Below, piece after piece: positions 1 to 30,556 of a stretch of DNA of 30,556 nt. The notes beneath the pieces were generated by a model. That model did no database searches. It saw only the letters and a program-made list of their open reading frames with translations, and was not told where the DNA came from. The position numbers and the translations under genes are program-made. Source of the DNA: a virus; IMG/VR virus record IMGVR_UViG_3300013131_000168, positions 1 to 30,556 of that record. One strand, written 5' to 3'. Every line of letters begins with the position of its first letter. Positions within the stretch are counted from its first letter, which is position 1.

Positions 1-14
1 TTGTGCTTGTTTTT

Positions 15-92
15 GCTCTCATCGTCTATTGGTTTGAGGACGCTGCCCTTTCAAGGCAGAAAGCGTGGGTTCGAATCCCCGTGGGAGCGCCA
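15..92 (+). tRNA. tRNA-Glu(UUC)
   Basis: Full cloverleaf. Acceptor GCTCTCA pairs with TGGGAGC (one G-U), anticodon TTC lies in a CTGCC/GGCAG arm, the T-loop is TTCGAAT, and CCA is encoded at 90-92. The CCA is also the first part of the inverted-repeat hairpin 90-156, so 3' processing and that hairpin are physically linked. Confidence 0.95.
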
Positions 93-156
93 TATTGAAG
101 TGCATTGCCGAACAGACAAATGGTGATGAACCGATGAGTAGTGCATTTCAATATGG
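90..156 (+). repeat. Inverted-repeat hairpin A (CATATT family)
   Basis: A 15-bp stem: CCATATTGAAGTGCA (90-104) against TGCATTTCAATATGG (142-156), with one G-U pair and a 37-nt loop. It starts on the CCA end of tRNA-Glu. The stem is nearly the same as in hairpins B (338-435) and C (588-656), and the differences between copies are compensatory. I see no protein or known RNA family in the loop. A structured spacer or processing element is the simplest reading. Confidence 0.8.
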
Positions 157-203
157 TGAGAGAGTAATTAACTCTTAGCATAGTCGGAAGTCATGACTCC
201 GGC

Positions 204-334
204 GATCCGTGGTAGTGTAATGGTGAACACGCAGAGAGGCGTGGGTTCGAGTCCCACCTGCTTCGCAAGGGGCAGTAGCTTAGAGGTTAGAGTGCAGCGA
301 AATGAGGGTTTCGAAATCCCTCCCACAATGGATC
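204..334 (+). ncRNA. Double tRNA-elbow RNA without anticodon arms
   Basis: Seen in the sequence: an outer stem, GATCC+GTGG (204-212) with CCAC+GGATC (323-326, 330-334; AAT bulge), is followed by TA and a D-arm (GTGT/ACAC, 215-230, loop with GG). After ten bases comes a T-arm (GTGGG TTCGAGT CCCAC, 241-257), joined directly to an inner stem CTGCTTC/GGGGCAG (258-275) capped by the tetraloop GCAA. Then come TA, a second D-arm (278-293), ten bases, and a second T-arm (GAGGG/CCCTC, 304-322, core loop TTCGAAA) that joins the outer stem. Both stems have the tRNA linkages acceptor-TA-D-arm and T-arm-acceptor, but no anticodon arm is present. Two small hairpins precede it (161-175 and 185-201). It could be a degenerate pair of tRNAs, but acceptor pairing fits only the interleaved fold. 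Confidence 0.65.
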
Positions 335-337
335 AAT

Positions 338-435
338 CATATTGAAGCACATTCCTGCCGTATTGGTCTACGGTTCGAAAAGCGTTAGGACCTAGAGTAA
401 CCGTCTAGGGAGTTTGATGAGTGTGTTTCAATATG
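338..435 (+). repeat. Inverted-repeat hairpin B (CATATT family)
   Basis: Stem CATATTGAAGCACA (338-351) against TGTGTTTCAATATG (422-435), 14 bp with one G-U. The 70-nt interior has its own small stems, for example CCTAGA/TCTAGG around 400-417. Compared with hairpin A, the inner pairs change from T-A and G-C to C-G and A-T, which keeps the helix. Confidence 0.8.
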
Positions 436-440
436 GTAGA

Positions 441-589
441 TGGTCGTTGTTAAAAATGGGTACTCAGAATATCCGTTCTGTAAAGGTGCAAATCCTGAAA
501 GTATAGTTGGGCGAGAAGGCCAGGAAATCCGAGGAGATCAACCAAGGGCTATATGCGTAGAGCACAGTAAAAAGAACATTGACCAGCCA
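441..589 (+). ncRNA. Unidentified structured RNA ending in GCCA
   Basis: TGGTCGTTGTT (441-451) pairs with AACATTGACCA (575-585) over 11 positions with one mismatch. The 3' strand is followed by G and CCA, like a tRNA acceptor end with a discriminator base. The interior holds a CAGAA/TTCTG hairpin near 465-480 and a GTTG/CAAC-closed domain near 506-542. No T-arm or anticodon arm is visible, so it is not a normal tRNA. An open frame of 120 codons (440-802) crosses it but continues through hairpin C and tRNA-Ala and is unlikely to be coding. Confidence 0.4.
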
Positions 590-656
590 TATTCAAGTAC
601 ACTTTATCAGGACAGTATTGTTCAGCGGTTTAGAGCCGTAAGTGTATTTCAATATG
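588..656 (+). repeat. Inverted-repeat hairpin C (CATATT family)
   Basis: CATATTCAAGTACACTT (588-604) against AAGTGTATTTCAATATG (640-656): 17 positions with one G-U and one C-C mismatch. It starts on the CCA end of the RNA at 441-589 and stops six bases before tRNA-Ala. Confidence 0.75.
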
Positions 657-662
657 GTAATT

Positions 663-737
663 GGGGGTTTAGTGATAACGGTAGCACAGGGGCTTTGCAA
701 GTCTTTAGTAGGAGTTCGATTCTCCTAGCCTCCACCA
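663..737 (+). tRNA. tRNA-Ala(UGC)
   Basis: Acceptor GGGGGTT/AGCCTCC has the G3-U70 alanine identity pair. Anticodon TGC is at 696-698, the T-loop is TTCGATT and CCA is encoded. The anticodon stem has several G-U pairs. Confidence 0.93.
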
Positions 738-849
738 AGTTTTTACTAGTGGTGAATTCATTGGCTATAGTGTGTAGGCATAAGATTTTGGTCCTTTCTT
801 AATGCTGAAACTACCTGGAGATTGCGACCAGGCACCACTAGTAAGAATT
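738..849 (+). repeat. Inverted-repeat hairpin D between tRNA-Ala and tRNA-Asp
   Basis: A 15-bp stem, 740-754 with 833-847 (core TTACTAGTGGTG/CACCACTAGTAA, one G-U). The loop contains CCTGG/CCAGG and a bulged GCATAAG/CTTAATGC stem. It begins right after the Ala CCA and ends within a few bases of the Asp 5' end. Its stem sequence is unrelated to hairpins A-C, but its placement is the same. Confidence 0.75.
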
Positions 850-850
850 T

Positions 851-925
851 GGTCTGTTAGTATATCGGCGAGTATAGCGCCCTGTCACGGCGCAGGAACG
901 GGTTCGAATCCCGTACAGACCGCCA
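851..925 (+). tRNA. tRNA-Asp(GUC)
   Basis: Acceptor GGTCTGT/ACAGACC, anticodon GTC at 884-886, T-loop TTCGAAT, discriminator G and encoded CCA. Confidence 0.95.
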
Positions 926-929
926 AGTT

Positions 930-1053
930 CCATTTGATATGTTGATTGTAAGCCATGGGCCCGATCATGCCTGAGTAACTATGTATATAATTGCGGTAAT
1001 TCTAGACTATTCCGCATGAGCATAGCAAATAGTGCAATCAACATATCAAATGG
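930..1053 (+). repeat. Inverted-repeat hairpin E between tRNA-Asp and tRNA-Tyr
   Basis: A perfect 19-bp stem, CCATTTGATATGTTGATTG (930-948) with 1035-1053. The last two bases of the stem are the first two bases of the tRNA-Tyr acceptor, so the hairpin and the mature tRNA cannot both form fully. The loop of about 86 nt has a GCGG/CCGC stem. Confidence 0.85.
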
Positions 1054-1139
1054 GTGCTGTTCCCTACGGCGGACTGTAAATCCGTTGCCATAATATGTAG
1101 GGTGGTGGCAGTTAGGTTCGATTCCTTCAGTACCCACCA
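1052..1139 (+). tRNA. tRNA-Tyr(GUA)
   Basis: Acceptor GGGTGCT/AGTACCC, anticodon GTA at 1076-1078, and a long variable arm as expected for bacterial Tyr. CCA is encoded. Confidence 0.93.
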
Positions 1140-1146
1140 AAATTTA

Positions 1147-1239
1147 GGAAGAGTTAGCCGAGTCGGTCTAGCGGCAGCAGTCTTGAAAACTGAGGGCTCA
1201 GAAATGGGTGTGTGAGTTCGAGTCTCACCTCTTCCGCCA
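1147..1239 (+). tRNA. tRNA-Ser(UGA)
   Basis: Acceptor GGAAGAG/CTCTTCC, anticodon TGA at 1184-1186, long variable arm (class II), discriminator G, CCA encoded. It is the only clear serine tRNA here. Confidence 0.94.
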
Positions 1240-1246
1240 AGTATAG

Positions 1247-1323
1247 CTCGGTGTAGTTCCAATTGGTAGAACGGTGGTCTCCAAAACCATATGTTGGCGG
1301 TTCGAATCCGTCCACCGAGGCCA
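1247..1323 (+). tRNA. tRNA-Trp(CCA)
   Basis: Acceptor CTCGGTG/CACCGAG, anticodon CCA at 1281-1283, discriminator G, 3' CCA encoded. Confidence 0.93.
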
Positions 1324-1329
1324 AACTAT

Positions 1330-1407
1330 TGGGGGTTAGCTTAGTCAGGTCTAAAGCACTAGTCTTTGAAATTAGGATCACTGGTTCGAATCCAGTACCC
1401 CTTGCCA
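1330..1407 (+). tRNA. tRNA-Gln(UUG)
   Basis: Anticodon TTG at 1366-1368 in a CTAGT/ATTAG arm. The acceptor TGGGGGT/ACCCCTT begins with an open U1-U72, in keeping with the weak first pair of glutamine tRNAs. Discriminator G, CCA encoded. Confidence 0.9.
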
Positions 1408-1412
1408 GTCAT

Positions 1413-1488
1413 GCTCCCATAGTGTGCAATGGTAACACACTGCCATGGTAAGGCAGAGACGATGGTTCGAATCCATCTAGGAGCACCA
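1413..1488 (+). tRNA. tRNA-Thr(GGU)
   Basis: Anticodon GGT at 1447-1449 in a CTGCC/GGCAG arm. Acceptor GCTCCCA/TAGGAGC has one C-A mismatch. CCA encoded. Confidence 0.93.
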
Positions 1489-1494
1489 ATCAAT

Positions 1495-1570
1495 GGTGGT
1501 TGTAGCACAATGGTAGTGCCACGGTTTGTGAGACCGCAAAGTGTGAGTTCGAATCTCATCAACCACCCCA
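1495..1570 (+). tRNA. tRNA-His(GUG)
   Basis: Anticodon GTG at 1528-1530. It has the histidine signature: an extra 5' G at 1495 facing discriminator C73 (1567). Acceptor GTGGTTG/CAACCAC, CCA encoded. Confidence 0.94.
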
Positions 1571-1575
1571 ATTAT

Positions 1576-1649
1576 GCCTTCGTCGGTTAGTGGTAAACCA
1601 ACGGTTTTGTAATCCGTGACTGTCTGTTCGATTCAGACCGAAGGCACCA
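1576..1649 (+). tRNA. tRNA-Thr(UGU)
   Basis: Acceptor GCCTTCG/CGAAGGC, anticodon TGT at 1608-1610 in an ACGGT/TCCGT arm, CCA encoded. Confidence 0.94.
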
Positions 1650-1655
1650 AATTAT

Positions 1656-1730
1656 ACCACTGTCGTTCAACGGATAGGACATAGGTCTTCTAAACCTAGA
1701 ATGAGGGTTCGATTCCTTCCGGTGGTGCCA
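1656..1730 (+). tRNA. tRNA-Arg(UCU)
   Basis: Acceptor ACCACTG/CGGTGGT, anticodon TCT at 1689-1691 in a TAGGT/ACCTA arm, discriminator G, CCA encoded. It reads AGA/AGG, codons favoured by AT-rich phages. Confidence 0.94.
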
Positions 1731-1736
1731 TGTAAT

Positions 1737-1813
1737 GCCCGGATGATGGAAATGGTATACATATTGGACTTAAAATTCAAGTTCTGCGGGTTCAAGTCCC
1801 GCTCCGGGTACCA
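1737..1813 (+). tRNA. tRNA-Leu(UAA), short variable region
   Basis: Anticodon TAA in a TTGGA/TTCAA arm (1770-1786). Acceptor GCCCGGA/TCCGGGT and the T-arm closely resemble ordinary bacterial tRNA-Leu(UAA). The variable region is only GTTCT instead of the long class II arm, giving 77 nt instead of about 87. Confidence 0.9.
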
Positions 1814-1814
1814 A

Positions 1815-1890
1815 GCCGAGTTAGCTCAGAGGTACGAGCGTCTGCCTTACAAGCAGAGGGTCAGTGGTTCGATCCCACTACTCGGTACCA
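1815..1890 (+). tRNA. tRNA-Val(UAC)
   Basis: Acceptor GCCGAGT/ACTCGGT, anticodon TAC at 1848-1850, standard D- and T-arms, CCA encoded. It lies one base after the preceding tRNA. Confidence 0.95.
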
Positions 1891-1896
1891 TATTTT

Positions 1897-1972
1897 CCGC
1901 CATTAGCTCAGTGAACAGAGCATAACGCTACGGACGTTAGGGTCGGGGGTTTGAATCCTTCATGGCGGGCCA
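1897..1972 (+). tRNA. tRNA-Arg(ACG)
   Basis: Acceptor CCGCCAT/ATGGCGG, anticodon ACG at 1930-1932 in a TAACG/CGTTA arm. A34 is presumably deaminated to inosine by host TadA. Discriminator G, CCA encoded. Confidence 0.93.
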
Positions 1973-1978
1973 AACAAT

Positions 1979-2052
1979 GCGGGTATAACTTAGTGGTAAA
2001 GTAACTGGCTTTTAACCAGTAAATCAGAGTTCGATTCTCTGTGCCCGTACCA
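1979..2052 (+). tRNA. tRNA-Lys(UUU)
   Basis: Acceptor GCGGGTA/TGCCCGT, anticodon TTT at 2011-2013 in an ACTGG/CCAGT arm, CCA encoded. Confidence 0.94.
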
Positions 2053-2057
2053 GTATT

Positions 2058-2136
2058 GCCCCCTTAGCTCATGGTTGGTTAGAGCAGCAAACTCATAATT
2101 TGAAGGTGCGTGGTTCGACTCCACGAGGGGGCACCA
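2058..2136 (+). tRNA. tRNA with CAU anticodon (elongator Met or Ile2)
   Basis: Acceptor GCCCCCT/AGGGGGC starts with a strong G1-C72 pair, so it is not an initiator. Anticodon CAT is at 2094-2096. The acceptor resembles bacterial tRNA-Ile2 (lysidine-modified) as much as elongator Met, and sequence alone does not decide. Confidence 0.92.
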
Positions 2137-2140
2137 AAAA

Positions 2141-2217
2141 GCCCGTGTGGTGCAATTGGTAGACACGCTTGACTTAGGATCAAGATGTTGAGGGTTCGAA
2201 TCCTTCTACGGGCACCA
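2141..2217 (+). tRNA. tRNA-Leu(UAG), short variable region
   Basis: Anticodon TAG at 2175-2177 in a CTTGA/TCAAG arm. Acceptor GCCCGTG/TACGGGC, CCA encoded. As in tRNA-Leu(UAA), the variable region is about five bases and the gene is 77 nt, so both leucine tRNAs are class I in shape. Confidence 0.9.
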
Positions 2218-2230
2218 GTATAAAGTTTAT

Positions 2231-2301
2231 TGCGGTGAGTCAGGTGAGAAGAGGGTCTCATAAGCCTTTCTTAGGTGGTTCGAATCCACCCGCCGCAACC
2301 A
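2231..2301 (+). tRNA. tRNA-Met-like (CAU) with reduced D-arm
   Basis: Acceptor TGCGGTG/CGCCGCA, anticodon CAT at 2259-2261, T-arm GGTGG TTCGAAT CCACC, CCA encoded. Only 14 bases (2238-2251) lie between acceptor and anticodon stem and no D-stem can be drawn. The 3' end resembles initiator tRNA, but U1-A72 is paired. It may be an altered initiator or elongator Met. Confidence 0.75.
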
Positions 2302-2306
2302 GAAAT

Positions 2307-2383
2307 GCGGGTATGGTGTTTAACGGTTAGCATGTCAGTCTTCCAAACTGAAGGTCCGAGTTCAAATCTCGGTGCCCGCTCCA
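2307..2383 (+). tRNA. tRNA-Gly(UCC)
   Basis: Acceptor GCGGGTA/TGCCCGC, anticodon TCC at 2342-2344, discriminator U, CCA encoded. Confidence 0.94.
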
Positions 2384-2389
2384 ATCAAT

Positions 2390-2467
2390 GTGTCGGTGGC
2401 AGAGTGGTCCAATGCAAGAGTCTGCAAAATTCTAAAGCCGCCAGTTCGAATCTGGCCCGACACTCCA
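2390..2467 (+). tRNA. tRNA-Cys(GCA)
   Basis: Acceptor GTGTCGG/CCGACAC, anticodon GCA at 2424-2426 in an AGAGT/ATTCT arm. U73, the cysteine identity base, is present. CCA encoded. Confidence 0.93.
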
Positions 2468-2471
2468 TTAT

Positions 2472-2546
2472 ACCAGATTAGCTCAGAGGTAGAGCAAACG
2501 ACCGATAATCGTTTGGTCAGTGGTTCGATCCCACTATCTGGTACCA
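2472..2546 (+). tRNA. tRNA-Ile(GAU), C at position 33
   Basis: Acceptor ACCAGAT/ATCTGGT, anticodon GAT at 2504-2506 in an AACGA/TCGTT arm. The loop reads CCGATAA, so the almost universal U33 is replaced by C. CCA encoded. Confidence 0.9.
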
Positions 2547-2551
2547 TATAT

Positions 2552-2627
2552 TGACCGAAACGCACAAAGGTGTGCGGCCGGACTGTTAATCCGTGTGAGT
2601 CAGGTTCGATCCCTGATCGGTCAGCCA
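2552..2627 (+). tRNA. tRNA-Asn(GUU)
   Basis: Acceptor TGACCGA/TCGGTCA, anticodon GTT at 2585-2587, D-stem GCAC/GTGC with a small loop, discriminator G, CCA encoded. Confidence 0.93.
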
Positions 2628-2938
2628 GAATCCCCGGCCCTACGCCGGTTAGCCAGTAGGCGTCTTATATGTGCGTGAACCATATTAGGTGCTATCATAC
2701 CTACCTCCCTCCGGGCCATTCATCCGGCAGGGTAAAATGTATGTGTAGGTCTTACCAGCCTAGAATAGGTACGGACAGGGCAACAACTCAAATCGGGGCT
2801 TATGGGAATAAGTAGCCGATACCATAACACGTGGCCATCAGCGTGTATAAAGGCGGCGAGTCTTAAACGAAGTCGGTGGCGGGATAGGTAGAACAGTTAC
2901 TCCGAAAGTGTAACGCCGGATTTTGTAACCGGCAACCA
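2628..2938 (+). ncRNA. Unidentified structured non-coding segment
   Basis: About 310 bases with no plausible gene but many local helices: CCGGC/GCCGG (near 2636-2650), CCGG/CCGG within CCCT/AGGG (near 2709-2733), ATCGG/CCGAT enclosing CTTAT/ATAAG (2793-2822), ACACG/CGTGT and GTTAC/GTAAC. GCCGGTT (2644-2650) can pair with AACCGGC (2927-2933), which is followed by AACCA, giving an acceptor-like closure. CCA at 2936-2938 leads directly into the next hairpin. No known family was recognised. Confidence 0.35.
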
Positions 2939-3028
2939 TATTAGAGCACCGAGTGAGACGGTATTGGTGTGCTGGAACCCTGCGAAGGGTATCTCTATTC
3001 TGGTTCGAATCCAGAGTGCTCTAATATG
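2937..3028 (+). ncRNA. tRNA-like element in a CATATT-type hairpin (F)
   Basis: A perfect 13-bp stem joins CATATTAGAGCAC (2937-2949) to GTGCTCTAATATG (3016-3028). Inside it, a canonical T-arm (TCTGG TTCGAAT CCAGA, 2999-3015) runs directly into the acceptor strand GTGCTCT. A CCG/CGG D-like arm and a CCCT GCGA AGGG hairpin follow the 5' strand. No convincing anticodon arm and no CCA are present. It links tRNAs to the CATATT hairpins A-C. A decayed class II tRNA (Ser-like) is an alternative. Confidence 0.5.
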
Positions 3029-3034
3029 ATTAAC

Positions 3035-3110
3035 GCCGACTAAGCTAATCTAGTGAAAGCGCTGGTCTGAAGAACCAGATAGCCTGGAGCGTAACCAGGA
3101 GTCGGCACCA
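3035..3110 (+). tRNA. tRNA-Phe(GAA), non-canonical elbow
   Basis: Acceptor GCCGACT/AGTCGGC, anticodon GAA at 3069-3071 in a CTGGT/ACCAG arm, CCA encoded. The T-loop is AGCGTAA instead of TTCRANN, and the D-loop has no GG pair, so the usual D-loop/T-loop contacts are missing from both sides. Confidence 0.85.
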
Positions 3111-3120
3111 AGGATTTATT

Positions 3121-3246
3121 ATGAACAAATACTTTATATTTTTCAACAATCTATATACAAGCACAAAGTTTACTCTTATGGAACTTTTGTTTATTGTTTG
3201 CCTGGTTTCATATGTTTTTTATAGTATAATTAACTCGGTGTGGTGA
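3121..3246 (+). CDS. Small membrane protein (41 aa)
   Basis: An ATG six bases after AAGGA opens a 41-codon frame. It encodes one hydrophobic helix (residues about 19-38, LMELLFIVCLVSYVFYSII) and ends inside tRNA-Pro. The frame lies in a 120-base gap between tRNAs with much lower GC than the array. The ribosome-binding site and membrane segment favour a real gene, but the overlap with tRNA-Pro and the short length are against it. Function unknown. Confidence 0.35.
   Translation: MNKYFIFFNNLYTSTKFTLMELLFIVCLVSYVFYSIINSVW
3225..3230 (+). promoter_or_regulatory. Possible -10 box before tRNA-Pro
   Basis: A perfect TATAAT ends three bases before tRNA-Pro, in AT-rich DNA. No good -35 hexamer sits at 16-18 bases. 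If active, it would transcribe tRNA-Pro and the genes after it apart from the main array. Confidence 0.35.
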
Positions 3247-3307
3247 AATGGTATCATTCGTGCTTTGGGAGCATGAGGCGCAAGTTCGATTCTTGCCACC
3301 GAGACCA
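3234..3307 (+). tRNA. tRNA-Pro(UGG)
   Basis: Acceptor CTCGGTG/CACCGAG, anticodon TGG at 3266-3268 in a CGTGC/GCATG arm, discriminator A, CCA encoded. It stands apart from the main array. Confidence 0.94.
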
Positions 3308-3326
3308 AATATATAAGGATGCTATC

Positions 3327-3794
3327 ATGCGTAAGATAGATTTACAGGAAGTCAAACAGTTTATTCAAGCACAAAGCCCTGAAACTAAAATCTATCTTGG
3401 GTGTGATTCAGAAAGATTTAAGATTGATAAAGTTTGGTATGCAGATTATATAACAGCAATTGTAGTTCATATTGACGGAAAGCATGGATGTAAAATTTTT
3501 GGTGGTGTTGAACGTGAAAGAGATTATGACCAAAAACAAAATCGTCCTAGATACCGTTTAATGAATGAAGTTTACAAAGTGAGTCAATTGTATTTGGATT
3601 TGGTTGATGTATTGGAAGACCGTTTAGTTGAAGTTCATTTGGATATTAACCCCGATGAAATGCACGGTTCATCTTGTGTTATCAACGAAGCTATTGGTTA
3701 CATTCGTGGAACCTGTAATGTGATTCCTTTGGTTAAACCTCAAGCATTTGCGGCTTCATATGCAGCTGATCGGTTTAAGTCTATTGCAGCTTAA
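3327..3794 (+). CDS. YkuK-type RNase H-fold protein
   Basis: A 155-residue protein starting at ATG 3327, eight bases after AAGGA. An earlier in-frame start would lie inside tRNA-Pro. Near the N-terminus YLGCDSE (D27) and later VHLDINP resemble the acidic motifs of the YkuK/DUF458 group, which is predicted to have an RNase H-like fold. The exact substrate of that family is not known to me. The gene sits between tRNA-Pro and tRNA-Gly, so a role in RNA metabolism would fit, but that is inference from position. Confidence 0.7.
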   Translation: MRKIDLQEVKQFIQAQSPETKIYLGCDSERFKIDKVWYADYITAIVVHIDGKHGCKIFGGVERERDYDQKQNRPRYRLMNEVYKVSQLYLDLVDVLEDRLVEVHLDINPDEMHGSSCVINEAIGYIRGTCNVIPLVKPQAFAASYAADRFKSIAA

Positions 3795-3797
3795 TTA

Positions 3798-3873
3798 GCG
3801 GGTGTGGTGCTAACGGTTAACACACGACCTTGCCAAGGTTGAGTTGAGGGTTCGATTCCCTCTACCCGCTCCA
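3798..3873 (+). tRNA. tRNA-Gly(GCC)
   Basis: Acceptor GCGGGTG/TACCCGC, anticodon GCC at 3832-3834 in a CGACC/GGTTG arm, discriminator U, CCA encoded. It begins three bases after the stop codon of the YkuK-type gene. Confidence 0.94.
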
Positions 3874-3885
3874 CTGGAGTTTAAT

Positions 3886-4656
3886 ATGAATATACTTGTT
3901 ACTGGTCATAGAGGATTTATAGGTTCAAATCTGTTTAAGGCTCTATCAAAAGACCATAGTGTTTCTGGTTTTGATTGGGTAGAAGGTGGATTTTTTCCTG
4001 ACATTTCTAATTTTGATTGGGTCATTCATTTAGGCGCAATAAGTGCTACCACTGAAAGTGACGTTGAAAAGATCATGAAGCGTAACTATGATTTTTCAGT
4101 TAAACTTTTTGATGCTTGTTTTGATTACCAAGTTAATTTACAATATGCTTCATCGGCACAATTGTATGGTCTTGGTACAAATTTTAAAGAAGATGCTCCG
4201 CCAGATCCAAGGTCACCATATGCTTGGACGAAATATCTCTTTGAGCGATATGTTAAACAAAATGATCCGCCACATATAACCGTCCAAGGTTTCCGTTACT
4301 TCAATGTATATGGTCCTGGTGAAGAACACAAAGGTAATCAAGCCAGTCCGTTTACTAAATTTAAAAAACAAAAAGAAGAACGTGGTTACATTGAAGTATT
4401 TGCGCCGGCCGGAAAATACAAGCGTGATTTCATCCATGTGGATGATGTAGTTAATTACCATTTACAATTTTTAAACGTTAAACAAAATGGCGTTTGGAAT
4501 ATAGGCTCAGGCAAACCAAGAAGTTTTCTGGAAATAGCACAAGAAATTGGTGGCGAAATACGAGAAGTGCCAGTGCCAGAGAACATCAGACCTTGGTATC
4601 AGGAATGGACTTGCGCTGATATGACCAAAACGAAAACTACTTTAGGTCTCCTATGA
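3886..4656 (+). CDS. HldD-like nucleotide-sugar epimerase
   Basis: A 256-residue extended short-chain dehydrogenase. It has the NAD-binding motif TGHRGFIG (G7, G10, G13), an active-site YAWTK (Y112, K116) and SS at 89-90. HLGAISATTE and FRYFNVYGPGEEHKG match the signatures of ADP-glyceromanno-heptose 6-epimerase, which makes a lipopolysaccharide core sugar precursor. Bacterial HldD is about 310 residues, so this copy is shorter. The ATG at 3886 follows TGGAG; an upstream start would lie in tRNA-Gly. The next gene overlaps its stop (ATGA). A role in changing host LPS during infection is inference. Confidence 0.8.
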   Translation: MNILVTGHRGFIGSNLFKALSKDHSVSGFDWVEGGFFPDISNFDWVIHLGAISATTESDVEKIMKRNYDFSVKLFDACFDYQVNLQYASSAQLYGLGTNFKEDAPPDPRSPYAWTKYLFERYVKQNDPPHITVQGFRYFNVYGPGEEHKGNQASPFTKFKKQKEERGYIEVFAPAGKYKRDFIHVDDVVNYHLQFLNVKQNGVWNIGSGKPRSFLEIAQEIGGEIREVPVPENIRPWYQEWTCADMTKTKTTLGLL

Positions 4657-5318
4657 TTACTGAAGAGATACGAAATAAAATTTTGCAAATGAAACCTTTC
4701 TATATGCAAAATGCTATACATGGTATTTTTTCGTGGAAAGAGTTGGAACACCTTTTAAATTTTCGACCTGTTGTTAGTGCTCAAAGGTTTCATTTGAATA
4801 TGAATTCTGAACACCAATGGCCCAATCAAGCTTGGTTGTCGGATATAAACACTTGGCCAACAAATTTATTAGAGTTGAGGTTGAAAAAATATTCAGCATA
4901 TTTTCAAGATATGTCTAAAGTGAATGAAAAAATAAATACGATTTGTGGCGAATTAGAAAAAATAACTAGGTTGCCAACAGACGCTCATGTATATTTTTCA
5001 ATTGTTGATGAGGGTTTAGAAAATTCAGGATTTTCACCTCATTGGGATTGGTCTCATAATTTAATTCTTCAGGTAGAAGGAACTTCACAACATAAAATTT
5101 GGAATAAATTAGCTTTAGGTGACGAACCAAGATTAATTGATTCCATAGATGATGAACCAATTATTGATGTTATTATGAATCCTGGAGATATTACATTTAT
5201 TCCAGCAATGATGTACCACCATGTAATTTCTAAGACAAAAAGATTATCTGTAAGTTTTCCAATGAATCCGTCTGATGGTTTGGAGGCTCAAGATAGAACT
5301 TGGATAAAGCTAGTTTGA
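4653..5318 (+). CDS. JmjC/cupin-like Fe(II) oxygenase
   Basis: A 221-residue protein coupled by a 4-base overlap to the epimerase. SPHWDWSHNLILQVEG contains an H-x-D pair (H130, D132). NPGDITFIPAMMYHHV supplies the distal histidine (H189 or H190) and the typical PGD turn. This pattern fits JmjC/cupin 2-oxoglutarate dioxygenases, which include ribosome and tRNA hydroxylases. The substrate cannot be read from the sequence. It is AT-rich, like many added phage genes. Confidence 0.65.
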   Translation: MITEEIRNKILQMKPFYMQNAIHGIFSWKELEHLLNFRPVVSAQRFHLNMNSEHQWPNQAWLSDINTWPTNLLELRLKKYSAYFQDMSKVNEKINTICGELEKITRLPTDAHVYFSIVDEGLENSGFSPHWDWSHNLILQVEGTSQHKIWNKLALGDEPRLIDSIDDEPIIDVIMNPGDITFIPAMMYHHVISKTKRLSVSFPMNPSDGLEAQDRTWIKLV

Positions 5319-5330
5319 CTAAATAAAACG
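5319..5330 (+). promoter_or_regulatory. Late promoter-like box before the exported-protein operon
   Basis: CTAAATAAAACG follows the stop of the oxygenase gene. The core TAAATA resembles the T4-type late -10 element, and the same 11 bases TAAATAAAACG occur again at 17485. It stands 60 bases before the next start codon. Confidence 0.5.
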
Positions 5331-5390
5331 TGGCATATATAATTGGTTTTCGTGGTTGTAATGATTTTGTAATCAATCACAGGGGAAACC

Positions 5391-6674
5391 ATGAAAAAAA
5401 TTCTAGTCGCTATCTTTATGCTTGCGGCTGCTGGTTTTGTAAGTGCTCAAACAACGAATACAAGCACAAGTAGCACCACAAATGGAACTACAACAAATAA
5501 CACAACCTTAATCAATCAAGGTAATGCTACAACTTACGATTCTAAAAGTTTGGTAGACACCAATTCTACTTCAAACAGCACCAGCTCAGTTACAACAAAT
5601 AACGTATCTACAAGCACCAGCACCAACGTAAATACTAGCACAGTCAATAGTACAAGTGTAAATACCAATAATAACATTAATACGAGTACGCAAACGAGCA
5701 CGAACGTTAATACTAACAACAATGTTCAAAGTGGTACCGCTACAAATATCAATGACAACCGAATGTCTGGCTCAGTTACATATAATAACAATAATGTGAA
5801 CACTGGCACCATGACTTATAATAACAATAATGTTAATACCTCTACAAGTTCCAGCACTAGCACAAACACTAACACAAACTACAATGTGAATAGTGGTTCA
5901 ATGACTTACACTAATAATAACGTTAGCACATCCACAAACATCAATAAAAACGAAAATACAGGAACACAAACATTTAATAACAATAATGTCAGCACATCCT
6001 CAAGCACATCTACTAGCGTGAACAAAAATGAAAACACTGGTACAATGACATACAATAATAATAACGTTAATACCTCTACAAGCACGGCTACAAATACGAA
6101 CAACAATGTCCAAACCGGCGATATGACAAATAGGAATATCAATACGACAACGGCTACAACAACCAACAATAATGTACAAACCGGTGACATGACAAATAGG
6201 AATATCAATCAAACTACGGCGACAACAACAAATAACAATTTAAGCACAAGTACCAGTGTCAATCAAAATGTACAAACTGGTGACATGACTAATCGTAATA
6301 TTAATGATACCAATATTACACAAAGAGTTATTCAACCACCACCTACAGCAATCGCACCAGCCATGATGAGTGGCGGCAGCCCTGATTTGTGTACTACAGG
6401 TGTTTCCGGTGCAGCACAAACACAATTCTTAGGTTTTGCTCTTGGCGGTACTCAGCGAGATATGAATTGTGAAAGATTAAAACTTTCTAAAACACTCTAC
6501 GATATGGGTATGAAAGTTGCAGCGGTTGCTACAATGTGCCAGGATCGTCGTGTATTTGATGCAATGATGATGGCTGGAACTCCTTGCCCATTTGAAGGAT
6601 TAATTGGAGAACAGGCTAAAGAGGCTTGGGCAAAAAATCCAGACAAAATGCCAAAATATGTTAAAGAAGGCTAA
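5391..6674 (+). CDS. Exported Asn/Thr-rich repeat protein
   Basis: 427 residues. A clear signal peptide (residues 1-19, cleavage after VSA) is followed by about 300 residues made almost only of N, T, S, V, G and Q. These form imperfect repeats such as TYNNNNVNTST and, near the end, three copies of NVQTGDMTNRNIN about 20-25 residues apart. The C-terminal 100 residues are different: helical, with four cysteines (motifs DLC, MNC, ATMC, TPCPF), suggesting a folded, disulfide-containing domain. The ATG follows AGGGGAAACC. The next gene starts at its stop codon (TAATG). The repeats could form a beta-solenoid or amyloid-like fibre outside the inner membrane; function unknown. Confidence 0.75.
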   Translation: MKKILVAIFMLAAAGFVSAQTTNTSTSSTTNGTTTNNTTLINQGNATTYDSKSLVDTNSTSNSTSSVTTNNVSTSTSTNVNTSTVNSTSVNTNNNINTSTQTSTNVNTNNNVQSGTATNINDNRMSGSVTYNNNNVNTGTMTYNNNNVNTSTSSSTSTNTNTNYNVNSGSMTYTNNNVSTSTNINKNENTGTQTFNNNNVSTSSSTSTSVNKNENTGTMTYNNNNVNTSTSTATNTNNNVQTGDMTNRNINTTTATTTNNNVQTGDMTNRNINQTTATTTNNNLSTSTSVNQNVQTGDMTNRNINDTNITQRVIQPPPTAIAPAMMSGGSPDLCTTGVSGAAQTQFLGFALGGTQRDMNCERLKLSKTLYDMGMKVAAVATMCQDRRVFDAMMMAGTPCPFEGLIGEQAKEAWAKNPDKMPKYVKEG

Positions 6675-9115
6675 TGGAAGAATTCAATCACAAACATTAT
6701 AACTATAAATGGACTAAGGGATTTCTTTTAGCCATTTGTATTGCTTTGCTTTTGCTTTCAGGTGCAGTATTCGCTCAAACTGTCACTGCGGGTTCTATAA
6801 ACACGCCTAGTGGATATAGTATTGATTTGACTACAGGCAATTTAATAGGATATGATAGTAGTCTTAAAACTAATAATGGTGTGACCAGTAGTCTAGGAGG
6901 GTTTGCCGGCAGTTTCAATGCTACTGACGGATACACATTTAGTTATGTAAATGAAACAATAGGTTTTGCTGGAATCAATCTAGGCGGTTTCAATCCAGGA
7001 TATCAAAATACTAGTGCAGTTTTTGTTACTGGCTTCATGTATGGATTAAAATATCGTTTCCCATGTGCAAACAGTATTGGTGGTAGTTGTACTGATACTA
7101 GCGGACCTCAAGATACTCTGCGAGTAGAAATAGGTTACTATCCATATTCAGGAGCACCAGATTTTAGAATTCACCAACTTGGCTTAAAGAATCAGACTGA
7201 TGGTAATTCTGCTTACAACCCCACATGGCAACAATTAGCAGAGACTTATACTTTTAGTGGTGCAAAACCTTTAGCCCAAGCAGGCGCTGTGAATATGTCT
7301 ATTATCGGCCAAGATGCTGGTTTTTGGGCTTGCTTAATGCCAGACTGTTATGGTCCTCAAGTCAAAGACGCATACATTAGAGCAAACTATAGCGTTGATC
7401 CTTGCATGTTAAATCCTGCATATAATCCTTCCTGCCCCGGATTTGCTTCAGTTCTTCAAGGCGCACAAAGTCCATTATTCTTTCATAGTTATAACATTGC
7501 TCAATCTTTACCTCATATAGGCGGCGGTGTCCAATTACACGGTTATGACTATGGATTTAATTGGTGGAACTACGGGGCTTGCTATAACACCTTTCTATTC
7601 TGGTGTACCGATTGGCGTACAGATGGAGGAGGTAATATTAATTTTAGAATAAGTGACAAACTTAATAATACTATGTTCTCTGATGTACAATATGTCGCAG
7701 GTAATAATTCTGGTGGTAGTTATTCTAATCGATTCATTTTTACAGAAAGTATGAATAGTTTGGATATGGGTAATATTCAATGGTGGGCTAGTAACGTCTG
7801 GAATCATTTTGGATTTGCAGGTTGGACCAGACCCATATGGACACCAGATCCATGCTACGATCAACCATTGTACAGTAAAAATTGTTCTAACTTTGATGCT
7901 GAAATTAAACGACTTGCTGACCAACAAAATCAAATTCAAAAAGATTCTTTAGATAAAACTGTAGCCAATATATCGACAACTTCACCGACACCTAGTGGTT
8001 CAGTTACTAATACCGTAACGGATGCAAATACAACTAGTCCAACAGTATCAACTACTACAACAGTTACAACAAGTGATACATCAACTACTACGACCTCTCC
8101 AAAATCTACAAGTACAACTACGACAACAGACGCAGTAGCGCAAAGAGATTCTGGATCACAATCAAATCAGACGGCAACAAGAACTGAAGGTGTAAGAGAA
8201 ACTAATACAACATCATTTGCTTTATCATTGATTAGTAGAAACCAAGAACGTGAAACAAATATAGCAATGCAAGCAAGTCAAAATGCCATTCGAGAAGGCG
8301 AACAAAGAGGTATGCAATCAATGAGGCAGGCTGAAAGAATGGTTATGGATCAGCAACAAAGACAAAATCAACTTAACGGTATGATGCCTGAGCAAACAAG
8401 CACCAATACAGAATTCAAAGTGCAAAATCAAAATAATTCTTTGGCTATGTTGGTGCCTCCACCAGTAACTTCAGTGGTGCAAATTCAAGTATTACCTAAC
8501 TTTGCAAACGCTCAACTTTCACGACAAAGCAATAGTCAAGCAGCACATCATGTAGACAATATTACTAATTCAGCAAGTGTTTTTAATGTAGCAGCACCAA
8601 CAACACAAACTCAAATAGCGTTGGCTCCAGTTACATCTGTTCCAATTACTACGCAAGCACAAGTTGCATCGGTAGTATCTGTTACACCTTTGAATATACA
8701 ACAACAGCCTATTCAACAAGTAGCAATTACAAGAGATGATACAGTTACCAAATATGAAATAAAAGATACAACCGCTGCACAGACCAATTTTGTAACAGAT
8801 AAAACAAATCCTATAACTGATTTGATTGAAAATAATAAACCTGTAATGTCTTCATCACAAACACAAACAAACACACAACAGGTTAAATCTAATGTGCAAG
8901 ACAACGATGCAGCCGCAGGAGTTTCTATTGCTAATATTGCTAGGACTCCTGTCGGTTTCAATTCTTACATGGTGGCTTTGACTGATGCGGCGTTTTATGC
9001 GCCCAAAGAAATTTATCGTAATCAGAAAACAGTAGATAATGCTAGAGCATTAAGACAATTGGCGAGTGACAGACTACACCAACAAATGGTGGATCAACAA
9101 TACTTACCGAGGTAG
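6674..9115 (+). CDS. Large exported protein with Thr-rich linker
   Basis: 813 residues. An N-terminal hydrophobic segment (about 16-35, ending VFAQ) is a signal peptide or anchor. Residues about 36-420 look like a beta-rich domain, with many G, Y and W and paired cysteine motifs such as DPCMLNPAYNPSC and DPCYDQ. A Thr/Ser-rich linker (about 430-500) and a Gln/Asn-rich helical part follow. The last 45 residues (VDNARALRQLASDRLHQQM) look like a conserved C-terminal helical motif. It is translationally coupled to the repeat protein before it. It may be a surface or virion-associated adhesin; no family was recognised with certainty. Confidence 0.75.
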   Translation: MEEFNHKHYNYKWTKGFLLAICIALLLLSGAVFAQTVTAGSINTPSGYSIDLTTGNLIGYDSSLKTNNGVTSSLGGFAGSFNATDGYTFSYVNETIGFAGINLGGFNPGYQNTSAVFVTGFMYGLKYRFPCANSIGGSCTDTSGPQDTLRVEIGYYPYSGAPDFRIHQLGLKNQTDGNSAYNPTWQQLAETYTFSGAKPLAQAGAVNMSIIGQDAGFWACLMPDCYGPQVKDAYIRANYSVDPCMLNPAYNPSCPGFASVLQGAQSPLFFHSYNIAQSLPHIGGGVQLHGYDYGFNWWNYGACYNTFLFWCTDWRTDGGGNINFRISDKLNNTMFSDVQYVAGNNSGGSYSNRFIFTESMNSLDMGNIQWWASNVWNHFGFAGWTRPIWTPDPCYDQPLYSKNCSNFDAEIKRLADQQNQIQKDSLDKTVANISTTSPTPSGSVTNTVTDANTTSPTVSTTTTVTTSDTSTTTTSPKSTSTTTTTDAVAQRDSGSQSNQTATRTEGVRETNTTSFALSLISRNQERETNIAMQASQNAIREGEQRGMQSMRQAERMVMDQQQRQNQLNGMMPEQTSTNTEFKVQNQNNSLAMLVPPPVTSVVQIQVLPNFANAQLSRQSNSQAAHHVDNITNSASVFNVAAPTTQTQIALAPVTSVPITTQAQVASVVSVTPLNIQQQPIQQVAITRDDTVTKYEIKDTTAAQTNFVTDKTNPITDLIENNKPVMSSSQTQTNTQQVKSNVQDNDAAAGVSIANIARTPVGFNSYMVALTDAAFYAPKEIYRNQKTVDNARALRQLASDRLHQQMVDQQYLPR

Positions 9116-9117
9116 AA

Positions 9118-9771
9118 ATGCCAGAAGAAATCAAAGATGTAAATAAGAAGATAGACGAAGCCGAAGCCGCAGTTAAAAAATACGCAAGTAAAGACACCGT
9201 TATTAGTATCGGCGGTTACGAATTCACTCCGGCGAAATTGATGGTAGCCTTCACACTAGTATCATCAATTCTAGGTGGACTGTATGGAACTTTTGAGGTT
9301 TATAAAGACTATATGGGAATGAAAAAGAAGATTGCTGAGTATGTTGCACCAGATTTGAGTGAATTTGATAAGCGTTTGGCTTTGATTGAGGAAAACGCAT
9401 CTAAAACACAAAAGGCGGTTCAAGAAGGTTCAGACAAAACAGCCGAATACACAAGGGATATAAAGAATGACCTTAAAAACGATATACGAAGAATTGAAAA
9501 AACAGTTGAAGAAGTTGAGCGCAGCAATAAGTCTCAGCAAAGAGAAATTGATAGAACTGTTGCAGAAGTTAAAACAGAAGTAAGGTCTATCCAAAAATCT
9601 GCTGATGCTTCAATGAACAATGCGACGAAGGAAATGAACCGTATGGCCGCAGAAAATACTAGGGCTATTACTGCAAACAATAAAGAAGTGGATGCTAAAT
9701 TGAAAGCACTAGATAGGAAGATTAGTGAAGACTTGAAGAAGGCTTTAGATAACCCACTGGCGAACAAATGA
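9118..9771 (+). CDS. Membrane-anchored coiled-coil protein
   Basis: 217 residues, starting two bases after the previous stop. A transmembrane helix (about residues 38-60, LMVAFTLVSSILGGLYGTF) follows a short charged N-terminus. Residues about 80-210 are strongly charged with heptad-like spacing, predicting a long coiled coil. Its place among exported and membrane proteins suggests an envelope-spanning assembly. Function unknown. Confidence 0.75.
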   Translation: MPEEIKDVNKKIDEAEAAVKKYASKDTVISIGGYEFTPAKLMVAFTLVSSILGGLYGTFEVYKDYMGMKKKIAEYVAPDLSEFDKRLALIEENASKTQKAVQEGSDKTAEYTRDIKNDLKNDIRRIEKTVEEVERSNKSQQREIDRTVAEVKTEVRSIQKSADASMNNATKEMNRMAAENTRAITANNKEVDAKLKALDRKISEDLKKALDNPLANK

Positions 9772-9992
9772 GCAAACAGAAAGAACTTGAGTTAGAATTA
9801 GAACAATGTAAGATAGAAATAATGAAGTACCAGGAACTTTCAGATAAAAAAGCATCTGTAGAAGTTCCTGGTGTGAAGGTTGTTGTGACTAAAGAAGATA
9901 ACTGGGATGTTGTGGGTATGATACTTGTCTTAGTCTTAGGCACTTACATTGGAGTTAAAATTATAAATCGTTTTTTTAAGGACGCAAAATGA
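9768..9992 (+). CDS. Small membrane protein (74 aa)
   Basis: Overlaps the previous stop by four bases (ATGA). A charged N-terminal helix (KELELELEQCK) is followed by a C-terminal transmembrane segment (VVGMILVLVLGTYIGVKII) and a basic tail. Conserved coupling on both sides puts it in the same operon. Function unknown. Confidence 0.75.
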   Translation: MSKQKELELELEQCKIEIMKYQELSDKKASVEVPGVKVVVTKEDNWDVVGMILVLVLGTYIGVKIINRFFKDAK

Positions 9993-10510
9993 CTGAAGAG
10001 AAAAAAACACCAACTAGAAGTGAACGTGAAGCGGCTATTAAAGATAAGGCTGGTTTTGTTATTGTATTTTTAGCTGCAATTTTGGCTATCAACACCATGA
10101 TTGGTGGTTCAAACTCTAGCAAAATTCAAAACAATACCATACAAGCTAATAACATGTGGGCATGGTATCAAGCAAAAAATGTGCGTGGTGTATTGTATGA
10201 AATTAATGCTGCTGAAACTAACAATAAAGACAATAAAGAAAAGTTTCTCGCTGAAGCCAAACGAATGAGTGATGATAAGAAAGAAATCATGGAAAAAGCT
10301 AAGGCACTGGAAGCTGAACGTGATACTGCAAAACAGAAATCTCCTTGGTTTACTTGGGGCGGCAGTATTTTACAAATTAGTATTGTTCTATTAACTGCTA
10401 GTATTCTAGCTGCAAGTATGCCCATGTTTTATGTTAGCACAATAGTTGGTGCCGTCGGTTCTTTGATTGTTAGTCAAGCTCTGTGGATGTGGATCCCTTG
10501 GACAATTTGA
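9989..10510 (+). CDS. DUF4337-like membrane protein
   Basis: 173 residues, again with a 4-base overlap. It has one transmembrane helix near residues 22-40, a charged middle region with MWAWYQAKNVRGVLYE, and two hydrophobic helices at the C-terminus (about 127-170). The WxYQAK motif and helix pattern resemble the DUF4337 family, whose function is not known. It is the last gene of the 5391-10510 operon. Confidence 0.75.
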   Translation: MTEEKKTPTRSEREAAIKDKAGFVIVFLAAILAINTMIGGSNSSKIQNNTIQANNMWAWYQAKNVRGVLYEINAAETNNKDNKEKFLAEAKRMSDDKKEIMEKAKALEAERDTAKQKSPWFTWGGSILQISIVLLTASILAASMPMFYVSTIVGAVGSLIVSQALWMWIPWTI

Positions 10511-10601
10511 TTTTTGATTTTTGGGTAAGAATGTGGATCAATTGTCTATATTTGCCGTATTATATTATGGCAAACATTGAACCACCTAAGAAGACCTGCC
10601 C

Positions 10602-10630
10602 TTGACAAATGGTTTTCGTTGTGTTATACT
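10602..10630 (+). promoter_or_regulatory. Sigma70-type promoter
   Basis: TTGACA (10602-10607), 17-base spacer, TATACT (10625-10630). This is a near-consensus early promoter 30 bases before the start codon at 10660. The 149-base gap it lies in holds nothing else I recognise. Confidence 0.85.
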
Positions 10631-10659
10631 GACGATTCAAATGATGAAAAGGAACTCTA

Positions 10660-11721
10660 ATGGCTCGTGCCCGTGTGATAGTAGATACCGAACCAAAAAT
10701 TTCCGGTGAATTAACACAATCTGAACTTACCTCAACCTTATCATGGTATTCACAAAACAAGGATCGCAAGGATTCACTAAAGTATGCGGCAGATTATTTA
10801 AAGAAACACCACAAAATAACTGCCGCATCATCGCTCAAATCTAAAGGTTCCACATTCGGTTTCATTTGCCGTATCCTTTCAAACGGTGGACTTTTGCCTG
10901 CTGAGAATCAGACTTGGTTTGATAAAGAACTCGGCGAAATTAAACAAGAAAGTTTGTCTGAAAAACCTGTACAAGTTTCAGACAAAAATGTAATCAATAT
11001 TCAAGAACGAGTGAGAGAAAAGGCCTCTGAATGTATTGGTGAACTTGAAGGTCAAATTGATGACCTGATTCTTTCATCATTCAAAGCTAACTCTTCACCT
11101 TATGCTGTGTTTCATCGGCTTGCTCTGAAAGGTGCTCATGTTAAGTATGTAGCCGACCATTTCAAGACCAAAAGACAAGAGTTTGACTTTGTGCTAAATA
11201 CTGATGATAAAGATGTAAAAGAGGGGTATTCTAACTTTTCAAAACCACAACTAAAGAAGTTAGTTGCATATTGTGACCAAGTAATTTTGGATTGTGGTAG
11301 AGTTTCTGAAGACTCTGTGAAAAGTCGGAAACCGAGAAAGCGTAAAGTTAAAACACCGGAACAAATTCTAGCAAAAGTTAAAATTTGTGAAGCATTTGAA
11401 GAATTGAATTTGAAGTCCATTGATGTAAAATCTATCTTAGGAGCTACGCAATTATGGGTGTACAACACAAAGTACCGCAAAGTAGGATGTTATCAAGCCG
11501 AAGATGCTGGTGGTTTTACAGTCAAAGGGACAACGATTCTAAACTTCAACGAGAGCAAATCTATACAGAAGAAGTTGCGAAAGCCCGAGGTCTCCTTGCC
11601 CCAGTTACTAAGCGCAGGTAAGGTATTTCTTCGTAATTTTATGGAGAGTATTCGTGCTGTTGAAAGTCCATTGAATGGCCGTTTGAACGAAGATATTATT
11701 TTACTGAAAGTTACAAAATGA
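10660..11721 (+). CDS. Conserved phage protein of unknown function (353 aa)
   Basis: The ATG follows AAAGGAAC and a strong early promoter. The C-terminal third is the most family-like part, with YQAEDAGGFTVKGTTILNF and NGRLNEDIILLKV; I have seen similar strings in T4-type phages without an assigned role. A Lys/Arg-rich stretch near residues 222-232 (KSRKPRKRKVK) could bind nucleic acid. The next gene overlaps by four bases. No catalytic motif is evident. Confidence 0.75.
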   Translation: MARARVIVDTEPKISGELTQSELTSTLSWYSQNKDRKDSLKYAADYLKKHHKITAASSLKSKGSTFGFICRILSNGGLLPAENQTWFDKELGEIKQESLSEKPVQVSDKNVINIQERVREKASECIGELEGQIDDLILSSFKANSSPYAVFHRLALKGAHVKYVADHFKTKRQEFDFVLNTDDKDVKEGYSNFSKPQLKKLVAYCDQVILDCGRVSEDSVKSRKPRKRKVKTPEQILAKVKICEAFEELNLKSIDVKSILGATQLWVYNTKYRKVGCYQAEDAGGFTVKGTTILNFNESKSIQKKLRKPEVSLPQLLSAGKVFLRNFMESIRAVESPLNGRLNEDIILLKVTK

Positions 11722-12176
11722 CAATTTATTATAATGATGACCGTGACTATGCTGAAATCATTGAAGGGTGGATTCGTGAGTTTATTTCCACGATGGATGA
11801 AGATGAATATTTACGTCCAGGAAATGATTCGGGTGAAGCTCCTGCCGGTGTGAAAATCATCTTTGATGGTTTTGGTGATTTAGAAACTGAAGATGAAAAT
11901 GGTGAATATGTGTATGAAGAAGGCGGCAATAAAGAGATGAAGTCTTTTGCTGTCTTCATTCATAAAAATTCATTGACCGAAGATTTTCCACCACATGAGC
12001 AAACACCATGGGCTCTGATACATAGACCAAAAGAGGAAGTTTGTATTTGGGCATGGTATGATGAAAATGCCGATGATGTGGATATCATTCCGTTTGAAGA
12101 CAACAACTCTACCCAATTAGACCACAAATTAGTTACCGATTTGATTTTTGCGATACATAAAAGAGAGGTACTTTAA
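11718..12176 (+). CDS. Acidic protein of unknown function (152 aa)
   Basis: Overlaps the previous gene by four bases (ATGA) and the next by one (TAATG), so it is part of one operon. It is very rich in Asp and Glu, with no signal peptide or membrane segment. A highly acidic small early phage protein could be a DNA mimic or inhibitor, but no motif supports a specific role. Confidence 0.65.
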   Translation: MTIYYNDDRDYAEIIEGWIREFISTMDEDEYLRPGNDSGEAPAGVKIIFDGFGDLETEDENGEYVYEEGGNKEMKSFAVFIHKNSLTEDFPPHEQTPWALIHRPKEEVCIWAWYDENADDVDIIPFEDNNSTQLDHKLVTDLIFAIHKREVL

Positions 12177-12799
12177 TGATACTTAAAGACATGTTTTCAC
12201 TTTTTCCTGTGCCAGTTGGTGTTTATGTAGATGATTTTGGTTTAACAAAAGAGGAAGTGGAATTTATAGAAAATCTTGAAAAAAAAGATAATCTGTTTAA
12301 TAAAGTGAGTGTAGATGATTATATCTTTAAAAGAAAAGAGTTGAGTAGAATATCTAATCTTTGTGAAGAAGTGGTTAACAATTTTTTTGAAAAAATTTAT
12401 TGTCCGAAAGAGTCTTGCAAATTGAAAATCACTCAATCTTGGGCTAACTATACTTCACAAAAACAATCGCATCATAAACATAAACATCCAAATAGTTTTA
12501 TTAGTGGAGTTTTTTACATCAGTGTGAAGGAAGAATTAGATAAAATTAGATTTTTTAAAAGTAAAAACTCAGTTGAAGATGTTTTTCATGTTCCTATGAG
12601 AGAAAATAGTTTTAATGTTTGGAATAGTGAATCTTGGTGGCTACCGGTTAAAACCGGTACGATTTTTTGTTTCCATAGTGATTTAGAACACTGTGTTGAC
12701 ATTGTTGATGATGAACATGTTAGAACTAGTATAGCTTTTAATACTTTTTTCTCGGGGAAAATTGGATCAGGAAGATCATTAACGGAACTGGTAATTTAG
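12176..12799 (+). CDS. 2-oxoglutarate/Fe(II) oxygenase-like protein
   Basis: 207 residues. HHKHKHPNSFISGVFYI (99-115) and a distal EHCVDIVDDEHVRTSIAFN (171-189) resemble the 2OG-FeII_Oxy_5 group (TIGR02466), in which a His-rich strand, a distal His and an Arg bind iron and 2-oxoglutarate. The usual HxD carboxylate is not obvious, so activity is uncertain. Its start overlaps the stop of the acidic gene by one base (TAATG). Confidence 0.65.
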   Translation: MILKDMFSLFPVPVGVYVDDFGLTKEEVEFIENLEKKDNLFNKVSVDDYIFKRKELSRISNLCEEVVNNFFEKIYCPKESCKLKITQSWANYTSQKQSHHKHKHPNSFISGVFYISVKEELDKIRFFKSKNSVEDVFHVPMRENSFNVWNSESWWLPVKTGTIFCFHSDLEHCVDIVDDEHVRTSIAFNTFFSGKIGSGRSLTELVI

Positions 12800-12829
12800 T
12801 AAAATATTACCGCATTGTCACGATAATGG

Positions 12830-12838
12830 TGTTATACT
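12830..12838 (+). promoter_or_regulatory. Extended -10 promoter before RNase H
   Basis: TGTTATACT: a TATACT hexamer (12833-12838) with an extended TG one base upstream and no good -35. It lies only 10 bases before the ATG at 12848, so the leader would be very short. Confidence 0.45.
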
Positions 12839-12847
12839 GAGCACACT

Positions 12848-13696
12848 ATGATTATATTTGACTACCAACAAATCGCAATTTCTAATCTGATGGAACAGAT
12901 TGGATCGTCTAAAACTCCTGTGGATGAAGGTCTAGTTCGCCACATGATTTTAAACACCATTCGTACCTATGTAAAGAAATTCAAAGAGTCCCACGGGCCC
13001 GAAGTGATTATCGCATGTGACAATCGTAATTACTGGCGCCGTGATTATTTTCCACACTACAAGGCCGGCCGAAAGAAAGCTCGTGCAGCATCCGGGCATG
13101 ATTGGTCTTCTATCTTTGAATCACTAAATAAAATCCGTGAAGAACTTAAGGAGAGCTCACCGTATAAAGTGATTGATGTTGAAGGTGCCGAAGCCGATGA
13201 TGTTATTGGCACATTGGTACAGAAATACGCAGCAACCGAAAAGGTTATGATTCTTTCCAGTGATAAAGACTTTGCTCAGCTTCAACGTTATCCAAATGTA
13301 GAACAGTTTTCACCTATTCTCAAGAAATTCATTAAAGAACCTTTCCCTTTGGTACAACTTAAACAGCTAATCATACGTGGCGACAAAGGCGATGGGATTC
13401 CTAACATTCTTTCTTCTGATGATATTTTTGTGGTGGGTGGTAGACAGAAACCTATAACCGAATCCAAAATTATCAAATGGATCAATCAAGACCCGAAAGA
13501 GTTTTGTAATGATGAGATGTTTAGAAATTTCTCTCGGAACGAATTGATGATTGACCTCACAAAAGTACCGACCGAACTCAAAGAAAAAATACTAAATACA
13601 TATGAAAGCTCTAAAGGTAAAACAAAACAAGAGTTTATGAATTACATGATCGCCAATCGTCTAAAAAATCTGATTGAAGTGGCGCACGAATTTTAA
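12848..13696 (+). CDS. rnh: RNase H / 5'-3' exonuclease (T4 Rnh-like)
   Basis: 282 residues, FEN/PIN-type 5' nuclease that removes RNA primers from lagging-strand fragments. The metal-binding acidic residues are in the expected places: D5 in MIIFDY, D58 in ACDNRNYWRR, the cluster EGAEADDVIG (E112-D118), SSDKDF (D139, D141) and RGDKGDGIP (D179, D182). Length and motif order match T4 RNase H (about 305 residues). It belongs to the replication set with gp59 and gp32 further on. Confidence 0.9.
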   Translation: MIIFDYQQIAISNLMEQIGSSKTPVDEGLVRHMILNTIRTYVKKFKESHGPEVIIACDNRNYWRRDYFPHYKAGRKKARAASGHDWSSIFESLNKIREELKESSPYKVIDVEGAEADDVIGTLVQKYAATEKVMILSSDKDFAQLQRYPNVEQFSPILKKFIKEPFPLVQLKQLIIRGDKGDGIPNILSSDDIFVVGGRQKPITESKIIKWINQDPKEFCNDEMFRNFSRNELMIDLTKVPTELKEKILNTYESSKGKTKQEFMNYMIANRLKNLIEVAHEF

Positions 13697-13707
13697 TTGA
13701 GAATAAT

Positions 13708-14133
13708 ATGTCCGCAGAAAAATTGTATTCTGAAATTTTTGAAGAGTTTGATAAAGCCACAACAAAACAAGAACGGATGAACGTGCTCAAAAAGTACGAT
13801 CATCCAAGATTTCGTTTGTTTCTTCAGGCTGCATTTCATCCTGATGTTCAATTTGATGTACCAATTCCACCATATCGTCCTGCACCAGAGCCCGCTGGCC
13901 TCAATTTCACCTATCTTGATAGTGAGATGGCTAAAGTTTATAGGTTTATAAAGAACCACCCGGCGAAACCAGAAGGTTTAACTCCAGACAAAGAAAGGCA
14001 ATTGCTTCTGGTGATATTAGAATCTTTACACAAGGACGAAGCTGATCTTTTAACTCGCCTTATCCAAAAAAATCTAGGCATCAAACACCTAACCTCAAAA
14101 CTAGTCCAAGAAACTTTTCCCGGTTTACTATGA
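13708..14133 (+). CDS. Conserved T4-type phage protein (141 aa)
   Basis: Helical protein 11 bases after rnh and overlapping the next gene by four bases. The N-terminal half (YSEIFEEFDKATTKQERMNVLKKY) and the helical C-terminus resemble a small conserved family of T4-type phages (I believe DUF6433) often found near replication genes. No catalytic motif seen. Confidence 0.65.
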   Translation: MSAEKLYSEIFEEFDKATTKQERMNVLKKYDHPRFRLFLQAAFHPDVQFDVPIPPYRPAPEPAGLNFTYLDSEMAKVYRFIKNHPAKPEGLTPDKERQLLLVILESLHKDEADLLTRLIQKNLGIKHLTSKLVQETFPGLL

Positions 14134-14882
14134 AAGTTGCTGTCGTAACACCAACCATTGGTGGCGAACATCTTGCTACTTGTATTCAATCTGTTCAAAA
14201 CCAAACACACTCCGATTTAACACATTACATTTTCCTAGATGGTGAAGAACACTATGATAAAATCCATCCAGTTCTTTATGAAAAGTCTGGTAAAAGAAAG
14301 ATTAAAACAATCACACTTGAAGAAAATGTTGGTAAAGGATGGTACGGTCACCGTGTCTATGCTGCCTGCTCATTTCTTGTAAACGCCGATGTTATTTGCT
14401 ACCTGGATGAAGACAACTGGTTTGATCCAAATCACGTTGAAACCATCGTCAATAAATTAGAGGCAGGCTATGACTGGACTTATTCTTTTAGAAAAATTTA
14501 TAACAAAGATGGAGAGTTTGTTTGTGAAGATAATTGCGAATCACTTGGTAAATGGCCTGTATATGTTAGCCCATCGCTATACCACATTGATACCTCCTCT
14601 TTCGGAATTAGGCGCAGCGTTGCTCTTGCTGTTGGTCATTCATGGTACGGCCAATGGGGTGCTGACAGGCAATTCTTTGGTACCCTAAAGCAACATTTCA
14701 GAAATTTTGAAGGTACTCGCCAATATACATCAAATTACCGATTGGATGGGAATCCAAAATCGGTAACAGAAGAGTTTTTCATACGAGGCAATTCACTTAC
14801 ATTAGAGGCTTACAATGGTGAATATCCTTGGAAGAAAAAACAGGTCATAACTCTTGGACCTGGCATTACTTTGGTTGAATAG
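14130..14882 (+). CDS. Family 2-like glycosyltransferase
   Basis: 250 residues with a GT-A fold pattern: VVTPTIGGEHLATCIQSVQNQ at the nucleotide-binding start, YLDEDNW (D93-D95) as the DxD metal site, and SLYHIDTSSFGIRR and GADRQFF in the acceptor half. Such phage enzymes may modify phage DNA, virion proteins or host glycans; the acceptor cannot be read here. It starts at the stop of the preceding gene (ATGA). Confidence 0.75.
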   Translation: MKVAVVTPTIGGEHLATCIQSVQNQTHSDLTHYIFLDGEEHYDKIHPVLYEKSGKRKIKTITLEENVGKGWYGHRVYAACSFLVNADVICYLDEDNWFDPNHVETIVNKLEAGYDWTYSFRKIYNKDGEFVCEDNCESLGKWPVYVSPSLYHIDTSSFGIRRSVALAVGHSWYGQWGADRQFFGTLKQHFRNFEGTRQYTSNYRLDGNPKSVTEEFFIRGNSLTLEAYNGEYPWKKKQVITLGPGITLVE

Positions 14883-14890
14883 GGAGAAAC

Positions 14891-15040
14891 ATGCAATCTA
14901 CTGGGAAAAAGGTCATTAAGACTCAAAAAACAAAATTCAGAAAAAACAAAGAATACGACCAATTTCAAAATGAGCGTCAAAAACACCATGATAAATCTTA
15001 TTATCGTCTTTTAAGGCAGGAGAAAGAACATGTCGCATAA
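14891..15040 (+). CDS. Small basic protein (49 aa)
   Basis: The ATG follows AGGGAGAAAC. The protein is rich in Lys, Gln and Arg (KVIKTQKTKFRKNKEYDQ) with no hydrophobic segment. It overlaps the next small gene by 11 bases. It could bind nucleic acid; no family recognised. Confidence 0.6.
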   Translation: MQSTGKKVIKTQKTKFRKNKEYDQFQNERQKHHDKSYYRLLRQEKEHVA

Positions 15041-15197
15041 ACACTATATCAGAAAAAGAATTAGCGAACTTCAAACTCAAATTGATAACAAGTATGGTCA
15101 AGTAGAGGCTCTCCAAAAAGAATTAAAAGAGTTAAAACAAAAAGAGTTTGAGGAAAACATCCAAAAATACGATGAACAAATGCTACTCAAAGGGTAG
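15030..15197 (+). CDS. Small coiled-coil protein (55 aa)
   Basis: The ATG lies eight bases after GGAGAAAG. Residues about 8-45 have heptad-like spacing (ISELQTQIDNKYGQVEALQ) predicting a coiled coil. The family is unknown. Confidence 0.55.
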   Translation: MSHKHYIRKRISELQTQIDNKYGQVEALQKELKELKQKEFEENIQKYDEQMLLKG

Positions 15198-15240
15198 TGT
15201 TGTATAAAAGCAACGTTGCCTAAAAACAACATTTAGGCTC

Positions 15241-15274
15241 TTGACAAAGTTACCATTTACTGTAGGATGGTAAC
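15241..15274 (+). promoter_or_regulatory. Promoter with inverted repeat GTTACCA/TGGTAAC
   Basis: TTGACA at 15241-15246 and a weak -10 TAGGAT (15263-15268, 16-base spacer). A perfect inverted repeat GTTACCA (15248-15254) and TGGTAAC (15268-15274) straddles the core promoter and reaches the start codon. It looks like an operator, but no matching repressor is visible in the window. Confidence 0.5.
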
Positions 15275-15667
15275 ATGCAAATCTTAAAAGAAACTACAGT
15301 CTGGTCCACGGATTATTCCGTGGCCAACCACACTTACTTGCTTGATAACAAGAACCGGATTATAGCGTATGCTCAAGAGGGTTCTGGCCAAATTATCGTT
15401 AGCAAGTCTGGCACCATGGTCCTTGATAAACGTTATCGGACTTTCAAAATCGTAAAACATCCAGGTCTGGCAAAATTGGCTAAAGTTGAACAACCGGCAG
15501 GCGTCCGGATCTTCAAAGTTCAGTCTGGCCAGAAGGTTTATGATGTGGAAGTGTCAAGTTCCGGTTACACTTGCACCTGTACCGGCTTCAATTTCAGAGG
15601 TAAATGCAAGCATGGAGACGCTGTTGTGGAAAAACTACAAAATAGTTGCGAAAAAACAACAGCTTAG
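15275..15667 (+). CDS. SWIM-type zinc-finger protein
   Basis: 130 residues, reading ATG 15275. The C-terminal CTCTGFNFRGKCKH contains C100-x-C102...C111-x-H113, the CxCxnCxH pattern of SWIM domains, which bind DNA or proteins through zinc. The N-terminal 80 residues are beta-rich. There is no usable ribosome-binding site upstream, because the operator-like repeat occupies that place. A regulatory or DNA-binding role is likely. Confidence 0.7.
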   Translation: MQILKETTVWSTDYSVANHTYLLDNKNRIIAYAQEGSGQIIVSKSGTMVLDKRYRTFKIVKHPGLAKLAKVEQPAGVRIFKVQSGQKVYDVEVSSSGYTCTCTGFNFRGKCKHGDAVVEKLQNSCEKTTA

Positions 15668-15673
15668 AAACCC

Positions 15674-15701
15674 TTGACAATTGCCGTGTTTACTGTATAA
15701 T
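15674..15701 (+). promoter_or_regulatory. Sigma70-type promoter
   Basis: TTGACA (15674-15679), 16-base spacer, TATAAT (15696-15701). Both hexamers are consensus. It drives the gene at 15731. Confidence 0.85.
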
Positions 15702-15730
15702 GGAAACATACTGAGAACGGAGAGAAAGAG

Positions 15731-16030
15731 ATGGCAAAGTTACTTATCACTACCCAAGTTTATGAAAACTACGGCTCGGCCGACAAGCCTTACTGGAAGG
15801 CCAAGGGTGGTGAGGATTATGTTGTCAAAAACTTTACCAATTTCAATGCTGTTGGCTCCTACATGATGGTTCTCCGTGACAAAATTGAGCACGATACCGA
15901 TTACCTCCGTGAGCACATTATTGATTGGGAAATCGTGGCTGACGACTACCTTACCCAATTTGAGCGTAGCCAGTTGAAGTATGAAGGCAAAATCACCCAT
16001 TCTCCTACCGAAGTTTTTTACGGTCGCTAA
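15731..16030 (+). CDS. Phage protein of unknown function (99 aa)
   Basis: The ATG at 15731 follows a GGAGAGAAAGAG stretch behind a consensus promoter. The protein is soluble and Tyr/Lys-rich (MAKLLITTQVYENYGSAD). It starts a cluster of short early genes. Family not recognised. Confidence 0.7.
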   Translation: MAKLLITTQVYENYGSADKPYWKAKGGEDYVVKNFTNFNAVGSYMMVLRDKIEHDTDYLREHIIDWEIVADDYLTQFERSQLKYEGKITHSPTEVFYGR

Positions 16031-16045
16031 TTTTAAGGATATATC

Positions 16046-16471
16046 ATGGCTTATATGAATCAACAAATGAAAGCAAAAATCGCAGCTCTTTTGAAACCCA
16101 TTTTCAAAAAGTACGGTGTCAAGGGCTCGTTATCGGTTCGCAATCATTCAACAATTTGCTTGACCGTCAAGTCCGGCAAGATTGATTTTATTGGTAACTA
16201 TTTGAATGCCGATGCTGCATTGCCTCATGGTCGGCACCTCTCTGATTACCAAATTGATACGATTCGGAAACAAAATCATCTGGATGTCAATCCTTATTGG
16301 TTTCAGGACCACTACACTGGCAAAGCAAAGGCATTTCTTACTGAGGCTTTTCGTGCGCTAAAGGGTGCTAATTGGTATGACCGTTCGGACGCTCAGGTTG
16401 ATTATTTTGACACCGCTTACTATGTGAGTTTGAACATTGGCAAGTGGAACAAGCCTTATGTTTTGGAGTAG
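16046..16471 (+). CDS. LPD29-like protein
   Basis: 141 residues, starting after AAGGATATATC. LSVRNHSTICLTVKSGKIDF and the C-terminal DAQVDYFDTAYYVSLNIGKW resemble the LPD29 domain (large polyvalent protein-associated domain 29) found in mobile elements and phages, whose activity is unknown. It is soluble and in the early cluster. Confidence 0.65.
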   Translation: MAYMNQQMKAKIAALLKPIFKKYGVKGSLSVRNHSTICLTVKSGKIDFIGNYLNADAALPHGRHLSDYQIDTIRKQNHLDVNPYWFQDHYTGKAKAFLTEAFRALKGANWYDRSDAQVDYFDTAYYVSLNIGKWNKPYVLE

Positions 16472-16474
16472 TAA

Positions 16475-16816
16475 TTGATTATTCATACCCACCAAAAATC
16501 TAAGAAGCGAAAGCCAAATGCCAAGCAGCGTGAGCTGCAGGCGGCTTGGGAGTCTTTGATGGTTCAACATGCTCCCAAAAAACCTGCTCGTATTGTCAAG
16601 CCTTTGGTTTCGCCTGTTGTCAGTAAGCCGTTTGTTCGTGAGATACCAAACTATCCAAGCCATCAAACCAATTTGCCAATGTCTTGTACTAAACCAATTG
16701 AAGGTAAGCGATACACTGGTGATAAAATGCTTGGCATTGGTACTTTACACAAATCAAACGCTGTGCCAATTTTTACGAATGAAGAAGCTAAAGACCAAGC
16801 CTCAATGCGTAGGTAA
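16475..16816 (+). CDS. Basic protein of unknown function (113 aa), TTG start
   Basis: Starts at TTG 16475, with GGAG about eight bases upstream at the end of the previous gene. The N-terminus is very basic (HQKSKKRKPNAKQRE) and the rest is Pro-rich with no domain I recognise. An RNA- or DNA-binding role is possible. Confidence 0.55.
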   Translation: MIIHTHQKSKKRKPNAKQRELQAAWESLMVQHAPKKPARIVKPLVSPVVSKPFVREIPNYPSHQTNLPMSCTKPIEGKRYTGDKMLGIGTLHKSNAVPIFTNEEAKDQASMRR

Positions 16817-16818
16817 TC

Positions 16819-16947
16819 ATGGAAATATTGTTTAGTTATCAAGCTATGTTTATGGTTGGTGCCTTTGTTGGTGCTCTTTGTGGTCGCCTGATAACCTTTG
16901 GCATCTTGGCAGGAATGTATCTAGTCTCACTCATTTTAAATCGGTAA
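16819..16947 (+). CDS. Small membrane protein (42 aa)
   Basis: The ATG is three bases after the previous stop and nearly the whole protein is hydrophobic (MFMVGAFVGALCGRLITFG), with one or two membrane passes. The ribosome site (TAGG) is weak, so translation may depend on the gene before it. Function unknown. Confidence 0.5.
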   Translation: MEILFSYQAMFMVGAFVGALCGRLITFGILAGMYLVSLILNR

Positions 16948-16962
16948 TGATGAAAACGACCC

Positions 16963-16991
16963 TTGACAATTGCTTGGGTGTCTGTTATACT
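16963..16991 (+). promoter_or_regulatory. Sigma70-type promoter
   Basis: TTGACA (16963-16968), 17-base spacer, TATACT (16986-16991), 35 bases before the ATG at 17026. The surrounding CCCTTGACAATTGC also occurs at the 15674 promoter, so early promoters here share extra sequence. Confidence 0.85.
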
Positions 16992-17025
16992 GTAACCTCA
17001 AAATTGAATACGAAAGGATTTTATT

Positions 17026-17484
17026 ATGGCTCGTGGTAAGTCTACAAAACTTAAACCGTTCCAAAAACTGCTGACTATCATGGCAGACGGTAATGTTGTA
17101 ACGGTAGAAGAAATTGATGCGACTCTTGGGAAAGAGATTTACATGTATCGCCTATCCACTTACATTTGGCATATCAAGACCAACGCTAATGGCGTTGTTC
17201 GGGCACTGAAAGATGGCCGGAAAGTAACCGGTTATCAAATCGTCAATGTCAAAGAAGTGAAAGAATACATGCACCGTGTCGGTATTACGAAGAGTGGTTT
17301 TACACCCGGCTCTGTAGAAAAGAAGCCGTCAATTGCTAAACTATCCGACTTGAAAGCCAAACCTGCGAAACCAGCTAAGGCTCCAAAGAAAGAGAAAACT
17401 GTGGCTGTTGCACCAGTCATACCAGTTGAACCAGTTGATGAGGGTATGACAATTGTTGAAGTGACGGAAACCACATCCGAGTAA
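17026..17484 (+). CDS. Probable winged-helix-like protein with Lys/Pro/Ala tail
   Basis: 152 residues, with GAAAGGATTTT before the ATG. Residues about 10-85 look like a helix-turn-helix unit with a beta wing (RLSTYIWHIKTNANGVVRAL). Residues about 105-135 are a flexible Lys/Ala/Pro tail (KAKPAKPAKAPKKEK) and the end is acidic. Likely a DNA-binding early protein, but the assignment rests on pattern only. Confidence 0.6.
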   Translation: MARGKSTKLKPFQKLLTIMADGNVVTVEEIDATLGKEIYMYRLSTYIWHIKTNANGVVRALKDGRKVTGYQIVNVKEVKEYMHRVGITKSGFTPGSVEKKPSIAKLSDLKAKPAKPAKAPKKEKTVAVAPVIPVEPVDEGMTIVEVTETTSE

Positions 17485-17590
17485 TAAATAAAACGGGGGA
17501 GTGGCGGAGACCCGAAGCCTACGCCTATTCTTAAACAACAGCAATGACTGTCGCTGAGACAGACGGTGTGCCCCTTATCTGGACTATTAT
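17485..17590 (+). promoter_or_regulatory. Late promoter-like box and structured leader
   Basis: TAAATAAAACG (17485-17495) repeats the box at 5320. The next 95 bases fold locally (GGC/GCC near 17504-17521, CTGTC/GACAG near 17547-17561, GGGG/CCCC ends). A CTATT CTTAAAC AACAG arm looks like a Leu(UAA) anticodon arm with one mismatch. No T-loop is present, so it is at most a decayed tRNA and otherwise a structured 5' leader. Confidence 0.35.
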
Positions 17591-18157
17591 ATGAACATTT
17601 TTTACTTATCGCCTGATCCCAAAGTGTGTGCTGAAATGCACCTTGACAAACATGTGACCAAAATGATTATTGAGTATGGACAGCTAATGTCCACGGCTCA
17701 TCGTGTTCTGGATGGCCAAGAATACATTGATAAAACTGCCAATGGACGTTCTATCAAGCGTTGGCGCCTGAATGGTGAACTAGAAAATTCTCTTATGAAG
17801 GCTTCACATATCAATCATCCATCTGGTGTGTGGACTCGGACAAGCCATGAAAACTATAATTGGCTTTATCGTATGTGGTATTATTTGTGTAAAGAATATA
17901 CCTATCGTTATGGTAAAACACATTCGGTTGAAACACGATTGCTTAATCCACTTTATCTTCCGCCCGAGCGCATACCTCTTGGTACTTTTTCTCCGCCTAC
18001 GCCTGCAATGCCTGATGATTGTAAAATACCAAATGATTCACTCGCATCCTATCACAAATACTATATAGAGCGTAAGAATCATTTCGCTAAGTGGACTAAA
18101 CGTGAGATTCCCATTTGGTATTCTCAAGGATTAAAAGTAAATAATGCCAACCTATAA
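17591..18157 (+). CDS. Conserved phage/bacterial protein (188 aa)
   Basis: The N-terminus MNIFYLSPDPKVCAEMHLDK, then STAHRVLDG, NHPSGVWTRTSHENYNWLYRMW and EYTYRYGKTH, belong to a family common in phages and environmental bacteria, with many conserved His, Tyr and Trp. I do not know a proven function. The next gene overlaps by 14 bases. No ribosome site of note precedes the ATG. Confidence 0.7.
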   Translation: MNIFYLSPDPKVCAEMHLDKHVTKMIIEYGQLMSTAHRVLDGQEYIDKTANGRSIKRWRLNGELENSLMKASHINHPSGVWTRTSHENYNWLYRMWYYLCKEYTYRYGKTHSVETRLLNPLYLPPERIPLGTFSPPTPAMPDDCKIPNDSLASYHKYYIERKNHFAKWTKREIPIWYSQGLKVNNANL

Positions 18158-18440
18158 ATTTTTGAACACCGAAACTGGTGAAGAATTTGAGGACTTTCTA
18201 ACATTTCCACGCAAACAAGAATTGCTAGAAAAGAATCCTCATATTCAATCCATGCCATCGGCTTTTGCAATCACAAGTATGACAGGAAGTTTTGACTCTA
18301 AGACCGACAATACATGGAAAGAAGTGCTATCAAAAGTAGCTGAAGCACATCCCGAAAGTGAAGTTGCTCGTCGCTATGGTAAAAAGACCATACATCAGGC
18401 AAAAGCTCATGACATTTATACAAAATGGAAAAATACATAA
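18144..18440 (+). CDS. FmdB-like small protein without cysteines
   Basis: 98 residues. MPTYKFLNTETGEEFEDFL matches the start of FmdB-type zinc-ribbon proteins, but the cysteines are missing. The second half (WKEVLSKVAEAHPESEVARRYG) is typical of a small T4-type phage family. It overlaps the gene before by 14 bases and ends two bases before the likely start of the nuclease. Function unknown. Confidence 0.7.
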   Translation: MPTYKFLNTETGEEFEDFLTFPRKQELLEKNPHIQSMPSAFAITSMTGSFDSKTDNTWKEVLSKVAEAHPESEVARRYGKKTIHQAKAHDIYTKWKNT

Positions 18441-18441
18441 C

Positions 18442-19116
18442 TTGCGTAATTTTGAATTTGTAAAACTTGAATCATTAAACTTTGATTTGAAATCTGTAAC
18501 AACTGAAAACGGAAGATTATACCAAACACCATCTGGTGAAATGTATCCTTCCGTGACCACTGTTCTTTCATCATACAATAAAAAGGCCATCTTTGAATGG
18601 CGCCAAAGAGTAGGTGAAGAAGAAGCCAACCGTATATCTCGGAAGGCTTCAGGTCGTGGTACTAAGTTACATTCGGTGTGTGAGAAGTATTTGTTGAATG
18701 AAATGACTGATATGAAATACCAAATGATGATGCCTGATACTAAGGAACTATTTCTTCAACTTAAACCACATATTGATGAAAATGTTACCAAGGTTTATGG
18801 TATTGAACAGTCTCTTTACAGTGATGCTTTGAAAATAGCAGGTCGTTGTGATTGTATTGCTCTTTGGAATGATACACTTTCAATCATTGACTATAAGACG
18901 GCATCAAAAGAAAAGGGTGAGAATCAAATTCTAAATTACTTCATGCAATGTACGGCTTACGCTGAAATGTTTGAAGAAAGAACTGGAATGCCTATAGAAC
19001 AGGTTGTGGTTGCCATTGCGGTTCAAGATTCAAGTCAACCACAGATATTTGTGCGTGAAAAACATAAATATAAAGATGCGTTGATGAAATATGTGGGAGG
19101 TTCATATGCTCAGTAA
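18442..19116 (+). CDS. MGME1-like PD-(D/E)XK exonuclease
   Basis: About 224 residues from TTG 18442. The frame is open from ATG 18358, but that start would overlap the previous gene by 83 bases and add residues unlike the family. TPSGEMYPSVTTVLSSYNKK, RGTKLHSVCEKYL, AGRCDCIALWNDTLSIIDYKTASK and QCTAYAEMF follow the order of MGME1/RecB-type nucleases. D in RCDC and the D-x-K of IDYKTA are the metal-binding motif. Likely a DNA exonuclease in replication or repair. Start choice is uncertain (ATG 18409 also possible). Confidence 0.75.
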   Translation: MRNFEFVKLESLNFDLKSVTTENGRLYQTPSGEMYPSVTTVLSSYNKKAIFEWRQRVGEEEANRISRKASGRGTKLHSVCEKYLLNEMTDMKYQMMMPDTKELFLQLKPHIDENVTKVYGIEQSLYSDALKIAGRCDCIALWNDTLSIIDYKTASKEKGENQILNYFMQCTAYAEMFEERTGMPIEQVVVAIAVQDSSQPQIFVREKHKYKDALMKYVGGSYAQ

Positions 19117-19246
19117 AAGAGAAGATTTGTTTATTGGTTATTTCGTATTTTCGTTGATGTTTATTGGAATATTTTTTGATGTTGGTCCTGTTTGTATGGT
19201 AGGATGGAATCCAATGTTAGGAGAATGTTCTAACATTGTGAGGTAA
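19106..19246 (+). CDS. Small membrane protein (46 aa)
   Basis: Begins inside the end of the nuclease gene with GGGAGG six bases upstream. The protein has one hydrophobic segment (IGYFVFSLMFIGIFFDVG) followed by a C-terminal part with two cysteines. It ends just before the tmRNA gene. Function unknown. Confidence 0.55.
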   Translation: MLSKREDLFIGYFVFSLMFIGIFFDVGPVCMVGWNPMLGECSNIVR

Positions 19247-19312
19247 GATATTGCTGTATGAAGCAAAGAGAAAAGTGTTCTGGACGGCGGTTCGATTCCG
19301 CCCAGGTCCACC

Positions 19313-19397
19313 AAAAGTATATTTGAATCTGTAAAAAGATAGGGTTTGGTATCCCAGTCCTCTACCTGTAAGACTTAATACACCGAAATATACTTTT
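19313..19397 (+). repeat. Linker hairpin of the permuted tmRNA
   Basis: A 12-bp perfect inverted repeat brackets the 61-nt segment that is presumably cut out to yield the two-piece tmRNA. It starts on the last base of CCA and ends three bases before the mature 5' end, the same arrangement as the hairpins between tRNAs at 90-1053. Confidence 0.85.
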
Positions 19398-19507
19398 GAG
19401 GGGCCTGTACAGGTTTCGACAGGGCAAAGAGTAACAGAGTGGACAGCACGGCAACGCCAAAGCCGTTAGGGTTGGGACTTCCCGGCCGTAGAAGCAAAAC
19501 GTTAAGC

Positions 19508-19540
19508 GCAAATGACGAAAGATTTGCATTAGCAGCCTAA
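19508..19540 (+). other. tmRNA tag reading frame (ANDERFALAA)
   Basis: GCA-AAT-GAC-GAA-AGA-TTT-GCA-TTA-GCA-GCC followed by TAA. The Ala resume codon and ALAA end are the degradation tag recognised by ClpXP. ANDERFALAA-type tags are typical of betaproteobacteria. Confidence 0.93.
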
Positions 19541-19610
19541 ACACTGCTTAGGGTTTCGGTGGGTTTCCTCGTAACAGAATAACCCACCATATCACACACA
19601 AGGAGAGTAG

Positions 19611-20159
19611 ATGAAAAAGACCATTTTAGCATTAGCATTAGCGGCTGCAGCTTCAGCATCACAAGCAGCTAATTATGTGAGTTTTGATGTAGACCAAGTT
19701 ACTGATACACGCCAAAAGGGAAGACCAGAATCTACAGCACAATATTTCCGTGCTGGTAAAGATATGGCCGGACTTAACTGGGATATGCAAGTTCGTACAG
19801 CCGTGTTTGATAAAGGCGGTATGTTGAACAGTGTTGAAGTGACTGCTGGTAAAAATATTGCTGGAGTCAATGCTTTTGGTGGTGTTGGTTATGATAACGG
19901 TTTCAACGGTAAAGTGAATGGTGATTTTACTTATGGCTTAGTTGGTGTTAGAGCTGGTGTTCCAATCGGACCTGTTTATGCCTTTACTGGAGTTAAAACA
20001 CGGGTAAATTGGGATAACGATAACCCAAAGCAAACTGTTACATGGGTTGGTGCGAGTTTACCAATCACAAAATCAGCCAGTGTAAGTGCTAGTTTGAGCC
20101 GTTCCCTTCAGGATATTGAAGAGAAAGCAGTTGGCGTAGGCCTTCGTTTCTCGTACTAA
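19611..20159 (+). CDS. Outer-membrane beta-barrel protein
   Basis: 182 residues. Signal peptide MKKTILALALAAAASASQAA (1-20). The rest is alternating beta strands and ends in VGLRFSY, with a terminal aromatic residue as BamA-type signals require. About eight strands are likely. The ATG follows AAGGAGAG, eight bases away. It sits right after the tmRNA. A phage-made porin-like barrel may change surface receptors or permeability; that is inference. Confidence 0.8.
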   Translation: MKKTILALALAAAASASQAANYVSFDVDQVTDTRQKGRPESTAQYFRAGKDMAGLNWDMQVRTAVFDKGGMLNSVEVTAGKNIAGVNAFGGVGYDNGFNGKVNGDFTYGLVGVRAGVPIGPVYAFTGVKTRVNWDNDNPKQTVTWVGASLPITKSASVSASLSRSLQDIEEKAVGVGLRFSY

Positions 20160-20165
20160 TAAATA
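20159..20165 (+). promoter_or_regulatory. Late promoter-like box before the halogenase gene
   Basis: ATAAATA within copy 1 of the 35-bp repeat, 44 bases before the halogenase ATG. The hairpin and T run that follow would attenuate any transcript starting here. Confidence 0.45.
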
Positions 20166-20193
20166 GGTTTGGCAGAACCATAAACTGCCATTT
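20159..20193 (+). repeat. 35-bp direct repeat, copy 1 (late box, hairpin, terminator)
   Basis: Identical to 21369-21403. It begins with ATAAATAGG overlapping the stop codon of the barrel gene and contains the hairpin TGGCAG/CTGCCA. In this copy the hairpin is followed by TTTTTTATTTTT, so it is also a likely Rho-independent terminator. Confidence 0.85.
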
Positions 20194-20208
20194 TTTATTT
20201 TTGTATCT

Positions 20209-21372
20209 ATGAAAAAAATATCAATCATCGGCCGTGGAACAGTAGGTTGTTTAGCTGTATCTCATTTTCTAAAATGGACAGATTATGAAATAGAATGGAT
20301 TTATGATCCGTCAATACCAACAACTCCTGTTGGTGAAGGTACTACTTTAGTTTTTCCTAAAACTTTAAGAGAAAATTTATTGTTTGATAGTGTAGATATG
20401 GAAAAAATAAATTCTACACCAAAATTAGGAATTTGGAAAAAAGGATGGGGTAAAGGAAAAGAATTCAAACATACTTTTTTATCTGGCCAAACAGGTATAC
20501 ACTTTAACGCTTTAGAATTTCAAAAATATATATTTGATGGCTTGGTGGATAATCCTAAGTTAAATGTTATTGAAGACAATATAATGAATTATTCAGACTT
20601 GGATTCAGATTATGTTATGGTGTGTTCGGGTTCTCCTAAAAATATAACAAACGAATTTGTTAATCATACGAATATTCCTGTTAATTCAGCAATTGTGTTT
20701 CAATGTCCTTGGGATTATCCTAAATTTTTTTATTCATTAACTTTTGCAAAAAAACATGGATGGGTTTTTGGTATTCCATTAAGTAATAGATGTGCTATAG
20801 GATATGTTTATAATAATAATTTTTGTACCGAAGAAGATATTAAAAATGATGTTCAGTCAATATTAGATGAATTTCAGTTAGTTCCAAATGTTATTAGAAA
20901 TTTGAAATTTTTTAATTATTCTAAAAAAAATAATTTTACCGAAAAAATTTGTTATAATGGAAATGCTTCATTTTTTTTAGAACCTTTAGAAGCCACATCT
21001 ACTGCTACTGCGGATACTATTAATAGATATTTTTATGATTATATACATGGCAATTTAAGCGTAGACAATATTAATGAAAATTATACACAAAATATTAATG
21101 ATATAGAATCTATGATATGTTTACACTATTATTCTGGATCTGTTTATAAAACTGATTTTTGGGAATATGCTAAAAAAATAGCTAAAATTAAAATTGAAAA
21201 AGAATTTGAGATTAAAAGTAATTTTGCAAAAACTATTAAGCATAGCCTCATATCTTTAGAAAGCAATCAAAGTGAGGTTGGAACTTGGTCAATAAGAAGT
21301 TATCATATGAATATTATGAATTTAGGGATAAAAGAAAAATTAAATGAACTAATTAGAAAATATGAAGTATAA
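20209..21372 (+). CDS. FAD-dependent tryptophan-halogenase-like protein
   Basis: 387 residues. Rossmann motif IIGRGTVGCLA (G8, G10, G13), GEGTT at 42-46, STPKLGIWKKGW at 69-80 with K72 at the place of the catalytic Lys of PrnA/RebH, GWVFGIP (184-190) in place of the usual WxWxIP, and FLEPLEATS (256-264). These are hallmarks of flavin-dependent tryptophan halogenases (PF04820), which are about 500-540 residues, so this one is short. It is much more AT-rich than its neighbours and bracketed by a 35-bp direct repeat. No clear ribosome site precedes it. Substrate and halogenating activity are unknown. Confidence 0.8.
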   Translation: MKKISIIGRGTVGCLAVSHFLKWTDYEIEWIYDPSIPTTPVGEGTTLVFPKTLRENLLFDSVDMEKINSTPKLGIWKKGWGKGKEFKHTFLSGQTGIHFNALEFQKYIFDGLVDNPKLNVIEDNIMNYSDLDSDYVMVCSGSPKNITNEFVNHTNIPVNSAIVFQCPWDYPKFFYSLTFAKKHGWVFGIPLSNRCAIGYVYNNNFCTEEDIKNDVQSILDEFQLVPNVIRNLKFFNYSKKNNFTEKICYNGNASFFLEPLEATSTATADTINRYFYDYIHGNLSVDNINENYTQNINDIESMICLHYYSGSVYKTDFWEYAKKIAKIKIEKEFEIKSNFAKTIKHSLISLESNQSEVGTWSIRSYHMNIMNLGIKEKLNELIRKYEV

Positions 21373-21403
21373 ATAGGTTTGGCAGAACCATAAACTGCCA
21401 TTT
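21369..21403 (+). repeat. 35-bp direct repeat, copy 2 (late promoter and hairpin)
   Basis: Exact second copy of 20159-20193. Here the box is a perfect TATAAATA (21368-21375), overlapping the halogenase stop codon. The same TGGCAG/CTGCCA hairpin follows, but no T run, so this copy acts as promoter plus leader for the gene at 21427. Confidence 0.85.
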
Positions 21404-21426
21404 ACACACAAACACAGGAGATTTTT

Positions 21427-21699
21427 ATGTCTAACATGACACCTTTTGAGATTCGCTTAGATTTATTAAAGATGGCTCAGGCCATGCTCGAAGCCGAATA
21501 CTACGGCAAGAGAGAAACCATTTTGAACGACTGGACAACAAAAGTGGACATGGCTAAACATGCCGGTCAAACTCCACCAGATCACCCAGGTTATCCACCA
21601 TACCCCTCTGAACATGAAATTATTCAAAAAGCCAATGCGCTTAATGGTTTCGTTTCACAAATTCCCACAGCAGTAGTAGAAAAACCGACTAAGAAGTAA
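21427..21699 (+). CDS. Small phage protein (90 aa)
   Basis: The ATG follows CACAGGAG and a perfect TATAAATA box 52 bases upstream. The protein is helical at the N-terminus (IRLDLLKMAQAMLEAEYYG) with a Pro-rich middle (PPDHPGYPPYPSEHE). It is soluble and likely expressed late. Function unknown. Confidence 0.7.
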   Translation: MSNMTPFEIRLDLLKMAQAMLEAEYYGKRETILNDWTTKVDMAKHAGQTPPDHPGYPPYPSEHEIIQKANALNGFVSQIPTAVVEKPTKK

Positions 21700-21711
21700 T
21701 CGGTTGTCATA

Positions 21712-21730
21712 ACGAGCCACTTCGGTGGCT
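21712..21730 (+). terminator. Stable hairpin before the lysin gene
   Basis: GAGCCAC TTCG GTGGCTC, a 7-bp stem with a UUCG loop, between two genes and 7 bases before GAGAGGAG. There is no T run, so it may be an RNA-processing or stability hairpin more than a terminator. Confidence 0.5.
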
Positions 21731-21743
21731 CCGAGAGGAGAAT

Positions 21744-22301
21744 ATGACAAGCAAGACACTTTTTATAAGTTTGGTGTTATCTTCTTTTATCATTATGTTG
21801 TCGGCGATTAACATCAATACACATGCGCTAATGCCGATGAAAGCACCATTTGAAGCTCTCACGGTAGATACGAAAAAACAAATATCATGTTTAGCTGAAA
21901 ATATTTACTTTGAGGCTGCACACGAACCACACGAAGGCAAGGTCGCTGTAGCATTTGTAACATTGAATCGTTTGATGACCGGTAATTATGCTGATACGAT
22001 TTGCGGAGTGGTCACACAGAAAACTAACGGTACTTGTCAGTTTTCTTGGTATTGTGACCCAAAAATTGTTAAACAACGCTTGACAATTCGTGAGACTCCG
22101 TTGTATAATGAGATATTAGATTTGTCCACTTACGTTTACCTCAACCTACATCGTATGAAAGATGTAACGAACGGTGCCACATATTATCATGCTGATTATG
22201 TGAATCCTGGTTGGAAGTTAAAGAAGGAGACAAAAATTGGTAAACACATCTTTTACATACGAAACGGAGACGAAATTGACCGCAACAAAAGAATCATCTA
22301 G
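21744..22301 (+). CDS. SleB-like cell-wall hydrolase (probable endolysin)
   Basis: 185 residues. An N-terminal hydrophobic segment (about 5-25) is a signal or signal-arrest-release anchor. The catalytic part AENIYFEAAHEPHEGKVAVA (E near residue 58), then TLNRL and CQFSWYCD, matches the SleB/CwlJ hydrolase_2 family that cuts peptidoglycan. The ATG follows GAGAGGAGAAT. The next gene starts inside its 3' end. A lysis role is likely from family and layout. Confidence 0.8.
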   Translation: MTSKTLFISLVLSSFIIMLSAININTHALMPMKAPFEALTVDTKKQISCLAENIYFEAAHEPHEGKVAVAFVTLNRLMTGNYADTICGVVTQKTNGTCQFSWYCDPKIVKQRLTIRETPLYNEILDLSTYVYLNLHRMKDVTNGATYYHADYVNPGWKLKKETKIGKHIFYIRNGDEIDRNKRII

Positions 22302-22545
22302 ATTAAACAAAGATTTGATTACAATAATGACAGCCTTGACTATCATGGTTTGTACCGCAATTATTGGCCTAATCGTGTATAATTTAAATGACCGCAACAA
22401 CATGGCGAAAAACATTGAGGCGGCCATTGCCAAAGGAGTTGATCCGCTTTCTGTAAAGTGTGCCTACGAAACACAACCTAATTCGGTGTGTATTGCTTAT
22501 TCAATGACAGGTGTTATTCCTAGTTCTAGTTCTGGTAAAAAATAA
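22237..22545 (+). CDS. Membrane protein nested at the end of the lysin gene
   Basis: Starts at TTG 22237 with a strong AAGGAGA six bases upstream, inside the lysin gene in another frame (65-base overlap). 102 residues: a charged N-terminus, one membrane helix (about 28-48, IMTALTIMVCTAIIGLIV), then a soluble tail with two cysteines (VKCAYETQPNSVC). The position fits a holin- or spanin-like lysis accessory, but the topology is not diagnostic. Confidence 0.65.
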   Translation: MVNTSFTYETETKLTATKESSRLNKDLITIMTALTIMVCTAIIGLIVYNLNDRNNMAKNIEAAIAKGVDPLSVKCAYETQPNSVCIAYSMTGVIPSSSSGKK

Positions 22546-22560
22546 TTTTTGGAGTTTGTT

Positions 22561-22902
22561 ATGGCTACTAAGTATGCGTTTATTTGTAATGATGAGTTTG
22601 CTCGGTCTAAGATTACGATTGAGGCTGAAACACATTCTTTGACTGAGCTCATTGCTTTGTTTGAAGATTTTCTGAGAGCTTCACGTTTTTCTTTTGATGG
22701 TCACTTAGATATTATTGAAAATGAGCCAGAGATGGCAAGTGATACGAATGATGTATTTGGCCACATGGTCAATCAACATATTGAAAGCATCAATGGTTCT
22801 GAAAAATGTGAGGTATGTGGTATTTCTAAATCACTTATGGAAACACAAAGATGTTGGGATAAATCATGTCCCAAGAAAGAGGAACATGCCAACCAAGGAT
22901 GA
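22561..22902 (+). CDS. Small four-cysteine (zinc-ribbon-like) protein
   Basis: 113 residues from ATG 22561, with TTTGGAG nine bases upstream. The in-frame TTG at 22549 lies within that ribosome site and is not the start. The C-terminus holds CEVCG and CWDKSCP, a plausible zinc site. It overlaps gp33 by 17 bases. Function unknown. Confidence 0.7.
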   Translation: MATKYAFICNDEFARSKITIEAETHSLTELIALFEDFLRASRFSFDGHLDIIENEPEMASDTNDVFGHMVNQHIESINGSEKCEVCGISKSLMETQRCWDKSCPKKEEHANQG

Positions 22903-23110
22903 AATGAAAAAGTTTGCTTTCACCATAGACAGTATGGTAGCAAATACCGATTACACCTATCTTGAAGCAATCTTAGAATACTGTAAAGAAACTGGCCTTG
23001 AAATAGAAGTTGCAGCTTCTTTGGTTAATTCAGCTCTAAAAACGAAGATTGAATCTCAGGCTATGGAACAGAATTTATTGAAAACGAAAACCGCTAAACT
23101 GCCTATATGA
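22886..23110 (+). CDS. 33: Late-transcription coactivator gp33
   Basis: 74 residues from ATG 22886, after GAGG. The string MPTKDEMKKFAFTIDSMV, then YLEAILEYCKETGLEIEVAA and ending NLLKTKTAKLPI, is the gp33 pattern of T4-type phages. gp33 bridges host RNA polymerase and the sliding clamp to switch on late promoters. The neighbours gp59 and gp32 lie in the same order as in T4. A longer frame from 22715 is only chance overlap. It agrees with the TATAAATA boxes in this window. Confidence 0.85.
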   Translation: MPTKDEMKKFAFTIDSMVANTDYTYLEAILEYCKETGLEIEVAASLVNSALKTKIESQAMEQNLLKTKTAKLPI

Positions 23111-23724
23111 TAACTGGTTATGAAACATTTGGCATCTTTCAGGCTCTTAAACTTCACTTCACAACCGACAACTATGATTTCTTTAAGTATAACGGTAAGA
23201 GTAAAATCTCCGTAGAATCCTTTGAGAATCGTAAAGACAAGTATCATTTCTACAAGTTATCCCGGCGTCTTCCGAACCGAGAAGAACTGATACTCTTTAT
23301 TGTTGCAAATTTACTTCACAATGATAATTTGTGGGTTGGTGATTTGTTGACCGAAGAATCTGAAACCATTTACCGTGAAAGGCAAAAGATACTTCAGAGC
23401 CTATCTTACACGTTTGAGAATGATTGTCGCCACTTGTTTGATGGCATAGACGATCCAAACGAATTGCTGCAAAGTGAATCTGGCGACTATCCTATTCTAC
23501 TGACGAAGACTTTACAGAAAACCACGCAACTTGAAACCTTGTGTATACTTAATTCTATATTGAATTTCTTTCCGATGTGGACTAAGAAGATTGCCGATAC
23601 AATCCACTGGCCCAACTACCGAAGAAAAGTGCTAAAGTTTGCCGCATTTTTGACTTACGATAGTGTAAAATACAAGTTGATATTGAAAAAGGTTATAAAT
23701 GAAAATCAGAACGTTATATCTTGA
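23107..23724 (+). CDS. 59: Helicase loader gp59
   Basis: 205 residues, 4-base overlap with gp33. KYNGKSKISVESFENRKDKY followed by FYKLSRRL, LLHNDNLWVGDL and FENDCRHLF match the layout of T4 gp59 (217 residues), an all-helical protein that loads the gp41 helicase onto gp32-covered forked DNA. Adjacent to gp33, as in T4. Confidence 0.85.
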   Translation: MITGYETFGIFQALKLHFTTDNYDFFKYNGKSKISVESFENRKDKYHFYKLSRRLPNREELILFIVANLLHNDNLWVGDLLTEESETIYRERQKILQSLSYTFENDCRHLFDGIDDPNELLQSESGDYPILLTKTLQKTTQLETLCILNSILNFFPMWTKKIADTIHWPNYRRKVLKFAAFLTYDSVKYKLILKKVINENQNVIS

Positions 23725-24202
23725 CATGGATGGTGTACTAGCAAACTTTGAAAAACGCTGGGTTGAATTGTTTGATAGTTCACCAAATGAAACAAGGTCC
23801 AAGAAAAAATTTCATCCGAACTGGAGAAAGTTTATTGAAGATAAGAACTTTGTTACACTTGATGTTTTTCCTGGTGCCAATAAACTCCTAGATTATGTGG
23901 CTTACGCCAAAGTATTCCATGGATTTGACATTGAGATTCTTTCATCAACTGGCGGCGAACAATTCCATGATGATGTTTCGGCACAAAAAGGCCTTTGGTT
24001 AATGTCACAAGGTCTCTGGTACAAACGAAACTTTGTACCTGGTCGCCGATTGAAAAGAGACTATGCTACACCAGAAACGATTTTGATTGATGATACCGAA
24101 GATGTGATTGCCGATTTTAATGAAGCGGGTGGAATCGGTATTCTTCATAGAGATGCGGAAGAAACAATCCGTATTCTGAAATCTACACTTGAAAATGACT
24201 AA
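23699..24202 (+). CDS. HAD-type phosphatase (5'-nucleotidase-like)
   Basis: 167 residues starting inside the end of gp59 (26-base overlap) after AAAGG. LYLDMDGVLANF has the two HAD aspartates (D9, D11), SSTGG the second motif, and LIDDTEDVIADFNEAGG the final acidic motif. This matches 5'(3')-deoxyribonucleotidase-like enzymes, which would act in nucleotide turnover. The substrate is not certain. Confidence 0.8.
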   Translation: MKIRTLYLDMDGVLANFEKRWVELFDSSPNETRSKKKFHPNWRKFIEDKNFVTLDVFPGANKLLDYVAYAKVFHGFDIEILSSTGGEQFHDDVSAQKGLWLMSQGLWYKRNFVPGRRLKRDYATPETILIDDTEDVIADFNEAGGIGILHRDAEETIRILKSTLEND

Positions 24203-24206
24203 ATAC
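24199..24206 (+). promoter_or_regulatory. Late box-like sequence before gp32
   Basis: CTAAATAC overlaps the stop codon of the HAD gene, like the other stop-overlapping boxes in this window. It is 70 bases before the gp32 ATG. Middle promoters may also exist in the AT-rich leader, but I cannot identify one. Confidence 0.35.
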
Positions 24207-24276
24207 AATTATATCATGTCATCGTGGATAACCCGTTTACATACCGTTAATACTCCGTTTATACGAAAGGAAATAT

Positions 24277-25152
24277 ATGAGTTCATTCGCTAATCTTAAG
24301 CGCAACAAGAGTTCATTTGAAAAACTCACCAAGGCAATTGAAGCCGTCAACCAACCTGCTGATGCGGGTTCAAAAGAAGACAATCGTTTCTGGCAACCAC
24401 AAGTAGATAAGTCTGGTAATGGCATGGCGGTCATTCGCTTTCTGCCGGCACCTGCTGTTGATGGTGATGATGCTCTTCCGTGGATCCGTGTATTCTCTCA
24501 TGGTTTCCAAGGTCCCGGTGGATGGTTGATTGATAACTGTTTGACCACACTCAACCAAAAGTGTCCTGTCTGTGAGCATAATAACATGCTCTGGAATTCT
24601 GGTATTGAAGCCAACAAAGAAATCGTCCGTAAACAAAAGCGTAAACTAAATTATATCGCTAATGTTTTGATTATTTCTGATACGAAAAATCCAGAGAACG
24701 AAGGACAGGTTAAATTGTTCAAGTTTGGTAAGAAAATCTTTGACAAAATCAGTGAGACTATGAATCCTGAATTTGAAGATGAGACACCAGTTAACCCATT
24801 TGATTTCTGGGAAGGTGCTAACTTCAAACTTAAGATTCGTAATGTTGAAGGTTATCGGAACTATGACAAATCTGAGTTTGATTCTCCCGAACCACTTTTC
24901 CGTGGTGATGATGAGAAACTTGAAGCGCTTTGGAAGAAAGAACATTCTCTCCAAGAATTTACTGATCCTAAAAACTTCAAACCATATGAGGCACTGAAAA
25001 CACGCCTTGATAAGGTTCTTGGTTTTGAAGGTACACCGATTCGTTCTAAGGCCGAAGACACCGTGGCGAAGATTGATGGAGACATTGACACTTCAACCAA
25101 TGGTGATGAGGATGATTTAGATTATTTCAAAAATCTAGCTGAAGAACGCTAA
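24277..25152 (+). CDS. 32: Single-stranded DNA-binding protein gp32
   Basis: 291 residues, close to T4 gp32 (301). The N-terminus is Lys/Arg-rich (SSFANLKRNKSSFEKL), the cooperative-binding part. Residues about 78-108 hold the zinc site (HGF ... NCLTTLNQKCPVCEHNN). The end is very acidic (DIDTSTNGDEDDLDYF), the surface that binds partner proteins. It has its own leader (24203-24276) with AAAGGAAA before the ATG. It works with gp59 and the helicase. Confidence 0.92.
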   Translation: MSSFANLKRNKSSFEKLTKAIEAVNQPADAGSKEDNRFWQPQVDKSGNGMAVIRFLPAPAVDGDDALPWIRVFSHGFQGPGGWLIDNCLTTLNQKCPVCEHNNMLWNSGIEANKEIVRKQKRKLNYIANVLIISDTKNPENEGQVKLFKFGKKIFDKISETMNPEFEDETPVNPFDFWEGANFKLKIRNVEGYRNYDKSEFDSPEPLFRGDDEKLEALWKKEHSLQEFTDPKNFKPYEALKTRLDKVLGFEGTPIRSKAEDTVAKIDGDIDTSTNGDEDDLDYFKNLAEER

Positions 25153-25158
25153 GAGAGA

Positions 25159-25180
25159 CCCCGCTTCGGCGGGGTTTTTT
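25159..25180 (+). terminator. Rho-independent terminator after gp32
   Basis: CCCCGC TTCG GCGGGG followed by six T. It lies between converging genes, and its T run touches the stop codon of the minus-strand gene. It blocks readthrough into the tail genes. Confidence 0.93.
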
Positions 25181-27437
25181 ATAGGGTGACAGTTCTACCC
25201 ACCAATAATTTCATAAACTCAGAATCAACGACACTTGATGCTGAGCCCATACTACCCATACTTGCTTGAACCTGTGGCGCCTGAACGTTTACAGTAGGCG
25301 GCGATACAACAATTGGTGCTGATCCAATTTGTACTCGTGCTTGTGCGACTTCAATAGTAGCACCACTTACCCTACCACTATCAATATTCAAAGCACTCTT
25401 AAACCGTTCCATAATACTTGGAGAACTTGGTGTAACTGGTGCTTGAGACATTTGTTTGGGTGCCTCTTGTGTACCCATTGAAACATTTAGTCCAGACAAA
25501 ACGTTTTTAGAATAGCTAGACATTTCTTGTTGGTCTTTTGGATCTACCCATGATTTGAGAGCTTGATTTATTGGTGTATTACCAAATTTTCTAGACCATA
25601 AATCTCTTTGTGCTTCAATACCAGCTTCCATTGTTGGAAATTTAACAAAAGTACGAACTTTACCGTCAGAACCAGTAACGGTTTTTCCTGGAACTCCACC
25701 AAACTTAGCTTGTTCTGCAAAAACTTCTGTAGGACTTTTTGCTATTATATTTCCAGGATTATTATGTGTGAAAGCTATAGAGTCTTTTTTGTTTATTCCT
25801 TCAGCGACAGCTTGATTTTTCAATAAAGTTTCTTGTTCACTTTTAGATAGACTATTAAATGTTTTTTCGCCACTAACTGGAGTAGGTGAAGTGCCTGCTG
25901 GAGTTGAAGGCCCTGCGATGCTTGGCATTTTTGATTGTAATCGTGCTACATTTTCTTCATATAATTTTGAAGGATTAGCAGCCTCTTTTAGAGCTAAATC
26001 TAAATTACCTGTTCTTCCTCCAGCGACTCCTTTTTTAGTAGCTAATAAATTAGATTCACTCGCAAAAATTGCTCGTTCTTCGGATAACTCACGGTTTAGT
26101 TGATTTATTCTTTTAATATCATATCTTGTTTTTTTATCTTCGGGTATGGCATTTTTTTCATTTAGTTCTTTTTGTTTTTTCTCAATCTCAGCAAATCTTT
26201 TTGGCACGGATTCTTCTAATTCTGATATTGTTTTTTCTCCTGTTTTATCTCCATAAAGTTTAGCTAAAGCTGCTAATCCACCAGTGGCTAAAAGACCTTT
26301 AGGACTTAATACACCAATTCCTAATGTAGATGCTGCTCCATAAGCAGCTATTCCGGCTAAAATATTTCCTTTGTTTTCATTGAAAAAATTTAGACCATAA
26401 CCTTGCATATCTTTTACCACAGCGGTAAAAATATTCGTCATAATTTGCATACCTGTTTGGACGGTAGCGATTGTTTTTAAAGCTATATCTGCAAAAGTTC
26501 TTTCTATTGTTGTTAAAGTGTCTGTAAATTTTCCGCCAGTCAAATCATCAATTCTTTTTCTTAAATTTTCAGCTATATTTTTTATTTCATCAGTTATACT
26601 TTCAAAACTAAAATTTTCAAGGCCAAGTTTTTTCTTAATATCAGTCAAATCTAAATTTTGGTACATTTGATGTAGAACAAAACCTATACCAGCGGCTGCT
26701 AATAGTCCAAGTAAACCACCGCCACTTAATACACCACCTATTACATTGAAGATACCTTTTGCTGCACCCCCTAAAAAACCACCAATACCGCCAATCACAC
26801 CACCAACAATTGAAGATAATCCACTAAACAAAGAACCTGCACCACCAATGGCAGTCTTGAATAATCCACCTAAGGAAGACAGTATACCTCCGGTTGTATT
26901 TGCAGCTGCAGCCACAGGACTTGGAGTAGATTTAACGCCGCCTTCTCTACGAAACCTAGATTCATAAGCCGCTTCACGTTCACCAGCTCGCATAAAAAAC
27001 ATATCAGCTTTATTTGTTGCTTGGCCAGTTTGTTTTTTCACAAGTCTAAAAATATTTTGGCGCATCAGATTCATATCACGAGCCATCATTGGTAAAACCA
27101 ATGAATTTTTTGCTGTGATTTTTGAAGTTACTCCGACCATTCTTGTTTCTTCGGACAACGCATCAATTTTACTTTCCAAAACTGATGTTGATAAGACTGG
27201 TGCTATAGATACAGGTGACTTAGGTTTAGGTGTTGTTCCTGTGGGTGCTTTATATGATTTGAAAAAAGATGGTAATATATTCGCTAACAATCCTTTTTGG
27301 TTGAAGAATTGTCTTGGGTCTATTTTCTCTAAAGCGGCTTTGCCAACGGCTGAACCTAAACTTCCACCTGATTTTTTTTCAGCCAGATAGATTTCGGTGA
27401 GTCTGCTAGGTTTTTTGATAACAGTTTTCTTAGCCAT
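25179..27437 (-). CDS. Tape-measure-like tail protein with hydrolase-like domain
   Basis: 752 residues. Basic N-terminus; residues about 183-258 are a long Gly/Ala/Leu hydrophobic run (GGVIGGIGGFLGGAAKGIF), as in tape-measure proteins that cross the inner membrane at DNA injection. Residues about 540-650 contain FTHNNPGNI and an EAGIEAQRDLW region resembling virion muralytic domains. It is directly downstream of the small gp51-like chaperone, the usual place of the tape measure. T4 gp29 is 590 residues, so this one is longer. The function is inferred from position and composition. Confidence 0.65.
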   Translation of the reverse strand: MAKKTVIKKPSRLTEIYLAEKKSGGSLGSAVGKAALEKIDPRQFFNQKGLLANILPSFFKSYKAPTGTTPKPKSPVSIAPVLSTSVLESKIDALSEETRMVGVTSKITAKNSLVLPMMARDMNLMRQNIFRLVKKQTGQATNKADMFFMRAGEREAAYESRFRREGGVKSTPSPVAAAANTTGGILSSLGGLFKTAIGGAGSLFSGLSSIVGGVIGGIGGFLGGAAKGIFNVIGGVLSGGGLLGLLAAAGIGFVLHQMYQNLDLTDIKKKLGLENFSFESITDEIKNIAENLRKRIDDLTGGKFTDTLTTIERTFADIALKTIATVQTGMQIMTNIFTAVVKDMQGYGLNFFNENKGNILAGIAAYGAASTLGIGVLSPKGLLATGGLAALAKLYGDKTGEKTISELEESVPKRFAEIEKKQKELNEKNAIPEDKKTRYDIKRINQLNRELSEERAIFASESNLLATKKGVAGGRTGNLDLALKEAANPSKLYEENVARLQSKMPSIAGPSTPAGTSPTPVSGEKTFNSLSKSEQETLLKNQAVAEGINKKDSIAFTHNNPGNIIAKSPTEVFAEQAKFGGVPGKTVTGSDGKVRTFVKFPTMEAGIEAQRDLWSRKFGNTPINQALKSWVDPKDQQEMSSYSKNVLSGLNVSMGTQEAPKQMSQAPVTPSSPSIMERFKSALNIDSGRVSGATIEVAQARVQIGSAPIVVSPPTVNVQAPQVQASMGSMGSASSVVDSEFMKLLVGRTVTL

Positions 27438-27438
27438 A

Positions 27439-27579
27439 CTATCTTTTTCTTTGTCGTTGTTGTTCTTTCAATCGTTCATTCTCTTGTTCTAAAAATTGCA
27501 CTAGCAAATCAATATATACTTGTCTTTCCCAAGGTATCATGTTATCCAATTCTGTCAAACTATACTTGTGATGCTGCAT
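27439..27579 (-). CDS. 51: gp51-like tail assembly protein (ATG form)
   Basis: 46 residues from ATG 27579: SLTELDNMIPWERQVYIDLL, then a charged coiled tail. This is the pattern of short tail-assembly chaperones between gp26 and the tape measure. There is no ribosome site before the ATG. The same frame is open upstream into the end of the gp26-like gene, so the protein may be made mainly as a -1 frameshift extension of it. Next gene starts one base after its stop. Confidence 0.6.
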   Translation of the reverse strand: MQHHKYSLTELDNMIPWERQVYIDLLVQFLEQENERLKEQQRQRKR

Positions 27580-27629
27580 TAAAGCAAAGTTGGTTTGAAA
27601 GTAATTACCAAGGGTCTCATAACTAAAAT

Positions 27630-28364
27630 TTACACGAAAAAATTTTGAATACCTTCTATCACCATGTCCTCTTCATAGTTACATTTTGGACATTTAAAGT
27701 GTACCATCTTTTTTAATTTTGGCATTGTATCAAAAAACTTTTGCATTTTTTCTAAGTCAGATTGTTGCATGTTTTCTATGAATTCAACTATTTCTTCTTT
27801 TTCGGTATCTTTCACATAGTACATTTGATTTTCATCGTAAATGTAATCAATACAAGCAATCACAACATCTAAAATTTTGTCCATGTCTCCAGATTGTAAG
27901 TTTAATCTATCAATCATTTCAAACGTTGGATACTTCATCACGATACCAAGTTTTTTAGACAGCTCAATTTTGTTTGTGTGTTCAGGATTTTTTTCAGGAT
28001 GTATATCTAAAACATTCAAATCAAACTTTACCAATCCACCACAAACTTTATCTTGGCCAGTATCATCTTTCACAGTATTATTACAATTGTATCTTAAATT
28101 TACAACTTCACCAACTGAACGAGCACGAAGTTGAATAAACAGGTGTTCTAAATCAAATACTGGTAAACTATCAATGTCAACTTTTCCAATGATGCAATTA
28201 TTAATAACTTGCTTTATGATACCAATAACTTCTTTGGCATCCTCTGATTGTGCAGCCATCAGAAACAGTTTTTGCTCTTTCACTAAAAACGGTCTAAACT
28301 TTACTTTCTTGCCAGTAGAAATCAGTGTAGTTTCATAAACAGGCACATCAATTTTCGGTAACAT
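27630..28364 (-). CDS. 26: gp26-like baseplate/tail assembly protein
   Basis: 244 residues. The fold has a four-cysteine zinc site at the end (CPKC near 225-228 and a CNN...VCGG pair near 108-122), helical middle and the sequence VKFRPFLVKEQKLFLMA near the start, all typical of the T4 gp26 family (PF12322). It precedes the gp51-like frame and the tape measure. The last codons are CAA AAT TTT TTC GTG TAA, a slippery run just before the stop. Confidence 0.75.
   Translation of the reverse strand: MLPKIDVPVYETTLISTGKKVKFRPFLVKEQKLFLMAAQSEDAKEVIGIIKQVINNCIIGKVDIDSLPVFDLEHLFIQLRARSVGEVVNLRYNCNNTVKDDTGQDKVCGGLVKFDLNVLDIHPEKNPEHTNKIELSKKLGIVMKYPTFEMIDRLNLQSGDMDKILDVVIACIDYIYDENQMYYVKDTEKEEIVEFIENMQQSDLEKMQKFFDTMPKLKKMVHFKCPKCNYEEDMVIEGIQNFFV
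27636..27645 (-). promoter_or_regulatory. Probable -1 ribosomal frameshift site
   Basis: On the minus strand the run AAAATTTTTTC contains the slippery heptamers A-AAT-TTT and T-TTT-TTC, in the zero frame, six bases before the stop. A slip by one base gives FRVNFSYETLGNYFQTNFAL joined to the gp51-like protein. A weak TTGGT/ACCAA hairpin can form downstream. Confidence 0.55.
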
Positions 28365-28376
28365 ACTAAATCTCCA

Positions 28377-29153
28377 TCAATTAAAAAATCTTCCAAATAT
28401 CTTTCCAAAAGGATTTGTAATTTTATTTTGTAGGTTTGTAACATTTTTTGCAACTGAATCACCAAACATTTGAGCCGCAGCACCAACCAAATCGTAATTG
28501 CCTTCGTAGATAACTTTATAACGTTGATAGGCGAACTGAACTCCAAGTCTGTGAAACCCATCTTCAGACCAGGCCAATGGTTGTGGTGCGACACCAATTG
28601 GAAAAGCATCAATCAATTCCACCGCATAGATTTGGCGGATAAACTCATCGTATTGTATAATCTTAATGTTCGTGAGATACCTTGACTGTTGGCCTTTTGC
28701 GTACCTTAAATTGTTTGTATCACTTGGCATGATTGAATCTACCCACTTTTCAAACAATTTTCTTTCATAAAATTCGTTAGTACAAATGAAATTTAATGTC
28801 ATGTCATTGTACTGTGTTTGATATGGAACTTTATATGTTGGTCCATAAATCTTCACATCAGCTGTAGCCAGAGTTTTTCCAGGTAATTCAGCACTTTCAC
28901 ACTGTAATGCTAAATAACGTGATAGTGTAGCGTTATCACTTATAGATTGTTCTTCACGATTCACACCACGAATTGCTTCTGTAATGTCGGCTACAAGTGC
29001 ATTAGGTAGATTGATAATTTTCTCTAAGAATGAATTTCCAACATACTGATTAATATATGCAGGTATAGGTAACACAACTTCAAAGCGATTCGGCTTGGCA
29101 AATCCCTCTTTGGCATTGACGTTAGCTAAAAATGATTGTGGTGAGAAAGCCAT
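28377..29153 (-). CDS. Tail-tube-fold protein (gp54/gp19-like)
   Basis: 258 residues. CESAELPGKTLATADVKIYG, then YQTQYNDMTLNFICT and IQYDEF...YAVELIDAFPIGV are typical of the T4 tail-tube superfamily (gp19, gp48, gp54). The length is closer to a baseplate tube initiator such as gp54 (320) than to gp19 (163). Overlap of one base with the gene before. A tube or tube-initiation role is likely. Confidence 0.7.
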   Translation of the reverse strand: MAFSPQSFLANVNAKEGFAKPNRFEVVLPIPAYINQYVGNSFLEKIINLPNALVADITEAIRGVNREEQSISDNATLSRYLALQCESAELPGKTLATADVKIYGPTYKVPYQTQYNDMTLNFICTNEFYERKLFEKWVDSIMPSDTNNLRYAKGQQSRYLTNIKIIQYDEFIRQIYAVELIDAFPIGVAPQPLAWSEDGFHRLGVQFAYQRYKVIYEGNYDLVGAAAQMFGDSVAKNVTNLQNKITNPFGKIFGRFFN

Positions 29154-29731
29154 TAGAATTTCTTCCTAGATTCAGCGTATACTTTATTTGTACTGGCACC
29201 AACAAATGACTCCATAGGTAACATGGCTGCTATGTCCCATTCGTCAGCAGTAATCTCTAAAAACCTAGATTCTACATGTGAGAACAAATACCTTTTGATA
29301 CAGGCCTGAGTTTCAAACACTTTACTTGCTCGTGAAAGTAAATTGTAGCTTAATCTAAGTTTTGTGGTCTTATCAAACTTTGTATTGTTTGCATATTCAC
29401 TTAATTTATCCAAAAGAATGATACGCTGCTTTGGGTGAATGTAATGTAAATTCAACCCTAAAAATCCATCGTTATATTGTTCTATTGGTAAAACCAATGG
29501 GAACCTGTCGTAGTATGGCAGCTTATCCTTCGTTTTTGGATCGTAAAAGTAAAAATACATACGACCAATGATGGCATTATTTTTAAGTCTTTGACTATCC
29601 GCAAAAAGTGCTTGCCGACTGGGTTTCAGGGTAGGTATTTTGGCACGTAGCCATGCTCGTGCCTGGTTTGTGCGAGCGTTCAAACCCTCTTTTGCAAGGG
29701 AACTTTTTATGCGGTCGAGTAAATAAGCCAT
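29153..29731 (-). CDS. Tail/baseplate-associated protein of unknown function
   Basis: 192 residues with conserved-looking strings LPIEQYNDGFLGLNLHY and SHVESRFLEITADEWDIAAM. It sits between gp4 and the tube protein, where T4 has gp53, but the sequence does not look like T4 gp53. The box CTAAATACA is just before the ATG, and no ribosome site is visible, so the mRNA could be leaderless or the start could differ. Confidence 0.65.
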   Translation of the reverse strand: MAYLLDRIKSSLAKEGLNARTNQARAWLRAKIPTLKPSRQALFADSQRLKNNAIIGRMYFYFYDPKTKDKLPYYDRFPLVLPIEQYNDGFLGLNLHYIHPKQRIILLDKLSEYANNTKFDKTTKLRLSYNLLSRASKVFETQACIKRYLFSHVESRFLEITADEWDIAAMLPMESFVGASTNKVYAESRKKF

Positions 29732-29803
29732 GCTGTATTTAGGTGAATTGCTAATATTGCCAACTAGAACACAATTTCATAGCATAAGTATTGGTGTCCG
29801 CTT

Positions 29804-30238
29804 TCAGATAATACCTAGATTCTTCTCCGTTAGAATCTTAAATTCCCATCCACGATCCTTACAGAACTCAGTAGCAGCCTTCCACTTAGAAACATTAACA
29901 GTATAAGTAATGTATTCGTTAATGAATTTCTGAGTCTTTCTTTTACGAATTGGTTGTTTAGTTTGGTATTCTGGTTTGACCTCAATTACATGGGTCATAA
30001 CTGTTCCATCTTTCCTTTTGACTTTAACAATGAAATCTGGAAAGTATCTATGTATTTTATTGTCTACTGGATTATAGTATTTAATAGCCAGTTCTTCGGA
30101 AGACCAATACACCACACTTTCAGATTGGTCGAGCCAATCCATAACTTTTCTTTCCCATGTTGACCGCCAAATAATGTTTGTTGCATCACCGGCATACTTC
30201 TTGGGATTTTTGGGTATAAATTTTCCTTTATATGACAT
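29804..30238 (-). CDS. 4: Head-completion protein gp4
   Basis: 144 residues, T4 gp4/gp50 family with a nuclease-like fold. GKFIPKNPKKYAGD, IIWRSTWERKVMDWLD, HRYFPDFIVKV and HVIEVKPEYQT carry the PD...E-x-K-like motif (FPDF, EVK). It closes filled heads before tail joining. No ribosome site precedes the ATG; an ATAAATA box is six bases upstream. Confidence 0.88.
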   Translation of the reverse strand: MSYKGKFIPKNPKKYAGDATNIIWRSTWERKVMDWLDQSESVVYWSSEELAIKYYNPVDNKIHRYFPDFIVKVKRKDGTVMTHVIEVKPEYQTKQPIRKRKTQKFINEYITYTVNVSKWKAATEFCKDRGWEFKILTEKNLGII

Positions 30239-30252
30239 AAATACTATTTATT
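30236..30252. promoter_or_regulatory. Back-to-back late promoter boxes
   Basis: CATAAATA (30236-30243, plus strand) and AATAAATAG (minus strand, 30244-30252) touch. The plus box overlaps the gp4 start codon and serves the gene at 30268. The minus box is so close to gp4 that the transcript would start near the ATG. Sequence fits T4-type late -10 elements. Confidence 0.55.
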
Positions 30253-30267
30253 TCTCTTAGGAAAACC

Positions 30268-30556
30268 ATGGCTTTATTCTCCTTCACAGATATTCGTTTT
30301 TCAACGGCCGCTAAAAGGGTTGGATTGAACGGAAAATTGGTGGGCAGTCAATATGATTCTAATCTTTATCGTTATCCAGAAGATTTAGGTGAAGCGAACA
30401 AAGGCCATTACATGGTTTTTCACATCAACGTTCAAAAGAAAACTAATTTTTACAGCCCAATGTCTTCAGATTTACCGGATATACTTAATAGTCCGAATAG
30501 AGTCACAAGTAGTTTAGCTAATGTTTCTGATGTGGCTGGATTTCTTAAACAGCAAA
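30268..30556 (+). CDS. Tail/baseplate tube-cap-like protein, 5' part only
   Basis: The ATG at 30268 follows TTAGGAAAACC. 96 residues are visible and the frame runs off the window. YRYPEDLGEANKGHYMVFHIN resembles the start of baseplate tail-tube cap proteins (gp48-like) of T4-type phages. It is transcribed away from gp4 behind its own late box. Family assignment is tentative. Confidence 0.55.
   Translation, partial: MALFSFTDIRFSTAAKRVGLNGKLVGSQYDSNLYRYPEDLGEANKGHYMVFHINVQKKTNFYSPMSSDLPDILNSPNRVTSSLANVSDVAGFLKQQ

Follow-up and report, generated by a model that had tools for sequence, protein, structure and literature searches.

The tRNA elbow is recognized by RNase P, T-boxes, RNase Z and other factors, and it is mimicked by the tRNA-like structures of plant viruses (PMC4810234), which have a single elbow and a chargeable acceptor end and belong to RNA genomes. 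Another mimic, the bacterial Y RNA YrlA, carries one elbow on a Ro60-binding stem; DusA and TruB modify it, PNPase binds to its tRNA-like domain (PMC8394870), and it has been proposed to act as a competitor for an anticodon nuclease (PMC7790460). Phages encode further non-coding RNAs in the neighbourhood of their tRNA genes. GOLLD and ROOL, of 400-800 nt and without tRNA elbows, are phage RNAs found near tRNA islands that form homo-oligomers through kissing loops (PMC12286853). The stable RNAs C and D of T4 (species 1 and 2) are non-tRNA products of the phage tRNA cluster, and RNA C has a T-arm. We know of no described counterpart of the tRNA-derived fold presented below, which contains two elbows.

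The DNA analysed here is an IMG/VR virus record of 30,556 bases, the whole of which we refer to as the window; it contains T4-like phage genes for SSB, a helicase loader, a tail tube and a baseplate hub. About 23 tRNA genes form an array at positions 1-3900. Separate from this array is a permuted tmRNA (19207-19631, plus strand; tag ANDERFALAA; 124 bits with RF04321 and 113 bits with RF01850), and the beta-type tmRNA match hints at a betaproteobacterial host. Between tRNA-Glu (15-92) and tRNA-Ala (663-737), at 157-334 on the plus strand, lies the double-elbow RNA, presumably transcribed together with the array. Its existence, predicted fold, conservation and location in tRNA arrays are established by comparison with related phage sequences, and we class it as a new RNA family within the known non-coding tRNA mimics.

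A first-pass annotation had described positions 204-334 as an RNA in which two D-arms and two T-arms alternate, without anticodon arms. Direct reading bears this out, with UA, the equivalent of tRNA positions 8-9, standing before each D-arm; the conserved RNA begins earlier, however, at about 157, and includes two hairpins that had been missed. HP1 (157-177) has a stem of 157-162/172-177 and a 9-nt loop (163-171, AGUAAUUAA) with the hexamer UAAUUA, and HP2 (183-203) has a stem of 183-188/198-203 and a loop (189-197, AGUCAUGAC) with UCAUGA, adjoining the following helix with no linker. That outer, acceptor-like helix pairs a 5' strand at 204-212 (GATCC plus GTGG) with a 3' strand at 323-334 (CCAC-AAU-GGATC). 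Within it follow UA and D-arm 1 (213-230, the D-arm itself at 215-230; stem GTGT/ACAC), linker 1 (231-240, GCAGAGAGGC), T-arm 1 (241-257; stem GTGGG/CCCAC, loop UUCGAGU), an inner acceptor stem (258-275) whose seven pairs CTGCTTC/GGGGCAG (258-264/269-275) are capped by GCAA, UA and D-arm 2 (276-293, the D-arm at 278-293; stem GCTT/GAGT), linker 2 (294-303, GCAGCGAAAT) and T-arm 2 (304-322; stem GAGGG/CCCTC, 9-nt loop UUUCGAAAU). The outer helix had been correctly recognized except for its AAU bulge (327-329), which is nearly invariant: nearly all clade A members and the cultured-phage relatives have it, the exceptions being AGU (L281), ACG (L283) and a single C (L255). The anticodon arm and the CCA-ended acceptor of a tRNA are both absent, the acceptor being closed by the bulged helix; lacking both an anticodon loop and a free CCA end, the RNA can therefore neither decode nor be charged.

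The annotation also held that acceptor pairing is swapped, the outer stem joining D-arm 1 with T-arm 2 and the inner stem T-arm 1 with D-arm 2. In the window the swapped inner stem forms seven of seven pairs, as against four and three of seven for the un-swapped pairings, and covariation among independent phage sequences supports both stems, so that a fold with two interleaved elbows is well supported by comparative evidence. When 12 double-elbow sequences from uncultivated phages, in a plain MAFFT alignment, were evaluated against the proposed structure and 500 shuffles, 94.2% of cells were paired (82.1% when shuffled); two-sided changes at 23 of 46 pairs (shuffled mean 12.3) and a covariation score of 0.446 (0.207 shuffled) were each reached in 0 of 500 shuffles. 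Slid-partner controls gave only 30-54% pairing, and RNAalifold returned the same fold de novo, without prompting, with 23 covarying pairs.

Two-sided changes affect both 5' hairpins, the lower outer helix, the inner acceptor and the stems of all four arms. The arm stems are 100% paired in the 12 homologues, with two-sided changes at two pairs in each D-stem, at three pairs in T-arm 1 and at four of the five in T-arm 2. HP1 shows A-U, G-C, C-G and U-A at the same positions in different members, and the HP2 stem also covaries. Nearly fixed among the 12, the upper outer helix shows two-sided variation once the wider family is included (GUGG/CCAC, GUAG/CUAC, GCAA/UUGC), and over 21 family members two-sided changes affect all five lower pairs and three of the four upper ones. 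Compensation in the inner stem is exemplified by ACGTCAG/CTGGCGT, CCGTTCC/GGGACGG and CTGAGGCAC/GTGTCTCGG; this stem is weakest in L280 and L281, both of which pair in a shifted register. Neither swapped stem is dropped without compensation in the 12 aligned homologues, both being kept by compensatory change. Un-swapped pairing is poor in nearly all members, and only L245 pairs equally well un-swapped, in its first half.

Folding of individual sequences gives a different picture for one of the stems. At minimum energy (-43.0 kcal/mol, z -1.66), 204-334 retains the outer stem and breaks the inner acceptor, the strands of which pair elsewhere; averaged over the 12 homologues, the inner stem has a pairing probability of 0.51, and single-sequence energy models favour other folds by 4-19 kcal/mol, as they often do with tRNA-like RNAs. 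Single-sequence folding is weak evidence for this RNA and the minimum energy is not decisive; the homologues decide. They also narrow two details that the annotation had recorded accurately for the window: the GCAA cap is not a family feature, caps being 3-9 nt of any sequence, and the two ten-base linkers starting with GCAG, which give the RNA its pseudo-symmetry, have counterparts in which linker 1 is 9 or 10 nt, linker 2 being 10 nt in every homologue.

The length of the linkers has a parallel in tRNA, where the ten bases past the D-stem, once the anticodon loop is removed, comprise G26, about four stem bases and the five-base variable loop. On this reading linker 1 would consist of G26, one strand of a short shared anticodon stem and the variable loop of the inner elbow. 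The linkers can pair through their 5' parts, with three Watson-Crick pairs between GCAGA and GCRGC (four in L139 and L245); other pairings are UGAGAGA/GCRGACA (three pairs) and AGU/ACU in L255. Linker types are coupled without exception in 16 sequences, GCAG-type linker 1 occurring with GCRGCG linker 2 and UGAGAG-type linker 1 only with GCRGACA linker 2. This coupling, which is partly confounded by ancestry, suggests that the two tRNA bodies are joined tail to tail and share a short anticodon stem.

A pattern requiring a D-arm and then a T-arm within 18 nt identified L085 and the group L082-L098, whose members have two conserved hairpins immediately upstream in common; searching with a pattern based on these hairpins returned a large family. 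It includes 13 distinct double-elbow sequences (the window, L139, L270, L245, L250, L254, L255, L265, L276, L277, L280, L281 and L284), to which a pattern of D-arm 2, linker 2 and T-arm 2 alone added L330-L333, giving at least 17; HP1 and HP2 are present also in members found by patterns that do not use them. A sister form has the same two hairpins and the same AAU-bulged stalk with one elbow, and in the anticodon position a closed hairpin whose loop mostly lacks anticodon-loop features (L242, L244, L251, L259, L260, L263, L271, L282, L283, L286 and others); the second elbow is therefore dispensable. A second clade, clade B (L082-L098, L154, L210, L214), is distinguished by a UUGAUUA/UAAUCAG stalk and UUCGAA in HP2. 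Blast with single-elbow queries matched cultured N4-like phages, namely Alcaligenes phage QDWS595 (OK149171.2, 52625-52777, minus strand) and Achromobacter phages JWAlpha, Axy24, phiAxp-3, Axy11 and Axy10, and these elements are probable members because they have the AAU-bulged stalk and the T-arm in common with the family; Blast with several other members yielded no cultured phage. INPHARED Blast matches to window 228-292 were, with the query offset considered, ordinary tRNA-tRNA junctions or YrlA-like permuted elements, and were set aside. A descriptor scan of bacterial genomes gave 34 matches, none with HP1/HP2 and a D-arm.

All 36 family members that were checked lie at a locus with at least two tRNA genes. 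A whole-record search with model R1 found one match per record in 19 of 33 records, and the model had no match in the records of 10 relatives; R1 contains the HP1 pairs only, because RNAalifold returned no HP2 on alignment A4, and the divergent L337 escapes it in whole-record searching, as do the cultured phages. The carriers are large T4-like phages and probably N4-like phages too. No copy occurs in 80 relatives gathered through a neighbouring protein, and the RNA is therefore an accessory element.

No Rfam family covers 157-334, where only weak tRNA and YrlA matches are obtained. The annotation's statement that no RNA with this plan has been described holds for the whole and fails for the inner half (241-293), in which the permuted T-arm, capped acceptor hairpin, UA and D-arm reproduce the layout of YrlA (RF02553; PMC8394870); the plan is therefore only half unprecedented. 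Both RNAs are without an anticodon and without CCA, and the double-elbow RNA differs from YrlA by its second elbow, in normal order, and by its two hairpins. The joined double body, bulged stalk and two self-complementary hairpins were not found described in the literature and are, as far as we could find, new, the other half being known from YrlA and permuted tmRNA. In common with the plant-virus structures, the RNA would mimic the tRNA elbow. The T4 RNAs C and D have neither HP1/HP2 nor a double elbow, and model R1 gave no match in the T4 cluster (L326).

The loop hexamers of HP1 and HP2 are both self-complementary. UAAUUA is found in HP1 of nearly all members, with CUGCAG in L337 and L341 and UAAUUG, self-complementary only through a G.U pair, in L331; in HP2 the replacements are UAGCUA (L332), UAAUUA (L337 and L341) and UUCGAA (clade B), all self-complementary, the last being also an ordinary T-loop sequence. 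The changes in L331, L332, L337 and L341 come from members that were recovered by patterns in which neither hairpin was used. Within each member the two hexamers differ. Among unrelated 8-9-nt hairpin loops at the same loci, a hexamer palindrome occurs in 4.6-6.2%, and at positions 3-8 in less than 2%. Shorter HP2 loops in the cultured relatives (AUAGCUU, ACGCG, UUCAUGG) each hold a self-complementary tetramer. As 12-39% of loops of this kind contain one, the evidence from them is weaker, and HP1 of the cultured Achromobacter phages has no clear palindrome. Since the hexamers are self-complementary and stay so when changed, we propose a kissing-loop homo-oligomer, in which HP1 and HP2 loops would kiss the same loops of other copies and form a two-contact dimer, or a chain or ring; the A-U-only HP1 hexamer would make a weak kiss. 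In the dimerisation initiation site of HIV-1, a 6-nt palindrome is preceded by two purines and followed by one within a 9-nt loop, a format shared by HP1 (AG-UAAUUA-A); that site is part of a retroviral genomic RNA and has no homology to HP1.

Several other explanations of the locus deserve consideration. Two successive tRNA-like halves inside a tRNA array might be tandem tRNA genes that have decayed and lost their anticodon arms, and we regard the chance of this as negligible: the swapped acceptors show compensatory change across many phages, linker 2 is fixed at 10 nt and the extra hairpins are conserved. Covariation rules out such a pseudogene, and with the swapped pairing kept and the un-swapped poor, the locus therefore encodes a single RNA whose halves cross rather than a pair of decayed tRNAs. 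It is very improbable that the RNA is a stray tRNA-like domain from a permuted tmRNA, even though the order of T-arm, acceptor and D-arm is that of the permuted tmRNA precursor and RF04321 weakly matches the inner elbow in G014 and G015. The phage has its own intact permuted tmRNA elsewhere, with CCA and intervening segment, and the double-elbow RNA has none of the CCA, excised intervening segment and tag reading frame of permuted tmRNA (RF04321), its cap being 3-9 nt (4 nt in the window), and no member contains any sequence derived from tmRNA; an association between the two was rejected because nearly all tested large T4-like relatives carry a permuted tmRNA. The constant location within tRNA arrays, and the long inverted repeats that flank the RNA at 90-156 and 332-441, would suit an element that punctuates the polycistronic tRNA transcript or serves in its processing, such as a landing site for RNase P or RNase III. 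This too is quite improbable, given the single copy per array and the many relatives, indeed most, whose arrays lack the RNA, and it leaves the conserved HP1/HP2 loops unexplained; clade A RNAs would moreover be poor RNase P substrates because the bulged helix closes the acceptor.

Two further alternatives draw on described RNAs. In a phage Y RNA, a permuted tRNA mimic like that of YrlA would tether the Ro60/Rsr protein or PNPase; the inner half does fit the layout of YrlA positions 30-81, and better YrlA-like RNAs exist in other relatives of this phage (37.7 bits in L059). We consider this rather improbable, however. The YrlA model, whose gathering score is 69 bits, gives 22.2 bits in the window, 28.9 in L265 and 24.6 in L254, and a junction of two tRNAs in the window reaches 21 bits by chance. 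No TROVE (Ro60) gene was found in the 34 phage records searched, and the Ro-binding basal stem of YrlA is replaced by the second elbow. An Rsr partner may be encoded by the host. The main rival to the reading that we favour is an RNA-only scaffold or cage, as in GOLLD and ROOL, for which the self-complementary HP1 and HP2 loops would be the point and the elbows mere compact modules. Of the carrier records tested, 7 of 25 contain GOLLD, against 1 of 9 other T4-like relatives, and in L265 the tRNA array that carries the double-elbow RNA also has a GOLLD copy (RF02032, 4804-5219) about 1.3 kb further downstream; the co-occurrence is weak because three GOLLD-positive carriers are near-identical, and the association is suggestive only. 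Against a pure scaffold, there is no relation to GOLLD by sequence or structure and no Rfam GOLLD match at 157-334, nor does the GOLLD covariance model match anywhere in the window, ROOL is likewise unrelated in sequence, the RNA is only about 180 nt long, and the D-loop and T-loop letters of a true elbow, which would be superfluous in a scaffold, are conserved; we judge this explanation unlikely.

The conservation of elbow features and the shared YrlA layout therefore lead us to favour a self-assembling phage tRNA mimic serving as an elbow-displaying decoy or platform, a reading to which we give a roughly even chance. Roles as a mimic, decoy or platform are plausible. The conserved features are those seen by elbow-recognising factors, and a decoy or platform role is proposed here as a model. 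In the model, the two 5' hairpins would stack on the closed acceptor-like stalk, and the stalk would carry one elbow, made of D-arm 1 and T-arm 2. The place of the anticodon arm would be taken by a second, upside-down elbow (T-arm 1 and D-arm 2) bearing a capped acceptor stem of its own, and the linkers may form a short anticodon-stem-like helix common to both bodies. Kissing through HP1 and HP2 could then yield dimers, or still larger complexes, in which several elbows are presented together. Such assemblies might bind elbow-recognising proteins or RNPs, including modification enzymes, RNase P, PNPase and tRNA-cleaving host defences, and so titrate or tether them during infection. A bolder and tentative version, which we think possible without expecting it, is a new class of phage RNA machine in which tRNA bodies fused tail to tail by a common anticodon stem polymerise through two orthogonal self-complementary loops into an RNA-only elbow lattice that soaks up elbow-binding host factors, tRNA-cleaving defences among them.

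The family adds a covariation-supported RNA absent from Rfam 15 and demonstrates that phage tRNA arrays hold conserved non-tRNA RNAs. The role of array RNAs such as T4 RNA C and D, GOLLD and ROOL is an old question that so small an RNA makes testable, helped by the cultured Alcaligenes and Achromobacter phages, in which it has probable single-elbow relatives. Should it assemble as its loops suggest, tRNA elbows would be displayed by a natural assembly that is compact and made of RNA alone.

YrlA-like permuted mimics were encountered at L009:794-904, L024:1955-2053 and L059:6590-6688 (28.7-37.7 bits) and in L043 at about 2690-2830. These sit in an apparent H-type pseudoknot frame, GGATAC-ACGCAGCAA...GTATCC-TGTTG, which occurs without the tRNA module too, and no Ro60 gene was found in the four phages. 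Capped permuted T-arm/acceptor/D-arm elements are present as well in the cultured Microbacterium phage A3Wally (L124) and Rhodobacter phage RcXuper (L121), the latter directly beside a permuted tmRNA match.

We note several other features of the tRNA array. Inter-tRNA spacers at 90-156, 332-441, 588-656, 734-853 and 930-1053 form long near-perfect stems (CATATTGAAG..CTTCAATATGG and others) with differing interiors, and these stems recur in relatives, often on either side of the double-elbow RNA. Two unannotated inter-tRNA elements, at 436-497 and 2771-2817, give no Rfam match and are conserved in relatives (420-497 with 91% identity in L048; 2771-2817 with 82-87% identity in L046, L047, L048, L025 and L063); they are probably more unknown structured RNAs. 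A tRNA-like element at 2926-3032 (z-score -3.6) carries its T-arm on an acceptor stem that is extended and long (CATATTAGAGCAC/GTGCTCTAATATG). The tRNA-Phe (GAA) at 3035-3107 has an unusual T-loop, reading AGCGTAA where TTCRANN is the norm, and still scores 46 bits as a tRNA. Elsewhere, L093:4175-4217 is a tRNA-like gene with a miniature anticodon arm, CCC-AGTAA-GGG, and arrays of relatives contain tRNAs with the anticodon CUA, called as tRNA-Pyl (L043:1961-2035, L047:7178-7252 and L048:7180-7254), that are possibly amber suppressors.
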